64,000 bases of DNA from Pseudomonas cavernae (GTDB lineage Bacteria; Pseudomonadota; Gammaproteobacteria; Pseudomonadales; Pseudomonadaceae). The notes under the pieces are model-generated. The model saw only the letters and a program-made list of their open reading frames with translations, did no database searches and had not been told where the DNA came from. The DNA is taken from assembly GCF_003595175.1 (NCBI RefSeq), contig NZ_CP032419.1, forward strand, positions 4,216,001 to 4,280,000. Reading direction: 5' to 3'. Both the position numbers and the translations under genes were made by a program. Every line of letters begins with the position of its first letter. The first letter of the stretch is position 1. Below are positions 1-64,000 of the stretch, one piece after another.

Positions 1-737
1 CTGAGCCGGTCTATGTCCAGCGCCTGTTCACTGCGCAGCACCAGGGTGGCGATGCGATCGGCATTCTTTCCGGCGGGCACCGCCGGACGCAGGTTGAGGT
101 TCGGGCCGAGCTCGGCATTCAGGTTGAAGCCGCGCACATCGAGCAGCTCGGCCAGGTCGATACGGCCGTGCTCGACCACGCGGATCGGCGCGCGGCTATT
201 GATCCGCTGCAAGCGCTGGGACAGCGCCGCGAAGCTGGCCGGCGCGACCAGGTCGGTCTTGCTCACCAGAATGCGGTCGGCGAAACCGACCTGGGCCTGG
301 GCGATGGCCTCTTGCAGGTGGATGTCGGCATGCGCGGCGTCCACCAGGGTGATGATGCCGTCGAGGACATAGCGCTCACGCAACTCCTCGTCGACGAAGA
401 AGGCCTGTGCCACCGGCGCCGGATCGGCCAGGCCGGTGCATTCGATCACCAAGCGGTCGAAGGCGATCTCGCCGCTGTCCAGGCGCTCGAGCAGCAGATA
501 CAGGGCACGCTCGAGGTCGCCGAGGATGCTGCAGCACACGCAGCCGTTGGCCAGGGTCAGCACTTGCACCGGCTGGTCGCCGAGCAGTTGGCTGTCGATG
601 CCGGATTCGGCGAACTCGTTTTCGATCACCGCGAGCTTCAGACCGTGTTCGGCCTCGAGCAGGTAGCGCAACAGGGTGGTTTTGCCGGCACCGAGAAAGC
701 CGCTGAGCACGGTGACGGGAATGGGCAGATGGGGCAT
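1..737 (-). CDS. yjiA: CobW/YjiA-family GTPase (metallochaperone-type), 3' end beyond window
   Basis: This is a G3E P-loop GTPase of the CobW/COG0523 family, whose members deliver or insert metals such as zinc. The first 245 codons are present and the C-terminal domain lies outside the window. The sequence shows a Walker A motif GFLGAGKTT at residues 13-21, the family metal-binding motif CVCC at 66-69 and an SKTD base-recognition motif. The start is the ATG at 735-737, preceded by an AGGA ribosome site. It is the third gene of a btsT-yjiX-yjiA series on the minus strand, the same order as in E. coli, although a 111-bp hairpin repeat separates it from yjiX. The exact metal or client cannot be told from the sequence. 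Confidence 0.88.
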   Translation of the reverse strand, partial: MPHLPIPVTVLSGFLGAGKTTLLRYLLEAEHGLKLAVIENEFAESGIDSQLLGDQPVQVLTLANGCVCCSILGDLERALYLLLERLDSGEIAFDRLVIECTGLADPAPVAQAFFVDEELRERYVLDGIITLVDAAHADIHLQEAIAQAQVGFADRILVSKTDLVAPASFAALSQRLQRINSRAPIRVVEHGRIDLAELLDVRGFNLNAELGPNLNLRPAVPAGKNADRIATLVLRSEQALDIDRL

Positions 738-781
738 GGGGATTCCTGAAGGTTTGGCGACCTGCATGTTGGGGAGATTTC

Positions 782-892
782 GTAGGTTGGGCTGAGCCCG
801 CGCCGCCCAACGACGGGGCGCGAGCCTGGCCACGGTGTTGCAGCCATCCCTGCTCGTTGGGCTTCGTCGCTACGCTCCTCAACCCAACCTAC
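782..892. repeat. GTAGG...CCTAC intergenic hairpin repeat
   Basis: The ends GTAGGTTGGG and CCCAACCTAC are exact inverted repeats, with further partial pairing inside (GTTGGGC...GCCCAAC). It lies between yjiX and the GTPase gene and belongs to a family with at least eight copies in the window. Confidence 0.75.
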
Positions 893-944
893 AACAGCAA
901 CGCGCCACGACGAGGCGTGGCGCGTGAGTTACAAACAACCACTT

Positions 945-1142
945 TCAGCAACAGCGAAAGCCCTTGCTGCCGCCGTAACGCGCCTCCTGACGCTCGCGGA
1001 AAAACTCCTCGTAGCTCATCACCGGCAGGTCCGGATGGGTCTTGTGCATGTGCTCGACGTAGTTATCGTAGTCCGGCATGCCCACCATCAGGCGGGCCGC
1101 CTGACCCAGGTACTTACCCAAGCGGCTGAGGTCATTGAACAT
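945..1142 (-). CDS. yjiX: YbdD/YjiX family small protein (DUF466)
   Basis: This 65-residue protein matches the YbdD/YjiX family in length and character. It has an amphipathic N-terminal half containing the segment [13 protein letters not shown], a central [17 protein letters not shown] motif and a C-terminal pair of cysteines. The family is found almost only directly downstream of CstA/BtsT transporters, as here (57 bp after the transporter), and is thought to assist pyruvate or peptide uptake. Its biochemical role is not known. It is probably co-transcribed with the transporter. Confidence 0.88.
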
Positions 1143-1199
1143 ATCCGGCTACCTCATGAGGGTGCGGCACTCGGCCGATTGGCCGGGTGCCGCACCAGT

Positions 1200-3266
1200 T
1201 TACGCCTCTGGAATCGGCTGGAACGGACTTTCCCGGTCGCTCCGCTCGCCCTTGCCCAAGGCCGCCAAGCCGACCTTGAAGGCATAGAGCAGGATGCTGA
1301 ACACCACCAGCAGGAACAGCGCGGTGAGCGTGGCATTGGTGTAGGCGTTGAAGATCACATGCTGCATCTGGCCGATGTCCTTGGCCGGGGCCAGCACCTG
1401 GCCGGCGGCCAGGGCGTCGCTGTATTTCTGCCCGAGGGCGATGAAGCCGACCGCCGGGTTCGGATCGAACAGCTTGATCAGGCCGGCGGCCGTGGTGCAG
1501 ATCAGCAGCCAGAGGGCCGGCACCAGGGTGACCCAGACATAGCGCTGGCGCTTCATCTTGATCAGCACCACGGTGCCGAGCATCAGCGCGATGCCGGCGA
1601 GCATCTGGTTGGAGATACCGAACAGCGGCCACAGGGTGTTGATGCCGCCGAGCGGGTCGATCACGCCTTGATACAGCAGCCAGCCCCACAGCGCCACGCA
1701 ACCGGCGGTGGCGACCACGTTGGCGCCCCAGGACTCGGTATTCTTCAGCGCCGGCACGAAGTTGCCCAGCAGATCCTGCAGCATGAAACGCCCGGCACGG
1801 GTGCCGGCGTCCACCGCGGTGAGGATGAACAGCGCCTCGAACAGGATCGCGAAGTGGTACCAGAAGGCCATGGTGTTCTCACCCGGCAACACCTGGTGAA
1901 GGATGTGGGCAATGCCCACCGCCAGGGTCGGCGCCCCGCCGGCACGGGCGAGGATGGTGTTCTCGCCGATGTCCCTGGCGGTGGCCGTGAGCATTTCCGG
2001 CGTGACGGCGAAGCCCCAACTGCTGATGGTCGCCGCCACGCTGGTGACGTCGGCACCGACGATCGCCGCCGGGCTGTTCATGGCGAAGTAGATCCCCGGT
2101 TCGATCACCGACGCGGCAACCATGGCCATGATGGCGACGAAGGACTCCATCAGCATGCCGCCGTAACCGATGTAACGGGCATGCGACTCGCTGGCCAGCA
2201 GCTTCGGCGTGGTGCCGGAGCTGATCAGCGCATGGAAGCCGGATACCGCGCCACAGGCGATGGTGATGAACAGGAAGGGGAACAGTGTGCCTTTCCACAC
2301 CGGCCCGGTGCCGTCGGTGAACTGGGTCAGCGCCGGCATTTTCAGCTCAGGCAGGACGATCAGGATGCCGATGGCCAGGGCGATGATGGTGCCGATCTTG
2401 AGGAAGGTCGACAGATAGTCACGCGGCGCCAGGATCAGCCATACCGGCAGCACCGCGGCGACGAAGCCGTAACCCACCAGCATCCAGGTGATCTGCACCC
2501 CGGTGAAGGTGAACACCGGCGCCCACTCCGGGCTGGCGGCGATCTGCCCGCCCAGCCAGATCGAGCCGAGCAGCAGCGCCACGCCGACCACCGAGATCTC
2601 GCCGATCCGGCCCGGACGGATGTAACGCATGTACACGCCCATGAACATCGCGATGGGGATGGTCGCCATCACCGTGAACATGCCCCAGGGGCTCTCGGCC
2701 AGGGCCTTGACCACGATCAGCGACAACACCGCGAGGATGATGATCATGATCAGGAAGCAGCCGAACAGGGCGATGGTGCCGGGCACCTGGCCCATCTCCT
2801 CACGGACCATGTCACCCAGCGAACGGCCGTTGCGGCGGGTGGACATGAACAACACCATGAAGTCCTGCACCGCACCGGCCAGCACCACGCCGGCGATCAG
2901 CCACAGGGTGCCGGGCAGGTAGCCCATCTGCGCGGCCAGCACCGGTCCCACCAGCGGTCCGGCGCCGGCGATGGCGGCGAAGTGGTGGCCGAACAGCACG
3001 TGCTTGTTGGTCGGCACGTAGTCCAGACCATCGTTGTGCAGCAGCGCCGGCGTGGCGCGGCGCGGATCCAACTGCATCACCTTCTCGGCGATGAACAGGC
3101 TGTAATAACGGTAAGCAACCAGATAGATGGCGATGGCCGCCACCACTATCCAAATCGCGTTGATGGCTTCACCGCGACGCAGGGCCACGACACCCAAGGC
3201 ACAAGCACCCACTATCGCCAGCACGATCCAGGGGATGTGGCGCAGGACGCTGTTGTTATTATTCAT
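1200..3266 (-). CDS. btsT: CstA/BtsT family pyruvate/peptide transporter
   Basis: This large inner-membrane permease of the carbon starvation protein CstA family (about 688 residues) has many hydrophobic helices and the conserved early segment containing GHHFAAIAGAGPLVGP. Members import pyruvate or peptides under nutrient limitation. I chose the ATG at 3264-3266 (protein MNNNNSV...) because GGAG sits six bases upstream; an in-frame ATG four codons earlier overlaps that site. The downstream yjiX and yjiA-type genes match the E. coli btsT neighbourhood, while the Pseudomonas homologue is often named cstA. Substrate is inferred from the family. Confidence 0.9.
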   Translation of the reverse strand: MNNNNSVLRHIPWIVLAIVGACALGVVALRRGEAINAIWIVVAAIAIYLVAYRYYSLFIAEKVMQLDPRRATPALLHNDGLDYVPTNKHVLFGHHFAAIAGAGPLVGPVLAAQMGYLPGTLWLIAGVVLAGAVQDFMVLFMSTRRNGRSLGDMVREEMGQVPGTIALFGCFLIMIIILAVLSLIVVKALAESPWGMFTVMATIPIAMFMGVYMRYIRPGRIGEISVVGVALLLGSIWLGGQIAASPEWAPVFTFTGVQITWMLVGYGFVAAVLPVWLILAPRDYLSTFLKIGTIIALAIGILIVLPELKMPALTQFTDGTGPVWKGTLFPFLFITIACGAVSGFHALISSGTTPKLLASESHARYIGYGGMLMESFVAIMAMVAASVIEPGIYFAMNSPAAIVGADVTSVAATISSWGFAVTPEMLTATARDIGENTILARAGGAPTLAVGIAHILHQVLPGENTMAFWYHFAILFEALFILTAVDAGTRAGRFMLQDLLGNFVPALKNTESWGANVVATAGCVALWGWLLYQGVIDPLGGINTLWPLFGISNQMLAGIALMLGTVVLIKMKRQRYVWVTLVPALWLLICTTAAGLIKLFDPNPAVGFIALGQKYSDALAAGQVLAPAKDIGQMQHVIFNAYTNATLTALFLLVVFSILLYAFKVGLAALGKGERSDRESPFQPIPEA

Positions 3267-3335
3267 GGAAGACTCCAAACGGATGGACAGACAGGCTGCC
3301 GCCTAAGCTTAGCCGGCTCAGTGGAATCAGCCATC

Positions 3336-3347
3336 AGACCTTGGTCT
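3336..3347. promoter_or_regulatory. Perfect 12-bp palindrome upstream of btsT, candidate operator
   Basis: AGACCTTGGTCT is a perfect palindrome about 70 bp upstream of the transporter start codon. It could be a regulator site, but I cannot tie it to a known factor. Confidence 0.25.
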
Positions 3348-3376
3348 AGAGCCTCTGGACAGCCAAACCGCAGGCA

Positions 3377-3402
3377 TAAAAAAGCCGGGCGAGCCCGGCT
3401 TG
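3377..3402 (-). terminator. Rho-independent terminator of the DUF3015 gene
   Basis: Read on the minus strand this is a 9-bp perfect stem (AAGCCGGGC / GCCCGGCTT) with a two-base loop, followed by a run of T. It lies just after the stop codon of the DUF3015 gene, so it separates that gene from btsT. Confidence 0.85.
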
Positions 3403-3421
3403 GGGTATGCCTGCGTGCGGG

Positions 3422-3928
3422 TCAGGCCGGTTGCTTGGCGTAGCGTGCCAGTTGCGCGTCGCGGCTCATGACCTCCAAGGTGGCCGTCAGCACCTGCTCG
3501 CTGGTGACATCGGCACGGGGGAAAATGGTGCCGAAATTCTGCTGGGTAACCTTGGCGAAATGCGCGCGGTCAGCCTTCTCCACGCCGAGCAGGACGGCGT
3601 AGGCATCCAGCGCCTCGCCTTGGCCCTGCGCCATATCCTCGGCGATGGAGTCGAGCATGCCGTTCATGGCAAACCAGGAACGCCCACCGTAACCCAGCTT
3701 GACACTGGAGTCGCAGCCGTTGGTGCCCGACGTCAGGCCGAAGGTGGCATTGCCGGAAGTACCGTTGGTAGTGGTCGCTATCAGGTGTGGGAACAGTCCG
3801 CGCTGACCTTCGAACAGCATGTTGCCCCAGCCGCACCCTTTACCACCGGCCTCACTGGCCTGGGCGGCCAGGCTGGCCAGGCTCAACGCGCCGATCATCA
3901 AACCTTTGCTCAGCAGTCGCTTATCCAT
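3422..3928 (-). CDS. DUF3015 family exported protein
   Basis: This 168-residue protein has a cleavable signal peptide ending near ASLAAQA at about residue 24. The mature part contains features of DUF3015 proteins: an N-terminal GCGWGNMLFEG segment, Thr/Asn-rich stretches, paired cysteines and an acidic C-terminal region. The family is common in Pseudomonas and other gammaproteobacteria and its function is unknown. The start is the ATG at 3926-3928, with GGAG seven bases upstream. The gene lies between btsT and the mapZ-radA block, as I recall for P. aeruginosa PA4607, and ends in its own terminator. Confidence 0.85.
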   Translation of the reverse strand: MDKRLLSKGLMIGALSLASLAAQASEAGGKGCGWGNMLFEGQRGLFPHLIATTTNGTSGNATFGLTSGTNGCDSSVKLGYGGRSWFAMNGMLDSIAEDMAQGQGEALDAYAVLLGVEKADRAHFAKVTQQNFGTIFPRADVTSEQVLTATLEVMSRDAQLARYAKQPA

Positions 3929-4051
3929 GTTTGCGCTCCGCGGGAAATGACAGAAAAACTGCACTAGGAGCTTTGGCGACACTTCTGTTGCTGTCAAACC
4001 ACGGGCGACAATAGCGCTAAACTGGGTCTGATCGTTCTGCCAGGAGGCGCC

Positions 4052-4513
4052 ATGTCGACCCGCGAAGGCCGCATCATCCTTGCTCCGCCGCTGATCTACC
4101 TGATCTTCATCGCCCTGGTCTGGGCCCTCAGCGCCCTGCTGCCGCTGCCACTGGGGGAAAACGTCTGGACCCGCTACCTCGGCTGGGGCCTGATCGACGC
4201 CGGCATCCTGCTGGCCGCCTGGTCGGCGCTGGCGTTAGCCCAGCACAAGACCACCATCAACCCCTACAAGAAGCCCAAACGCCTGCTCGCCAGTGGCCCG
4301 TTCCGCTATTCGCGCAATCCGATCTACTTGGGTTTCAACCTGATCTACTGCGGCATCGGCCTGCTGTTGCACAGCTGGTGGCCGTGGATCGCCCTGCCGC
4401 TGCTGATCCTGACCATGAACCGCGGCGTGATCGTGCACGAGGAACAGATACTGGAACAGCTGTTCGGCGATAGCTATCGGCGTTATCGCCGCCGCGTGCG
4501 GCGCTGGCTATAG
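4052..4513 (+). CDS. Isoprenylcysteine methyltransferase-like (ICMT/PEMT-type) membrane protein
   Basis: This 153-residue integral membrane protein has about four hydrophobic segments. It carries the C-terminal signature of the isoprenylcysteine carboxyl methyltransferase / phospholipid methyltransferase-like family: GPFRYSRNPIYLG at about 89-101 and a paired Glu in HEEQILEQLFGDSYRRY near the end. This part normally binds S-adenosylmethionine. The bacterial substrate is unknown. A strong GGAGG ribosome site precedes the ATG. It lies 27 bp upstream of mapZ on the same strand and may be co-transcribed with it. Confidence 0.82.
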   Translation: MSTREGRIILAPPLIYLIFIALVWALSALLPLPLGENVWTRYLGWGLIDAGILLAAWSALALAQHKTTINPYKKPKRLLASGPFRYSRNPIYLGFNLIYCGIGLLLHSWWPWIALPLLILTMNRGVIVHEEQILEQLFGDSYRRYRRRVRRWL

Positions 4514-4540
4514 TGGACGCGACGATTCAGGAGTACGGAT

Positions 4541-4909
4541 ATGAGTGAGCCAACCCGGGAGCGCCGCCGCTTCCACCGCGTCGCCTTCGACGCCAGTACC
4601 GAAATCAGCCAGGGCGAGCGCCGCTGGCGCGCGGCACTGCAGGACCTGTCGCTGCACGGCCTGCTGGTGGAGCGCCCGCAGGACTGGGCCGGCAACCCCG
4701 CATTGCCGTTCATGGCGCGCATCCAACTGGCCAGCGATGTGCAAGTCGTCATGGAAGTGGCACTGACGCGCAGCGAGGGCGACCTGCTCGGCTTCGTCTG
4801 CCAGCACATCGACCTCGATTCGATCAGCCACCTGCGTCGCCTGGTGGAACTCAACCTCGGCGATCAAACCTTGCTGGAGCGCGACCTCGCAGCGCTCAGC
4901 GAGGAATAG
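4541..4909 (+). CDS. mapZ: PilZ domain c-di-GMP-binding adaptor, MapZ-like
   Basis: This 122-residue single-domain PilZ protein carries both c-di-GMP-binding motifs: RxxxR (R9-R13 within RRFHR) and D/NxSxxG (DLSLHG, residues 35-40). Its position between the DUF3015 gene and radA, its length and its N-terminus match P. aeruginosa PA4608/MapZ, which binds the chemotaxis methyltransferase CheR1 when loaded with c-di-GMP and so alters flagellar switching. The motifs are seen directly; the MapZ identity and partner are inferred from synteny. AGGAG precedes the ATG. It converges on radA with only 5 bp between the stop codons and no visible terminator. Confidence 0.82.
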
Positions 4910-4914
4910 CGGCG

Positions 4915-6276
4915 TTATTCGAACAGCGCATCCAGCGCCTGCTCCAGGCGCGTCACCGCAATCACCTGCAGCCCGCTCGGGGACTCCTTCGGCGCGTTGC
5001 CCTTGGGCACGATGGCGCGTTTGAAGCCGTGCTTGGCCGCCTCCTTCAGACGCTCCTGACCACTCGGCACCGGGCGCACCTCGCCGGACAGGCCGACCTC
5101 GCCGAACACCAGCAGGTCATGGGGTAGCGGCCGATTGCGCAGGCTGGACATCACCGCCGCCATCAAGGCCAGGTCCGAGGCGGTTTCCAGCACCTTGACC
5201 CCGCCGACCACGTTGAGGAACACGTCCTGATCATGGGTGGGGATGCCGCCGTGCCGGTGCAACACGGCCAGCAGCATGGCCAGGCGGTTCTGGTCGAGAC
5301 CGAGGGTGACGCGCCGTGGGTTGGCCAGGTGGCTGGTGTCGACCAGTGCCTGCACCTCCACCAGCATCGGCCGGGTGCCTTCCCAGGTGGCCATCACCAC
5401 GCTGCCGGGCACTTCCGCCTGGGCGCGGGTGAGGAAGATCGCCGAAGGGTTGGAGACTTCTTTCAGGCCACGGTCGGTCATGCCGAACACGCCGAGTTCA
5501 TTGATCGCGCCGAAGCGATTCTTCACCGCGCGCAGCAGGCGCAAACGGCCGTCCGATTCGCCCTCGAAATACAGCACGGTGTCGACCATGTGTTCGAGCA
5601 CGCGCGGGCCGGCCAGTGCGCCTTCCTTGGTGACGTGGCCGACCAGGAAGATCGCCGTACCGCTCTGCTTGGCGTAACGCACCAGCAGCGCCGCGCTCTC
5701 GCGCACCTGGGCGACGCCGCCGGGGGCGGACTGCAGTTGCTCGGTGAAGATGGTCTGGATCGAGTCGATTACCATGACCTTGGGCTGTTCGACGCGGGCG
5801 GTGGCGATGATGGCCTCGATGCAGGTCTCGGTCATCACCTTCAGTTGGTCTTCCGGTAGGCCCAGGCGGCGGGCGCGCATGGCCACCTGCTGCTGCGATT
5901 CCTCACCGGTGACGTACAGCGCCGGCAGGCGCGTGGCGATGTTGCACAGGGTCTGCAGGAGGATGGTCGACTTGCCGATGCCCGGATCGCCGCCGATCAG
6001 CACCACCGAGCCATCCACCAGGCCGCCACCGAGCACCCGGTCGAGCTCCGCCGAGGCGGTGGAGAAGCGTGGCATCTCCTCGACGCTGACTTGCGCCAGG
6101 GTCTTGATCTGCGCCTGTTGCCCAGCCCAGCCGAGCCGGCCATTGGCGCTCTCGCCAGCGGGCTCGATACTCTCCACCAGGGTGTTCCAGGCCCCGCATT
6201 CTGCGCATTGTCCAGCCCACTTGGGGAACGTCGCGCCGCACTCCGTGCAGCCATAGATGCGCTTGGCCTTGGCCAT
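4915..6276 (-). CDS. radA: DNA repair protein RadA (Sms)
   Basis: This 453-residue protein has all RadA parts in order: an N-terminal C4 zinc finger (C10, C13, C24, C27), a RecA-like ATPase core with Walker A GGDPGIGKST at 95-104, the RadA-specific KNRFG motif near residue 255, and a C-terminal Lon-like domain with no sign of protease catalytic residues. RadA drives branch migration and processing of recombination intermediates. The ATG at 6274-6276 follows GGAG at seven bases. Two small YdcH-like genes lie just upstream on the same strand. Confidence 0.97.
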   Translation of the reverse strand: MAKAKRIYGCTECGATFPKWAGQCAECGAWNTLVESIEPAGESANGRLGWAGQQAQIKTLAQVSVEEMPRFSTASAELDRVLGGGLVDGSVVLIGGDPGIGKSTILLQTLCNIATRLPALYVTGEESQQQVAMRARRLGLPEDQLKVMTETCIEAIIATARVEQPKVMVIDSIQTIFTEQLQSAPGGVAQVRESAALLVRYAKQSGTAIFLVGHVTKEGALAGPRVLEHMVDTVLYFEGESDGRLRLLRAVKNRFGAINELGVFGMTDRGLKEVSNPSAIFLTRAQAEVPGSVVMATWEGTRPMLVEVQALVDTSHLANPRRVTLGLDQNRLAMLLAVLHRHGGIPTHDQDVFLNVVGGVKVLETASDLALMAAVMSSLRNRPLPHDLLVFGEVGLSGEVRPVPSGQERLKEAAKHGFKRAIVPKGNAPKESPSGLQVIAVTRLEQALDALFE

Positions 6277-6288
6277 GGAACCACTCCG

Positions 6289-6573
6289 TCAGACGAAAGC
6301 GCGCATCATACCAGCGCTTTTCTCCTCGGCTTGGTTCTGAAGGCGGCCCCGCGAACTGCTGAGCAGCCGGTCGATGTCCTCGCGCAGACCACTGCGATGC
6401 AGCTTGAGCGCCGCCAGGCTGAGATTTTCCAGCGATTCGATGCCGTTCTCGACGCGGAAGATATGCTTGTCCACCGCCTCGAACTGCTGTTGCAGGCGCG
6501 ATAGCCGCTCCTGCTGCCGGGCGATGGCCTTGCGCGGTACAACGGGATCGAAGGTACGCAGCTTGAAGGGCAT
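6289..6573 (-). CDS. YdcH-like (DUF465-type) small coiled-coil protein
   Basis: This 94-residue charged helical protein has a central region, FEAVDKHIFRVENGIESLENL through RSGLREDIDRLL (about 32-70), that follows the YdcH/DUF465 layout: a short helix, a turn with acidic residues, then a second helix rich in Lys/Arg/Leu. It resembles its upstream neighbour in both helices, so the two look like diverged paralogues. GGAG precedes the ATG. It ends 12 bp before radA. No function can be assigned. Confidence 0.72.
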   Translation of the reverse strand: MPFKLRTFDPVVPRKAIARQQERLSRLQQQFEAVDKHIFRVENGIESLENLSLAALKLHRSGLREDIDRLLSSSRGRLQNQAEEKSAGMMRAFV

Positions 6574-6664
6574 GGCGCGACTCCCACAAGAAGATTCGGA
6601 TGCTGGGTAGCCTAGCCACTTGCGCCGCCCCCGCAGTTGACCTCAATCAATAGCAAGCGAACTA

Positions 6665-6907
6665 TTAGCCCGCCTGTTGCAACAGCTTGGCGATCTGGTC
6701 CTTCAAGACCACGCGCTGCAGTTTCAACCCCTGTAACGTCAGGTCATCGAGCGGCTGGCGGCCATCTTCGGCGGCATACACCTGCTGATCCAGGGTCTGA
6801 TAGTCCTGGGCCAGACGGGAAAACTGCGCGTTGCTCTGCAGCAAGGTGCGGAGCTGGCTCTGATATTGAGGAAATTCGCGGGTCAACGGGTGGTGTTCGA
6901 GCGGCAT
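6665..6907 (-). CDS. YdcH family protein (DUF465)
   Basis: This 80-residue helical hairpin protein is typical of the YdcH family: an N-terminal HHPLTREFPQY segment, then NAQFSRLAQDYQTLDQQVY, and a closing LKLQRVVLKDQIAKLL helix. Family members are small, soluble and of unknown function. A clear GAGGAGGG ribosome site precedes the ATG. It lies 91 bp upstream of the related 94-residue gene and probably shares its transcript. The matching P. aeruginosa locus (PA4610-PA4611 region) also carries small genes beside radA, as far as I recall. Confidence 0.85.
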   Translation of the reverse strand: MPLEHHPLTREFPQYQSQLRTLLQSNAQFSRLAQDYQTLDQQVYAAEDGRQPLDDLTLQGLKLQRVVLKDQIAKLLQQAG

Positions 6908-7110
6908 GATCGGCCCTCCTCAACGGTGGTCCTTTCAGGCTAGACCAGTCAGGCGCGAAGGCCCGCACGCGCCGACGAAATCCACCTGAACGCCCGTGAC
7001 AACCGCCAATCCTGGCAATTTCACCCGCCAATCCCGGCCGCTCACGCCGCAACCGCGCGGGTGCTGGATTACACTGCCCCCACCTCATTCAAAAAACAGG
7101 GAGTCAACCT

Positions 7111-7512
7111 ATGAGCGTACTCAGCGAATTCAAAGCCTTCGCGGTCAAAGGCAATGTCGTCGACATGGCGGTGGGGATCATCATCGGCGCGGCGTTCGGC
7201 AAGATCGTCTCGTCCTTTGTCGGCGACGTCGTCATGCCGCCGATCGGCCTGCTGATAGGCGGCGTCGACTTCTCCGACCTGGCCATCACCCTCAAGGCGG
7301 CCGAGGGCAACATCCCCGCGGTGGTGCTGAGCTACGGCAAATTCATCCAGACGGTGCTGGACTTCCTGATCGTCGCCTTCGCGATCTTCATGGGCGTCAA
7401 GGTGATCAACAAGCTCAAGCGTGCCGAGGAAGCCGCGCCGGCGGCACCGACCAAGGATCAGGAACTGCTGAGCGAGATCCGCGACCTGCTCAAGGCGCAG
7501 CAAAACAAGTAG
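7111..7512 (+). CDS. mscL: Large-conductance mechanosensitive channel MscL
   Basis: This 133-residue protein carries the MscL signature: N-terminal [20 protein letters not shown] amphipathic helix and TM1, a periplasmic loop, TM2 ([19 protein letters not shown] at about 87-105) and a C-terminal charged helix bundle [15 protein letters not shown]. It forms the homopentameric emergency pore that opens when osmotic downshock stretches the inner membrane. GGGAG precedes the ATG. A bidirectional hairpin terminator follows and it converges with fpr. Confidence 0.97.
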
Positions 7513-7528
7513 CTCGGCAGGACCTGGA

Positions 7529-7564
7529 AAGGCAAAACAGCGCCCTCGGGCGCCGTTTTGCCTT
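7529..7564. terminator. Bidirectional terminator between mscL and fpr
   Basis: A long stem (AAGGCAAAACaGCGCCC / GGGCGCcGTTTTGCCTT) with a three-base loop is flanked by T-rich or A-rich arms on both strands. It lies between the convergent ends of mscL and fpr and suits both. Confidence 0.85.
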
Positions 7565-7567
7565 GAC

Positions 7568-8344
7568 TCACCAGTAGTTTTCCACCGCGATCTGCCCGGG
7601 GCGACGGGTCAGGCTCAGGTGCATGTCGCGCTTTTTCAGCACGGCGCGGGTGTCTTCGATCATCTGCGGGTTGCCGCAGAGCATGACCCGCGAATGCTCG
7701 GCGCTCAGCTCCAGGCCGGCGGCGCGCTCCAGTTCGCCGTTCTCGATCAGCGTGGTGATGCGCTGGCCCAGGGCGCCGGGGTGCGCCTCGCGGGTCACCA
7801 CCGGAATGTACTGCAGCTTGTGCGCGTACTCGGCCAGATAATCGCGCTGAGCCAGGCCGGCGATCAGCTCCTGATAGGCCAGTTCACGCGCCTCGCGCAC
7901 GCTGTAGACCAGGATGATGCGCTCGAAGCGTTCCCACGCCCCGAAGTCCTGGAGGATCGACAGGAACGGCGCCAGCCCGGTGCCGGTGCCGAGCAGCCAG
8001 AGATCGCGGCCGTCGACGAAGCGGTCGAGGGTGAGGAAGCCGAAGGCCTGCTTGTCCACCAGTAGCCGATCGCCCTCGCGCAGGCGGCTCAGCTCGCTGG
8101 TGAATTCACCGCCGGGGATGACGATGGAGAAGAAATCCAGACACTCGTCATAGGGCGAGGACACCATCGAATAGGCGCGCCAGACCAGGCTGCCATCGGC
8201 CTTGCTCACCCCCAGACGGGCGAACTGGCCGGCGCGAAAACGGAAGCCCGGATCACGGCCGGTGCGCAGGGTGAACAGGCTGGGGGTCAGCGGCTGTACT
8301 TCGAGCAGGGTCTGACGGGTGAACTTCTCTTCGCTGGCGGTCAT
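7568..8344 (-). CDS. fpr: Ferredoxin--NADP(+) reductase Fpr
   Basis: This 258-residue FAD enzyme moves electrons between NADPH and ferredoxin or flavodoxin. It shows the FAD-binding RAYSMVSSPYDE motif (about 56-67), the NADP-binding GTGTGLAPFLSIL segment (about 114-126), CGNPQMIEDT, and the terminal aromatic residue in VENYW that stacks on the flavin in this subclass. The start is the ATG at 8342-8344 with GGAG seven bases upstream; the open frame extends further upstream without family similarity. It is divergent from rlmG with a 63-bp gap that must hold both promoters. Confidence 0.95.
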   Translation of the reverse strand: MTASEEKFTRQTLLEVQPLTPSLFTLRTGRDPGFRFRAGQFARLGVSKADGSLVWRAYSMVSSPYDECLDFFSIVIPGGEFTSELSRLREGDRLLVDKQAFGFLTLDRFVDGRDLWLLGTGTGLAPFLSILQDFGAWERFERIILVYSVREARELAYQELIAGLAQRDYLAEYAHKLQYIPVVTREAHPGALGQRITTLIENGELERAAGLELSAEHSRVMLCGNPQMIEDTRAVLKKRDMHLSLTRRPGQIAVENYW

Positions 8345-8407
8345 ACTTTCGCTCCTTTCTTCTTCCAGTCTGGCGCAAATAGGCGCCGGGAAACACCGCC
8401 GGTTCTT

Positions 8408-9532
8408 ATGCCTATATTCAGTACGCCTTTTGCCAGCCTCGATCTGCACCGCCAGCCGCCGCAACGCGATGACCCGTTGCAGGCCTTCGATGCCGCCGAC
8501 GAATACCTGCTCAGCCATCTGCACGAACAGGGTCTGCGCGCCGACGCCCGGGTGCTGCTGCTCAACGACGGCTTCGGCGCCCTGGCCTGCAGCCTGGCGC
8601 CCCACGCGCGGGTGACCAGCAGCGGCGACTCGCACCTCGGTGCCCTGGCGCTGGCGCACAACCTCGCCGCCAACCAGCTGGCCTCCGAGGCGGTGCGCTT
8701 CGTGCCGGCCAGTGAAGCGGTCGCAGGGCCGTTCGACTGGGTGCTGATCCGCGTGCCGAAGACCCTGGCGCTGCTGGAGGAGCAACTGATTCGCCTGCAC
8801 GGCCAGCTGGCGCCCGGCGCACGGGTGATCGCCGCGGCGATGGTCAAGCACCTGCCGCGCGCCGCCGGCGAGTTGCTGGAGCAGTACATCGGCCCGCTGC
8901 AGGCCTCGCTGGCGGTGAAGAAGGCGCGCCTGCTGTTCGCCACCCCACAGGACAAACCGGCGCCGCGCTCGCCCTACCCGAGCCACTACCGCCTGGAGCA
9001 GCCGGCGCTGGAGCTGGTCAACCACGCCAACCTGTTCTGCCGCGAAGGCCTGGACATCGGCACCCGTGCCTTTCTCCCCCATCTCCCGAGCGGACTGGGC
9101 CAGGCGCGGGTGGCCGACCTCGGCTGCGGCAACGGCGTGCTCGGCATCGCCTGCGCGCTGACCAACCCCGAGGCGCGGCTGACGCTGGTCGACGAGTCCT
9201 ATATGGCGGTGCAGTCGGCGCGCGAGAACTGGCGCGCGGCGCTGGGCGAGCGCGCAGTGGAGATCCGCGCCGGCGACGGTCTGGCCGAGCAGGCGGCGGA
9301 CTCGCTCGACCTGGTGCTGTGCAACCCGCCGTTCCACCAGCAGCAGGTGGTCGGCGATTTCCTCGCCTGGCGCATGTTCCAGCAGGCCCGCGCGGCGTTG
9401 GTGACCGGCGGCGAGTTGTGGATAGTCGGCAATCGCCATCTCGGCTACCACGCCAAGCTCAAGCGCCTGTTCCGCGGCGTCGAGCAGGTGGCGGCGAATC
9501 CCAAGTTCGTGGTGCTCAGGGCACGCAAATAA
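8408..9532 (+). CDS. rlmG: 23S rRNA (guanine-N2)-methyltransferase RlmG
   Basis: This 374-residue enzyme has an inactive N-terminal methyltransferase-like half and an active C-terminal one. The C-terminal half has the SAM motif DLGCGNGVLGIA (about 237-248), VDESYMAV, and the catalytic NPPFHQQ motif that marks RlmG/RsmC m2G methyltransferases. Its length and the LFCREGLDIGTRAFL linker fit RlmG (m2G1835 of 23S rRNA) better than RsmC. No clear ribosome site is seen before the ATG. It is followed by two hairpin repeats rather than a classical terminator. Confidence 0.9.
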   Translation: MPIFSTPFASLDLHRQPPQRDDPLQAFDAADEYLLSHLHEQGLRADARVLLLNDGFGALACSLAPHARVTSSGDSHLGALALAHNLAANQLASEAVRFVPASEAVAGPFDWVLIRVPKTLALLEEQLIRLHGQLAPGARVIAAAMVKHLPRAAGELLEQYIGPLQASLAVKKARLLFATPQDKPAPRSPYPSHYRLEQPALELVNHANLFCREGLDIGTRAFLPHLPSGLGQARVADLGCGNGVLGIACALTNPEARLTLVDESYMAVQSARENWRAALGERAVEIRAGDGLAEQAADSLDLVLCNPPFHQQQVVGDFLAWRMFQQARAALVTGGELWIVGNRHLGYHAKLKRLFRGVEQVAANPKFVVLRARK

Positions 9533-9535
9533 GCG

Positions 9536-9577
9536 CCCTCTCCCCCGGCCCCTCTCCCGTAAACGGGCGAGGGGTGA
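9536..9577. repeat. CCCTCTCCC/GGGAGAGGG-type palindromic repeat
   Basis: The sequence contains CCCCTCTCCCGT paired with ACGGGCGAGGGG, preceded by a CCCTCTCCCCCGG arm. It starts right after the rlmG stop codon and may act as a transcription end. Further copies occur at 13154, 13473, 20785, 20848, 42866 and 42923. Confidence 0.7.
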
Positions 9578-9619
9578 CTCACGCCGGCACCGCCACGCTC
9601 CCCAGCCACTCCGAGCAAC

Positions 9620-9690
9620 GTAGGATGGGTTGAGCCTGCGATACCCATCAACCCGCACCGATGGGTATCGCTTCGCTCAACCCATCCTAC
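9620..9690. repeat. GTAGG...CCTAC intergenic hairpin repeat
   Basis: GTAGGATGGGTTGAGC pairs with GCTCAACCCATCCTAC, with an inner pair GATACCCATC/GATGGGTATC, giving an almost full-length stem-loop. It lies between the convergent ends of rlmG and the cio operon. Confidence 0.8.
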
Positions 9691-9693
9691 GCG

Positions 9694-9834
9694 TCACGGC
9701 GTACTCAACCCCGCGGCATTCATAACCTGGCGCAGCAGCCAGGCCACCGCGCCGAGGGCCAGCACGCTGGCGGTCCAGATCGCCAGCAGCCAGGCCAGAC
9801 GTTGCCACAGCGGTTTCTGCTCGGTGCGGTTCAT
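9694..9834 (-). CDS. DUF2474 family small membrane protein of the cio operon
   Basis: This 46-residue single-helix membrane protein has a charged N-terminus (MNRTEQKPLWQRL) and one hydrophobic helix (AWLLAIWTASVLALGAVAWLL). Its ATG overlaps the cioB stop codon by one base, so the two are translationally coupled. DUF2474 proteins accompany cyanide-insensitive oxidase genes, in the place held by CydX after E. coli cydAB. By that analogy it may stabilise the oxidase; this is an inference. It is the last gene of the operon. Confidence 0.8.
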   Translation of the reverse strand: MNRTEQKPLWQRLAWLLAIWTASVLALGAVAWLLRQVMNAAGLSTP

Positions 9835-10841
9835 CAGTGGTAGCCCTGATCCGGGGTCACCTTGCCGCGGAACACGTAGTAGCTCCAGGCGGTGTACATG
9901 AGGATGAAGGGGATGATGAACAGCGCGCCGACCAAGGTGAAACCCTGGCTCTGCGGCGGTGCGGCGGCCGCCCAAATGCTCACCGCCGGCGGGATGATGT
10001 TCGGCCACAGGCTGATGCCCAGGCCGCTGTAGCCGAGGAAGATCAGCACCAGGGTGAGGATGAACGGGGCGTAGTGGGCGTAGCGCTGGATCGCCCGCAG
10101 CAGGGCGAAGGTGCACAGCAGCACCAGCAGCGGCACCGGCAGGAACCAGAACAGGTTGGGCAGGCTGAACCAGCGGCGGGCGATCTCCTCGTGGGCCAGC
10201 GGTGTCCAGATGCTGACGATGCCGGTGACCAGCAATACCGCCCACACCAGCGGCGTGCCGAGGTTGTGCATCTGCTCCTGCAGGCGGCCCTCGGTCTTCA
10301 TGATCAGCCAAGTGCAGCCGAGCAGCGCGTAGGCGACGATCAGCGCCAGGCCGCAGAACAGCGAGAACGGCGTCAGCCAGTCCAGCGCCCCGCCGGCATA
10401 CAGGCGGTTCTCCACCGGAATGCCGTCGATGTAGGCGCCCAGGGTCACGCCCTGGAAGAAGGTCGCCGCCAGCGAGCCGCCGATGAACGCCTTGTCCCAG
10501 ATATGGCGCTTGTGCGCCTGCGCCTTGAAGCGGAACTCGAAGGCCACGCCGCGAAAGATCAGGCCGATGAGCATGAAGATGATCGGCAGGTAGAGCGCCG
10601 ACAGCACCACCGAGTAGGCCAGCGGGAACGCCGCGAACAGCCCCGCACCGCCGAGCACCAGCCAGGTTTCGTTGCCGTCCCAGACCGGCGCCACGGTGTT
10701 CATCATCACATCGCGTTCGCCGTCGTCCTTGACGAAGGGGAAGAGGATGCCGATGCCGAGGTCGAAGCCATCCATCACCACGTACATCATCACGCCGAAG
10801 ACGATGATGATGGCCCAGATCAGAGAGAGATCGATGCCCAT
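9834..10841 (-). CDS. cioB: Cyanide-insensitive bd-type quinol oxidase subunit II CioB
   Basis: This 335-residue polytopic membrane protein is subunit II of a bd-type quinol oxidase. It shows the conserved start MGIDLSLIWAIIIVFGVMMY, the MDGFDLGIGILFPF motif, the DGNETWLVLGG motif at about 55-65 and the family-typical TFFQGVTLGAYIDG segment. The length equals that of P. aeruginosa CioB as I remember it. It begins 3 bp after the cioA stop, with a GAGG ribosome site inside the end of cioA. Confidence 0.94.
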   Translation of the reverse strand: MGIDLSLIWAIIIVFGVMMYVVMDGFDLGIGILFPFVKDDGERDVMMNTVAPVWDGNETWLVLGGAGLFAAFPLAYSVVLSALYLPIIFMLIGLIFRGVAFEFRFKAQAHKRHIWDKAFIGGSLAATFFQGVTLGAYIDGIPVENRLYAGGALDWLTPFSLFCGLALIVAYALLGCTWLIMKTEGRLQEQMHNLGTPLVWAVLLVTGIVSIWTPLAHEEIARRWFSLPNLFWFLPVPLLVLLCTFALLRAIQRYAHYAPFILTLVLIFLGYSGLGISLWPNIIPPAVSIWAAAAPPQSQGFTLVGALFIIPFILMYTAWSYYVFRGKVTPDQGYH

Positions 10842-10844
10842 GGT

Positions 10845-12284
10845 TCAACTCCTCGCCTCGGAATTACCGTTGTCGTCATCGTCCATGCCCTCTTCCGTCG
10901 CCGACAGCGGCCGCGCCGGCGTGCGCTGCTGGCCGGGACCGCCTATGCCCTGCTGCTTGCCCTCGTGGGTGATCGGGCCCTTGCGCACCAGGCGCATCAT
11001 GTAGCCGAGGCCGGCGCCGAACAGGACGAAATACACCAGCACGAACAGCGCCAGGGTCAGGCTCATCTGCGCCAGGCTCTGTCCGGAGGAGGCGTCCGCC
11101 GTGCGCATCAGGCCATAGACCACCCAGGGCTGGCGGCCGACTTCGGTGGTGAACCAGCCGGCGAGGATGGCGAGCAGCCCGGACGGCCCCATCCACAGCA
11201 CCAGATGGAGGAACGGCCGCGCCTGGAACAAGCTGCCGCGCCAGCGCAGCCACAGGCTCCACAGGCCGCAGAGGATCATCAGCAGGCCGAGGGCGACCAT
11301 GATCCGGAACGACCAGAAGACGATGGTCGAGTTGGGCCGGTCCTGCTTGGGGAACTCCTTCAGCGCCGGCACCTGCTTATCCAGACTGTGGGTCAGGATC
11401 AGGCTGCCGAGGTAGGGAACCTCGAGCTTGAAGCGGGTCTCCTCGCGCTGCATGTCCGGCCAGCCGAACAGGATCAGCGGGGTCGCCTCGCCGGGATGGT
11501 TTTCCCAGTGGCCCTCCATGGCGGCGATCTTCGCCGGCTGGTGCTCGAGGGTGTTGAGGCCATGCAGGTCGCCGATGAAGGCCTGTACCGGCGCCACCAG
11601 CAGGGCCATCCACATGGCCATCGACAGCATCTTGCGGATCGCCGGGTTGTCACGCCCGCGCAGCAGGTGCCAGGCCGCCGAGGCACCGACGAAGAAGGCG
11701 GTGGCGAGGAAGGCCGCCGTAGCCATGTGCAGCAGGCGATAGGGGAAGGACGGGTTGAAGATCACCGCGAACCAGTCGATTGGGATCACCCGCCCGTCGA
11801 CTATCTCGAAGCCCTGCGGGGTCTGCATCCAGCTGTTGGAGGCGAGAATCCAGAAGGTCGAGATCAGCGTGCCGATGGCCACCATCACCGTGGCGAAGAA
11901 ATGCAGGCCGGGGCCGACGCGGTTCCAGCCGAACAGCATGACGCCGAGGAAGCCGGCCTCGAGGAAGAACGCGGTGAGCACCTCGTAGGTCAGCAGCGGG
12001 CCGGTGACCGAACCGGCGAAATCCGAGAAGGCGCCCCAGTTGGTGCCGAACTGATAGGCCATGACCAGGCCGGAGACCACGCCCATGCCGAAGTTGACCG
12101 CGAAGATCTTCGACCAGAAATGGTAGAGGTCGCGGTACACCTCCTCGCCGGTCTTCAGCCACAGCCCCTCCAGCACCGCCAGGTAACTGGCCAGGCCGAT
12201 GGTGATGGCCGGGAAGATGATGTGGAAGGAGATGGTGAAGGCGAACTGTATTCGCGCCAGGTCTAGGGCTTCTAGGCCGAACAT
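10845..12284 (-). CDS. cioA: Cyanide-insensitive bd-type quinol oxidase subunit I CioA
   Basis: This 479-residue subunit I carries the haem and quinol sites. Visible marks are the haem-ligand His in FTISFHIIFP (H21), the GRQPW motif near residue 380 and a short Q-loop, which places it with the CIO group rather than E. coli CydA. The oxidase reduces O2 to water with quinol and resists cyanide. The C-terminus is a polar tail with an acidic DDDDNGNSE run. GGAG precedes the ATG. The upstream region has an Anr/FNR-like box, in line with the known low-oxygen repression of cio genes in P. aeruginosa. Confidence 0.95.
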   Translation of the reverse strand: MFGLEALDLARIQFAFTISFHIIFPAITIGLASYLAVLEGLWLKTGEEVYRDLYHFWSKIFAVNFGMGVVSGLVMAYQFGTNWGAFSDFAGSVTGPLLTYEVLTAFFLEAGFLGVMLFGWNRVGPGLHFFATVMVAIGTLISTFWILASNSWMQTPQGFEIVDGRVIPIDWFAVIFNPSFPYRLLHMATAAFLATAFFVGASAAWHLLRGRDNPAIRKMLSMAMWMALLVAPVQAFIGDLHGLNTLEHQPAKIAAMEGHWENHPGEATPLILFGWPDMQREETRFKLEVPYLGSLILTHSLDKQVPALKEFPKQDRPNSTIVFWSFRIMVALGLLMILCGLWSLWLRWRGSLFQARPFLHLVLWMGPSGLLAILAGWFTTEVGRQPWVVYGLMRTADASSGQSLAQMSLTLALFVLVYFVLFGAGLGYMMRLVRKGPITHEGKQQGIGGPGQQRTPARPLSATEEGMDDDDNGNSEARS

Positions 12285-12439
12285 GGGAGCTCCTCGATCA
12301 GGTTATACGCTGGTCTGGCGCACAGGCGCACAGACCACGCACTCCAATGGAGTGCCGTGCCGGGGGAGTTGTTGTTCGGCTGGCGTTGGGTTGCGGGGGT
12401 CAGGCCAAAACGGCCTGCACGCAAAACCAAGTGGCGGTT

Positions 12440-12453
12440 TTGACGTGGATCAA
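12440..12453. promoter_or_regulatory. Anr/FNR-like box upstream of cioA
   Basis: TTGACGTGGATCAA matches the Anr/FNR consensus TTGAT-N4-ATCAA at nine of ten fixed positions. It is 156 bp upstream of the cioA start codon. In P. aeruginosa Anr represses cioAB at low oxygen, so this is a fitting site. The rest of the 269-bp gap shows a small AAAGCG/CGCTTT hairpin (about 12463-12477) and nothing else recognised. Confidence 0.6.
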
Positions 12454-12553
12454 TCAATAGGGAAAGCGTAGCGCTTTGCCGAGCGCCTGCCGCTGTGGTT
12501 GATTGCCGCTGTGGCCGATTGTCACGCGACGGCCTGCCACAGCGCCCGGCGCG

Positions 12554-13120
12554 TCAAGCCAGATCCGCCGGCGTGTCGACGTCGCGCAGCACGCCGGGGT
12601 CGTCTACCTCGATGCCCAGCCAGGCCTCCTCATGGGCGAGCATCACGGCCCTGGCCCCCTGGTCGCCGGTCAGGCGCAGCAGCGCCGGCCAGTAGCGGCG
12701 GCCGAACAGCACCGGATGGCCGCGTTCGCCCCGGTACAGCGGAAACACGATGCGCTCGGCGTCGGCCGCCTGGGCCAGACGCAGGAGGCTGGACTCGGCG
12801 ACCCAGGGCATGTCGCCGAGCAGGATGGCCAGGGCCCGGCTGCGCCGCCCGGCCAACGCGCGCACGCCGGCGGCCAGGCTGTGGCCGAGGCCGAGTTCGG
12901 CGTCGGCGCAGCGGATCAGCGGGCAGTCCGCCGGCAGGCCCAGCGCCGCGGGATCGTCCTCGGGGCGCAGCAGCACATGCACCTCGCTGAATGCCCGCCG
13001 CGCATTGGCCAGACTGGCGGCCAGCAGCGAGCGGCCGTCAGGCAAGGTGGCGCGGCGCTTGTCGCTGCCGAAGCGGCTGCCGCAGCCGGCGGCGAGGAGC
13101 AAGGCGATGACCTGGGGCAT
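12554..13120 (-). CDS. MocA/MobA-like molybdenum cofactor nucleotidyltransferase
   Basis: This 188-residue GT-A fold nucleotidyltransferase carries the N-terminal signature LLAAGCGSRFGSDKR, a central LLGDMPWV motif holding the metal-binding Asp, and GHPVLFGRRYWPAL. This fits the MocA/YgfJ group, which attaches CMP to molybdopterin to make the cytosine dinucleotide cofactor used by xanthine-oxidase-type enzymes. The ATG at 13118-13120 has GAGG six bases upstream and is preferred over a GTG four codons earlier. It lies downstream of, and on the same strand as, the molybdenum hydroxylase genes, but a 540-bp repeat cluster separates them. Substrate CTP rather than GTP is inferred from context. 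Confidence 0.82.
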   Translation of the reverse strand: MPQVIALLLAAGCGSRFGSDKRRATLPDGRSLLAASLANARRAFSEVHVLLRPEDDPAALGLPADCPLIRCADAELGLGHSLAAGVRALAGRRSRALAILLGDMPWVAESSLLRLAQAADAERIVFPLYRGERGHPVLFGRRYWPALLRLTGDQGARAVMLAHEEAWLGIEVDDPGVLRDVDTPADLA

Positions 13121-13153
13121 GGGTTGCCTCACGGATGCTGGTGAATAAACCGG

Positions 13154-13195
13154 CCCTCTCCCCCGGCCCCTCTCCCGTGAACGGGCGAGGGGTGA
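13154..13195. repeat. CCCTCTCCC/GGGAGAGGG-type palindromic repeat
   Basis: CCCCTCTCCCGT pairs with ACGGGCGAGGGG. It is almost identical to the copy at 9536 and in the same orientation. It is the first of five repeats packed between the MocA-like gene and xdhC. Confidence 0.7.
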
Positions 13196-13213
13196 CCGGG
13201 CCTGAATCTACTA

Positions 13214-13272
13214 TAGCCCGACTGCAATCCTGGTTTGCCGGGGAGCCCCATCCCGAATTGCAACCGGGCTAC
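13214..13272. repeat. TAGCCCG...CGGGCTA hairpin repeat
   Basis: TAGCCCG followed by TGCAAT pairs with ATTGCA and CCGGGCTA across a 59-bp element. It resembles the GTAGG hairpins in design but has a different stem sequence. Confidence 0.55.
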
Positions 13273-13295
13273 GCCGATACGGCCAGGATGTAAAT

Positions 13296-13366
13296 GTAGG
13301 GTGGAAAACCGCGAAGCGTTTTCCACCAGAAAAGCCGGTGGATGTAAAAGGCGACATCCACCCTAC
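13296..13366. repeat. GTAGG...CCTAC hairpin repeat (GTGGA subtype)
   Basis: GTAGGGTGGA pairs with TCCACCCTAC, and the inner arms GCGTTTTCCACC and GGTGGATGTAAA give further pairing. A solitary right half of the TGAGC subtype (GCTGCGCTCAACACCAACCTAC) follows at about 13389-13410. A similar GTGGA subtype is at 58137. Confidence 0.7.
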
Positions 13367-13472
13367 AACTGCCGTGCGTTGGCTATCGCTGCGCTCAACA
13401 CCAACCTACAACAGTTCACCCTCCGGCAAGCACGCTCAGGAGCCCGACTCAATCGCACATCACGCAAACCAG

Positions 13473-13510
13473 CCCCCTCGCCCATTTATGGGAGAGGGTT
13501 GGGGAGAGGG
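13473..13510. repeat. CCCTCTCCC/GGGAGAGGG-type repeat, inverted orientation
   Basis: CCCCCTCGCCCAT pairs with ATGGGAGAGGG and is followed by TTGGGGAGAGGG. The G-rich arm is on the right, so the copy is flipped relative to those at 9536 and 13154. Confidence 0.65.
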
Positions 13511-13516
13511 CAGTTC

Positions 13517-13629
13517 GTAGGATGGGTTGAGCAGCGCGATACCCATCATCTCGCCCCCACTATGCATGCAGAAGCCTGCGCCACGAGCCCCGCCACGCGT
13601 GGGTATCGCTGCGCTCAACGCCACCCTAC
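13517..13629. repeat. GTAGG...CCTAC intergenic hairpin repeat
   Basis: GTAGGATGGGTTGAGC and GCTCAACGCCACCCTAC form imperfect ends, with the inner pair GATACCCATC / GGGTATCG. It is the last repeat before the xdhC stop codon. Between the MocA-like gene and xdhC (13121-13659) I see only these repeats and no gene. Confidence 0.7.
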
Positions 13630-13659
13630 AACGCCTCTGCAGCCGACACGCCAGCGCCC

Positions 13660-14631
13660 CTACACCGCCCCGCGGGCAATGCCGTTGCGCACCCGCAGGA
13701 TATCGGCCAGCACCGCCAGGGCGATCTCCGCCGGGGTCTTGCTGCCCAGGTTGAGGCCGATGGGCGCGGTGATTCGGGCAATCTCCGCCTCGCTCAGGCC
13801 GCCGACCCGGCGCAGGCGCTCGAAGCGCTTGGCGCTGGTCAGCCGCGAGCCCATCACGCCGATGTAGAAGGCCTCGCTGCGTACCGCCTCGAGCATCGCC
13901 AGGTCGTCGATGCGCGGGTCATGGGTCAGGGCCACCACCGCGGTGTCGGCGTGGCAGGCGCCCTGGCGGATCACTTCCGAGGGCAGTTCGCGGCGGATCT
14001 CCACGCCCGGCAGCTCGACACCCGCCAGCACTTCCTCGCGCGGGTCGCAGAGCAGCACCTCGAAGCCCAGGGCCTGGGCGAACTCCGCACACAGCTGCGC
14101 CACGCTGGAGTAGCCGGCGAGCAGCAGGCGCTGGGCGGCGCCGACGCGAATGCGCACCTGCCGGCCCTGGCGCTCGACCCGCGCACCCTGTTCGCGGTCG
14201 TCGCACAGGCGACGGCTACCCTCGGGCAAGTCGATCTCGCGGATTAGCCGGCGCTGGCCACTGAGCGCGCCTTCCAGTTCGCGCAGGTAGGCCTGCACAG
14301 CACAATCGGGGCCGAGGTTTTCCACCAGCACTTCCAGCACGCCACCGCAGGGCAGCTCGATCCGCGCGCGCGGGTCGCTGCCGTCGCCGTAGCGCACCAG
14401 CGCCACCGGCTCGGCGAAGGCGCCCTCGCCCAGGCGTTCGAGAAAGTCATCCTCGACGCAGCCGCCGGACAGCGAGCCGATCCATTGCCCCTGGTCGTTG
14501 GCCGCCAGCAGCGCACCCGGCGCACGGGGCGCCGAACCGTAGGTGACGAGCACGGTGCACAGCCACAGGCGCTGGCCGGCGCGGGACCACTCCAGCGCCT
14601 TGCGGATCACCAGCAGATCGAGATGTTGCAT
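13660..14631 (-). CDS. XdhC/CoxF family molybdenum hydroxylase maturation protein
   Basis: This protein of about 323 residues has an N-terminal XdhC/CoxI domain (VTYGSAPRAPGALL near 30, GSLSGGCVE near 53) and a C-terminal Rossmann-like XdhC_C domain (LLLAGYSSVAQLC, VVALTHDPRIDDLA, YIGVMGSR, IGLNLGSKTPAEIALAVLADI). XdhC proteins bind the Mo cofactor, promote its sulfuration and insert it into xanthine-oxidase-type enzymes. The start at 14629-14631 has GGAG upstream, 22 bp after the cytochrome c stop. It is the fourth gene of the molybdenum hydroxylase operon. Confidence 0.88.
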   Translation of the reverse strand: MQHLDLLVIRKALEWSRAGQRLWLCTVLVTYGSAPRAPGALLAANDQGQWIGSLSGGCVEDDFLERLGEGAFAEPVALVRYGDGSDPRARIELPCGGVLEVLVENLGPDCAVQAYLRELEGALSGQRRLIREIDLPEGSRRLCDDREQGARVERQGRQVRIRVGAAQRLLLAGYSSVAQLCAEFAQALGFEVLLCDPREEVLAGVELPGVEIRRELPSEVIRQGACHADTAVVALTHDPRIDDLAMLEAVRSEAFYIGVMGSRLTSAKRFERLRRVGGLSEAEIARITAPIGLNLGSKTPAEIALAVLADILRVRNGIARGAV

Positions 14632-14653
14632 GGCCGCCCTCCAATCTCGCCCG

Positions 14654-15859
14654 TCAGTGCGCAGCCGCGCCACGCAGCGCGGCGACGCTCTCGGCCGGCA
14701 GGTCGTCCTGCAGCCCGCCCCAGGTCTGGCGCAGGTAGTTGAGCAGGTTGCGCATCTGCTCGGCGCTGAGCTTGTCGTGGAAGCCGGGCATCGGCTGCAT
14801 GCGCTCGAAGCCGGTGAACTGCTGCTCCTTGATGCCGTCGTCGATCACCCGCAGCAGGTTGCGCGGGTCGTCCAGGCGCACGATGGTGTTGCCGTTCATC
14901 GCCACCGCCACGTGGTCGACGCCCTCACCCGCCGCACCGTGACAGCCGGCGCAGACGTTGAGGTAGTCCTGGCGGCCCTGCTGGGCGCTTTCGCTCAGTT
15001 GGGCCAGCGGCTGCGCCGCGATGCGCTTGGCCGGCGGCGGCTGGTCGCCAAGCAAGTAGGTGGCCATGGCCTTATGGTCGTCCAGCGGCAGGTACTGGCT
15101 GCTGTGGTGCAGCACCGGGTACATCTCGTTGAACACCGAACCCTGGGCGCTGATGCCGTGCTTGAGGAAGGTGGTCAGGTCCTCGCTGCTCCAGCCGCGC
15201 GCGGCCAGGTCGTCGGCCAGCAGACTGGGCGCCAGGTAGCCGGCGAGCACCCCGCCTTGCAGGCGCTGATCCTGCTGCAGGGCGCCGAGGGCGTTGCGCG
15301 GAGTGTGGCACTCGCCACAGTGGCCGAGCACTTCCACCAAATACTGACCGCGCTGCCACTGCTCGCTCTTGCCGTCGGCCGGCTGCAGCTGCACGCGGTT
15401 CTTGTACAGCATGTTCCAGAACGCCAGGCCGAAGCGCAGGTTGAACGGGAAGGCCAGGTCGGTCTGCGGGTTGGGCCTGGCGATCGGCGGCCGGCTCATC
15501 AGGTAGGCGTAGAGGGCGTCCGAATCCTCGCGCTTGAGCAGGTGATAGGAGGTGTAGGGCATCGCCGGATAGAGCTTGCTGCCGTCGGCGCGCTCGCCCT
15601 GGGTCACCGCGCGGTAGAAGTCCTCGGCGCTGTAGTTGCCGATGCCGTGGGTCTTGTCCGGAGTGATGTTGGTGCCGTAGATGGTACCGAACGGCGACTC
15701 CAGCGGCAGGCCGCCGGCGTACTCGGCGCCGCCCTCGACCGTATGGCAAGCCACGCAGTCGGCGGCCTGCGCCAGGTATTTGCCGCGTTCGATCAACTGT
15801 TCGTCCGCAGCCAAGGCCGCCAGCGGCAGCAGCAGGCTGGCGAGAAGGAATGCACGCAT
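14654..15859 (-). CDS. Triheme c-type cytochrome subunit of the molybdenum hydroxylase
   Basis: This 401-residue protein has a Sec signal peptide (MRAFLLASLLLPLAALA) and three haem c sites: CVACH (35-39), CGECH (181-185) and CAGCH (303-307). Each domain has a later Met that could serve as axial ligand, such as MPYTSY and MNGN. Such cytochromes take electrons from periplasmic alcohol or aldehyde oxidoreductases to the respiratory chain. The ATG comes two bases after the stop codon of the 2Fe-2S subunit, so the genes are tightly coupled. The cytochrome makes it likely that the enzyme is a dehydrogenase linked to respiration rather than an oxidase. Confidence 0.9.
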   Translation of the reverse strand: MRAFLLASLLLPLAALAADEQLIERGKYLAQAADCVACHTVEGGAEYAGGLPLESPFGTIYGTNITPDKTHGIGNYSAEDFYRAVTQGERADGSKLYPAMPYTSYHLLKREDSDALYAYLMSRPPIARPNPQTDLAFPFNLRFGLAFWNMLYKNRVQLQPADGKSEQWQRGQYLVEVLGHCGECHTPRNALGALQQDQRLQGGVLAGYLAPSLLADDLAARGWSSEDLTTFLKHGISAQGSVFNEMYPVLHHSSQYLPLDDHKAMATYLLGDQPPPAKRIAAQPLAQLSESAQQGRQDYLNVCAGCHGAAGEGVDHVAVAMNGNTIVRLDDPRNLLRVIDDGIKEQQFTGFERMQPMPGFHDKLSAEQMRNLLNYLRQTWGGLQDDLPAESVAALRGAAAH

Positions 15860-15861
15860 CC

Positions 15862-16401
15862 TCAACCCTCCTTGACCAGGCCGAGTGCCTCGACCACATC
15901 GCGCGCGGCGCTGTAGTAGCGGACGTAGCCGGTGCAGCGGCAGATGTGGTTGCCCAGCGCACCTTCGATCTCCGCTTCCAACTCGCTGCGCTTGACCGGC
16001 TGGCGCTGCAGCTTTTCCACCAGCACGGTGGCGGCGTTGACGTAGCCGGGGGTGCAGTAGCTGCACTGGAAGGCGAACTTGTCGACGAACTGCTGCTGGA
16101 TCGGATTGAGCTCGCTGACCTCGCCATTGGCGTCGCGCTTGGCCAGGCCTTCGATGGTGCGCACCTGCTTGCCGGCGAAGAAATGCGCGCCGGTGATGCA
16201 GGTGCGGATCTCCTCGCTGCTGCCGTCGGGCTTGTCGAGGATCGCCACGCAGGCGTGGCAGATGCCCTGGCCGCAGCCCAGGCGCGAGCCGGTGAGGTTC
16301 AGGTACTCGTGGAGAAAGTCGATCATCATCAAATCGTCGGCCACCTCGAGGGGGCCGACGGCCTGGCCGTTGATGGTCAGGCTCAGTGCGCGCTTAGCCA
16401 T
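15862..16401 (-). CDS. 2Fe-2S subunit of a xanthine-oxidase-family molybdenum hydroxylase
   Basis: This 179-residue protein has the two clusters of the family. The N-terminal plant-type 2Fe-2S domain uses C43, C48, C51 and C68, and the C-terminal helical domain uses C113, C116, C154 and C156 (QCSYCTPGY and ICRCTGY). It relays electrons from the Mo site to the cytochrome. Its closest type is the small subunit of isoquinoline 1-oxidoreductase/aldehyde dehydrogenases. Its ATG overlaps the end of the large-subunit gene by 8 bp. It has no signal peptide, so it is probably carried to the periplasm with the Tat-tagged large subunit. Confidence 0.92.
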   Translation of the reverse strand: MAKRALSLTINGQAVGPLEVADDLMMIDFLHEYLNLTGSRLGCGQGICHACVAILDKPDGSSEEIRTCITGAHFFAGKQVRTIEGLAKRDANGEVSELNPIQQQFVDKFAFQCSYCTPGYVNAATVLVEKLQRQPVKRSELEAEIEGALGNHICRCTGYVRYYSAARDVVEALGLVKEG

Positions 16402-19222
16402 GCAGGGCCTCCTTGATGCGAGCGGGAGTGAGGGGAAGGTCACGCAGACGCTTGCCGGTGGCGTGGGCCACGGCATTCACGATGGCGCCGACCACCGGGA
16501 TCATCACCACCTCGGCGATGCCCTTGGCCGGGTCGCTCGGCGACAGCGGCGGCAGGATCTCCGCCGTCTGGGTCCAGACCGCGCAGTCCTTGGCGCGCGG
16601 CAACTGGTAACGGTTGAAGTTCCAGCTGCCCTCGCCCGGGCCACCCTCGTAGCGCGGCATTTCCTCCAGCAGGGCGTGACCGATGCCCATGGCGACGCCG
16701 CCTTCGAGCTGGCCGAGCACCAGTTCGGGGACTATCACCCGGCCGCACTCCAGCCAGGAGTGGTGGTTGAGCACCCGTGCCGCGCCGCTGCCCTTGTTGA
16801 CCTTGACCTCGACCAGGGTCGCCACCGGGCTGTAGTAGGTGACCATGGCGTTGTTCAGCTGGGTGTCCGGGTAGTGCACGCTGACCCGGTCGAGCAGGTG
16901 GAAGCCGTGCTGGCTCATGCGCTTCTGCTTGGCCGCATCGGCGCCGTCGCCGTACTTCAGCGCCACGGCGTCCAGCGGCACGCGCTCGCGCGCGCCGTCG
17001 ATGTCGAATTCGGCCTCGGCCCAACTCCAGCGGTTGAAGCCGTGCACGCTGACGCCGGTGACCAGGCCCAGTTCGTGGGCCTTGTGCGCCAGCAGCGCGA
17101 ACGGCAGCGGCGGCAGGCCGGCGGCGGTGAGCTTGCCTTCGACCCAGTGGGCGTCCTCGCGGCGCACCACGTAGGGGTTGGCCAGGCCGCCCTGGATGCC
17201 CTGCCCCCAGATGCTCAGCGCCGCCGGCCACAGGCCGTGGTTGAACAGCAGGCGCGCGGCCTCGCGGGTGGCATGCCCGGAGTAGTAGGCGGAGTTGGTC
17301 GCCGAGGACGGCGAGGCCAGCTTGCCGACCCAGCGCGGGTTCTTCAGCGCGGCGTCCTGCTCGGCCTGGCTGATGAGGTAGGGATTGCCGCTGGTGGTCA
17401 GCGCCAGCTCGGCCCATTCGGTCTCGCCGGTCTTGATCTCGTGTGCCGGCTGACCGAGGTAGTCGGCCGCCAGCAGCGCCTGGGCGGTGGCCATGCCGGT
17501 GCCCATGTCGATGGCGATGTGGCGCAGCTTGACCCGGCCCTCGGCAGAGAACTCCAGGCTGGCCATCGGCGACTCGGAGCCGGTGCCGAAATCTTTCTGG
17601 CAGATGGCGAAGCCGACACCGTAGTAATGGTCCGGGTCCTCTTGTTCGAAGCGCTGCTTGCGCGCGTCGCGGGTCTTCCAGATTTCGTGCTGGGCGGCCT
17701 TGTCGAGGATCTCGTCGATCCGCAGGGCACCGGCCGGGATCGCCCCCTGGGTGTTCTTCATCCCCGACTTGAACACGTTCTTCTGGCGCAGCTCGATGGC
17801 ATCCAGGCCCAGGCGCTCGGCCACTTCGTCGACCATCATCTCGGTCGCCGCCATGGTCTGCAGGGTGCCGTAGCCACGCATCGAGCCAGCTTCGACGCCG
17901 CGCGAGTGGTAGGCGGTGGCCGCCAGGTCGCTCTGCGGCAGGTAGTAGATCGACTGCGCCGCGGTGGCGCCGACCGCCGCCACCGACGGGCTGTAATTGA
18001 TGCGCCCGCCGCCGTCGACGTCCATGTGCGCGCGGAAGATCTGGAAGCTGTGGTCCTGCTTGTTCACCGCCAGCTGGTAGTGCATGTCGAAGGGGTGGCG
18101 CTTGATGCCGCTCTGGAACTGTTCGTAGCGGTCGTTGGCCAGGCGCACCGGAATGCCGCCGCCGTACATCGCGGCGAGCGCGGCGTAGAACACGAAGATG
18201 TTGTTGTCCTTGGAGCCGTAGCCGACGGTGTAGCCGGGGTGCATGTTCAGCTTGGCCACCGCGAAGCTGGACGGCGCCAGCATGTGCGCGGTCTGCTCGG
18301 CCACCTCGAACGGGCACTGGGTGGCGACCACGAAGTGCAGGGTCTTGGTTTGCGCGTCGTACCAGCCGTTGCCGTTGTCCGCCTCCAGCGCGGCCGGCTC
18401 GACCGACTGGCTGCTATAGCGCTCGTCGAACACCAGCCAGTCGTCCGGCGGCGCGGCCAGTTGCTGCTGCATGCGCTCGGCGTAGAACAGGCCCTGCTCG
18501 GTGAGGTCGCCGTCGAGCTTGCCCTGGCCCCAGGCCGGTTTGCGCGCGCGGATCAGCGGGAACAGCATGCTGTCCTTGAGGCTGGAGAAGGTGTCGGGCT
18601 CGAACGGCGTGGCGCCGCCGACGCGGACGAAGCGGAAGCTGCCGTAAGGGTCGCGCTGGTACAGCTCGGCCTTGGCGCCGTAGAGGATCGCCCGCTGGTC
18701 GCGTTTGAGAATGGTCTTGGCCTGGCGGTAGCGCTCGAAGTCGTGCCAGATCAGCAGTGCCACCGGATGGCCGATGAACATCGGCACCTGGCCTTCTGGC
18801 AGGAACGGATCGGGGCCGTGGGATTCCGGCCAGGCGATGCCGTCTTTCACCAGGTCGGCGGCGGTGACCACGCGATCCGGCTGCAGCTCGGCGCTCAGCA
18901 CCGAGAGGTCGAGGCCCTGGTAGAGATGATCGGCGCGGGTCGCCTTGAGCAGCAGGGCATGACCCTGCTGCTGCGGCCAACCGGGCATGTCCTGGGCGCG
19001 GATGTCGCGGGCGAACACCTTCGCCCCGCAGGCCTTGGCCACCCCATCGATACGCCCGCGCGCCTGGCCGGCGGCGGTGTACCAGGGCAGCGGCGCGGTG
19101 GTGACCTGGGCCTCGAACAAGGCGGCGAAGGCGCGACTGCCGAGCGGGGCGAAGGTCACGCCGATACCGGCGATGACGCTGCCTTGAAGGAAGCGGCGCC
19201 GGGAGAATTCACGGTTAGACAT
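16394..19222 (-). CDS. Molybdopterin-binding large subunit, xanthine-oxidase family (isoquinoline 1-oxidoreductase/aldehyde dehydrogenase type)
   Basis: This 942-residue catalytic subunit begins with a twin-arginine signal (SRRRFLQG at residues 7-14) followed by a hydrophobic stretch, so the folded enzyme is exported. The rest matches the two-part Mo-cofactor-binding layout of the periplasmic IorB group, with GSMRGYGTLQ (Mo-cofactor loop) in the middle and MGIGHALLEE with EGGVAMG near the C-terminus. Together with the 2Fe-2S and cytochrome subunits and XdhC it forms a complete enzyme module. The substrate, an aldehyde or an N-heterocycle, cannot be fixed from the sequence. GAGG precedes the ATG. 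Confidence 0.9.
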   Translation of the reverse strand: MSNREFSRRRFLQGSVIAGIGVTFAPLGSRAFAALFEAQVTTAPLPWYTAAGQARGRIDGVAKACGAKVFARDIRAQDMPGWPQQQGHALLLKATRADHLYQGLDLSVLSAELQPDRVVTAADLVKDGIAWPESHGPDPFLPEGQVPMFIGHPVALLIWHDFERYRQAKTILKRDQRAILYGAKAELYQRDPYGSFRFVRVGGATPFEPDTFSSLKDSMLFPLIRARKPAWGQGKLDGDLTEQGLFYAERMQQQLAAPPDDWLVFDERYSSQSVEPAALEADNGNGWYDAQTKTLHFVVATQCPFEVAEQTAHMLAPSSFAVAKLNMHPGYTVGYGSKDNNIFVFYAALAAMYGGGIPVRLANDRYEQFQSGIKRHPFDMHYQLAVNKQDHSFQIFRAHMDVDGGGRINYSPSVAAVGATAAQSIYYLPQSDLAATAYHSRGVEAGSMRGYGTLQTMAATEMMVDEVAERLGLDAIELRQKNVFKSGMKNTQGAIPAGALRIDEILDKAAQHEIWKTRDARKQRFEQEDPDHYYGVGFAICQKDFGTGSESPMASLEFSAEGRVKLRHIAIDMGTGMATAQALLAADYLGQPAHEIKTGETEWAELALTTSGNPYLISQAEQDAALKNPRWVGKLASPSSATNSAYYSGHATREAARLLFNHGLWPAALSIWGQGIQGGLANPYVVRREDAHWVEGKLTAAGLPPLPFALLAHKAHELGLVTGVSVHGFNRWSWAEAEFDIDGARERVPLDAVALKYGDGADAAKQKRMSQHGFHLLDRVSVHYPDTQLNNAMVTYYSPVATLVEVKVNKGSGAARVLNHHSWLECGRVIVPELVLGQLEGGVAMGIGHALLEEMPRYEGGPGEGSWNFNRYQLPRAKDCAVWTQTAEILPPLSPSDPAKGIAEVVMIPVVGAIVNAVAHATGKRLRDLPLTPARIKEALHG

Positions 19223-19537
19223 GGCGAATCCTCAGGACAGTAGTCGTGGTCCCTGGCAGCGCTCGCCGGGCGCGGCGGCGGATGCCCTGGCGGCGACCCT
19301 GTCCCGTTATGTTGGAAAATGAGACACGCCCACCCCTTCAGGCAAAAGGGGCAGATATGAGGATAGTCGATGGATAAACCTGACTTTCAGGTCAATTTTA
19401 TCGAGATGGCGTTCGAGGGCAACGTTTTTCTTGTCTAAACAGTCAGAAAAATTCTGGCGATCGGCGCAACATCCGGTTACCGCCGGCGGAGCGGACTGGC
19501 AGACTATTAGCCTGCTAAGCAACCTCATCGGCGTCTT
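19223..19537. other. Divergent intergenic region between molybdenum hydroxylase operon and MFS gene
   Basis: No gene is seen in these 315 bp. They must hold both divergent promoters. A 15-bp inverted repeat ACCTGACTTTCAGGT occurs at about 19378-19392 and the middle part is AT-rich (about 19365-19460) compared with the flanks. No regulator gene adjoins. Confidence 0.4.
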
Positions 19538-20758
19538 ATGTCCACCCACGCAAAGCTCCTGCTGCGCCACCAGCGCCCCTTCCTCGCCTTCTGGCTGGCC
19601 CGCGTGTGCACCGCCAGCGGTTTCCAGATGCTCACCGTGGCGATCGGCTGGCACATCTACCAGCTCACCGGCAGCGTGCTCGACCTCGGCTTGGTCGGCC
19701 TGGTGGAGTTCGTGCCGCGGCTGCTGTTCATGCTGCATACCGGGCATGTCGCCGACCGCTTCGACCGCCGCAAGGTCACCGCCCTGTGCCAGGCCGGCCA
19801 GGCGCTGATCGCCCTGGCCCTGGTGCTCGGCAGCAGCAGTGGCGAGATCACCCGCGAGGCGATCTTCGTCCTCGCCTTCCTGCTCGGCGCCGCCCGCGCC
19901 TTCGAGATGCCGGCGACCCAGGCGCTGCTACCGAGCCTGGTGCCGACCGCGCTGTTCCCGGCGGCGGTGGCGGCCTCGTCCTCGGCCATGCAGCTGGCGA
20001 CCATAGTCGCGCCGGCGCTCGGCGGCTTTCTGTATGCCTTCGGCAGCCTGTGGGTGTATGCGCCGACCGCCGTGCTCTACGTGCTGGCCTGCGCGCTGGT
20101 GCTCGGCCTGCCGGCGCGCCAGTTGCCACTCAGACAGGAACGCGCCTCGCTGGATTCGCTGCTGGCCGGCATCCGCTTCATCCGCAGCAGGCCGGATGTG
20201 TTGGGCGCCATCTCCCTGGACCTGTTCGCCGTGCTGCTCGGCGGCGCCACCGCGTTGCTGCCGGTGTTCGCCCGCGACATCCTGCTCACCGGGCCCTGGG
20301 GCCTCGGCCTGCTGCGTTCGGCGCCGGCGGTGGGCGCGCTGCTGATGTCGTTCTGGCTGGCGCGCTATCCGATCGAACGCGGCGTCGGGCGGACTATGTT
20401 CATTTCGGTGGCGGTGTTCGGCGTGGCGACCATCGCCTTCGGCCTGTCCACCTCGTTCTGGTTCTCCCTCGCCGTGCTGGCGGTGCTCGGCGCTGCGGAC
20501 ATGATCAGCATGGTGATCCGCGGCGCCTTCGTGCAGCTGCAGACCCCGGACGAAATGCGCGGTCGGGTCAGCGCGGTGAACGGCCTGTTTATCGGCGCCT
20601 CGAATCAGCTCGGCGAGTTCGAGTCGGGCCTCACCGCGCACTGGTTCGGCAGCGTGCCGGCGGTGGTGCTCGGCGGGGTCGGCACCCTGCTGGTCACCGG
20701 CGCCTGGATCAAGCTGTTCCCCAGCCTGGCCAAGCGGGATCGGATGCACGAGCAGTGA
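19538..20758 (+). CDS. Major facilitator superfamily transporter (EntS-like MFS_3 type)
   Basis: This 406-residue inner-membrane protein has about 12 hydrophobic helices. The loop between TM2 and TM3 has the MFS motif GHVADRFDRRKV, and the repeat of the motif in the second half is degenerate. The overall pattern, with an early FWLARVCTASGFQM and a late DEMRGRVSAVNGLFIGASNQLGEFESG, fits the EntS/MFS_3 group of putative exporters. The substrate is unknown. No clear ribosome site is visible before the ATG. It is divergent from the molybdenum hydroxylase operon and followed by two palindromic repeats. Confidence 0.85.
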   Translation: MSTHAKLLLRHQRPFLAFWLARVCTASGFQMLTVAIGWHIYQLTGSVLDLGLVGLVEFVPRLLFMLHTGHVADRFDRRKVTALCQAGQALIALALVLGSSSGEITREAIFVLAFLLGAARAFEMPATQALLPSLVPTALFPAAVAASSSAMQLATIVAPALGGFLYAFGSLWVYAPTAVLYVLACALVLGLPARQLPLRQERASLDSLLAGIRFIRSRPDVLGAISLDLFAVLLGGATALLPVFARDILLTGPWGLGLLRSAPAVGALLMSFWLARYPIERGVGRTMFISVAVFGVATIAFGLSTSFWFSLAVLAVLGAADMISMVIRGAFVQLQTPDEMRGRVSAVNGLFIGASNQLGEFESGLTAHWFGSVPAVVLGGVGTLLVTGAWIKLFPSLAKRDRMHEQ

Positions 20759-20784
20759 GGGCAACACCGAGGTTGCGCATTAGT

Positions 20785-20825
20785 CACCCCTCTCCCGTTC
20801 ACGGGAGAGGGGACGGGGGAGAGGG
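20785..20825. repeat. CCCTCTCCC/GGGAGAGGG-type palindromic repeat
   Basis: CACCCCTCTCCCGT pairs with ACGGGAGAGGGG, then GGGGGAGAGGG follows. It is 26 bp downstream of the MFS stop codon. Confidence 0.7.
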
Positions 20826-20847
20826 TGGTCGCGGCCCGCAACAGCTG

Positions 20848-20885
20848 CCCTCTCCCCAACCCTCTCCCATACATGGGAGAAGGGG
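20848..20885. repeat. CCCTCTCCC/GGGAGAGGG-type palindromic repeat
   Basis: CCCTCTCCCCAACCCTCTCCCAT pairs partly with ATGGGAGAAGGG. It lies 22 bp after the previous copy in the opposite orientation, so the two form a back-to-back pair. Confidence 0.68.
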
Positions 20886-20941
20886 CTGTCCGTGCGACGC
20901 GGAACGCCCGGATGCACGCCCTCCCCCGTCGGACTATGCCG

Positions 20942-21496
20942 TCACGGCACCAACATCGCCTTCGCCACCTCGTTGCGCGTGGCCTTGCCGGCCAGCTGTT
21001 CGACCAGGGTCAGGGCGAACGCCAGCGCGGTGCCGGGGCCCTGGCTGGTGATGCAGTTGCCGTCGACCACCACCGGCTGGTCGACGAAGGTGCAGCCGGA
21101 CAGCCGGTCGCTAAACGCCGGGTAGCAGGTCAGCCGCCGCTGACGCAGCACGCCGTAGCTCTGCAGGGCCACGGCCGGGGCGGCGCAGATGCCGGCGAAC
21201 AGCTTGCCGGCCTTGGCCTGCTGCGCCACCCGTTCGCCGAGCGGCGCATGCTCGGCCAGACGCTGGGCGCCGGGCATGCCGCCGGGCAGCACGATCAGGT
21301 CGAACTCCTGGGCCAGCACGTCGATCAGCATGGCGTCGGCGGTCATGCGTGTGCCGCGCGCGCAGGTGAACATGCGCCGGCCTTCGATGCTGGCCACCAG
21401 CACCTCGATGTCGGCGCGCCGCAGCACGTCGATCAGGGTCACGGTCTCCAGGTCTTCCACGCCGTCGGCGACGGCAATCAGGGCACGAGCGGTCAT
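20942..21496 (-). CDS. yajL: DJ-1/PfpI family protein, YajL type
   Basis: This 184-residue protein of the DJ-1 superfamily has the catalytic-type Cys at C104 in the nucleophile elbow AGICAAPAV and the partner Glu at E14 in ADGVEDLE. PGGMPGA at 71-77 is also typical. The YajL/DJ-1 branch protects proteins against oxidative and glyoxal damage; deglycase activity is debated. An AGGA site precedes the ATG at 21494-21496. It is divergent from the NCS2 permease gene. Confidence 0.88.
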   Translation of the reverse strand: MTARALIAVADGVEDLETVTLIDVLRRADIEVLVASIEGRRMFTCARGTRMTADAMLIDVLAQEFDLIVLPGGMPGAQRLAEHAPLGERVAQQAKAGKLFAGICAAPAVALQSYGVLRQRRLTCYPAFSDRLSGCTFVDQPVVVDGNCITSQGPGTALAFALTLVEQLAGKATRNEVAKAMLVP

Positions 21497-21687
21497 AGCG
21501 GTTTCCTTTTCTGGAGGGCGAATGGGTTCGCCCGGACCGAGTGGAGCCAGTCAGTTCCTGACCGCCCCGCCAACAAATTCACCGGCTGCCGGCCAGCTGC
21601 TATGATGCGCGCCTTTTTCCGGCCGGTATCTACAGCACGCCTGTGCTTAGCTTTCGCCTGCCAATTCCAAAAGCCGTGGAGCCCACC

Positions 21688-22983
21688 ATGCTGGAAAGAC
21701 TATTCCAACTCCAAGCCCATAACACCAATGTGCGCACCGAGATTCTCGCCGGGGTCACGACTTTCCTGACCATGGCCTACATCCTCTTCGTCAACCCGGC
21801 GATCCTCGGCGAAACAGGCATGGACAAGGGCGCGGTGTTCGTCGCCACCTGCCTGGCCGCGGCCATCGGCTCGGCGACCATGGGCCTGATCGCCAACTAC
21901 CCGATCGCCCTGGCGCCTGGCATGGGCCTCAACGCCTTCTTCACCTACACCGTGGTGCTGCACATGGGCCACACCTGGCAGGTGGCCCTGGGCGCGGTGT
22001 TCCTCTCGGCGTGCATGTTCTTCCTGATCTCGATCTTCCGCATCCGCGAGTGGATCATCAACAGCATCCCGCTGGCCCTGCGCTCGGCGATCGCCGCCGG
22101 CATCGGCCTGTTCCTCGCCCTGATCGCCCTCAAGGAAGCCAGCATCGTGGTCGCCAACCCGGCCACCCTGGTCGGCCTCGGCGACCTGGCCAAGCCGCAG
22201 CCGATCCTCGCGGTGCTCGGTTTCCTCCTGATCATCGGCCTGGAGGCCCGGCGCGTCACCGGCGCGGTGATGATCGGCATCCTCGCCATCACCTTCGCCG
22301 CCATCGCCCTGGGCATCACTAAGTTCGGCGGCGTGGTGTCGGCACCGCCGTCGCTGGCGCCGACCTTCCTGCAGCTGGACATCATGGGCGCGCTGGACAT
22401 CGGCCTGTTCAGCGTGATCTTCGCCTTCCTGTTTGTCGACCTGTTCGACAACTCCGGCACCCTGATCGGCGTGGCCAAGCGCGCCGGCCTGATGGGCAAG
22501 GACGGGCACATGCCGAAGATGGGCCGCGCGCTGATCGCCGACAGCACCGCCGCCATGTTCGGCTCGCTGCTCGGGACCTCGACCACCACCAGCTACATCG
22601 AATCCGCCGCTGGGGTCAGCGCCGGCGGGCGCACCGGCCTGACCGCCATGGTGGTCGCCGTGCTGTTTCTGCTGGCGCTGTTCTTCGCCCCGCTGGCGGG
22701 CAACGTGCCGGCCTTCGCCACCGCCCCGGCGCTGTTCTTCGTCGCCGTGCTGATGGCCTCGGGCCTGGCCGAAATCGAATGGGACGACCTCACCGTCGCC
22801 GCCCCGGTGGTGATCACCGCGCTGGCCATGCCGCTGACCTTCTCGATCGCCAACGGCATCGCCTTCGGCTTCATCGCCTGGACCGCCTGCAAGCTGCTGG
22901 CCGGTCGCGGCCGCGAATTGAATTCGGCGCTGGTGATCCTGTCGATCCTGTTCGTGATCAAACTGGGCTGGTTCAACGCCTGA
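21688..22983 (+). CDS. NCS2 family purine permease (AzgA type)
   Basis: This 431-residue polytopic transporter of the nucleobase-cation symporter 2 family is of the AzgA-like type that takes up adenine, guanine or hypoxanthine with protons. It shows TEILAGVTTFLTMAYILFVNP at the N-terminus, ALAPGMGLNAFFTY near 75, DLFDNSGTLIGVA near 253 and the GTSTTTSYIESAAGVSAGGRTG signature near 295. I chose the ATG at 21688 with GGAG seven bases upstream; the open frame starts 15 codons earlier. The promoter region has TATGAT at about 21600. It lies just upstream of trmA, as I recall for P. aeruginosa PA4719-PA4720. Confidence 0.9.
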   Translation: MLERLFQLQAHNTNVRTEILAGVTTFLTMAYILFVNPAILGETGMDKGAVFVATCLAAAIGSATMGLIANYPIALAPGMGLNAFFTYTVVLHMGHTWQVALGAVFLSACMFFLISIFRIREWIINSIPLALRSAIAAGIGLFLALIALKEASIVVANPATLVGLGDLAKPQPILAVLGFLLIIGLEARRVTGAVMIGILAITFAAIALGITKFGGVVSAPPSLAPTFLQLDIMGALDIGLFSVIFAFLFVDLFDNSGTLIGVAKRAGLMGKDGHMPKMGRALIADSTAAMFGSLLGTSTTTSYIESAAGVSAGGRTGLTAMVVAVLFLLALFFAPLAGNVPAFATAPALFFVAVLMASGLAEIEWDDLTVAAPVVITALAMPLTFSIANGIAFGFIAWTACKLLAGRGRELNSALVILSILFVIKLGWFNA

Positions 22984-23006
22984 GTCCGCTCCTCCGCGCC
23001 CGACCT

Positions 23007-23083
23007 GTAGGATGGGTTGAGCGCAGCGATACCCATCGCGAAGCTGCAGGCAGCATGGGTATCGCAAGCTCAACCCATCCTAC
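23007..23083. repeat. GTAGG...CCTAC intergenic hairpin repeat
   Basis: GTAGGATGGGTTGAGC pairs with GCTCAACCCATCCTAC, and the inner GCGATACCCAT pairs with ATGGGTATCGC, giving a near-perfect long hairpin. It fills most of the gap between the NCS2 gene and trmA. Confidence 0.82.
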
Positions 23084-23104
23084 GCCGCCCTCGATGAGTA
23101 CCAG

Positions 23105-24193
23105 ATGAGCGCCCCCAAGATCGACCCCGCCAGCTACGCCACCCAACTCGCCGAAAAGCAACAGCGCCTCAGCGAACTGCTGGCGCCCTTCGACGCGCCG
23201 GCCCCCGAGCTGTTCGACTCGCCGCGCGAGCACTACCGCCTGCGCGCCGAGTTCCGTCTGTGGCGCGAAGGCGAGCAGCGCCACTACGCGATGTTCGAGG
23301 CGGGCGACAAGCACAGGCCGATCCTGATCGACGACTTCCCCATCGCCAGCACGCGGATCAATGCGCTGATGCCGCGTCTGAAGGCGGCCTGGCAGGCCAG
23401 CGCGACCCTCAGCTTCAAGCTGTTCCAGGTCGAGTTCCTCACCACCCTGGCCGGCGATGCGCTGATCACCCTGTGCTACCACCGCCCGCTCGATGCGCTC
23501 TGGCAAGCCGAGGCCGAGCGCCTGGCCGAGGAGCTGGATGTCAGCCTGGTCGGCCGTTCGCGCGGCCAACGCCTGGTGATCGGCCGCGACCATGTCATCG
23601 AGAAGCTGGAAGTGGCCGGCCGCCGCTTCCGCTACCGCCAGCCGGAAGGCGCCTTCACCCAGCCCAACGGCGTGGTCTGCGAGAAGATGCTCAACTGGGC
23701 CTTCGAGGCGCTCGGTCAGCGCGATGACGACCTGCTCGAGCTGTACTGCGGCAACGGCAACTTCACCCTGCCGCTGGCCACCCGCGTGCGCCAGGTGCTG
23801 GCCACCGAGATCAGCAAGACCTCGGTCAACGCCGCGCTGGCCAACCTGGCCGACAACGGCGTCAACAACGTCAGCCTGGTGCGTCTGTCCGCCGAGGAAC
23901 TGACCGAGGCGCTCAACGAGGTGCGGCCGTTCCGCCGCCTGGCCGGCCTCGACCTCAAGAGCTATGAGTTCGGCAGCGTGTTCGTCGACCCGCCGCGCGC
24001 CGGCATGGACCCGGACACCTGTGAGCTGACCCGGCGTTTCCAGCGCATCCTCTACATCTCCTGCAACCCGGAGACCCTGGCGGCCAACATCGCCCAGTTG
24101 CACGACACCCACCGAGTCAGTCGCTGCGCGCTGTTCGACCAGTTCCCCTATACCCACCACATGGAGGCGGGCGTCCTGCTGGAGCGCCGCTAA
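23105..24193 (+). CDS. trmA: tRNA (uracil-5-)-methyltransferase TrmA
   Basis: This 362-residue SAM enzyme makes m5U54 in the T-loop of tRNAs. It has an RNA-recognition N-terminal half ([16 protein letters not shown]), QPNG near 182, SAM-binding [16 protein letters not shown] near 213-228, VDPPRAGMD near 298, and the catalytic Cys in [12 protein letters not shown], followed by the general-base region [10 protein letters not shown] at the C-terminus. The length fits TrmA of gammaproteobacteria. The ribosome site is weak. It converges on the phosphatase gene with a 5-bp gap. Confidence 0.96.
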
Positions 24194-24198
24194 GCGGT

Positions 24199-24903
24199 TC
24201 AGGCCGCGTCATCCCAGCGCAGTTGGAAGCAGTGGAAATCGCCGAGGTCCACCAGGCTCAGGGCGCCGCCGAACACCGCGCCGGTGTCGATGAACAGGTG
24301 ATTGCCCAGTTCCAGTGGCCGGCCCACCACGGTGTGGCCGCAGAAGATCAGGGCGATGTGGGCGACCGGATCGGCGCGCAGACTGCTGATTCGGGTGCGC
24401 CCCCAGATGGCCTGCGTCTCGAGGCGCTGCACAGGGTCGCCGGCGCCTTCCAGGCGGTCGACGAAGGCCTGCCAGTCGCTCAGCGGGCATTCGGCATGCA
24501 CCAGGCCGATCGCGCCGATCGGCGTCTGCACCTCGATGGCTATCGGCAGCGCGCGAAACGCCTCGGCAAAGCGCTGCTGCTCGACCTGCCCCAGGGCCAG
24601 GAACCAGGCGCCGCCGTTGATCAGATACAGGGCGCGGTCCAGCGCCCCGGCCGCGGCATCGATCGCCATCTGTTCGTGATTGCCGCGGATGGCGTGGAAC
24701 CAGGGCTGGGCCAGGAACTCCAGCGCACGCGCGCTCTGCGTGCCCCGGTCGACCAGGTCGCCGAGGCTGAACAGGCGGTCATGCGCCGGATCGAAGCCCG
24801 CCCTCGCCAATAACCGCTCCAGCATGGCGAAGCAGCCATGGATGTCGCCGACCACGAAATCGCGGCCGGCGCTGTTGCGCGCAAAGCGCATGCAGCGGCT
24901 CAT
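24199..24903 (-). CDS. Metallophosphoesterase, PrpA/ApaH-like protein phosphatase
   Basis: This 234-residue calcineurin-like phosphoesterase has all metal-binding motifs in order: GDIHGCF (D and H ligands, about 19-25), GDLVDRG (48-54), GNHE (74-77) and a late CGHTVVGRP His motif. Its size matches bacterial PPP-type phosphatases such as PrpA/PrpB. The substrate is unknown. The start used is the ATG at 24901-24903; a second ATG four codons later is also possible. Confidence 0.85.
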   Translation of the reverse strand: MSRCMRFARNSAGRDFVVGDIHGCFAMLERLLARAGFDPAHDRLFSLGDLVDRGTQSARALEFLAQPWFHAIRGNHEQMAIDAAAGALDRALYLINGGAWFLALGQVEQQRFAEAFRALPIAIEVQTPIGAIGLVHAECPLSDWQAFVDRLEGAGDPVQRLETQAIWGRTRISSLRADPVAHIALIFCGHTVVGRPLELGNHLFIDTGAVFGGALSLVDLGDFHCFQLRWDDAA

Positions 24904-25098
24904 TTCCCCACCGTCCTAACCCGCCCCATAACGGCAGCAAGCTTGCGCCGAGAGACGCCCGGCGCTGCTGACAGCTTACTCCTGCAACGCCGCACTGACT
25001 CATGTCGCCGCGAGCCGGGCATATCCGGAAACATCCCGAGGCTTGGGTCGCGCGCGCGCCGCGACTAAGCTGGCCCGATCGCACTCCGGGAGCCCAGC

Positions 25099-25533
25099 AT
25101 GCGCCGCCTCGTTCTTCTCACCACCCTACTCACCGGCCTGGCCCAGGCCGCCGAACCGCCGAGCATCGACGTCCACCGCGATGCCAACTGCGGCTGCTGC
25201 AAGGCCTGGATCAGCCATCTGCAAGCCAACGGTTTCCAGGTCAACGACCACGTCGAAACCGATATGAGCGCGGTCAAGACCCGCCTCGGCGTGCCGCACA
25301 GTCTCGGCTCCTGCCACACCGGGGTGATCGACGGCAAATTCGTCGAGGGCCATGTGCCGGCCGCCGACATCCTCAAACTGCGCCAGCGCCCCGACCTGCT
25401 CGGCGCCGCCGTGCCGGGCATGCCGATGGGCTCGCCGGGCATGGAGATGAATGGCAGGCAGGACGCCTATCAGGTCATCGGCCTCGGCCGCAACGGCCAG
25501 CAGCAGGTGCTGGCCGACTACCCGGGCAAATAG
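25099..25533 (+). CDS. DUF411 family exported metal-binding protein
   Basis: This 144-residue protein has a short signal peptide (MRRLVLLTTLLTGLAQA). The mature part starts with a thioredoxin-like strand and the motif CGCC at about 33-36 (DANCGCCKAW). A second conserved patch has LGSCHTGVIDG and VEGHVPAADI with Cys and His residues, and a Met-rich stretch (PGMPMGSPGMEMNG) lies near the end. DUF411 proteins often lie near copper genes and the Cys/His/Met content fits copper handling, but no copper genes adjoin here. GGAG precedes the ATG. Confidence 0.82.
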   Translation: MRRLVLLTTLLTGLAQAAEPPSIDVHRDANCGCCKAWISHLQANGFQVNDHVETDMSAVKTRLGVPHSLGSCHTGVIDGKFVEGHVPAADILKLRQRPDLLGAAVPGMPMGSPGMEMNGRQDAYQVIGLGRNGQQQVLADYPGK

Positions 25534-25540
25534 CCCAGCG

Positions 25541-25565
25541 CAGTAGTTTTTCAACAGCCTGCTGG
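25541..25565. repeat. Possible MITE end remnant
   Basis: The AT-rich segment CAGTAGTTTTTCAACAGCCT resembles the inner part of the elements at 36715 and 38365 (CTGTTTTTAACGCAG read on either strand) and of terminal sequences I recall from Pseudomonas insertion elements. No second end is seen nearby, so this is weak. Confidence 0.25.
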
Positions 25566-25633
25566 ACGGTCGGACTGGCGCCAACCCCAGCCAGCAACAA
25601 CACTCAAGGTCCGGGGATCTTGAGGACATCGAC

Positions 25634-26515
25634 ATGCTTTGGAAAAAAGCCCGACGCAGCGACAACGTGGTGGACGCCCGCGACGACAGCGGCGGCGGTG
25701 GCGGCAGGCGCATCGGCGGCGGCCGCCTGAGCCTCGGCGCGGTGGCCGTGGTGGTGGTGATCGGCCTGCTCAGCGGCCAGGACCCGCTGCAGATCCTCGG
25801 CAACCTGGCCGGGCAGATGGGCCAGACCAGCAGCGTCAGCCCGCCGCAGGGCCGCGCCCCGGCGAGCAACGACGAGCAGGCGGAATTCGTCCGCGCCGTG
25901 CTCGGCGACACCGAGGACACCTGGCGCACCGTGTTCCAACAGGCCGGCAAGCAGTACCAGGATCCGAAACTGGTGCTGTTCCGCGGTGGGGTGAATTCCG
26001 CCTGCGGCTTCGCCTCCTCGGCCACCGGGCCCTTCTATTGCCCGGGCGACCGCCAGGTCTACCTCGACCTCGAATTCTTCCGCGAAATGGAACAGCGCTT
26101 CGCCGCCGCCGGCGACTTCGCCCAGGCCTACGTGATCGCCCATGAAGTCGGCCATCACGTGCAAACCCTGCTCGGCATCAGCGCGCGGATCAATTCGGCA
26201 CGCCAGCGCGGCGAGCCGATGGAGGGCGACAACGGTCTGCTGGTGCGCCAGGAACTGCAGGCCGACTGCCTGGCCGGGATCTGGGCCTTCCATGCCCAGC
26301 AACGCCTGAACTGGCTGGAAAGCGGCGACATCGAAGAAGCCCTGAACGCCGCCAACGCCATCGGCGACGACCGCCTGCAGCAACAGAGCCGGGGCCGCGT
26401 GGTGCCGGACTCCTTCACCCACGGCACCTCGGCACAGCGCGTGCGTTGGTTCAAGATGGGCTTCGAGGGCGGCCAGATCGGCAAGTGCGATACCTTCAAG
26501 GTGGCGCAACTCTGA
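25634..26515 (+). CDS. ypfJ: Neutral zinc metallopeptidase, YpfJ family
   Basis: This 293-residue protein has a Gly-rich cytoplasmic N-terminus (GGGGGRRIGGGRLS), one transmembrane helix (LGAVAVVVVIGLLSG, about 34-48) and an extracytoplasmic domain with the zincin motif HEVGHHVQ at about 179-186 and a downstream QELQADCLAG segment that could supply the third ligand. Paired cysteines occur in NSACGF, FYCPG and GKCDTF. The YpfJ/zinc_peptidase family is widespread but its substrate is unknown. GAGG precedes the ATG. Confidence 0.9.
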   Translation: MLWKKARRSDNVVDARDDSGGGGGRRIGGGRLSLGAVAVVVVIGLLSGQDPLQILGNLAGQMGQTSSVSPPQGRAPASNDEQAEFVRAVLGDTEDTWRTVFQQAGKQYQDPKLVLFRGGVNSACGFASSATGPFYCPGDRQVYLDLEFFREMEQRFAAAGDFAQAYVIAHEVGHHVQTLLGISARINSARQRGEPMEGDNGLLVRQELQADCLAGIWAFHAQQRLNWLESGDIEEALNAANAIGDDRLQQQSRGRVVPDSFTHGTSAQRVRWFKMGFEGGQIGKCDTFKVAQL

Positions 26516-26518
26516 ACG

Positions 26519-26547
26519 CCCCTCGCCCTCTCCCGAAGGGCGAGGGG
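26519..26547. terminator. Hairpin after ypfJ
   Basis: CCCCTCGCCC pairs with GGGCGAGGGG over a 9-base loop. There is no T-run, so termination is only possible. It resembles the CCCTCTCCC palindromic repeats. Confidence 0.45.
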
Positions 26548-26628
26548 ACTGTTCGGAGTTGTCCTGACACTATGCTAGCGCTTGTCTTTCCTCTCCCACC
26601 GGCAGGGGGAGCCCCTGAAACGCCGAGC

Positions 26629-27108
26629 TCAATTCTTGAGCAGCAGCCTGTCCTCGATCGGCACATAGCGGCTGGCGGCACGCATCAACGCCTGCGCGGT
26701 CAACGCCGGCACGCCGTACACGCTGGCTTCGACCCCATAACTGGCGCGCACCTTGTCGAGGAGGATGGCGAAGTCGCCGTCGCCGGAGGCCAGCACCACT
26801 TCGTCGACCCGCGGCGCGGCGTCCATGATGTCGATGGTGATGCCGACGTCCCAGTCGCCCTTGGCCGAGCCATCGCTGCGCTGGATGAACGGCTTGAGCT
26901 TCACGGTGAAACCGAGGTTGCGCAGGATCTGCTGGAACTGCTGCTGCTTGGCGTCGCCGCGCTCGATGGCGTAGGCGTAGGCCTCGACTATCTGCCCGCG
27001 CGCGCTGATGTCCGCCCACAGCGCGGCATAGCTGAAGTGGCAGCCATAGGCCTGGCGCACGGTGTAGTAGAGGTTCTGCACATCGGCGAATACGGCGATT
27101 TTCTTCAC
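26629..27108 (-). CDS. NYN domain protein (LabA/DUF88 family, PIN-like nuclease fold)
   Basis: This protein of about 159 residues has an NYN/PIN-like fold with conserved acidic residues: FADVQNLYY at 7-15 (Asp and Asn of the first motif), DVGITIDIMD near 87-96 and LASGDGDFAILLD near 106-118. Such proteins are predicted or proven RNases acting with metal ions. I chose the GTG at 27106-27108 because AAGGA lies seven bases upstream and the protein (VKKIAVFADVQN) then starts at the domain; the frame is open further upstream. It has no operon partner. Confidence 0.85.
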   Translation of the reverse strand: MKKIAVFADVQNLYYTVRQAYGCHFSYAALWADISARGQIVEAYAYAIERGDAKQQQFQQILRNLGFTVKLKPFIQRSDGSAKGDWDVGITIDIMDAAPRVDEVVLASGDGDFAILLDKVRASYGVEASVYGVPALTAQALMRAASRYVPIEDRLLLKN

Positions 27109-27200
27109 CGAGAAATCCTTGGCGGACGAATAGGCCTGCAGTATGCCGAACTCGGGGGCCGAGCTGTCCAGAGTCGGACGGCGAACCGGCAGGCCGCGAC

Positions 27201-27344
27201 GCCCTGCCGCCGCCCCAGGGCGCCCACGACTACCGGCTCTACTCGCCGGGGCCGCCACAGCTCACCCTGGAGGTGACGACCGCCGATCTGCAGCGCCTGC
27301 TGCCGCAACCGTCCAATCGGATGCTGAGTTATCACTCGCCCTAA
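27201..27344 (+). pseudogene. Possible 3' remnant of a lost gene (no start codon)
   Basis: One forward frame reads DALPPPQGAHDYRLYSPGP, then TLEVTTADLQRLLPQP, and stops at 27342-27344. It looks like real protein by composition, with no usable start codon upstream before it runs antisense into the NYN gene. I read it as the C-terminal end of a deleted gene of unknown family. The rest of the 27109-27413 gap shows nothing else. It could also be chance coding-like sequence. Confidence 0.35.
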
Positions 27345-27413
27345 AGCGCTGTTTGGCCGCATCCCAGCCATCGGCTAAAGTGGCGGCCCTGCTTGCTTGC
27401 CGCGAACCTGCCG

Positions 27414-28070
27414 ATGAACCCGCTGCCGATCCTCCGCGACTCCTGGTATTTCTTCAGCCGCCATCTCGGCGCCATCGCCCGCCTGTGTCTGCCGCTGGTG
27501 GTGCTCGAGTCTCTGGCCCAGCGCCTGCTGGCCAGCGCCACCGGCATGGAGGCCTCCCCGGCCTACGGGCTGCTGGTCGGCCTGCTGTTCTACCCGCTGT
27601 ATACCGCCGCGCTGATTCTGTTCCTCGACGCCCGCAGCCGCGGCCTCGCGGTGCACCACCGCGACCTGCTGGCGATGGCCCTGCAGCTGTGGCCGCGCTT
27701 CGCCGTGCTGACGGCGCTGAGCAGCCTGCTGATCATGCTCGGCGCCTCGCTGTTCATCCTGCCGGGGCTGTGGGTGCTGATCCGCCTGGCCTTCGCCGAA
27801 TACCTGCTGGTGCTCGACGGCCTGCCGCCGCTGGCGGCGCTGCGCGAGAGCTTCCGCCTGACCGGCGAGCCGTTCTGGCGGGTGCTGGTGTGCGTGCTCA
27901 GCGTGATGGCGCCGTTGTGGCTGCTGGACGCCTGGAGCCTGCCGCTGCTCGCCAGCGACGGCCCGCTGGCGTTTGTTCTCGACTGCCTGCGCGGCTTCCT
28001 CCAGCTGTTCGCCAGCGTGGTGGTGTTCCGCCTGTTCATGCTGGTCAGCCCGCGGCCGGCGGTGTCCTGA
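27414..28070 (+). CDS. YciC family (UPF0259) inner-membrane protein
   Basis: This 218-residue polytopic membrane protein has about six hydrophobic segments. It shows the layout of the YciC family, including RDSWYFFSRHLGAIARLCLPL at the start, GLLFYPLYTAALILFLDARSRG near 62, LPGLWVLIRLAFAEYLLVLDG near 117 and ALRESFRLTGEPFWRV near 142. Its role is unknown. The ATG at 27414 was chosen; an in-frame TTG lies seven codons upstream. Neither has a good ribosome site. Confidence 0.78.
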   Translation: MNPLPILRDSWYFFSRHLGAIARLCLPLVVLESLAQRLLASATGMEASPAYGLLVGLLFYPLYTAALILFLDARSRGLAVHHRDLLAMALQLWPRFAVLTALSSLLIMLGASLFILPGLWVLIRLAFAEYLLVLDGLPPLAALRESFRLTGEPFWRVLVCVLSVMAPLWLLDAWSLPLLASDGPLAFVLDCLRGFLQLFASVVVFRLFMLVSPRPAVS

Positions 28071-28116
28071 ATAGCGGCTAGGGTTATGGGGTCGACTGTC
28101 CCTGGAGCATCCCCCC

Positions 28117-28521
28117 ATGACCGATATCCCGCCCAGCATCCTGTCGCACATTTCCCTCGGCACCAACCGGTTCGAGCGCGCGCTGGCGTTCTACGACCAG
28201 GTGCTGCCCACCCTCGGTTGCCAACGCCTGCTGGCCCACCCCGGCGCAGTGGCCTACGGCCGCGAGTTTCCGGAGTTCTGGCTGCAGACCCCGATTGACG
28301 GCCAACCGGCGACGGTCGGCAATGGCACCCATATCGGCTTCATCGCCACCAGCCAGGCCGCGGTGCAGGCCTTCTACCAGGCGGCGCTGGCGGCTGGCGC
28401 CCAGGGCGATGGCGAACCCGGTCCGCGGGCGGAATACGGCGCGCCCTACTACGGCTGCTTCGTCCGCGACCTCGACGGCCACAAGATCGAAGCGGCGTTC
28501 TGGGACAGTACGCTGGAGTAA
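28117..28521 (+). CDS. VOC (glyoxalase/bleomycin-resistance-like) superfamily protein
   Basis: This 134-residue single-domain VOC protein has the paired beta-alpha-beta-beta-beta modules. It opens with SHISLGTNRFERALAFYDQVL and closes with YYGCFVRDLDGHKIEAAFWD, where a His and Glu may bind metal, and THIGFIATSQAAVQAFY starts the second module. The VOC fold covers dioxygenases, isomerases and resistance proteins, so no reaction can be assigned. GGAG precedes the ATG. Confidence 0.85.
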   Translation: MTDIPPSILSHISLGTNRFERALAFYDQVLPTLGCQRLLAHPGAVAYGREFPEFWLQTPIDGQPATVGNGTHIGFIATSQAAVQAFYQAALAAGAQGDGEPGPRAEYGAPYYGCFVRDLDGHKIEAAFWDSTLE

Positions 28522-28545
28522 GGCCTGGCCCGCAGGCAAGCCGGG

Positions 28546-29385
28546 CTACCTGCCGCTTTGCGGCTTGAGCCCGGAGATCCGTGGCAGCAGCACCCGCTCG
28601 AACAACCGCGGGAAGAAGCGCGCCAGCAGCCGCGCGCGCCAGTCGACATTGGACAGCACCAGCAAGCGCCGGCGCCGTAGCGCGCCCTGGTAGATCGCCT
28701 CGGCGACATCCTGCGCCGAGGCCACCTTGCCCATCGCCAGCGGTGGTTTACGGGTCACCGAGCCGTCGCCGACCAGGGCGTTCTTGCGCAGGTCGGTGGC
28801 GGTGAAACCGGGGCAGACCAACATGACATTCACTCCCGAGCCCTTGATCTCGTAGCGCAGGGTGTCGAACAGTCCGTGCAGGGCATGCTTGCTGGCGTTG
28901 TAGGCGCTGCGGTAGAGCAGCGGGGTGAAGCCGGACAGCGAGCTGAGCACGATGATCTGCCCCTGCCGTTCGAGCAGGCTGGGCAGTGCCGCTTTGGTGC
29001 AATGCAGGGCGCCGAAGTAGTTGACCGCCATGACCCGCTGGAACACCCGCAGATCGGTCTCGGCGAAGGTGCTGCGGTGGGTGATGCCGGCATTGTTGAT
29101 CAGCACGTCGACGCCGCCGAAGCGCTCCAGCACCGCGGCCATCGCCTGCGCCACCGAGTCCGGGTCGGCCACGTCGCAGCGCAGCCCGAGGGCCTCGACG
29201 TTATGGTGATCGGCCAGGTGCCGGACCAGGCTGTCCAGCGCGTCCTGGTCGAGGTCGAGGACCGCCAGCCGCGCACCGGCCTGGGCCATGCGCATCACCA
29301 GGGCACGGCCGATGCCGGCACAGCCGCCGGTCACCACCACCACCTTGCGTTCGAAGACCTTGCTGGCGAAAACCTTGCGGTACAT
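28546..29385 (-). CDS. Short-chain dehydrogenase/reductase
   Basis: This 279-residue classical SDR has the nucleotide-binding TGGCAGIG motif at about 18-25, NNAG near 97-100, and catalytic Ser-Tyr-Lys in LSSLSGFTP and YNASK. The acidic residue after beta-strand 2 (LDLDQD) favours NAD(H). The C-terminal part (about 230-279) is basic and Leu/Phe-rich, with PRLFERVLLPRISGLKPQSGR, and may touch membranes. The substrate is unknown. The start is the ATG at 29383-29385, the last Met before the conserved domain. I recall a similar SDR in the hrpB region of P. aeruginosa. Confidence 0.88.
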   Translation of the reverse strand: MYRKVFASKVFERKVVVVTGGCAGIGRALVMRMAQAGARLAVLDLDQDALDSLVRHLADHHNVEALGLRCDVADPDSVAQAMAAVLERFGGVDVLINNAGITHRSTFAETDLRVFQRVMAVNYFGALHCTKAALPSLLERQGQIIVLSSLSGFTPLLYRSAYNASKHALHGLFDTLRYEIKGSGVNVMLVCPGFTATDLRKNALVGDGSVTRKPPLAMGKVASAQDVAEAIYQGALRRRRLLVLSNVDWRARLLARFFPRLFERVLLPRISGLKPQSGR

Positions 29386-29408
29386 GCGTCCCCCCGAGCG
29401 AAGCGGCG

Positions 29409-29648
29409 CTACAGGCTGTTGTGGGTGCCGTCGCAGCACGGCGGCGTATGGGTATGTTTGCAGCCACAGAGGAACAGGGTGTCGTCCTGCTCGGCGTGGA
29501 ACTTCAGCGGGGTGATGCCGCTACCCTTGTGCGAGCCGTCGCAGAACGGCTGGTTGGCGCTGCGCCCGCAGCGGCACCAGAAGTAATCCTGGCCGGCGCT
29601 GACCTCGACTTCGAAGGGGCCGCGCTGGGCAATCACGGGCTCGCTCAT
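29409..29648 (-). CDS. Tandem CDGSH-type iron-sulfur protein
   Basis: This 79-residue protein holds two CDGSH-type 2Fe-2S motifs. The first is CRCGRSANQPFCDGSH (about 25-40) and the second is CGCKHTHTPPCCDGTH (about 61-76); each gives three Cys and one His ligand. MitoNEET-like CDGSH clusters are redox-active and labile, and the bacterial two-domain forms are poorly characterised. It lies 23 bp upstream of the SDR gene on the same strand, so the two may be an operon with the CDGSH protein as electron partner; that link is inferred. Confidence 0.9.
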   Translation of the reverse strand: MSEPVIAQRGPFEVEVSAGQDYFWCRCGRSANQPFCDGSHKGSGITPLKFHAEQDDTLFLCGCKHTHTPPCCDGTHNSL

Positions 29649-29703
29649 CTCGGCATTCCTCGCTGGCAGGTTTGGGCGTGGGGTCGGGCTCTCGGGTATG
29701 CTC

Positions 29704-29757
29704 TTAAGTTCTGTACGAAAAATCGCCGAGCACAGGCGGTATTCGTACCGAACCTAG
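29704..29757. mobile_element. 54-bp minimal derivative of the CTAGGTTCTGT element
   Basis: The left part TTAAGTTCTGTACGAAAAAT matches the left end of the 204-bp element at 38365, and the right part, read in reverse complement as CTAGGTTCGGTACGAATACC, matches its right end. The whole middle is absent, so this looks like two element ends joined by internal deletion. It lies between the CDGSH and EEP hydrolase genes. Confidence 0.6.
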
Positions 29758-29794
29758 GCTCTCAGCATAGTCCAAGCCCCGACTGGCCCCGCTC

Positions 29795-30886
29795 ATGACC
29801 TTGCCGCGCGTGCTCCGCCCGATCCTCCTCAGCCTGCTGATCGTCGCCGCCAGCCTGGCCGCCCTAATCTACATCCTGACCTGGCATCCGGCCCCGCGCG
29901 AAGAGGTGCCGGTCAGCTGCAGCGACCAGGAGCAGACCCTGCTGCCCGGCCAGGCGCTGAAGGTGATGACCTGGAACCTGCAATACCTGGCCGGCAAGCG
30001 CTATGTGTTCTGGTACGACCTGGCTGACGGCAGCGGCCCCGACCTGCGCCCGACCGCCGCAGATCTGGCCTACAGCCTCGACGAAGTGGTACGGGTGATC
30101 CGCGACGAAGCGCCGGACCTGGTATTGCTGCAGGAACTGCACGAAGGCGCCAAGGCCAGCGATAACCAGGATCAGCTCGCGCTGCTCAACGAACGCCTCA
30201 GCGATCTCTACCCGTGCAGCACCCAGGCCTTCTACTGGAAGGCCGCGTTCGTGCCGCATCCGAAGATTCTCGGCAGCGTCGGGATGAAGCTCGCCACCCT
30301 CAGCCGCTATCGGATCGCCCGCGCCGAACGCCTGCAGCTGCCACTGCTCCCGAGTGACCCGATCAACCGCCAGTTCGGCCTCAAGCGCGCCCTGCTGCTC
30401 AACTATCTGCCGCTGCGCGGCGGCGGCCAGCTGGCGCTGATCAACACTCACCTGGATGCCTTCGCCCAGGGCGATGACACCCTGCACCGCCAGGTGACGA
30501 TGAGCAGCAGCCTGCTCGACCAACTGGAGGCGCAGAAGACCCCGTGGATCTTCGGCGGCGACTTCAACCTGCTGCCACCCGGTCAGCGCGAGCGCCTGTC
30601 GGCGCAGCAACGTAGCGGCTACGCGGCGGACAGCGAACTGAATACGCTGGCGCAGAAGTACCCGATGATCCCCAGCCTCGAGGAAGCCGGCGGCGGCGAC
30701 CAGGCCGCCTGGTACACCCACTTCCCCAACGATCCGCGCGTCGGCGCCCCGGACCGCACCCTCGACTACCTGTTCCACAGCCCGCAACTCACCCGCCTGG
30801 CCGCCAATGTGCGCCAGGCCGACACCCTGCAGATTTCCGATCATCTGCCGCTGATCGGCCGTTTCCTGCTGCCGGCGCAACCCTGA
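29795..30886 (+). CDS. Membrane-anchored endonuclease/exonuclease/phosphatase family protein
   Basis: This 363-residue protein starts with a membrane anchor or uncleaved signal (LRPILLSLLIVAASLAALIYIL, about 7-28), then an EEP domain. Motifs present are MTWNLQYL (Asn, about 58-65), LLQELHEG (catalytic Glu, about 110-117), INTHLDAF, GGDFNLLP (Asp/Asn) and the final SDHLPLIGRF His. These give a complete metal-dependent phosphodiesterase or phosphatase site, probably facing the periplasm. The substrate could be DNA, a phospholipid or an inositol phosphate. No clear ribosome site is visible. Confidence 0.87.
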   Translation: MTLPRVLRPILLSLLIVAASLAALIYILTWHPAPREEVPVSCSDQEQTLLPGQALKVMTWNLQYLAGKRYVFWYDLADGSGPDLRPTAADLAYSLDEVVRVIRDEAPDLVLLQELHEGAKASDNQDQLALLNERLSDLYPCSTQAFYWKAAFVPHPKILGSVGMKLATLSRYRIARAERLQLPLLPSDPINRQFGLKRALLLNYLPLRGGGQLALINTHLDAFAQGDDTLHRQVTMSSSLLDQLEAQKTPWIFGGDFNLLPPGQRERLSAQQRSGYAADSELNTLAQKYPMIPSLEEAGGGDQAAWYTHFPNDPRVGAPDRTLDYLFHSPQLTRLAANVRQADTLQISDHLPLIGRFLLPAQP

Positions 30887-30983
30887 CGAACAGCCGGCTG
30901 AGAGACTGGCCAAGCGCCAGCGCGCCTGCGCATACTGCCGGCCAGAACACGACAAAAAGACGGCTATAGCCGCGATGGTGTCC

Positions 30984-31776
30984 ATGCGTATATCTGCTTA
31001 CCTGCTGCCCCTGTTGTTTGCGCTCGCCGCGCGCCCCGCGCTCGCTGAACCCGCCGCCGCCCCGATAGTCGTCGGTTTCTATGACTTCCCGCCCGCGGTC
31101 TACACCGACACCAATGGCCAACCGCAAGGGTCGATGGTTGAGTTGGTCCGCCACGTCTTCCGCAAGGCCGGCTATGCCGCAGAGATGCGCTCGTTGCCCA
31201 GCGCGCGGCTCTACAATGGCTTGATCGATGGCAGCGTCCAGGTATGGGCCGGCGCCCCCGGCAAGCCGGCGCTGCAGGGTCATGTGCTGGAGGGGCGGGC
31301 GCAGCTCAGCGAGATAGCGCTCAACCTCTACTACCGCGCCGACACGCCGCGACCGCACTTGCCGGACGATCTGAACGGCCGCGACGTGATCCTGATCAGC
31401 GGCTACAGCTACTGGCCGGCGATCAACCAGATCCTCGACGCCCCCCGCCCGGCAGATCCGCCAGCACCGCACCCGCACCCATACCGCCGCGGTGGAGATG
31501 CTGCAGCGCCAGCGTGGCGATTTCCTTGTCGACTATCAGATCGCCGTGGAGCAGTCCGCCCAGCAGCTGGGCATCAGCACCCCGCCCTCGATTCAGCTAC
31601 AGCGCATACCGATGCAGCTCATCGTCTCCAAGCGCAGCCCCGACGCGGCCCGCCTGCTGGAAGCGCTGGAGCGTGCCTACGAAGAACTGCAGGCCAGCGG
31701 CGAAGCGCTCGGCGATCAGCGCCGCGGCTTGGCCCGTGCGGTGGGCTCGGCAATCAGCGGGTCGTCCGGCCAGTAG
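30984..31776 (+). pseudogene. Periplasmic amino-acid-type substrate-binding protein gene, frameshifted
   Basis: The first part encodes a signal peptide and a bacterial extracellular solute-binding family 3 domain (VVGFYDFPPAVYTDTNGQPQG, then SMVELVRHVF). The frame breaks at a run of six C at 31441-31446; dropping one C restores the second half in the other frame (MLQRQRGDFLVDYQIAVEQ, SKRSPDAARLLEALERAYEEL). The joined product would be about 262 residues, a normal length. It may be a decayed gene or a sequencing error in a homopolymer. The last 61 bp overlap the end of hrpB on the other strand. The start could also be the ATG at 30975. Confidence 0.78.
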
Positions 31777-34247
31777 TGCTTGGGGTAGCGGCCCTTGAGG
31801 TCCTTCTTCACCTCGGCGTAGGTGTTGGCCCAGAAGCTGGCCAGGTCCTGGGTCACCTGCACCGGGCGGCGCGCCGGCGACAGCAGATGCAGTTTGACGC
31901 TCTGCCGGCCGCCGGCGATGCGCGGCGTGGCAGCCAGGCCGAACAGCTCCTGTAGGCGCACCGCCAGCACCGGCGGCGCCTCGCTGTAGTCGATGGCGAT
32001 CCGCGAACCGGACGGCACCGCCAGCTGCTGCGGCGCCAGTTCGTCGAGGCGCTGCGGCAGCGGCCAGGGCAGCAGGACCTGGAGCATCCCCGGCAAGTCT
32101 AGATTGGCGAAATGACTGAGACGGCTGACCTTGCCCAGGTACGGCAGCAGCCAGTCCTCCAGGCTCGCCAGCAACGCCGCGTCACTGACGTCCGGCCAGT
32201 CGCTGCGCCCCTGGGCGGCGAGATCCAGACGCCGCAACAGCGCCACCCGCGCCTGCCACTGGCGCAGCTGCGGCGTCCACGGCAGCAGTTCCAGGCCCTT
32301 GCGCCGCACCAGGCCGAGCAGCGCTCGCGCCCGCGCCGCTTCATCGAGTTCGGCCAGCGACACGCGGCTCAGCACCAGCTCGCCGACCCGGCGCTGGCGC
32401 TCGGCGCGCAACACGCCTTCGCGCTCGTCCCAATCCAGCTCCTCGCGGCTACTGAGCTGCTCGGCGAGCACCGAGTCGAACAGCTCAGGGTCGAGGTCGG
32501 CGGCCAGGTAGATGCGTTCCTCGCGCTGGCCCTGGCGGCTGCCGAGGTCGGCGATCACCAGCCAGGCGTGCTTCATCAGCGCATCCGGCTCAGCGAACTG
32601 CGCGGCGCGGCCATTGGCCAGGCGATAGTCGCCGCCACCGGGGCGGCGCTGCTGGGCGATGCGATCGGGATAGGCGAACGCCAGCAGCGCGCCGAGCCAG
32701 CGCGGATGCTCGGGATCGGCCAGCGCCTTGGCGGCCGTCTTCGGCAGCAGGTTGCGGAACTGCCGGGCCAGCTGGCGCACCCGCTGCACCGCGCCCTGGG
32801 CGCCGCGCGGCGCGCGTTCACCAGCGCCGAGCAGGGCCAGGCGGCTGTGCAGATCGGCACCGCCACCGCGCGGCCCGCCCGGTTGAATATCGCGCTCGCC
32901 GAGCAGCGCGGCGACATCGCAGGCCAGGCCGCCGAGGCCGAGGGCCTGGCCGCGCAGCAACAGATGGGCGAGGCGCGGATGCGCCGGCAGCCCGCTCATG
33001 GCCTGGCCGTGGGCGGTCAGCACGCCGCGTTGGTCGAGCGCGCCGAGGCGCACGAGCAGGTCCTGGGCCTGGGCATAGGCGGCGGCCGGCGGCACATCCA
33101 GCCAGGCCAGCTCGGCCGGTGCCACGCCCCAGCGCGCCAGCTGCAGGGCCAGCCCGGCCAGATCGGCCTGGAGGATCTCGGCACTGTCATACGCCACCAA
33201 TTGCTCGTGCTGGGCCTGCGACCACAGGCGGTAACACACCCCCGGCTGCAGGCGGCCGGCCCGCCCGGCGCGCTGGGTGGCGCTGGCGCGGGAGATGCGC
33301 TGGGTGACCAGACGGGTCATGCCGCTGCCCGGATCGAAGCGCGGCACCCGCGCCAAGCCAGCATCCACCACCACGCGCACGCCGTCGATGGTCAGGCTGG
33401 TCTCGGCGATGTTGGTCGCCAGCACCACCTTGCGCCGGCCGGCCGGCGCCGGCTCGATGGCCGCGCGCTGGGCAGCGAGGTCCAGCTCGCCGTGCAGCGG
33501 GCAGAGCAGGATCTCGACCTGTTCGCCCAGGGCCTCGGCCAGGCGCTCGTGGACACGGCGGATCTCCGCCTGGCCGGGGAGGAACACCAGCAGGCTGCCG
33601 GGCTGCTCGCCCAGCGCCTGCAGCACCGTCTGCACCACCCGCGGTTCGAGCGCTGCGCCGGGCTGCAACGGCGCGCCCCATTGAGTGGCCACCGGGAACA
33701 TGCGCCCCGCGCTGCGCACCACCGGGGCGTCGCCGAGTAACGCCGACAGGCGCTCGCCCTCCAGGGTCGCGGACATCAGCAGCAGCTTCAGCGGCGGCTC
33801 GTCGCGCAGCAGTTCGCGGCCGTTGAGGCACAGCGCCAGGGCCAGGTCGGCGTCCAGGCTGCGCTCGTGGAATTCGTCGAAGATCACCAGGCCGACGCCG
33901 TCCAGCGCCGGATCATCCTGCAGGCGGCGGGCGAGGATGCCCTCGGTGACCACCTCGATGCGCGTACGCGGGCCGACCTTGCTGTCCAGGCGGATGCGGT
34001 AGCCGACCGTCTCGCCGACCTGCTCGCCCAGCTCGCTGGCCAGCCGCTCGGCCGCCGCCCGCGCGGCCAGGCGCCGCGGCTCGAGCATGAGGATGCGCTG
34101 CCCGGCCAGCCAGGGCTCATCCAGCAGGGCCAGCGGCACTCGGGTGGTCTTGCCGGCGCCGGGCGGCGCTTCCAGCACCACTTCATGGCGGGTGGCGAGG
34201 GCAGCCCGCAGCTCGGGCAGAACACTGTCGATGGGTAGGGAAAGCAT
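31716..34247 (-). CDS. hrpB: ATP-dependent helicase HrpB
   Basis: This 843-residue DEAH/RHA-type helicase shows Walker A PPGAGKTT (28-35), the DEFHER box, SATLEGERL, ATNIAETSLTIDG, QRISRASATQRAGRAGR and a C-terminal HrpB domain ending in DLKGRYPKHYWPDDPL. The length is normal. HrpB-like helicases in Pseudomonadota are of uncertain role; the P. aeruginosa homologue is not essential. GGAG precedes the ATG at 34245-34247. It overlaps the frameshifted solute-binding gene at its 3' end. Confidence 0.95.
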   Translation of the reverse strand: MLSLPIDSVLPELRAALATRHEVVLEAPPGAGKTTRVPLALLDEPWLAGQRILMLEPRRLAARAAAERLASELGEQVGETVGYRIRLDSKVGPRTRIEVVTEGILARRLQDDPALDGVGLVIFDEFHERSLDADLALALCLNGRELLRDEPPLKLLLMSATLEGERLSALLGDAPVVRSAGRMFPVATQWGAPLQPGAALEPRVVQTVLQALGEQPGSLLVFLPGQAEIRRVHERLAEALGEQVEILLCPLHGELDLAAQRAAIEPAPAGRRKVVLATNIAETSLTIDGVRVVVDAGLARVPRFDPGSGMTRLVTQRISRASATQRAGRAGRLQPGVCYRLWSQAQHEQLVAYDSAEILQADLAGLALQLARWGVAPAELAWLDVPPAAAYAQAQDLLVRLGALDQRGVLTAHGQAMSGLPAHPRLAHLLLRGQALGLGGLACDVAALLGERDIQPGGPRGGGADLHSRLALLGAGERAPRGAQGAVQRVRQLARQFRNLLPKTAAKALADPEHPRWLGALLAFAYPDRIAQQRRPGGGDYRLANGRAAQFAEPDALMKHAWLVIADLGSRQGQREERIYLAADLDPELFDSVLAEQLSSREELDWDEREGVLRAERQRRVGELVLSRVSLAELDEAARARALLGLVRRKGLELLPWTPQLRQWQARVALLRRLDLAAQGRSDWPDVSDAALLASLEDWLLPYLGKVSRLSHFANLDLPGMLQVLLPWPLPQRLDELAPQQLAVPSGSRIAIDYSEAPPVLAVRLQELFGLAATPRIAGGRQSVKLHLLSPARRPVQVTQDLASFWANTYAEVKKDLKGRYPKHYWPDDPLIAEPTARAKPRR

Positions 34248-34400
34248 GGGAACTCCGGCGCAGAGCGGCGATTATAGCGGCGAACGGCCCGGGGTTTGCC
34301 GTAGTCCTAAGTCCAGCGGGACAATGCCCGGTACGCGCCGGCCGGAAGTTTTGTCATGGGCGAATTGATATAGTTGTCCGATCTTAATAAGGAGGTGCTT

Positions 34401-34820
34401 ATGCGCATGCAGTCCCGTGTTATCGGCGGTGTTCTAGTCGCCACCCTGCTCACCCAGTTGAGCGCCTGCGGCACCCTGTTCTTTCCCGATCGCCGCGGAC
34501 AGATCGAAGGCAAGGTCGATCCGGTGATCGTCGCCCTGGACGCCATCGGCATCCTCTTCTACGTGATTCCCGGCTTGATCGCCTTCGGCGTCGACTTCGC
34601 CACCGGCGCCATCTACCTGCCGGAGGGGCAAAGCGCGCAGATCGACCCGCAGTTGCTGCACCAGAGCATCGGTGCCGACGGCCAGGTCGACCCGCTCAAG
34701 CTCAAGGCGGTGATCGAGCGCGAGACCGGTCACAGCCTGCCGCTCGACGACCCGCGCCTGATCCAGCAGCGTGGCAGCCTGCAGCAGCTGGCCGCCTACG
34801 GCCTGCATCCGGCGGCCTGA
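34401..34820 (+). CDS. Putative lipoprotein of unknown function
   Basis: This 139-residue protein has a type II signal with lipobox LSAC (about residues 20-23) and then a mature region GTLFFPDRRGQIEGKVDPVI followed by a hydrophobic stretch (VALDAIGILFYVIPGLIAFGVDF) that is unusual in a lipoprotein and could span or sit in the membrane. The C-terminal half is polar. An excellent AAGGAGGTG site fixes the ATG at 34401. I do not recognise a characterised family. It is followed one base later by a DinB gene, so they are probably co-transcribed. Confidence 0.78.
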   Translation: MRMQSRVIGGVLVATLLTQLSACGTLFFPDRRGQIEGKVDPVIVALDAIGILFYVIPGLIAFGVDFATGAIYLPEGQSAQIDPQLLHQSIGADGQVDPLKLKAVIERETGHSLPLDDPRLIQQRGSLQQLAAYGLHPAA

Positions 34821-34821
34821 G

Positions 34822-35334
34822 ATGGCGCGCCTGCTTGCCGGTCACCTCGAGCGCCTGCTGGCCTACCACGGCTGGGCCTACCGACGCCTGCTGACCAGCC
34901 TGGACGCGCTGGATGAAGCGAGCTACCGCGCGCCCTGCGGGCTGTTCTTCGGCAGCCTGCACGGCACCCTCAATCACCTGGCCGTCGCCGACCGGCTGTG
35001 GCTGGCGCGGGTGCGTGGCGAGCCGCAACCCTTTGCCCGCCTGGATGCCGAGGCCGCCCCGGACCTGGCGACGCTGGCCGGTTTTCTCGACACCGGGGTA
35101 CAGGCCTGGCAGCTCTGGCTGGGGCAGCAGGACGACGCCAGTCTCGGCGCCACCCTGAGCTATCTCAGCGTCTCCAATGGTCCGCAGCAGCGCGTGCTGG
35201 CCGATATCCTCAGCCATCTGGTCAACCACGGCACGCATCATCGCGGGCAGATCAGCACCGCGCTGACCGCCATGGGCCAGCCCGCACCGGAGCTGGACTA
35301 CATCTATTTCACGGCGCTGCCGGCATGCCGCTGA
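34822..35334 (+). CDS. DinB family four-helix protein
   Basis: This 170-residue DinB/YfiT-like protein has three potential metal-binding His in the usual places: LNHLAVADRLW (about 52-62) and GTHHRGQI near 137-144. These proteins form four-helix bundles with a Ni/Zn site and include thiol-dependent transferases and DNA-damage-induced proteins of unknown activity. Its ATG comes one base after the stop of the lipoprotein gene, and it overlaps the next gene by 10 bp, so translation is coupled across three genes. Confidence 0.87.
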   Translation: MARLLAGHLERLLAYHGWAYRRLLTSLDALDEASYRAPCGLFFGSLHGTLNHLAVADRLWLARVRGEPQPFARLDAEAAPDLATLAGFLDTGVQAWQLWLGQQDDASLGATLSYLSVSNGPQQRVLADILSHLVNHGTHHRGQISTALTAMGQPAPELDYIYFTALPACR

Positions 35335-36218
35335 ACAGTCACCACGCCCGCCTGCTGCGCCAGGCGACTCTCGCCTCGCTGGCGGTGGCCTGCATTCTGA
35401 TCGTCGCCAAGGGCATCGCCTGGTGGCTGAGCGGCTCGGTGAGCCTGCTCGCCGGCCTCACCGACTCGCTGCTGGACGGCGCCGCCTCGCTGCTCAACCT
35501 GCTGGCGGTGCACTACGCCCTGCGCCCGGCGGACGAGGATCACCGCTACGGTCACGGCAAAGCCGAGGCGCTGTCGGCCATGGCCCAGGCGCTGTTCATC
35601 GCCGGCAGCGCGGTGCTGATCGGCGTGCAGGCGGCGGAGCGCCTGCAGCAGCCGCAAGTCCTGGAAGGTACCCGTCTGGGCATCGCCGTGATGCTCCTGG
35701 CCCTGGCGCTGACCGCCGCGCTGCTGCTGTTCCAGCACCGGGTGATCCGCCTGACCGGCTCCACGGCGATCCGCGCCGACAGCCTGCACTACCGCTCCGA
35801 CTTGCTGCTCAACACCAGCATCCTCGTCGCCCTGGTGCTCGCCGGTTTCGGCTGGACCCGCGTGGATGCGCTGTTCGGCCTCGGCATCGCCGCCTACATC
35901 CTGTGGAGCGCGGTGACCATCGCCCGCGAGGCGGTCGCCGTGCTGATGGACCAGGAACTGCCCAGCGAGGTCAGCGCGCGCATGCTCGAACTGGCTCAAT
36001 CGGTACCGGGCGTGCTGGCGGTCCACGACCTGCGCACGCGGGTGTCCGGCACCCGCTGGTTCGTCCAGCTGAACCTGGAACTGCCGGGCGAGCTGAGCCT
36101 GACCGCCGCCCACGAGCGCTGCGTGCAGGTGGAAACGGCGATTCGCGCCCAGTACCCACGCGCCGAGGTGCTGGTGCACGCCGACCCGGCCGGCGCCCAT
36201 GCGCAGGACGCAGACTGA
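35325..36218 (+). CDS. Cation diffusion facilitator transporter (FieF-like)
   Basis: This 297-residue CDF protein has six predicted membrane helices and a cytoplasmic C-terminal domain. The transport-site motifs are in TM2 (LTDSLLDGAAS, with two Asp) and TM5 (RADSLHYRSDLLLN, His/Asp), and the loop after TM2 has HRYGHGKAEALSA. This matches FieF-type Zn/Fe exporters. The metal is not certain from sequence. The ATG overlaps the DinB stop region by 10 bp. I recall a transporter at the matching place (PA3963) in P. aeruginosa. Confidence 0.88.
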   Translation: MPLNSHHARLLRQATLASLAVACILIVAKGIAWWLSGSVSLLAGLTDSLLDGAASLLNLLAVHYALRPADEDHRYGHGKAEALSAMAQALFIAGSAVLIGVQAAERLQQPQVLEGTRLGIAVMLLALALTAALLLFQHRVIRLTGSTAIRADSLHYRSDLLLNTSILVALVLAGFGWTRVDALFGLGIAAYILWSAVTIAREAVAVLMDQELPSEVSARMLELAQSVPGVLAVHDLRTRVSGTRWFVQLNLELPGELSLTAAHERCVQVETAIRAQYPRAEVLVHADPAGAHAQDAD

Positions 36219-36228
36219 GCGCAACGAC

Positions 36229-36244
36229 TAGAGCAATTGCTCTA
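36229..36244. promoter_or_regulatory. Perfect 16-bp palindrome before the MAPEG gene
   Basis: TAGAGCAATTGCTCTA is a perfect palindrome in the 82-bp gap after the CDF gene, about 57 bp upstream of the MAPEG start codon. It may be an operator for an unlinked dimeric regulator. Confidence 0.4.
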
Positions 36245-36300
36245 AACTCCCTAGACTGACGCGGCTTTCCTGCCTAACAACGAAGTCCGAGGAGCCGCAC

Positions 36301-36717
36301 GTGCCACTTTCCCCAACCGCCCTGACCCTGCTCGGCCTGATCGCCTGGGCCCTGCTGCTGGTCGTGCTGCTCGCCAACCAGCGCGGCCTGCTGGTGCTCG
36401 GCGGCAAGCTGGCGGTCAACGCCTTCGCCCCCGACGGCAGCACCACCCCCGGCTTCGGCCAACGCCTGACCCGCGCCCACGCCAACTGCCTGGAAAACCT
36501 GCCGTTGCAGGCGCCGGTGCTGCTCTACGCCCTGCACGCCGGGCAGAGCGCGCTGACCGACCCGCTGGCGCCACTGTTGCTCGGCGCGCGCCTGTTCCAG
36601 AGCGTCATGCACCTGATCAGCACCGCCCCGCTGTTCGTCTGGCTGCGCTTCGCCGGCTTCCTGGTGCAGGTAGTGATCCTCGCCTGGTGGCTGCTGCGCC
36701 TGAGCGGCCTGCTCTAA
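36301..36717 (+). CDS. MAPEG family membrane protein
   Basis: This 138-residue protein has four membrane helices and the MAPEG signature region RLTRAHANCLENLPLQAPVLL (about 56-76), with the conserved RAHxNxxE. MAPEG proteins include membrane glutathione transferases and eicosanoid enzymes; bacterial members of this kind are mostly uncharacterised. GTG is used as start with GGAG six bases upstream. Its TAA stop codon is formed by the left end of the MITE-like element at 36715. Confidence 0.85.
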   Translation: MPLSPTALTLLGLIAWALLLVVLLANQRGLLVLGGKLAVNAFAPDGSTTPGFGQRLTRAHANCLENLPLQAPVLLYALHAGQSALTDPLAPLLLGARLFQSVMHLISTAPLFVWLRFAGFLVQVVILAWWLLRLSGLL

Positions 36718-36974
36718 GAGCCTGTCTCGGATCGCGCGAGCTAGAGCGAGACAAGGCGCAACGACCAACGGGAGTAACAGCCGAAGGCTGGCCCGCAGGG
36801 CGAGCGTAGCGAGTCAAACAGCCGAGGAAGCGCAGTTTACGAGTTGCAAATGAGCATGACTCGCTGCGCTCGCCCCGTCGGGGCCGCGCTAAAGCGCGTT
36901 AGCCGCAAGCGGCTTGCCGAGGCTGTTTTTAACGCAGTATCGCCGACGCGCAGCAGATCCGAGACAGGCTCTTA
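36715..36974. mobile_element. 260-bp MITE-like element with 19-bp perfect terminal inverted repeats (type D)
   Basis: The ends TAAGAGCCTGTCTCGGATC (36715-36733) and its exact reverse complement (36956-36974) flank a non-coding interior with stem-forming parts such as AAGCCGCTTGCGGC-like arms. Flanking C and G extend the match to CTAA/TTAG. The left end supplies the TAA stop of the MAPEG gene and the right end, read on the minus strand, the TAA stop of rhlE. The interior shares segments with the 204-bp element at 38365, including TGTTTTTAACGCAG. Confidence 0.85.
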
Positions 36975-38297
36975 GGGCTTCTTCTTTCTCGGCCCGGTAT
37001 TGAAGCTCGGCACCTTGCGCACCGCCTTGACCTGCGGCTGGGCCGGCGCCTCACTCTCCACCCAGCGGCCGAGGGCGGCCTTGCTGCCGGTGGTCTTGGG
37101 CTTCTTGGGTTTCTTCGGCTTCTTCAGCACCTGGCCGCTGGCGTCGGTCTGCGGCACGCGGTGGTCCGGCTCGAAATCTTGCTCGTCGATGCGCTGCAGG
37201 GTCTGCCGGGTCAGCACTTCGATGGCCGCCAGCAACTGTACTTCGTCGGCGCACACCAGCGACACGGCCTGCCCCTTGGCGCCGGCGCGGCCGGTGCGGC
37301 CGATGCGATGCACGTAGTCCTCGGCGACGATCGGCAGGTCGAAGTTGACCACCAGCGGCAGGTCGTCGATGTCCAGGCCACGCGCGGCGACGTCGGTGGC
37401 GACCAGCACCTGCACCTCGCGCGCCTTGAAGCGGTCCAGCGCGCGCTGGCGGGTGGCCTGCGGCCTGTCGCCGTGGATGCCGTCGGCAACGATGCCCTCG
37501 GCCTGCAGCAGTTCGCTGAGCTGGTCGACGCCGTTGCGGGTCTTGGCGAACACCAGCACCTGGCCCCAGCGCCGCTCGCGCAGCAGGTGCAGGAACAGCT
37601 CCGCCTTGCGCTTCTTGTCCACCGGAATCAGCCACTGCTTGACGCTGCTGGCGGCGACGTTGCGCGGGCTGACCTCGATGGACAGCGGCTCGTTGAGCAT
37701 CTGCCCGGCGAGCAGGCGGATGGCCTCGGAGAAGGTCGCCGAGAACAGCAGGGTCTGGCGTTGCTTCGGCAGCGCGGCGTAGATGGCGCGCAGCTCCTCG
37801 GCGAAGCCGAGGTCGAGCATGCGGTCGGCCTCATCGAGCACCAGGGCCTGCAGCTGGCCGAACTTCAGCGCATTCTGGCGGAACAGATCGAGCAGCCGCC
37901 CGGGGGTGGCGACCAGCAGGTCGACGCCCTTGCGCAGCTTCATCATCTGCGGGTTGATGCTGACCCCGCCGTACACCGCGTAGGTGCGCAGCGGCAGGTG
38001 CTGGCCGTACTGGCGGAAGCTCTCGTGCACCTGCTCGGCCAGTTCGCGGGTCGGCACCAGCACCAGCGCGCGCACCGAATTGCTCTCCACCTGGGCGCCT
38101 TCCATCATCAGGCGTTGCAGCAGCGGCAGGGCGAAGCCGGCGGTCTTGCCGGTGCCGGTCTGCGCCGCGGCGAGCAGGTCGCGACCGGCCAGCACCGCTG
38201 GGATGGCCTGCGCCTGCACCGGCGACGGGGTTTGATAGCCGAGGGTGTCGATGGCGCGCAGCAGCGGTTCGATCAGGCCGAGGGAGGCGAAAGTCAT
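36972..38297 (-). CDS. rhlE: DEAD-box RNA helicase RhlE-like
   Basis: This 441-residue helicase has the Q motif (GYQTPSPVQAQAIP), Walker A AAQTGTGKT (about 45-53), PTRELAEQV, DEADRMLD, SATF, RGLDIDDLPLVVNFD and HRIGRTGRAG. The C-terminal tail is Lys/Pro-rich (KKPKKPKKPK) and basic, as in RhlE-type proteins that act on ribosomal RNA and cold response. I chose the ATG at 38295-38297; the frame extends 36 codons further up without family similarity. Its stop codon lies within the right end of the element at 36715, so the end of the protein may have been set by that insertion. Confidence 0.9.
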   Translation of the reverse strand: MTFASLGLIEPLLRAIDTLGYQTPSPVQAQAIPAVLAGRDLLAAAQTGTGKTAGFALPLLQRLMMEGAQVESNSVRALVLVPTRELAEQVHESFRQYGQHLPLRTYAVYGGVSINPQMMKLRKGVDLLVATPGRLLDLFRQNALKFGQLQALVLDEADRMLDLGFAEELRAIYAALPKQRQTLLFSATFSEAIRLLAGQMLNEPLSIEVSPRNVAASSVKQWLIPVDKKRKAELFLHLLRERRWGQVLVFAKTRNGVDQLSELLQAEGIVADGIHGDRPQATRQRALDRFKAREVQVLVATDVAARGLDIDDLPLVVNFDLPIVAEDYVHRIGRTGRAGAKGQAVSLVCADEVQLLAAIEVLTRQTLQRIDEQDFEPDHRVPQTDASGQVLKKPKKPKKPKTTGSKAALGRWVESEAPAQPQVKAVRKVPSFNTGPRKKKP

Positions 38298-38364
38298 GGC
38301 GGTACCAGGGTGTTTCCGGAAAACCGCCAGTTTACCCTGCCGCCACCCCGGGCCGCGGCAGAAT

Positions 38365-38568
38365 CTAGGTTCTGTACGAAAACTCTCCGAGCGAAGGTCA
38401 GGCAAGGCAAAAACAGGCGAGGACGCGGAGTTTACGGGCTGTAAATGAGCAGTACTCGTTTCACTCGCCCTGACGGGCCGCCCTGCGGGCGTTCAGTGGC
38501 AAGCCACTGTCCGAGCCTGTTTTTAACGCAGCATCACCGAGCGCAGGTAGTTTTCGGACAGAACCTAG
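38365..38568. mobile_element. 204-bp MITE-like element with CTAGGTTCTGT terminal inverted repeats (type C)
   Basis: The left end CTAGGTTCTGTACGAAAACT and the right end, read in reverse complement as CTAGGTTCTGTCCGAAAACT, match at 19 of 20 positions. The interior is non-coding and has several hairpin arms (CGCCCTGACGGGCCGCCCTGC). Its right-hand CTAG gives the TAG stop codon of the exonuclease gene on the minus strand. The left end lies 67 bp upstream of the rhlE start codon, so it may also influence rhlE transcription. Confidence 0.85.
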
Positions 38569-39218
38569 CGCAGCTTGCTCAGTTCGCTGGCAACCTTCGC
38601 CGCCGGCACCCGTTGCAGGCGGCAGAGCAACTCGTGGGACACCGCGCGCAGGCCATGCCGCTCGCGCAACCGCTCGAGCAGATGCAAGGTCAGGTTGGCG
38701 GCCATCTCGGCATCGGCCAGCGCCCGGTGGGCGCGGCCTGTGTCCGGCAGGCGCGCCCAGCTGTTGAGGGTGCCGAGCTTGTGGTTGGGCGCCTCGGGCA
38801 ACAGGCGGCGGGCGAGCAGCAGTGAACAGGCGAAGGCCTGTTGGCGGCTGCGGCGAATCAGGCCCAGCTCGGCATCCCAGAACTTCTGGTCGAACGCGGC
38901 ATTGTGCGCCAGCAGCGGCGTAGTACCGACGAACTCGGCGACCTCGTGCATCACCTGCGCCGCCGGCGGCGCGCTGCGCAGCATGGCGTTGCTGATGCCG
39001 GTGAGCTGCTCGATGAACGGCGGCACCCAGGCGCCACTGTTCATCAGGCTCTGGTAGCGGGCGACGATGCGCCCATCTTCGACTATCACCGCGGCGATCT
39101 CGGTGGCGCGACAGCTAGGTCCTGGGCTGATCCCGGTGGTTTCAAAGTCGATGACGGCGATGGGTTCCAAACTCGTATCTCGGGCAAATGATTGAATAGC
39201 GGGTCGCTGCAACGGCAA
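38565..39218 (-). CDS. DEDDh 3'-5' exonuclease (DnaQ-like)
   Basis: This protein of up to 217 residues has a complete DEDDh site: VIDFETTG (about 22-29), LLAHNAAFDQKFW (about 102-114) and HRALADAEMAANL (about 163-175). It resembles stand-alone exonucleases related to the proofreading subunit of polymerase III, but lacks polymerase-binding parts. The start is uncertain: the longest form uses TTG at 39218 and a second TTG at 39170 begins directly before the domain. The last codon is followed by TAG that belongs to the element at 38365. Confidence 0.85.
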   Translation of the reverse strand: MPLQRPAIQSFARDTSLEPIAVIDFETTGISPGPSCRATEIAAVIVEDGRIVARYQSLMNSGAWVPPFIEQLTGISNAMLRSAPPAAQVMHEVAEFVGTTPLLAHNAAFDQKFWDAELGLIRRSRQQAFACSLLLARRLLPEAPNHKLGTLNSWARLPDTGRAHRALADAEMAANLTLHLLERLRERHGLRAVSHELLCRLQRVPAAKVASELSKLR

Positions 39219-39285
39219 AGCCAGCGTTAGGCGAAACCCAGTGAAATAACCGGCCTAGCGCGAAGGCGCGATCGGCGTTGGCCGC

Positions 39286-39927
39286 TCAGTCGAGCCGCGC
39301 CGCGACTTCCTTCCATTCGCCCAGCCCCAGGCCATCCAGGCTCCAGGGGCCGATGCGCACGCGTACCAGGCGCAGGGTCGGCAGGCCGACCGCCGCGGTC
39401 ATCCGCCGCACCTGGCGATTGCGCCCCTCGCGGATCACCAGCTCCAGCCAGCTGGTCGGAATGCTCTGGCGGAAGCGTACCGGCGGGTTGCGCGCCCACA
39501 GCTCGGGCGCCTCGATCCGCCGCGCCTGCGCCGGCAGGGTCGGGCCGTCGTTGAGCTCGACGCCGTCGCGCAGGCGCTGCAGCTGCGTCTCGTCCGGCTC
39601 GCCTTCCACCTGCACCCAATAGGTCTTCGCCAGCTTGTGCTTGGGGTCGGCGATGCGCGCCTGCAGGCGGCCGTCGTTGGTCAGCAGCAGCAGGCCTTCG
39701 CTGTCGCGATCCAGGCGCCCGGCCGGGTAGATGCCGGGGATCGCGATGAAATCCTTGAGCGTCGCCCGCCCCTGCTCGTCGCTGAACTGGGTGAGCACGT
39801 CGAACGGCTTGTTGAAAAGGATCAACCGCGGCTCGGCCGGCGGCGCCTTGGCCACCCGCCGGGGCGCCGGCTGAGCGCGTGGGGCCGGCCGGGAGGAGCG
39901 GGAAGCGGGACGTGGAGGACGGGGCAT
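39286..39927 (-). CDS. rluE: 23S rRNA pseudouridine synthase RluE-like
   Basis: This 213-residue pseudouridine synthase of the RsuA/RluE group has the catalytic Asp in [14 protein letters not shown] (about 70-83), [10 protein letters not shown] near the start of the domain, [13 protein letters not shown] near 163, and no S4 domain. Short length and lack of S4 favour RluE, which modifies U2457 of 23S rRNA, over RluB/RluF. The first 30 residues are Arg/Pro-rich and disordered. I recall a pseudouridine synthase at the matching P. aeruginosa locus near amn. Confidence 0.88.
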
Positions 39928-40010
39928 GATTGCAAAAGGTGTCGGCGCTGCTGGCAGCGAGGAGCGGCCATGCTAGGTTGGGCATCTGCCATCCGCAAGA
40001 GCGCCCCGCC

Positions 40011-41060
40011 ATGCCCGCCCCGCTGCGCCCCCTCTGGCTGCTCAACCTGCTGACCCTGCTCGGGCGCGACCAGCCCTACCAAGGGCCGCCCAGCGCGCAT
40101 TTCGACGGCCAACGCTTTCGCAACCTGCAGCCGACCGCGCACAAGGGCCTGCGCGACTTGTTGAAATGGCAACTCGAACGCCCGCGCCAGGCACCCTGGA
40201 TCGCCCCGCCGCCGGCGCCGCCAGCCGCTATTAGTGCACGGGTGAGCGGCGACACCTTGCACGTCACCTATATCAACCACGCCACCCTGCTGCTGCAGCT
40301 GCACGGCCTGAACATCCTCACCGACCCGGTGTGGTCGCAGCGGGTCAGCCCGTTCAGCTTCGTCGGCCCGCGCCGCCATCATCCGCCGGGGCTGAGCCTC
40401 GAGCAGTTGCCGCCGATCGACCTGATCCTGGTCAGCCACAACCACTACGACCACCTCGACCTGTGGAGCCTGCGCCAACTGGCCCAGCGCTTTCCCGCCG
40501 CGCGGGTGGTCAGCGGCCTGGGTAACGGCGCGCTGATCGGCGCCTGCGGCTTCGCCGAGGTGATCGAACTGGACTGGTGGCAGAGCCTGCCGCTGGCCGA
40601 CGGCCTGAGCCTGCACGGGGTACCGGTGCAGCACTGGTCGGCGCGCAGCCGCAAGGACACCAACCAGACCCTGTGGCTGGGCTTCGTGCTCGACTCGCTG
40701 CACGGCCCGCTGCTATTCCCCGGCGATACCGGCCTCGGCCCGGAGTTCCAGCTGATCCGCCAGCGCTTCGGCCCGCTGCGCTTCGCCGCCCTGCCGATCG
40801 GCGCCTACGCGCCGCGCTGGTTCATGCGCGACCACCACATGAATCCCGACGACGCGGTGCAGGCGCATCGCCAGCTGCAGGCGCAGACCAGCATGGCCAT
40901 TCACTTCGGCACCTTCCGCCTCACCGACGAGGGCCAGTTCGACCCGCCGCGCGACCTGGCGCTGGCCCTGACCGAACACGGCGTCGACCCGCAGAGCTTC
41001 CGCGCCCCGGTGCCGGGCGAGCAGTGGGCGGTGCCGGCGTTGGTCGCGCAGGGAGCGTAG
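40011..41060 (+). CDS. MBL-fold metallohydrolase, NAPE-PLD/UlaG-like
   Basis: This 349-residue metallo-beta-lactamase-fold enzyme has HATLLLQLHGLNILTDPVWSQR, the metal motif SHNHYDHLD (about 145-153), a GDTG metal Asp (about 244-247) and a final HFGTF. The layout matches N-acyl-phosphatidylethanolamine phospholipase D-like and related hydrolases. The actual substrate in bacteria is not known. I chose the ATG at 40011. The TAG stop codon is part of the GTAG end of the adjoining hairpin repeat. Confidence 0.87.
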   Translation: MPAPLRPLWLLNLLTLLGRDQPYQGPPSAHFDGQRFRNLQPTAHKGLRDLLKWQLERPRQAPWIAPPPAPPAAISARVSGDTLHVTYINHATLLLQLHGLNILTDPVWSQRVSPFSFVGPRRHHPPGLSLEQLPPIDLILVSHNHYDHLDLWSLRQLAQRFPAARVVSGLGNGALIGACGFAEVIELDWWQSLPLADGLSLHGVPVQHWSARSRKDTNQTLWLGFVLDSLHGPLLFPGDTGLGPEFQLIRQRFGPLRFAALPIGAYAPRWFMRDHHMNPDDAVQAHRQLQAQTSMAIHFGTFRLTDEGQFDPPRDLALALTEHGVDPQSFRAPVPGEQWAVPALVAQGA

Positions 41061-41169
41061 GTTGGGTTGAGACGCGCAGCGACGAAGCCCAACAGGCGAT
41101 GTTTGCCCCGACAACCTGGCCTGGGCCGGGCACCGTTGTTGGGCTTCGTTGCACTCAGCGCCAACCTAC
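41057..41169. repeat. GTAGG...CCTAC intergenic hairpin repeat
   Basis: GTAGGTTGGGTTGAG and CTCAGCGCCAACCTAC form the ends, with the inner pair GACGAAGCCCAAC / GTTGGGCTTCGT. The left end overlaps the stop codon of the MBL-hydrolase gene (TAG at 41058-41060). Confidence 0.78.
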
Positions 41170-41227
41170 AAATGCGCTCCCTAGCTTGGGCTGAGTTCCG
41201 CGAAGCCCTGCTAATTGTTCCCCCAGA

Positions 41228-42709
41228 TCAGCGGAACGGCGGCTCGTCGAAGCTGCGCAGCTTGCGCGAGTGCAGGGCGTTGAGCTGGCTGCGCAGCAGA
41301 TCCAGGGCGGCGATGCCGATGTGCAGGTGCTGGGTCACCGCCCGCTCGTAGAACGCGCCGGCGGCGCCGGGCAGCTTGATCTCGCTGTGCAACGGCTTGT
41401 CCGACACGCACAGCAGGGTGCCGTAGGGCACCCGCAGGCGATAGCCCTGGGCGGCGATGGTGCCGCTTTCCATGTCTACCGCCACCGCCCGCGAGAGGTT
41501 GATCAGCGGCCGCTCCTGGGCCCAGCGCAGCTCCCAGTTGCGGTCGTCGTAGGTCAGCACGGTGCCGGTGCGCAGACGCCGCTTGAGCGCCTCGCCGCGC
41601 TCGCCGGTGACCTGTGCGGCGGCTTCCTGCAGCGCCTGCTGCACCTCGGCCAGGGCCGGCAGCGGGATATGCGGCGGCAGCACGCGGTCGAGGATGCCGT
41701 CGCGGCGCATGTAGGCGTGCGCCAGCACGTAGTCGCCGATGGTCTGCGATTGGCGCAGGCCGCCGCAGTGGCCGATCATCAGCCAGCAGTGCGGACGCAG
41801 CACGGCCAGGTGGTCGGTGATGTTCTTCGCGTTGGACGGGCCGACGCCGATGTTGACCAGGGTCACGCCATGGCCGTCGCCGGCGATCAGGTGGTAGGCC
41901 GGCATCTGGTAGCGGTGCCAGACCACCGCATCGGCGACCGCCTGGGCATCCTCGTCGGAGGTGCCGCGCTCGATGATGACGTTGCCCGGCAGCACCATGC
42001 GCACATAGCGCGGGTTGTCGCGCAACTGCGCCAGGCCGTGACGGATGAACTGGTCGACGTAGCGGTGGTAGTTGGTCAGCAGGATCCACGGCTGGACATG
42101 ACGCCAGTCGCTGCCGGTGTAGTGCTGCAGGCGCTTGAGGGAGAAATCCACCCGTGCCGCGTCGAACAGCGCCAGCGGCATCGGGTCGGCATGCTCCCAG
42201 TCGTACAGGCCGTCGGCCACACCGTCGGTGGCGGCCGACAGGTCGGTGCTGGGGAACACCCGCGCCAGCTCGGCGGCGGTGACCCCGGAACCGGCCAGCT
42301 CGTCGCCCTGCTCAACCACGTAGGGATAGGGGATGTTCTGCTGGCTGAGGCCGACTTCCACGGTGACGGTGAAGTCCTCCATCAGCGGCCGCAACTGATC
42401 GAGCAGGTAGCCGCGGAAGGCCGCCGGCTGGGTCACGGTGACGCTGTAGGTGCCCGGCACCTGGACCTTGGCGAAGGCGCGGGTGGTGCTCGGCACCTCG
42501 CCCTGGCAATGGTAGGTCAGGCGCAGTTCCGGGTAGCGGAACTGGTTGCGCCGCTCGGCATCCGGCTTGCTGCGTTCCTTGAGGTAGCGCTTGAGCGCCT
42601 GGCTGAGGCCCTGGGTGGCCTGCTGGTGCAGGGCGGCGAGGAGGTCGACCGCCGCCTCGGCGGTTTCGGCGACGACAAAGGCTTCGGAGAGAGCGGTCAC
42701 GTTGGGCAT
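41228..42709 (-). CDS. amn: AMP nucleosidase
   Basis: This protein of about 493 residues hydrolyses AMP to adenine and ribose 5-phosphate, linking purine pools to salvage. It has an N-terminal AMP nucleosidase-specific domain (RYPELRLTYHCQGEVP) and a C-terminal phosphorylase fold with VNIGVGPSNAKNITDHLA, GHCGGLRQSQ, VAVDMESGTIAAQGYR and CVSDKPLHSEIKLPG. The ATG at 42707-42709 begins MPNVTALSEAF; a TTG six codons upstream is also open. The AGGA next to this ATG is too close, so the start is uncertain. I recall amn beside aidB and tetR at this locus in P. aeruginosa. Confidence 0.94.
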   Translation of the reverse strand: MPNVTALSEAFVVAETAEAAVDLLAALHQQATQGLSQALKRYLKERSKPDAERRNQFRYPELRLTYHCQGEVPSTTRAFAKVQVPGTYSVTVTQPAAFRGYLLDQLRPLMEDFTVTVEVGLSQQNIPYPYVVEQGDELAGSGVTAAELARVFPSTDLSAATDGVADGLYDWEHADPMPLALFDAARVDFSLKRLQHYTGSDWRHVQPWILLTNYHRYVDQFIRHGLAQLRDNPRYVRMVLPGNVIIERGTSDEDAQAVADAVVWHRYQMPAYHLIAGDGHGVTLVNIGVGPSNAKNITDHLAVLRPHCWLMIGHCGGLRQSQTIGDYVLAHAYMRRDGILDRVLPPHIPLPALAEVQQALQEAAAQVTGERGEALKRRLRTGTVLTYDDRNWELRWAQERPLINLSRAVAVDMESGTIAAQGYRLRVPYGTLLCVSDKPLHSEIKLPGAAGAFYERAVTQHLHIGIAALDLLRSQLNALHSRKLRSFDEPPFR

Positions 42710-42865
42710 TCCTGTCTGGGCACGCAAGGCTCTATCTTGCCTGCTTCACGCAGAAAAGCCATGGCCGCCCAGCGAGCGGGCTCAGCAAGTAGTGAGCCCG
42801 CCCAATGCCGGTGCGGGGCTCAGAGCCTGTTCACCATCCGCTGTCCGTCGGCGTTGCTGCTTTTG

Positions 42866-42904
42866 CCCCCTCTCCCCCTGCTTCTGAAGAAAGGTGGGAG
42901 AGGG
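42866..42904. repeat. CCCTCTCCC/GGGAGAGGG-type palindromic repeat
   Basis: CCCCCTCTCCCCCT pairs with AGGTGGGAGAGGG. It is one of two copies in the gap between amn and aidB. Confidence 0.65.
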
Positions 42905-42922
42905 CTAGGTTGGCTGACCGGC

Positions 42923-42963
42923 ACCCTCTCCCCCAGCCCCTCTCCCACAAGTGGGAGAGGGGA
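42923..42963. repeat. CCCTCTCCC/GGGAGAGGG-type palindromic repeat
   Basis: CACCCTCTCCCCCAGCCCCTCTCCCAC pairs partly with GTGGGAGAGGGG. It ends 8 bp before the aidB stop codon and could serve as a transcription end for aidB. Confidence 0.7.
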
Positions 42964-42971
42964 GCCAAGCG

Positions 42972-44621
42972 TCAGACCAGATGCGGCGTGCTGCGCGCCA
43001 CCAGCGCCTCGACATCGATCCCGCGCGGCAAGGTGCCGTAGACCCGCCCGCCTTGGCCCAGGCGGCTGGCGATAAAGGCATCGGAGACAGTGGCATTGCC
43101 GGCCTCCAGCAACAGCTTGGCCTGCAGGGCAATGGCCACGTCTTCAGTCAGCTGGCGGGCGCGGTACTGGATGTCGCCGGTGTCGCGGAAGGCCGCCTGC
43201 AGTTGCTGGATATGCGTCTTGAGGCGGGCATCGCCGTGGCCGTCGCCGAGTTCGGCAAACAGCGCGTCGAGCACGCCCGGCTCCTTGGACAGCGCGCGCA
43301 GCACGTCCAGGCACTGGACGTTGCCCGAGCCCTCCCAGGTGGAGTTGACCGGCGCCTCGCGGTACAGCCTTGGGAGGATGGTGTCCTCGACATAGCCGGC
43401 GCCGCCCAGGCACTCGGCGGCCTCGTTGATCATCGCCGGGGCGCGCTTGCAGATCCAATACTTGCCGACCGCGGTGACCAGGCGGGCGAACTTGTCCTCC
43501 TGGGCGTCGTGCGGGTTGTCCAGGGCGCGGCCCATGCGCATGGTCAGCGCCAGCGCCGCCTCGCTTTCCAGGGCCAGGTCGGCCAGCACGTTCTGCATCA
43601 GCGGCTGTTCGGCCAGCACCCGGCCGCCGACCTGGCGGTGCGCGCAGTGGTGCGCGGCCTGGGTCAGCGCTTGGCGCATCAGCGCACTGGAGCCGACCAT
43701 GCAGTCGAAGCGGGTCAGCGCCACCATCTCGATGATGGTCGGCACGCCGCGGCCTTCTTCGCCGATCATCCAGGCCAGGGCGCCGCGGTACTCGACTTCG
43801 CTGGAGGCGTTCGACCAGTTGCCCAGCTTGTTCTTCAGGCGCTGGATGTAGAACTCGTTGCGGCTGCCGTCCGGGCGGTGGCGCGGCAGCAGGAAGCAGG
43901 TCAGGCCCTTGTCGGTGTAGGCCAGGGTGAGGAAGGCATCGCACATCGGCGCCGAGCAGAACCACTTGTGGCCGACCAGCTCGTAGGCCTGGCCCGGGCC
44001 GGGAATGCCCACCGGATAGGCCTTGGTGGTGTTGGCGCGGACGTCGGTGCCGCCCTGCTTCTCGGTCATCGCCATGCCGATGGTGGCGCCGGCCTTCTGC
44101 CCGATCGGCAGGTTGCGCGGGTCATACTGGGTGGCGAGGATCTTCGGCAGCCAGGCTTCGGCGATGTTCGGCTGCAACTTGAGCGCCGGCACGCTGGCGT
44201 AGGTCATGGTCAACGGGCAGCCGCTGCCGGCCTCGGCCTGACTGTGCAGATAGCTCATCGCCGCGCGGGCGACCTGGGCGCCGGCACGCGGGTCGGTCCA
44301 GGGCAAGGACGGCAGGCCGTGCTCGATGGCCGTGCGCATCAGCTCGTGATAGGCCGGGTGGAACTCCACCAGATCGATGCGATGGCCATAGCGGTCATGG
44401 CTCTTGAACACCGGCTTGTTCTCGTTGGCGAGAAAACCGGCGGCCAGCAGCGGGCCGCCGGCCAGGGCGCCATAGGCGTCGATGCGCGCCTCGGCCCAGC
44501 CGCCACCGAAGCGGCGGGTCCACTCCTGCAACGGCAGGTCGACGCGATAGAGGTTGGCGCCGTCCAGCGGCGGCACCTGGTTGAGTACTTCATGGGTCTC
44601 GGCGAACTGGTGCAGGCTCAT
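42972..44621 (-). CDS. aidB: AidB-type acyl-CoA dehydrogenase family flavoprotein
   Basis: This 549-residue protein aligns along its length with E. coli AidB as I remember it: NANLYRVDLPLQEW-like start, ANENKPVFKSHDRYGHRIDLVEFHPAYHELM, EAGSGCPLTMTYASVPAL, GMAMTEKQGGTDVRANTT (FAD loop), GHKWFCSAPMCDAFL, KNKLGNWSNASSEVE and GSGNVQCLDVLRAL. AidB binds FAD and DNA and is linked to protection against alkylation damage. Here it follows a TetR gene, with its GGAG site inside the last tetR codons, so control by that TetR is likely rather than by Ada. Confidence 0.93.
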   Translation of the reverse strand: MSLHQFAETHEVLNQVPPLDGANLYRVDLPLQEWTRRFGGGWAEARIDAYGALAGGPLLAAGFLANENKPVFKSHDRYGHRIDLVEFHPAYHELMRTAIEHGLPSLPWTDPRAGAQVARAAMSYLHSQAEAGSGCPLTMTYASVPALKLQPNIAEAWLPKILATQYDPRNLPIGQKAGATIGMAMTEKQGGTDVRANTTKAYPVGIPGPGQAYELVGHKWFCSAPMCDAFLTLAYTDKGLTCFLLPRHRPDGSRNEFYIQRLKNKLGNWSNASSEVEYRGALAWMIGEEGRGVPTIIEMVALTRFDCMVGSSALMRQALTQAAHHCAHRQVGGRVLAEQPLMQNVLADLALESEAALALTMRMGRALDNPHDAQEDKFARLVTAVGKYWICKRAPAMINEAAECLGGAGYVEDTILPRLYREAPVNSTWEGSGNVQCLDVLRALSKEPGVLDALFAELGDGHGDARLKTHIQQLQAAFRDTGDIQYRARQLTEDVAIALQAKLLLEAGNATVSDAFIASRLGQGGRVYGTLPRGIDVEALVARSTPHLV

Positions 44622-44623
44622 GG

Positions 44624-45271
44624 TTATTGCTCCTCAGTTGGCAAGTGCGCGCCCACGGCGCGCAGGCAGAAAGTGACCAGGGCCTGACTGACGTCGGCCA
44701 GCTCCAGGCTCGGCCGTCCCGACTCGCGCGCCGCACGGGCCGGCGGCGACAGCGGGCCGACCAGCGCTTCGGCGATGGCGCCGACCAGGCAGGCGGCGCT
44801 CAGGGGGATGGGTTGCTGGCGCAATACGCCGACCTGCACGCCCTCCTCCAGCAACTCGGCGAACAGGCCGGCATAGGCCTCGCGGTAGCGCAGGCGCTGT
44901 TCGTCGACTTCCGGATCGACCGGCTCGGCGATCAAGGCGAAGGCCAGGCGGCGACTGTGCCAGGCGCGCGCGGCGAACTGTTCAAGCCCCGCGGTGAGAC
45001 GCGCGGCGACACTGCCGGGGGCGCGCAGGGCCTGACCCAGCATATCCACCTCATGCTGGCTGGCGCGGGCGAAGACCTCCGCCGCCAACTCGCCCTTGCC
45101 GCGAAAATGCCGGTACAGACTGCCGGTGGCGATGCCGACGTCCTCGGCCAGGCCCTGCATGGTCAAGGCGGCGAAACCGCCAGCGGCGACCCGCGCCAGC
45201 GCGCAGTCGAGGATGCGTTCGCGCAACTCGAGGTCGCGGTCCTGACGGGCTTCGGTGGTGCGATAGGCCAT
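44624..45271 (-). CDS. TetR family repressor of aidB
   Basis: This 215-residue TetR-type regulator has the N-terminal helix-turn-helix (ALTMQGLAEDVGIATGSLYRHFRGKGELAAEVF, about 36-66, shown here only by its key parts MQGLAEDVG and GSLYRHF) and a variable ligand domain with several aromatic residues. The gene is two bases upstream of aidB and its stop region includes the aidB ribosome site. A double palindrome overlaps its own 5' region, which suggests autorepression and co-control of aidB. The inducer is unknown. Confidence 0.9.
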   Translation of the reverse strand: MAYRTTEARQDRDLELRERILDCALARVAAGGFAALTMQGLAEDVGIATGSLYRHFRGKGELAAEVFARASQHEVDMLGQALRAPGSVAARLTAGLEQFAARAWHSRRLAFALIAEPVDPEVDEQRLRYREAYAGLFAELLEEGVQVGVLRQQPIPLSAACLVGAIAEALVGPLSPPARAARESGRPSLELADVSQALVTFCLRAVGAHLPTEEQ

Positions 45272-45274
45272 AAA

Positions 45275-45316
45275 CTGAATCCTGATTCACTCTTTGCCTA
45301 GTGAATCAGGATTCAG
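45275..45316. promoter_or_regulatory. TetR operator: paired palindromes upstream of tetR-aidB
   Basis: CTGAATCCTGATTCAC (45275-45290) and GTGAATCAGGATTCAG (45301-45316) are a perfect 16-bp inverted repeat separated by 10 bp, and each half is itself nearly palindromic (TGAATC..GATTCA). It starts four bases from the tetR start codon on its upstream side. This is a typical TetR operator layout for two dimers. Between 45317 and 45490 nothing else is seen. Confidence 0.8.
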
Positions 45317-45490
45317 ATCTTGCAGAAAGCGGGATTTGCGCCAAAACCACGCGCGTATTGGTCGCCGGGAAAGAGTGCCGCGGCGCGGGCACGTTACGCG
45401 CGCAGAGTTAGATAAGGCGCTGCTGCCGCCGAAAGCGGCGCCACTCAGAGCAGGCACTGCCGCGCCTGCCAGGCTGACTGAACGCCGTGA

Positions 45491-45655
45491 CTAGTGGCCT
45501 GTACGGTTAGTTGGTTAACTCAAGTTCGGATGGCTGAGGTTCTGAGACCAGGCGCTGCGACGAGTCATAGCAGGGCTATGGCGAGGAGCAGCAACGCAGT
45601 ATCGGGACCTCAGGCGCCGAAATTGACTAATTGAACTAACCACACAGGCCACTAG
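45491..45655 (+). mobile_element. 165-bp MITE-like element, type A, copy 1
   Basis: It begins CTAGTGGCCTGTACGGTTAG and ends with the inverted counterpart CTAACCACACAGGCCACTAG, so the ends share CTAGTGGCCTGT and GGTTAGTT blocks. The core has a CATAGC/GCTATG stem. It is non-coding. A copy with only 3 differences in 165 bp is at 48337 in the same orientation on the other side of ladS. It lies 17 bp beyond the ladS stop codon. Confidence 0.9.
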
Positions 45656-45672
45656 CAACCTGGCAGGGCGGG

Positions 45673-48078
45673 TCAGGCCTGAACCCCAGGGGGCGGGCTG
45701 CCTGCCGGCTGGCCCAGCAGCCAGGCCTGCAACAGCGTCTGCAGCGCCTCGAACTTCACCGGCTTGGCCAGGTAGTCGCTCATCCCGGCCGCCAGGCAAC
45801 GCTCGCGGTCGCCGCTGTGGCTGTGCGCGGTGATCGCCAGCACCGGCAGCTCGGCGCAGCCCGGCAGGGCGCGCAGCGCGCGGCAGGTGGCGAAGCCGTC
45901 CATCACCGGCATCTGACAATCCAGCAACACCGCGTCCACCGCCTCGCGGCGCAGCAGTTCGAGGGCCTCGGCGCCGTTGTCGGCATAGCGCACCCGGTAA
46001 CCGAGCTTGAGCAGCATGCCGCGGGTCACCAGCTGGTTGATCGCGTTGTCCTCGACCACCAGCACCGTGCACTGCTCGGGATGGCGCCCCGGAGTGCCGG
46101 CCGCGTGCTTCGGCGTCGACGCCACGGCCGTCTGCGCCGGCAACGACAGAGGTACGCAGAGCTGGAAGCAACTGCCCTGCCCCGGCATGGACTGATGGCT
46201 GAGCGTGCCGCCGAGCAGGTCGACCAGTTGCCGGCAGATCGCCAGGCCGACACCGAGGCCGCCATAGGCGCGGGTCATCGAGCCGTCCAGCTGCTGGAAG
46301 CGCCGGTACAGGCTGCCATCCGCCGGCACGCTGAAGCCGATGCCGCTGTCGATCACCTCGACGCACAGCGGCAGGCTGCCGCGCTCGACCACGGCGCGAC
46401 GCACGCGCAGGCAGACGCCGCCAGTCGAGGTGAACTTGATCGCGTTGTCGAGCAGGTAGCCGAGGCACTGCGCCAGCTTGCCGGCATCGCCTTCGAGGGT
46501 GTCGGGCAGGCTGTCACCCAGTTCCAGGCTGAAGCTCAGGCCTTTGGCCTCGGCGCGCGGGTTGAACTGCCCGTGCAGGCCATCGCACAGGCCGCGCAGA
46601 CTGAACGGCTCGCGCCGTGGATAGAGCTTGCCGGCCTGTAGCTCGGTGAGGGTGAGGATGTCGTTGACCATGCGCATCATGTCGCGCGCCGAGCTGGCCG
46701 CAGTGTTCTGGTACTGCGCCAGCTCGGCGTCCAGCGCCACCGTCTGCATCAGTTCCAGCGAGCCGATCACCCCGTTCATCGGCGTGCGCAGCTCATGGGT
46801 GACGGTGGCGAGGAACTCGTCCTTGAGACGGTTGCTGTTGGCCAGTTCCTGGTTCAGCGCCTCCAGCTTGCGCCCGGACTCGTAGAGAATCCGCGCCCGC
46901 TCCTCCTTCATCGCGTTGATGCGGTCGGCCAGCGCCAGCGACAGCAGGCCGACCTCGATCGCCGAGCCGATCTGGCTGGCGTACATGGTCAGGAACATGT
47001 TCGGCAGATAGCCTAGGACCATCAGGGTGTTGACGATGCCCCCAAGCAGGAAGGCGCTCCAGGCGATGATGAAATAGCGTGCCACCCGCATGTTGCGACG
47101 CCAGGCGGAGAAAGCGGCGGCAAAGATCACCACGGTGAACAACAGGGCGACATAGGTGGCCCAGCGCAGTGAGAAACCGTAGCTGGCGGTGAGCGCCAGC
47201 AGCATCGCCAGCGCGCCGAGCGCCATCATGCCGAGCAGACTGCGGTCGATCCACGGGCTGTGTTCGGCGGTGTGCAGGAAGCTGCGCGCGAACTGGCAGC
47301 CGAACAGCGCCGCCGAGCCGATCAGGAACGGCGTCGCGGCGTTCGCCCACCAGGGGCTGTTGGGCCAGAAGTACTCGATGCCGGCGCCGTTCACCGACAC
47401 TTGGTAGAGGCCGAACGAGGCGATATAGAGGATGTAATAGAGGTAGCTGGTGTCGCGCACGCTGAGGTAAATGAACAGGTTGTAGATCAGCATCACCAGC
47501 AGCACGCCGTAGATGATGCCGAGCACATAGATGCGCCCCGGCTGCGCCTCTAGATAAGCGGTCGGCGACCACAGGCTCAGCGGCGCCTGGATCGAACCCT
47601 GGCTCTTCAGGCGCAGGTACAGGCGCTGCGGCTGCCCGGGCTGCAGGTCGAGTTCGAACAGGTAGTTGTTCTGGCGGATCTGCCGGCTGGTGAACGGATG
47701 CGCATCGCCGGTGCGCTGGGCGAGCTGGAAGCCGCCGCGACCGTCGGCCAGGTAGAGGTCGAGGTGATCCAGCGGCGGGTAGGCCAGCTCCAGCAGCCAG
47801 GCCTGCTGGCCACGGGCCGCTTGCGGTCGGTAGTCGAGATCGAGGCGCAGCCAGAACACCGAGCGCGAGTAGCCAGCGTTCAGCACGTCCCGATCGAAGC
47901 GGCGGAAACTGCCTTGCAAGGCCGGCGAGAGGATCTCGTCGATGCTGGCGTCGCCACGCACGTCCTCGAACACCTCCATGTGCCGGCCGAGCGGCAGCTG
48001 GCGGGTATGCTCGTCGAATTCGACCGCGCCGGCCAGGCTGGCCAGCAGGCATAGGAATAGAAACAGGCTGTAGCGCAT
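45673..48078 (-). CDS. ladS: Hybrid sensor histidine kinase LadS
   Basis: This 801-residue hybrid kinase has a signal peptide, a periplasmic 7TMR-DISMED2 domain (about 20-175), seven transmembrane helices (about 183-385), a HisKA domain with His428 in THELRTPMNG, an HATPase domain (DNAIKF near 544, GLGVGLAI near 607) and a receiver with Asp720 in LLDCQMPVMDG. This architecture, with a single receiver, and its place between tetR-aidB and thiD match P. aeruginosa LadS. LadS responds to calcium and passes signal to GacS, raising RsmY/RsmZ and favouring biofilm over acute virulence. Identity is inferred from domains and synteny. Direct repeats flank the gene. Confidence 0.9.
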   Translation of the reverse strand: MRYSLFLFLCLLASLAGAVEFDEHTRQLPLGRHMEVFEDVRGDASIDEILSPALQGSFRRFDRDVLNAGYSRSVFWLRLDLDYRPQAARGQQAWLLELAYPPLDHLDLYLADGRGGFQLAQRTGDAHPFTSRQIRQNNYLFELDLQPGQPQRLYLRLKSQGSIQAPLSLWSPTAYLEAQPGRIYVLGIIYGVLLVMLIYNLFIYLSVRDTSYLYYILYIASFGLYQVSVNGAGIEYFWPNSPWWANAATPFLIGSAALFGCQFARSFLHTAEHSPWIDRSLLGMMALGALAMLLALTASYGFSLRWATYVALLFTVVIFAAAFSAWRRNMRVARYFIIAWSAFLLGGIVNTLMVLGYLPNMFLTMYASQIGSAIEVGLLSLALADRINAMKEERARILYESGRKLEALNQELANSNRLKDEFLATVTHELRTPMNGVIGSLELMQTVALDAELAQYQNTAASSARDMMRMVNDILTLTELQAGKLYPRREPFSLRGLCDGLHGQFNPRAEAKGLSFSLELGDSLPDTLEGDAGKLAQCLGYLLDNAIKFTSTGGVCLRVRRAVVERGSLPLCVEVIDSGIGFSVPADGSLYRRFQQLDGSMTRAYGGLGVGLAICRQLVDLLGGTLSHQSMPGQGSCFQLCVPLSLPAQTAVASTPKHAAGTPGRHPEQCTVLVVEDNAINQLVTRGMLLKLGYRVRYADNGAEALELLRREAVDAVLLDCQMPVMDGFATCRALRALPGCAELPVLAITAHSHSGDRERCLAAGMSDYLAKPVKFEALQTLLQAWLLGQPAGSPPPGVQA

Positions 48079-48174
48079 GCGGCCCCGCAGAGACCCCGTC
48101 GCAGCACGCCGAGAGTCCCCACTCTCGCCGCTGGCGCTACCGCGCAGGGCCGGATTATTGAGTTTGGCGCCACT

Positions 48175-48340
48175 CTAGTGTCCCGAACCGGAAGTTGGCT
48201 ATTTAATTTTGCCGGTGCCTCTTGCCGGCATGCGGCGTTGCCACTCCTCGCCATAGCGGAGCCATGCTCGTCGCGGCGCCTGGCCTGCCAACAACATTCA
48301 CGCGCCAACTCTTAAACGAACTCCCAATTCAGGACACTAG
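48175..48340 (-). mobile_element. 166-bp MITE-like element, type B, diverged inverted relative of type A
   Basis: Its ends CTAGTGTCCCGAACCGGAAG and, in reverse complement, CTAGTGTCCTGAATTGGGAG match at most positions. The core GCGTTGCCACTCCTCGCCAT aligns with the reverse complement of the type A core. It therefore looks like a distant relative in the opposite direction. Its right-hand CTAG (48337-48340) is also the first four bases of the next type A copy. The 48079-48174 stretch upstream of ladS shows no gene. Confidence 0.8.
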
Positions 48341-48501
48341 TGGCCTGTACGGTTAGTTGGTTAACTCAAGTTCGGATGGCTGAGGTTCTGAGACCAGGCG
48401 CTGCGACGAGTCATAGCAGGGCTATGGCGAGGAGCAGCAACGCCGTATCGGGACCTCAGACGCCGAAATTGACTAATTGAACTAACTACACAGGCCACTA
48501 G
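48337..48501 (+). mobile_element. 165-bp MITE-like element, type A, copy 2
   Basis: It has the same length, ends and orientation as the copy at 45491 and differs at three bases that I can count. The shared CTAG with element B means that the two elements abut without a spacer. It lies 105 bp upstream of the thiD start codon. Between 48502 and 48606 only a small TGAC...GTCA repeat (48551-48564) is seen. Confidence 0.9.
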
Positions 48502-48606
48502 CACCGCCGCCCGGCGGAAAAGCCAGGCATCCCCGGCGTGACCCAATAGCTGACGCCACGGTCAATTAAGGCCATCGCCAACGGAAAAATGCTAAGCTCG
48601 CGCACC

Positions 48607-49404
48607 ATGAATACCTACAGTTCCCGCCCCGTTGTTCTCTGCCTTTCCGGCCACGACCCCAGTGGTGGTGCCGGCCTGCAGGCGGATATCGAAGCCCTGC
48701 TGGCCCAGGGTTGCCACGCCGCTCCGGCGGTCACCGCGCTGACCGTGCAGGATAGCGTCAACGTCCAGGACTTTCGCGTGCTCGACCGCGCCTGGGTGCT
48801 GGCCCAGGCCCATGCGGTGATCGCCGATCTGCCGGTCGCCGCGGTCAAGCTGGGCATGCTCGGCTCGGTGGAGATGGTCGACACCGTGCTGGAAATCATG
48901 CAGGCGCTGCCCGGTGTGCCGCTGGTCTGCGACCCGGTGCTGCGCGCCGGCGGCGGCGGCGCCCTGGGCAAGGACGAAGTCGGCTACGCCATGCGCGAAC
49001 GCCTGCTGCCGCTGGCGACCATCGCCACCCCCAACCTGCCGGAAGCCCGCATCCTCGCCGAACTGCCGAATGGCAGCGCCGACGAATGCGCGGAGAAGCT
49101 GCTGCCTTATGTCCAGCATCTGCTGATCACCGGCGGCCACGGCGACGAGGCCGAAGTGCACAACCGCCTGTATTCGCGCGACGGCAGCCGCCACAGCTTC
49201 AGCTGCCAGCGCCTGCCCGGCAGCTACCACGGCTCCGGCTGCACCCTGGCCAGCACCCTGGCCGGTCGCCTGGCCCTGGGCGAGCACCTCGCCAGCGCGG
49301 TGGAATCGGCGCTGGCCTATACCTGGCGCACCCTGCGCGACGCCGAACAGCTGGGCCACGGCCAGTTCATCCCGCGCCGCCTGCCGCTGGACTTCTGTTC
49401 ATGA
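48607..49404 (+). CDS. thiD: Hydroxymethylpyrimidine/phosphomethylpyrimidine kinase ThiD
   Basis: This 265-residue ribokinase-fold enzyme phosphorylates HMP twice to give HMP-PP for thiamine synthesis. Motifs are [15 protein letters not shown] (about 14-28), VKLGMLGS near 80, [10 protein letters not shown] near 107, TPNLPEA near 139 and the anion-hole [12 protein letters not shown] near 210-221. The ATG at 48607 gives the normal length. It overlaps thiE by four bases (ATGA), so the two are co-translated. No TPP riboswitch is seen before it. Confidence 0.96.
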
Positions 49405-50036
49405 GCCCACAACTGCGCGGTCTCTACGCCATCACCGACAGCCAGCTGCTGGCCGATGGCAAGCTGCTGCCCTATGTGGAAGCGGCATTGGCCGGCGGCG
49501 CCCGCCTGCTGCAGTACCGCGACAAGTCCGGCGACGCGGCCCGTCGCCTGGACGAGGCCAGCGCCCTGCACGAGCTGTGCCGGCGCCATGGCGCCGAACT
49601 GCTGATCAACGACGACGCCGAGCTGGCCGCACGCCTGGGCGTCGGCGTGCACCTGGGCCAGGGCGACGGCTCGCTGGTCGCCGCCCGCCGCCGGCTCGGC
49701 GGGGACGCCATCATCGGCGCCACCTGCCACGCTCAGCTGGAACTGGCCGAGCAGGCAGTCGCCGATGGCGCCAGCTATCTCGCCTTCGGCCGCTTCTTCA
49801 ACTCCAACACCAAGCCCGGCGCGCCGGCCGCCACGCTCGAACTGCTGAATGAAGCGCACAGTCGCTTCCAACTGCCGATCGTCGCCATCGGCGGTGTCAG
49901 CCTGGACAATGCGCCGGCGCTGATCGCCCGCGGCGCCAGCCTGATCGCCGTGATCCACGCGCTGTTCGCCGCCGACTCGGCTGCCGAGGTCGAGCGCCGT
50001 GCACGCGCCTTCAGCGCCCTGTTTGCAGCCCATTGA
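49401..50036 (+). CDS. thiE: Thiamine-phosphate synthase ThiE
   Basis: This 211-residue TIM-barrel enzyme joins HMP-PP and thiazole phosphate to give thiamine monophosphate. It shows LRGLYAITD at the start, LQYRDKSG (about 35-42), [23 protein letters not shown] (about 62-84), [26 protein letters not shown] and [13 protein letters not shown] near the end. Its start overlaps the thiD stop. hemL follows 22 bp later on the same strand. Confidence 0.96.
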
Positions 50037-50058
50037 TTCCGTTTTAGAGAGCCTCGCC

Positions 50059-51342
50059 ATGTCCCGTTCGGAAACCCTGTTCGCCAACGCTCAGAAACAC
50101 ATTCCCGGCGGGGTCAACTCGCCGGTGCGCGCGTTCAAGAGCGTCGGCGGCACGCCGCTGTTCTTCAAACACGCCGCCGGCGCCTACGTCACCGACGAGG
50201 ACGACAAGCGCTATGTCGATTACGTCGGCTCCTGGGGCCCGATGATCCTCGGCCACAGCCACCCGGACGTGCTCGATGCGGTGCGCAAGCAGCTCGAGCA
50301 CGGCCTGTCCTACGGCGCGCCGACCGCGCTGGAAGTGCAGATGGCCGACCTGGTCTGCAGCCTGGTGCCGTCCATGGAGATGGTGCGCATGGTCAGCTCC
50401 GGCACCGAGGCGACCATGAGCGCCATCCGCCTGGCCCGCGGCTTCACCGGCCGCGACAGCATCATCAAGTTCGAGGGCTGCTACCACGGCCACTCCGACA
50501 GCCTGCTGGTTAAGGCCGGCTCCGGCGCCCTGACCCAGGGCGTGCCGAATTCCGCGGGCGTGCCGGCGGCTTTCGCCCGGCACACCCTGACCCTGCCGTT
50601 CAACGATCTGGAGGCGGTGGCGCAGTGCCTGGCCGCAGTCGGCCAGGACGTCGCCTGCATCATTGTGGAACCCGTCGCCGGCAATATGAACTGCGTGCCG
50701 CCGGCCCCGGGCTTTCTCGAAGGGCTGCGCGCGCAGTGCGACCAGCATGGCGTGGTGCTGATCTTCGACGAGGTGATGACCGGCTTTCGCGTCGCCCTCG
50801 GTGGCGCCCAGGCGCACTACGGCATCACCCCGGACCTGTCGACCTTCGGCAAGATCATCGGCGGCGGCATGCCGGTCGGCTGCTTCGGCGGCAAGCGCGC
50901 AATCATGGAACACATTGCCCCGCTCGGTCCGGTCTACCAGGCCGGCACCCTGTCCGGTAACCCGCTGGCGATGGCCGCCGGCCTGACTACCCTCAAGCTG
51001 ATCAGTCGCCCGGGCTTCCACGCCGAACTGAGCGACTACACCACGCGCCTGCTCGACGGCCTGCAACAGCGCGCCGATGCCGCCGGCATCCCCTTCGTCA
51101 CCACCCAGGCCGGCGGCATGTTCGGCCTGTATTTCAGCTCGGCCTCCGACATCGTCACCTTCGCCGACGTGATGGCCAGCGACGCCGAGCGCTTCAAGCG
51201 CTTCTTCCACCTGATGCTGGACGGCGGCGTCTATCTGGCTCCGAGCGCCTACGAAGCCGGCTTCACCTCCATCGCCCATGGCGATGCCGAGCTGAAAATT
51301 ACCCTCGACGCCGCCGAGCGGGCCTTCGCCGCCCTGAAATGA
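50059..51342 (+). CDS. hemL: Glutamate-1-semialdehyde 2,1-aminomutase HemL
   Basis: This 427-residue PLP enzyme converts glutamate-1-semialdehyde to 5-aminolevulinate for haem synthesis. It has [10 protein letters not shown] near 17, [20 protein letters not shown] near 116, EGCYHGHSD near 139, [10 protein letters not shown] near 236, and the PLP Lys K265 in [12 protein letters not shown]. The length fits HemL. The ATG at 50059 follows a GAGAG site. The thiD-thiE-hemL order is standard for Pseudomonas. Confidence 0.97.
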
Positions 51343-51499
51343 GGCCCCACTGCGCCGACGGTCAGGCCGCTGGCCGGCGGCGCAGAAAAGCAAGTAAAGC
51401 CTTTGTAAGAACGAGCCCGCTTATTTCATAATGTGAAAGCCGACGCGTTTCGTCGGTGGGCATACCGCCCGCTCGGTTTCCTGAGGCGCTTGGATTTCC

Positions 51500-52063
51500 A
51501 TGAACCGCACCGGACGCAGCCTGACCTGGGGTTGCCTGATGCTCACCCTGCCCCTGCTGGCACAAGCGGGAGGCAACTCCCTATTGATTCCGGCGACCGG
51601 CCGCTGCTCGCTGAACACCAGCCCCGAAGCCCTGGCCGAAGCCCTCTCCACCTGCCGGCAAGCCGCGCAGAACGGCGACGTGCAAGCCGAATATGAGCTC
51701 GGCGAGTTCTATTACGACGGCCAACGCACCCCGCGCGACCTCAGCCAAGCCCTCAACTGGTTCGAACAAGCCTCGCTGCAAGGTCATGCCCAGGCGCAAT
51801 CACGCCTAGGCATGATGTTCTTCCGCGGCGAAGGCGTGCCGGCCAACAACGTTCAGGCCTATATCGTGCTGAAGATGGCGGCGGTGAATGGCGCCGAAGA
51901 AGCGATGGACAGCGCCGACCTGGTGGCCGCACAGATGCGCAGTGACGAGCTGGAAATCGCCACCCAGGTACTCGGCCAGATCTTCCGCAGCTACCTGCAG
52001 GAGCTGCAGACCGCCGACGGCGCCGTGCCGCTCGCGCCTCTGCAAGCCCCGTCCGAGCCTTAA
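51500..52063 (+). CDS. Sel1-like repeat (TPR) exported protein
   Basis: This 187-residue protein has a signal peptide (about 1-23, TLPLLAQAGG) and at least two Sel1-like repeats: AEYELGEFYYDGQRTPRDLSQALNWFEQA (about 64-92, in part) and QAQSRLGMMFFRGEGV with AYIVLKMAAVNG. The C-terminal tail is Pro-rich. Such solenoids mediate protein contacts, and the partner is unknown. Upstream, CATAAT at about 51427 may be part of a promoter. It corresponds in position to PA3978 of P. aeruginosa as I recall. Confidence 0.85.
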   Translation: MNRTGRSLTWGCLMLTLPLLAQAGGNSLLIPATGRCSLNTSPEALAEALSTCRQAAQNGDVQAEYELGEFYYDGQRTPRDLSQALNWFEQASLQGHAQAQSRLGMMFFRGEGVPANNVQAYIVLKMAAVNGAEEAMDSADLVAAQMRSDELEIATQVLGQIFRSYLQELQTADGAVPLAPLQAPSEP

Positions 52064-52134
52064 GCGGACAGCCGCCAGCGCCGCGCATATGCGCGCAGGC
52101 AAATCATCTTTTTAGTTAGCGAGTAGCTTGCCGC

Positions 52135-52458
52135 TTACTTATCCGGCATTGGCACGGGGAACGGCATGACGTTACCGCCGCCCTTGGCCTCGCTGATCTT
52201 CGGCGTGCCGAGGCGCTCGACCTCGTCGATGCGGACGATCGCGTGCATGGGCACAAAGCTGCGCACCACGCCTTCGAACTGCGCCTTCAGCTTCTCTTCA
52301 CTGGGGTCGACCACTACCTGGGTGCGCTCGCCGAAGACGAGCTCCTCCACCTCCAGGAAGCCCCACAGATCGCTCTGATAGATCTGCTTGGCATAGATCT
52401 CGAAGACCTGGCCCTGGTTGAGGAAAATCACCTTGTAGATGGGTTCGCGCTTGCTCAT
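52135..52458 (-). CDS. DUF1820 family protein
   Basis: This 107-residue soluble protein fits the DUF1820 family: PIYKVIFLNQGQVFEIYAKQI at the start, SDLWGFLEVEELVFGE near 30-45, EEKLKAQFEGVVRSFVPMHAI near 55-75 and an IDEVERLGTPKI segment. The family is conserved in Pseudomonas between hemL and miaB. No role is known. The tail GGGNVMPFPVPMPDK is likely disordered. Confidence 0.85.
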   Translation of the reverse strand: MSKREPIYKVIFLNQGQVFEIYAKQIYQSDLWGFLEVEELVFGERTQVVVDPSEEKLKAQFEGVVRSFVPMHAIVRIDEVERLGTPKISEAKGGGNVMPFPVPMPDK

Positions 52459-52549
52459 GGATGACGAATGACGGCGGGGGAAAAATGAGGGCGCGCATCA
52501 TAGCACAGGGTTCCGACACGCAACCCTAGGAAGCCTGCCCCATGGCCAC

Positions 52550-52555
52550 TATAAT
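52550..52555 (+). promoter_or_regulatory. Perfect sigma70 -10 box upstream of miaB
   Basis: TATAAT lies 33 bp before the miaB start codon. No good -35 box is seen at the right distance, so it may depend on an activator or be weak. Confidence 0.5.
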
Positions 52556-52587
52556 GCGCGGTCCTGTGAACCTGCCGACGAACGCGC

Positions 52588-53937
52588 ATGACCAAGAAGC
52601 TTTACATCGAAACCCACGGCTGCCAGATGAACGAGTACGACAGCTCGCGGATGGTCGACCTGCTGGGCGAACATCAGGCCCTGGAAGTCACAGAAAACCC
52701 GGCGGAAGCCGACGTGATCCTGCTCAATACCTGCTCGATCCGCGAAAAAGCCCAGGACAAGGTGTTCTCCCAACTGGGCCGCTGGCGCGAGCTGAAAATC
52801 GCCAACCCCGATCTGGTGATCGGCGTCGGCGGCTGCGTGGCCAGCCAGGAAGGCGCTGCCATCCGCGATCGCGCGCCCTATGTCGACGTGGTGTTCGGCC
52901 CGCAGACCCTGCACCGCCTGCCGGAAATGATCGACGCCGCACGCAGCACCAAGACCGCCCAGGTCGACATCAGCTTCCCCGAGATCGAGAAGTTCGACCG
53001 CCTGCCCGAGCCGCGCGTCGACGGCCCCAGCGCCTTCGTCTCGGTGATGGAAGGCTGCAGCAAGTACTGCACCTTCTGCGTGGTGCCCTACACCCGCGGC
53101 GAGGAAGTCAGCCGCCCGCTCGACGACGTGCTGGCCGAGGTCATCCACCTGGCCGAAAACGGCGTACGCGAAGTCACCCTGCTCGGCCAGAACGTCAATG
53201 GCTACCGCGGCGCCACTCACGACGGTCGCATTGCCGAGTTCGCCGAGCTGATCCGCGTGGTCGCCGCCATCGACGGCATCGACCGCATCCGCTACACCAC
53301 CTCGCATCCGCTGGAGTTCTCCGACGCCCTGATCCAGGCCCACGCCGAAGTGCCGGAACTGGTGAAGTTTGTCCACCTGCCGGTGCAGGCCGGTTCCGAC
53401 CGCATCCTCGCGGCGATGAAGCGCAACCACACGGCGCTGGAATACAAGTCGCGGATCCGCAAGCTGAGGGCGGCGGTGCCGGACATCTGCATCAGCTCGG
53501 ACTTCATCGTCGGCTTCCCCGGCGAGACCGAGAAGGACTTCGAGCAGACCATGAAGCTGATCGAGGACGTCGGTTTCGACTTCTCCTATTCCTTCATCTA
53601 CAGCGCGCGACCGGGCACCCCGGCGGCCGACATGGCCGACGACACCCCGGAAGAGCTGAAAAAGCAGCGCCTGAACATTCTCCAGCAACGCATCAACCAG
53701 CAGGGCTTCGAGATCAGCCGACGAATGGCCGGCAGCGTCCAGCGCATCCTGGTCAGCGACTATTCCAAGCGCGACCCCGGGATGCTCACCGGGCGCACCG
53801 AGAATAATCGAATCGTCAACTTCCGCTGCGACAATCCCCGCCTGATCGGCCAGTTCGTCGACGTGCGCATCGACGAGGCCCTGCCGCACTCGCTGCGCGG
53901 TACCTTGCTGAACGACGGCGCCGGGCGCTTGCACTAA
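52588..53937 (+). CDS. miaB: tRNA-2-methylthio-N6-dimethylallyladenosine synthase MiaB
   Basis: This 449-residue radical SAM enzyme adds the methylthio group at A37 of tRNA. It has the N-terminal auxiliary cluster cysteines in [22 protein letters not shown] and GGCVASQEG, the radical SAM motif CSKYCTFC (about 157-164), and a C-terminal TRAM domain. It heads the conserved miaB-ybeZ-ybeY-ybeX-lnt cluster. A long hairpin follows. Confidence 0.97.
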
Positions 53938-53942
53938 AACCG

Positions 53943-53974
53943 CAGGCGCCCCTGCTTTCACCCTTGGGCGCCTG
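53943..53974 (+). terminator. Hairpin after miaB
   Basis: CAGGCGCCC pairs with GGGCGCCTG over a 14-base loop. It is followed by GGGG and not a T-run, so it may be a weak terminator or an mRNA-stabilising hairpin between miaB and ybeZ. Confidence 0.5.
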
Positions 53975-54025
53975 GGGGTATTCTTCGATTCACCATCCCT
54001 GCCGACTGGCGGCCAACAGACCACT

Positions 54026-55030
54026 TTGAACGCACCCATAGAACCGCTTCGTTTCCTCCTCGAACCCTTCGAAGCTCGCCGCTTCGCCAACCTCTGCGGA
54101 CAATTCGACGAGCACCTGCGCTTGATCGAGCAACGCCTGGGCATCGAAATCCGCAACCGCGGCAACCAATTCGAACTGCTCGGCGCCAGCGCGAAAACCC
54201 ATGCCGCCGAGCAGCTGCTGCAGCGCCTGTACCGCGAAACCAAGGCCACCGAGCTGTCGCCCGATCTGGTGCACCTGTTCCTGCAGGAATCCGGCATCGA
54301 GGAGCTGGTCAACCCCAGCGCCGAGCCGAGCGTCAGCCTGCGCACCCGCAAGGGCGTGATCCGCCCGCGCGGCGCCAACCAGCAGCGCTACGTCAAGTCG
54401 ATCCTCGAGCACGACATCAACTTCGGCATCGGCCCGGCCGGCACCGGCAAGACCTACCTGGCCGTGGCTTGCGCGGTGGACGCCCTGGAGCGCGAGCAGG
54501 TGCGGCGCATCCTCTTGGTGCGCCCGGCGGTGGAAGCCGGCGAAAAGCTCGGCTTCCTGCCTGGCGACCTGTCGCAGAAGATCGATCCCTACCTGCGCCC
54601 CTTGTACGACGCGCTCTACGAGATGCTCGGCTTCGAGCAGGTGGCCAGGTTGATCGAGAAGCAGGTCATCGAGGTCGCGCCGCTCGCCTACATGCGCGGC
54701 CGCACCCTGAACAACAGCTTCATCATCCTCGACGAAAGCCAGAACACCACGCTGGAACAGATGAAGATGTTCCTCACCCGCATCGGCTTCGGCTCGACGG
54801 CGGTGATCACCGGCGACATCACCCAGGTCGACCTGCCGCGCGGCACGCGCTCGGGCCTGACCCATGTGATCGACGTGCTGCGTGAGGTACCGGGCATTGC
54901 CTTCACCCACTTCAAGTCCAAGGACGTGGTCCGCCACCCGCTGGTGCAGCGCATCGTCGAAGCCTACGAGCGCTACGACAACCGCCAGCACGGCAAGGTC
55001 GACGACGAGACGGACAACGACCATGCTTGA
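54026..55030 (+). CDS. ybeZ: PhoH-like ATPase YbeZ
   Basis: This 334-residue protein has a PhoH P-loop ATPase domain with Walker [12 protein letters not shown] (about 135-145), Walker [12 protein letters not shown] (about 231-241) and [11 protein letters not shown], plus an N-terminal KH-like region. YbeZ works with YbeY in RNA and ribosome quality control. TTG at 54026 is used as start because it gives the conserved MNAPIEP N-terminus; no clear ribosome site is visible. It overlaps ybeY by 8 bp. Confidence 0.94.
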
Positions 55031-55478
55031 GCTGGACCTGCAAGTCGCCACCCAAGCCACCACCCCCAGCGCCAGCCAGTTCCGCCAGTGGTGCGAGCTG
55101 GCCCTGCGCCAGCGCAGCGCCGATTCCGAGCTGACCATCCGCCTGGTCGACGAGGCGGAAGCGCGCGAGCTGAACCACAGCTACCGGCACAAGGACTACG
55201 CCACCAACGTGCTGTCCTTCCCCGCCGAAGTGCCGGATGAGCTGCTCGACATCCCGCTGCTCGGCGACCTGGTGATCTGCGTTGCCGTGGTCGAGCGCGA
55301 GGCGGCGCAGCAGGGCAAGGCGCCGGAGGCGCACTGGGCGCACCTGGTGATCCACGGCTGCCTGCACCTGCTCGGCTACGACCACATCGAGGATGCCGAG
55401 GCCGAAGAGATGGAAGCCCTGGAACGGCAATTGCTAGCTGAGCTGGGTCACCCCGACCCCTACCGTGACGACGAATAA
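55023..55478 (+). CDS. ybeY: Endoribonuclease YbeY
   Basis: This 151-residue enzyme has the zinc motif [15 protein letters not shown] (about 110-124, His3), with an Arg and [13 protein letters not shown] near 55-67. It acts in rRNA maturation and late-stage ribosome quality control. The start overlaps ybeZ, so translation is coupled. Confidence 0.96.
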
Positions 55479-55499
55479 GAAAACACAGAGCACAGACAT

Positions 55500-56339
55500 A
55501 TGAGCGAAGATCGATCGAGCAACGGGCACAGGTCCTGGCTGGGAAAAATCACCCAGGCCTTTGCCCATGAGCCGAAGAACCGCCAGCAGCTTCTCGAGCT
55601 GCTGCGCGAAGCCCATCAGAACAAACTGCTCGACAGCGAGGCGCTGGCCATCGTCGAAGGCGCCATCCAGGTCGCCGACCTGCAGGTCCGCGACATCATG
55701 GTGCCGCGCTCGCAGATGGTCAGCATCAAGGCCGGCCACACGCCGCACGAATTCCTCCCGGCGATCATCGAATCCGCCCATTCGCGCTACCCGGTGTGCG
55801 GCGAGAGCCTCGACGACGTGATCGGCGTGCTGCTGGCCAAGGATCTGTTGCCGCTGGTGCTGCACGACAACAACCACGGTTTCAACCTCAAGGACCTGCT
55901 GCGCCCGGCCACCTTCGTGCCGGAGTCCAAGCGCCTCAACGTGCTGCTGCGCGAGTTCCGCGCCAACCACAACCACATGGCCATCGTCATCGATGAATAC
56001 GGCGGCGTTGCCGGCCTGGTGACCATCGAGGACGTGCTCGAGCAGATCGTCGGCGACATCGAGGACGAGCATGACGTCGAGGAGGACAGCTACATCAAGC
56101 CGCTGCCCAGCGGCGACTTCCTGGTCAAGGCCCTGACGCCGATCGACAACTTCAACGAGGCCTTCAAGAGCCAGTTCAGCGACGACGAGTTCGACACCGT
56201 TGGCGGCCTGGTGATGAGCGCCTTCGGCCACCTGCCCAAGCGCAACGAAGTGACCGAGATCGGCGACTTCCGCTTCCGCATCCTCAGCGCCGACAGCCGC
56301 CGCGTCCACCTGTTGCGCCTGACCCCGCTGGAGCGCTGA
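55500..56339 (+). CDS. ybeX: CBS/CorC domain protein YbeX
   Basis: This 279-residue protein has a pair of CBS domains (VRDIMVPRSQMVSI near 64 and LREFRANHNHMAIVIDEYGGVAGLVT near 150, quoted in part) followed by a CorC_HlyC domain (GGLVMSAFGHLPKRNEV near 240). It was first called CorC for magnesium and cobalt efflux in Salmonella; more recent work links YbeX to ribosome function. It lies between ybeY and lnt, as in E. coli. No membrane helix is seen. Confidence 0.95.
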   Translation: MSEDRSSNGHRSWLGKITQAFAHEPKNRQQLLELLREAHQNKLLDSEALAIVEGAIQVADLQVRDIMVPRSQMVSIKAGHTPHEFLPAIIESAHSRYPVCGESLDDVIGVLLAKDLLPLVLHDNNHGFNLKDLLRPATFVPESKRLNVLLREFRANHNHMAIVIDEYGGVAGLVTIEDVLEQIVGDIEDEHDVEEDSYIKPLPSGDFLVKALTPIDNFNEAFKSQFSDDEFDTVGGLVMSAFGHLPKRNEVTEIGDFRFRILSADSRRVHLLRLTPLER

Positions 56340-56348
56340 GGCTCGACC

Positions 56349-56510
56349 GTGGGTTAGCGGCGCGAAACACCCCATCCTGCCGGCAGCGACAAGCTATGGG
56401 CGCCGCGTAACCCACCGGACGAAACCCAGGCCCGTCTCCGCTGGCGGGTTACGGCGCAACAGGCCATGCGCAGGCCGGCAAGACGCTACCATGCGCCTAA
56501 CCCACCCTAC
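56349..56510. repeat. GTAGG/GTGGGTTA-type intergenic hairpin repeats
   Basis: This gap holds GTGGGTTAGCGGCGC with GCGCCGCGTAACCCAC, then GCGGGTTACGGCGC with GCGCCTAACCCACCCTAC. These are two nested or tandem hairpins of the GTAGG class. Nothing else is seen between ybeX and lnt. Confidence 0.68.
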
Positions 56511-56583
56511 GCGCTCCTCCCCGCTTCCGGCTTCTCCTAGCTTCCAGTACCCTTGCCCGCCTGACCCCACTCAAGGATTTCCG

Positions 56584-58104
56584 ATGCGCTGGATCACCCG
56601 TCCCGGCTGGCCGGGCAACCTGCTGGCCCTGGCCGCCGGCGCCCTCACGCCGCTGACCCTCGCACCCTTCGATCTGTGGCCGCTGGCCCTGCTATCCCTC
56701 GCCCTGTTCTACCTCGGCCTGCGTCAACTGAGCCCGAAGCAGGCGCTGTGGCGCGGCTGGTGCTACGGCTTCGGCCTGTTCACCGCCGGCACCAGCTGGA
56801 TCTACGTCAGCATCCACGACTACGGCGCCGCTTCGGCGCCGCTGGCAGCCTTCCTGACCATCGGCTTCAGCGCCGCCGTGGCCTTCTTCTTCGCCCTGCC
56901 GAGCTGGCTGTGGGCACGCTGGCTGCGGCGCAACGAAGCGCCATTGGCCGACGCCTTGGCCTTCGCCGCCCTGTGGCTGGCGCAGGAAGCCTTCCGTGGC
57001 TGGTTCCTCACCGGCTTCCCCTGGCTCTACGCCGGCTACAGTCAGCTCGCCGGGCCGCTGGCGGGGCTGGCGCCGGTCGGCGGCATGTGGCTGATCTCCT
57101 TCGTCCTGGCCCTCAGCGCCGCGCTGCTGGTCAACCTGGCCAGGCTGCGCGTGCGCCGGCTGTTCCTCGGCCTCGGCCTGGTCCTGCTGGTCGGCCCCTG
57201 GTTCGCCGGCCTGGCGCTCAAGGGCCATGCCTGGACCGTACCGGCCGGCGCGCCGCTGAGCGTCGCCGCCATCCAGGGCAATGTCGCCCAGCAACTGAAA
57301 TGGGACCCCAAGCAGCTCGAAGCGCAGCTGGCGCTGTACCGCGACATGAGCCTGACGGCGCGCCCAACCGATTTGATCGTCTGGCCGGAAACCGCGGTGC
57401 CGGTGCTCAAGGAGTTCGCCGAAGGCTATCTCGGCGTGATGGGCCGTTTCGCCAATGACCGCCAGGCCGCGCTGATCACCGGCGTACCGATCCGCCAGCT
57501 CAACCCGCAGGGCGAGAAACGCTACTACAACGGCATCACCGTGCTCGGCCAGGGCCAGGGCAGCTATCTGAAGCAGAAGCTGGTGCCGTTCGGCGAGTAC
57601 GTGCCGCTGCAGGAGGTGCTGCGCGGCCTGATCGCCTTCTTCGACCTGCCGATGTCCGATTTCGCCCGCGGCCCGACCGATCAGCCGCTGTTACAGGCCA
57701 AGGGCTACGCGATCGCACCCTATATTTGCTACGAAGTGGTCTATCCGGAATTCGCCGCCGGCCTCGCCGCGCAGAGCCAACTGCTGCTGACGGTGAGCAA
57801 CGACACCTGGTTCGGCACCTCGATCGGCCCGCTGCAGCACCTGCAGATGGCGCAGATGCGTGCCCTCGAGGCCGGACGCTGGATGATCCGCGCCACCAAC
57901 AATGGCGTCACCGCGCTGATCGACCCGTTCGGCCGCATCACCACGCAAATTCCGCAGTTCCAGCCGGGCGTGCTGTACGGCGAGGTGGTGCCGATGCAGC
58001 AGCTGACGCCCTACCTGTACTGGCGCGGCTGGCCGCTGGCGATCCTCTGTGCCCTGCTGTTCGCCTGGGCGCTACTGGCCAGCCGTATGGCCAAGACCCT
58101 GTAG
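56584..58104 (+). CDS. lnt: Apolipoprotein N-acyltransferase Lnt
   Basis: This 506-residue inner-membrane enzyme adds the third acyl chain to outer-membrane lipoproteins. An N-terminal set of membrane helices (about 10-215) is followed by a nitrilase-type domain and a last helix. The catalytic triad can be placed as E269 in WPETAVP, K330 in LKQKLVPFGEYVPL and C382 in YICYEVVYPE. The start is the ATG at 56584 with AGGA upstream; the frame is open 31 codons further. Confidence 0.96.
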   Translation: MRWITRPGWPGNLLALAAGALTPLTLAPFDLWPLALLSLALFYLGLRQLSPKQALWRGWCYGFGLFTAGTSWIYVSIHDYGAASAPLAAFLTIGFSAAVAFFFALPSWLWARWLRRNEAPLADALAFAALWLAQEAFRGWFLTGFPWLYAGYSQLAGPLAGLAPVGGMWLISFVLALSAALLVNLARLRVRRLFLGLGLVLLVGPWFAGLALKGHAWTVPAGAPLSVAAIQGNVAQQLKWDPKQLEAQLALYRDMSLTARPTDLIVWPETAVPVLKEFAEGYLGVMGRFANDRQAALITGVPIRQLNPQGEKRYYNGITVLGQGQGSYLKQKLVPFGEYVPLQEVLRGLIAFFDLPMSDFARGPTDQPLLQAKGYAIAPYICYEVVYPEFAAGLAAQSQLLLTVSNDTWFGTSIGPLQHLQMAQMRALEAGRWMIRATNNGVTALIDPFGRITTQIPQFQPGVLYGEVVPMQQLTPYLYWRGWPLAILCALLFAWALLASRMAKTL

Positions 58105-58136
58105 CGCCCACGCCGGCTCAGCGGTAGAGCAGGTCC

Positions 58137-58209
58137 GTAGGGTGGATCACGCTTCACCGATCCACCTGACACACCCATCGGTGGATGGAAAAAACGCCAT
58201 CCACCCTAC
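58137..58209. repeat. GTAGG...CCTAC hairpin repeat (GTGGA subtype)
   Basis: GTAGGGTGGA pairs with TCCACCCTAC, and CCGATCCACC with GGTGGATGG forms an inner stem. It lies between the convergent ends of lnt and the YdcF gene and could act as a shared end. Confidence 0.75.
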
Positions 58210-58221
58210 CTGGGACTCGCC

Positions 58222-58983
58222 TCACTCATAGGCCAAGGGATAGACCAGCAGCCCCAGCACCTCGTTGAGCAGCATGCCGCTCTGCCACACCGCCTTGTTT
58301 TCCGGCAGCCAACCGCCGGCGGGGCGGCCGTTGGCCACGCCGAGGTAGCCGAACGGCGCGGCGACCACCTCGAAGCCGGCCCGCTCGAAGCACCAGCGCG
58401 CCCGCGGCATATGGTTGGCCTGGGTCACCAGCAGCACTCGGCGGATGCCCTGCTTTTGCAAGAGTTCAGCGCTGTAGCGCGCGTTTTCCCAGGTCGTCCG
58501 GCTCCGCCCCTCCTGCCAGCGCACACTCACGGCAAAGTCGCGGGCCAGCGTATCGGCCATCAACGCCGCCTCGCTGGGCGGCTCGCCGTAGTGCAGGCCG
58601 CCGCTGGTCAGCAGCGGCAGACCGCTGGCCCTGGCCAGGCGCGCGGCATAGCGCAGCCGCTCGATGGCCATCACACCCGGCTGATCGCCGCCCCAGGCCG
58701 GATCGGCCCGCTCGCGTCCGGAGCCGAGCACGACAATGGCATCGGCCTGTTGCGCCAGACCGCCCCACTGCGCTTCGGCCAGCGGCGGTTCGGTTTCCAG
58801 GACACGCGCCGACCATTCGACCATGATCGGCAGACTCATCAGCCACAAGCCGCCGCAGCCGAGGACGAAGCAAGCGCTCGCCAGCCGCGGAAAGCGTCGG
58901 CGCAACCACCAGGCCGCCAATAGCAGGACCAGCAGCAGGCCCGGCGGCAGCAGCAGTTGCTTGAAGATATAGCGAATCGGCAT
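58222..58983 (-). CDS. YdcF family (DUF218) membrane protein
   Basis: This 253-residue protein has two hydrophobic helices at the N-terminus (LLLPPGLLLVLLLAAWWL and ACFVLGCGGLWLMSLPI) and a DUF218 domain with ADAIVVLGSGR, ERLRYAARLARASGLPLLTSGG, TWENARYSAELL and VTQANHMPRARWCFERAG. Some relatives affect envelope polymers or vancomycin resistance. AGGGGG precedes the ATG at 58981-58983. It corresponds to PA3985. Confidence 0.87.
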   Translation of the reverse strand: MPIRYIFKQLLLPPGLLLVLLLAAWWLRRRFPRLASACFVLGCGGLWLMSLPIMVEWSARVLETEPPLAEAQWGGLAQQADAIVVLGSGRERADPAWGGDQPGVMAIERLRYAARLARASGLPLLTSGGLHYGEPPSEAALMADTLARDFAVSVRWQEGRSRTTWENARYSAELLQKQGIRRVLLVTQANHMPRARWCFERAGFEVVAAPFGYLGVANGRPAGGWLPENKAVWQSGMLLNEVLGLLVYPLAYE

Positions 58984-59008
58984 CGGACACCCCCTGAGTG
59001 TCCGCAGC

Positions 59009-62351
<3,343 letters not shown>

Positions 62352-62356
62352 TTACC

Positions 62357-62387
62357 CTCTGCAGCCGGCCTCGCCGCCGCTGCAGAG
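62357..62387 (+). terminator. Hairpin between leuS and lptE
   Basis: CTCTGCAG pairs with CTGCAGAG over a 15-base loop, but has no T-run. It may limit read-through from leuS to lptE. Confidence 0.45.
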
Positions 62388-62449
62388 AAGCGCTTCAGGT
62401 GTCGCGGCCGCCAGCCGGCAGCGACCCACATGGATAAGGGGATAACACC

Positions 62450-63061
62450 ATGCTCAAACGGAATCTGATGGTAGTGGGCCTGGCCGCCCTGCTCAGCGCG
62501 TGCGGCTTCCAACTGCGCGGCACCGGCGACACCCAGTTCGCCCTCACCGAACTCAACGTCACCGCCCGCAATGCCTATGGCAGCACCGTCAAACTGGTGC
62601 GCGAGGTGCTGGAGGACAACGACGTCAAGGTCTCTGCCGGGGCGCCCTACACCCTGGTGCTGGCCCGCGAAGGCGAAACCCAGCGCGCCGTCAGCTACAC
62701 CAGCAACGCCCGCAGCGCCGAATATGAGCTCAGTCTGGCGCTCGACTACGAACTGCGCGGTGTCAACGACCTGCTGCTGAGCAACGACAAGCTGGAAGTG
62801 CAGAAGGTCTACGTGCAGGACGACAACAACCTGGTCGGCTCCGGCCAGGAAGCCGCTCAGCTGCGCGAGGAAATGCGCCGCGACCTGGTGCAGCAGCTGG
62901 CCCAGCGCCTGCAACAGGTCACCCCGGCCCAGCTCGATCAGCTGCAGGCGACCGCCGCAGCCAAGGCCCAGGCAGAAGCCGAGGCCGTGGAAGCCGCGCG
63001 CAAGGCTCAGGCCGAGCAGCCGCAGCAATCGCCGCTGCAACTGCCGATCAAGCTGCAGTAA
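62450..63061 (+). CDS. lptE: LPS-assembly lipoprotein LptE
   Basis: This 203-residue lipoprotein has a lipobox LSAC (about 15-18) and a mature LptE domain ([60 protein letters not shown]). It plugs LptD in the outer membrane for LPS export. A long Ala/Gln-rich tail (about 165-203) goes beyond the usual E. coli length and is typical of Pseudomonas. AAGGGG precedes the ATG. It is located between leuS and holA as usual. Confidence 0.95.
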
Positions 63062-63103
63062 GCCATCCGGGGCCGCCAGCGCGGCCCCGTTCGCCTCTTC
63101 GCC

Positions 63104-64000
63104 ATGAAGCTCAATCCCGCGCAACTCGGCAAACACCTGCAAGCCAGCCTGGCCCCGGTCTATGTGGTCAGCGGCGACGAACCGCTGCTGTGCCAGGAGG
63201 CCGCCGACGCCATCCGCGCCGCCTGCCGCAGTCAGGGCTTCAGTGAGCGCCAGGTCTTCAACGCCGAAGCCAACTTCGATTGGGGCCTGCTCTACGAGGC
63301 CGGCGCCAGCCTCTCGCTGTTCGCCGAGAAACGCCTGCTGGAACTGCGCATCCCCAATGGCAAGCCCGGCGACAAGGGCACCGCCGCCCTGCTGGAATAC
63401 CTGGCGCGGCCGCCGGAAGACACCCTGCTGCTGATCAGCCTGCCGAAGCTCGATGGCAGCGCGCAGAAGACCAAGTGGGCCAAGGCACTGATCGAGGGGC
63501 CGCAGACGCAGTTCGTGCAGGTCTGGCCGATCGAGGTCGCGCAACTGCCGCAGTGGATCCGCCAGCGTCTGGCCCAGGCCGGCCTGGCCGCCACTCAGGA
63601 GGCCGTCGAGCTGATCGCCGCGCGGGTCGAGGGTAACCTGCTGGCCGCCGCCCAGGAGATCGAGAAGCTCAAGCTGCTCGCCGAAGGCGGCCAGATCGAC
63701 GCCAGCACGGTCCAGGCGGTGGTCGCCGACAGCGCCCGCTTCGATGTGTTCGGCCTGATCGACGCGGCCCTCAACGGCGAGGCCGCCCACGCCCTGCGCA
63801 CCCTCGAAGGATTGCGCGGCGAAGGGGTGGAAACCGCGGTGATCCTCTGGGCCCTGGCCCGCGAGTTGCGCCTGCTGGCCGGCCTGGCCCAGCAGCATGG
63901 CCAAGGCGTGCCACTGGACAAGGCCTTCGCCGCCGCACGCCCGCCGGTCTGGGACAAGCGCCGGCCACTCCTCGGCAAGGCCCTGCAACGCCACAGCGCC
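63104..64000 (+). CDS. holA: DNA polymerase III delta subunit HolA, 3' end beyond window
   Basis: The first 299 codons of HolA are present. It opens the sliding clamp during loading. Visible features are YVVSGDEPLLCQEAADAIR near 20-38, the AAA-like body with SLPKLDGSAQKTKWAKAL, and VEGNLLAAAQEIEKLKLL. The remainder (about 45 residues) lies past 64000. It follows lptE after a 42-bp gap that has a GGGGCCGC/GCGGCCCC hairpin. Confidence 0.95.
   Translation, partial: MKLNPAQLGKHLQASLAPVYVVSGDEPLLCQEAADAIRAACRSQGFSERQVFNAEANFDWGLLYEAGASLSLFAEKRLLELRIPNGKPGDKGTAALLEYLARPPEDTLLLISLPKLDGSAQKTKWAKALIEGPQTQFVQVWPIEVAQLPQWIRQRLAQAGLAATQEAVELIAARVEGNLLAAAQEIEKLKLLAEGGQIDASTVQAVVADSARFDVFGLIDAALNGEAAHALRTLEGLRGEGVETAVILWALARELRLLAGLAQQHGQGVPLDKAFAAARPPVWDKRRPLLGKALQRHSA

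Follow-up and report, generated by a model that had tools for sequence, protein, structure and literature searches.

MITEs are short, multicopy elements that have no transposase of their own, carry terminal inverted repeats, and are bounded by a target-site duplication. Elements of the IS630/Tc1-mariner group target TA, and a MITE derived from IS630 usually, although not obligatorily, has an autonomous partner in the same genome. The excerpts of the literature used for comparison describe several families that resemble element A, a 165-bp repeat that flanks ladS, a sensor kinase gene for biofilm control, in Pseudomonas cavernae. RUP (repeat unit of pneumococcus) is, like A, short, gene-less, and intergenic, with a TA-containing target and IS630-family-like ends, and mobilization in trans by IS630-Spn1 has been proposed for it (PMC2229807). 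It comes from another genus, however, and is 107 bp long against the 165 bp of A; what sets A apart from RUP is its CTAG context, a core common to two MITE types, and a genome in which no resident transposase was detected. MITEPsy1 of Pseudomonas syringae has been shown to transpose and resembles A as a Pseudomonas MITE with CTAG (or YTAA) as its target; unlike A, it measures 100 nt, is attributed to the IS5-type ISPsy2, and is accompanied by a 4-nt duplication (PMC3189936). The end published for MITEPsy1 is GGAAGGTCTGAAAAAGCC (PMC3189936); compared with it by eye, A differs, with ends GTGGCCTGT..., as does E2, a second element at our locus, with ends GTGTCC..., and the ends of both are IS630-like. 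Among the repeats R0-R200 of Pseudomonas fluorescens SBW25, Pf0-1, and Pf-5, which we compared by description, there are likewise intergenic and partly MITE-like sequences with inverted-repeat ends, such as R6 of Pf0-1 (177 bp, 34-bp inverted repeats, 50 copies) (PMC2718517). The Correia or NEMIS elements of Neisseria, also compared by description, share the size class and the TA ends of A but belong to another genus; the transcribed element has been proposed to act on neighboring mRNAs (PMC2229807).

The window, by which we mean the whole stretch of 64,000 nucleotides that was analyzed, contains two copies of A around ladS (Table 1). A preliminary description had reported two 165-bp copies in the same orientation with three differences, and we recovered the same coordinates and placed the mismatches at element positions 108, 124, and 151 (162/165 identical). 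The match of one copy to the other is far above chance (BLAST E value of 2e-79), and the two direct copies are spaced 2846 bp apart. The copies had also been said to bracket ladS and little else. The gene does lie between them, but that statement left out E2, which abuts the upstream copy in such a way that one CTAG is common to both elements. On either side of the downstream copy stand the arms of a 9-bp inverted repeat (45465-45473 and 45659-45667; CCTGCCAGG and CCTGGCAGG), so that a hairpin could form 3' of ladS with this MITE as its loop.

Table 1. Features of the ladS locus, in window coordinates
Feature	Position	Strand	Remarks
MITE A, downstream copy	45491..45655	+	CTAG-bounded; 17 bp past the ladS stop codon; IS630-like ends
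ladS, open frame for an 801-aa hybrid sensor kinase	45673..48078	-	Named from domain order and thiD neighborhood
CTAGAGT, the downstream half of the promoter-like box of ladS, still in place (many relatives have TGCTAGAGT); the TG half is now past both elements	48172..48178	-	
E2, second CTAG-bounded MITE, 166 bp	48175..48340	.	Strand unassigned; ends GTGTCC...GGACAC
MITE A, upstream copy	48337..48501	+	CTAG-bounded; left CTAG (48337-48340) common to E2
thiD-like gene, divergent from ladS	48589..49404	+	TIGR00097, 183.9 bits, below the cutoff of 204.95

The kinase contains the Pfam domains 7TMR-DISMED2, 7TMR-DISM_7TM, HisKA, HATPase_c, and Response_reg. No LadS-specific model matched the 801-aa protein; we base the name on its domain architecture and its place beside thiD, as in Pseudomonas aeruginosa. 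The neighbors of ladS in the window are the thiD-like gene and thiE, and thiD-like sequence is present in 75 of 79 ladS loci. Of the best 80 loci of one scan, L027-L046 were used and the remainder, distant kinases, left out. A LadS match (E value of ≤1e-150) was found in 59/59 genomes of the genus searched, our own included. In 16 of these 59 (for example, G041, G007, and G003), the match covers only about the first 610 to 685 residues; these homologs may lack the receiver domain or may be other kinases. At an E value of ≤0.01, neither A nor E2 occurs in any of the 78 other ladS loci, some of which have short flanks and some of which perhaps represent one species twice.

The genome of this strain is a single contig of 4,949,615 bp in which we directly observe 12 near-full copies of A (162 to 165 bp), together with fragments, scattered along the chromosome. 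The terminal arms of A span 39 nt and are 79% complementary, and the sequence CTAGTGGCCTGT occurs 18 times in the genome, always at the end of an A copy. Ten of the 12 copies have CTAG at both borders, and in the remaining two one border reads CTAA. CTAG is rare in the window, where it occurs 34 times against 98 expected from trinucleotides. According to a rough call with a simple codon-bias filter, all 10 of the copies away from ladS lie outside gene-like frames, and ten neighboring proteins that we tested belong to varied families. Element A is a MITE, since it is mobile DNA that encodes no transposase itself; the earlier label "MITE-like" was right and can be refined to ISPpu2-like IS630 ends and a CTAG target. 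The near-identity of the ladS pair had been taken as a sign of recent insertion or gene conversion. This explanation is not needed, since unlinked copies are equally close (2 differences between 1580612 and 384566, and 3 between 1241330 and each of these two). As the ladS copies are no closer than some of these pairs, we favor a recently active family over local conversion.

Two pairs of A copies have members less than 3 kb apart: the one around ladS and another, in inverted orientation, at about 383 to 385 kb. When 12 copies were placed uniformly, at least two such gaps arose in 0.26% of trials (P of about 0.003), and at least one in 7.8%. Because two pairs exceed the uniform expectation, the landing of A is not fully random, and some local preference is likely. 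The 12 copies are dispersed and are not special to ladS. The inverted pair (chromosome G000, 383223-383385 and 384566-384730; L011 and L005) brackets a periplasmic-binding-protein gene at about 383.4 to 384.5 kb, and recombination between its members would invert the gene rather than delete it. Since this gene is bracketed as well, in inverted orientation, bracketing is not specific to ladS.

E2 and A have in common a 58-bp stretch (83% identity) that runs in opposite orientations in the window. E2 has one other near-full copy, at chromosome positions 3200375-3200543 (80%). There (L136), the E2-like element abuts a second E2-like end with one CTAG in common, an arrangement resembling the E2-A tandem, and end-to-end nesting at a CTAG border may be recurrent. 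A matched in 22 of 95 genomes, all 22 from the genus of the window; no more than 8 candidates were scored per genome. An exact 15-mer from the A end was present in 33 of 298 genus genomes, one of which holds 92 such ends. The most widely shared part of A lies at about query positions 61 to 108 and is also found in elements with other ends. Among the matches listed, 40 stretches of relatives' DNA surrounding A-type ends contained full copies of 161 to 163 bp, palindromes of 50 to 52 bp, fragments with a single end, one pair of ends separated by 79 bp, and an A/E2 chimera; no A copy bearing a transposase was recognized in these 40 stretches. The short palindromes consist of A-type ends without the core (L222, L225, L232, L237, and L245), and at other loci single-ended fragments continue into unrelated DNA. 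In the chimera (L227 of G129, 3112-3274), an A-type arm and an E2-type end are joined via the shared core. Plasmids gave no match to A, and phages gave a single 43-bp partial match, in an unannotated record.

Elements with such arms might instead be structured RNAs or regulatory hairpins that are retained beside genes for their function and are not mobile DNA at all. Copy 1 would indeed fold, as RNA, into a deep hairpin of -92.8 kcal/mol, and the arms covary across 37 elements, with 95.9% of cells paired and 27 of 46 pairs changed on both sides. That level was reached by none of 500 shuffles, which ignore relatedness, and slid versions of the alignment were 24 to 40% paired. The alignment derives from 38 full-length elements that a script found in 65 loci, chimera L227 being left out; 5 of the 12 own-genome A copies were offered to this set, and 4 entered it. 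Maintenance of a palindrome at the DNA level, however, fits the covariation equally well, and a strand test for RNA-level selection was not significant. Over all symmetric positions, G-T and A-C cells were balanced (187 versus 194); in mostly Watson-Crick columns they numbered 102 versus 47, with a P value of 0.44 in a column sign test and 0.08 when one copy was taken from each of 18 genomes. The G-U excess in RNAalifold pairs is biased by the way in which those pairs were chosen. Given that the comparison of G-T with A-C cells reveals no strand-specific selection, we read the covariation as palindrome maintenance in DNA and claim no RNA function. Moreover, element positions vary among genomes, the ends match IS630, the borders are CTAG, and no Rfam family reached its gathering score in the window, all of which makes the RNA reading improbable. 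Weak Rfam matches over the elements were judged to be due to chance, the best being a miRNA precursor family with 36 bits against a cutoff of 197.

A mobile origin raises the question of the transposase. As a candidate partner, the DDE_Tnp_1 (IS4/IS5-type) transposase was rejected: it gave 54 matches in 10 genomes, and the 30 loci scanned lacked end pairs resembling those of A or E2. At 4 IS630-type loci, this pattern scan likewise found no pair. The link to IS630 arose from reading the first two such loci inspected, each with one recognizable end (E2-like in L247 and A-like in L246), and then from closer relatives; 45 of 398 genomes of the genus contain relatives of the L246 transposase. We scanned 24 IS630 loci, some of them near-identical copies; 16 yielded an end pair (≥13/20) and 8 yielded none. 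Fifteen of the 16 pairs have CTAG on both sides, whereas L289 has CTAT on one. The ends that A has in common with these elements are seen directly: GTGGCCTGTACGGTTAGTTG and GTGGCCTGTGTGGTTAGTTC match ISPpu2-like ends at 16/20 and 18/20 positions, and the ends of E2 do so at 14/20 and 15/20, each value being the best of 24 IS ends. As a control, 54 other 20-mers that follow a CTAG in the window were compared with 20 of these IS ends, and the maximum was 12/20. In a BLAST search against 35 loci, the last 26 bp of A fell exactly on IS ends (best E value of 3e-5), and none of the 40 best matches listed covered the A core. A relative of the partner transposase on a Pseudomonas plasmid is annotated as "IS630-like element ISPpu2 family," and PF13358, the model for IS630-type transposases, was matched in 2 of 12 genomes with several A-type ends.

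The genome of this strain itself has no match to PF13358 and no ISPpu2-like protein at an E value of ≤1e-60; because no such transposase was detected there, the mobility of A in this strain is something that we infer. Judged by its ends, A is a non-autonomous IS630-derived MITE and joins a known kind (compare RUP), with an unusual landing place in the ladS box, and we likewise infer that an IS630 transposase mobilized it. The literature titles searched named no ISPpu2-like MITE of Pseudomonas, which is not proof of its absence from print.

The upstream insertion can be compared with uninterrupted loci. Many relatives carry TGCTAGAGT, and with it a CTAG, about 100 bp upstream of the ladS start codon. 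Among 75 distinct upstream regions other than our own (from 78 loci), the interval from -125 to -75 contains CTAGAGT in 45, another CTAG in 7, YTARAGT in 5, TANAGT in 4, and none of these four variants in 14; the pattern TGnTAnnnT occurs there in 55 of the 75. In a control stretch as long as this interval, CTAG is present in 1 of the 75 regions. The extended -10 promoter motif is what this combination of TG and TAGAGT resembles, and from its position and motif the box is the putative ladS promoter. A strict sigma-70 scan of positions 44500-49500, which has low power and a chance expectation of 0.3, found no promoter.

The empty site is directly visible in Pseudomonas carbonaria, which reads TCCGCCGGGCGGTTGCTATG, CTAG, AGT, where the window has the flanks TCCGCCGGGCGGCGGTG and AGT with both elements between them. 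More closely, the left flank in the window ends in GCCGGGCGGCGGTG and is followed by A, E2, and AGT, with a CTAG at every element border, against GCCGGGCGGTTGCTATG-CTAG-AGT in P. carbonaria. Relatives thus have a single CTAG where the window has one at every element border, a pattern compatible with a duplication of either 2 bp (TA) or 4 bp (CTAG). The 5 relatives compared showed no evident empty site that would correspond to the downstream copy. Direct copies of one MITE flanking a gene could also be the ends of a composite unit that moved jointly and brought ladS in, and a MITE-like sequence has been mentioned as transposing in a composite element (PMC3189936). The alignment of the outer upstream flank with the relative's empty site argues against such an import, as does the thiD-like gene, beside which ladS stands here as it does in 75 of the 79 loci; we consider it extremely improbable.

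E2 and A add 323 bp inside the promoter-like box and remove the TG from in front of TAGAGT. As TAGAGT is now parted by 323 bp from the upstream half of the box, native ladS expression has probably been changed. A further-reaching proposal is that the double insertion in the recurrent -10-like box replaced the promoter control of ladS, a global lifestyle regulator, in this lineage and that the downstream copy makes the rewired unit deletable by one recombination. A natural regulatory allele would then have been built by MITEs that landed separately, each at a target of the same kind. We advance this tentatively and regard it as rather doubtful.

Homologous deletion of the 2846 bp between the A copies is possible and physically plausible, and their direct orientation, spacing, and 162/165 identity suit it. 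The preliminary description went further and likened the locus to a ready-made phase-loss cassette. As an evolved cassette, the direct repeats would be kept around ladS so that recombination deletes it and switches lifestyle. Natural loss of ladS does exist, by another route: P. aeruginosa PA14 has a 49-nt duplication in the gene, and such repeats are not the cause (PMC3245244). The distribution of the elements, however, gives the cassette no support. The arrangement occurs in our genome alone among 79 ladS loci (A or E2 in 0 of the 78 others), a LadS match is retained in all 59 genomes of the genus, and the 10 further near-full A copies of the chromosome have genes of various families as neighbors. 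The periplasmic-binding-protein gene is bracketed likewise, by inverted copies, and a deletion is one-way, which is not phase variation. The sole state found is the two-copy arrangement, in one genome of the species. We regard an evolved switch as very unlikely; the bracketing of ladS most likely follows from the positions of CTAG sites, combined with a degree of local preference.

We favor, with a probability of roughly 85%, an account in which A is an IS630-type MITE that was mobilized in trans and landed at CTAG on either side of ladS, with a tandem in the promoter-like box. The non-autonomous, Tc1/mariner-like element would have been moved by an ISPpu2-like transposase that is undetectable in the genome now, and its two copies would have landed at the CTAG sites flanking ladS. 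The upstream event would have placed the E2 and A tandem in the CTAG of TGCTAGAGT, a box that recurs in the genus and resembles an extended -10 element. Separation of its upstream part may have weakened or replaced the native ladS promoter, and the two A copies could recombine at low frequency, which would delete ladS irreversibly.

An orphan family of Pseudomonas MITEs is now linked to a likely transposase family. The locus displays both the empty and the filled state of a CTAG promoter-like box, in which the target of an IS630-type MITE coincides with the box of a conserved regulator. Insertions of such elements may recur at promoter boxes that contain CTAG.
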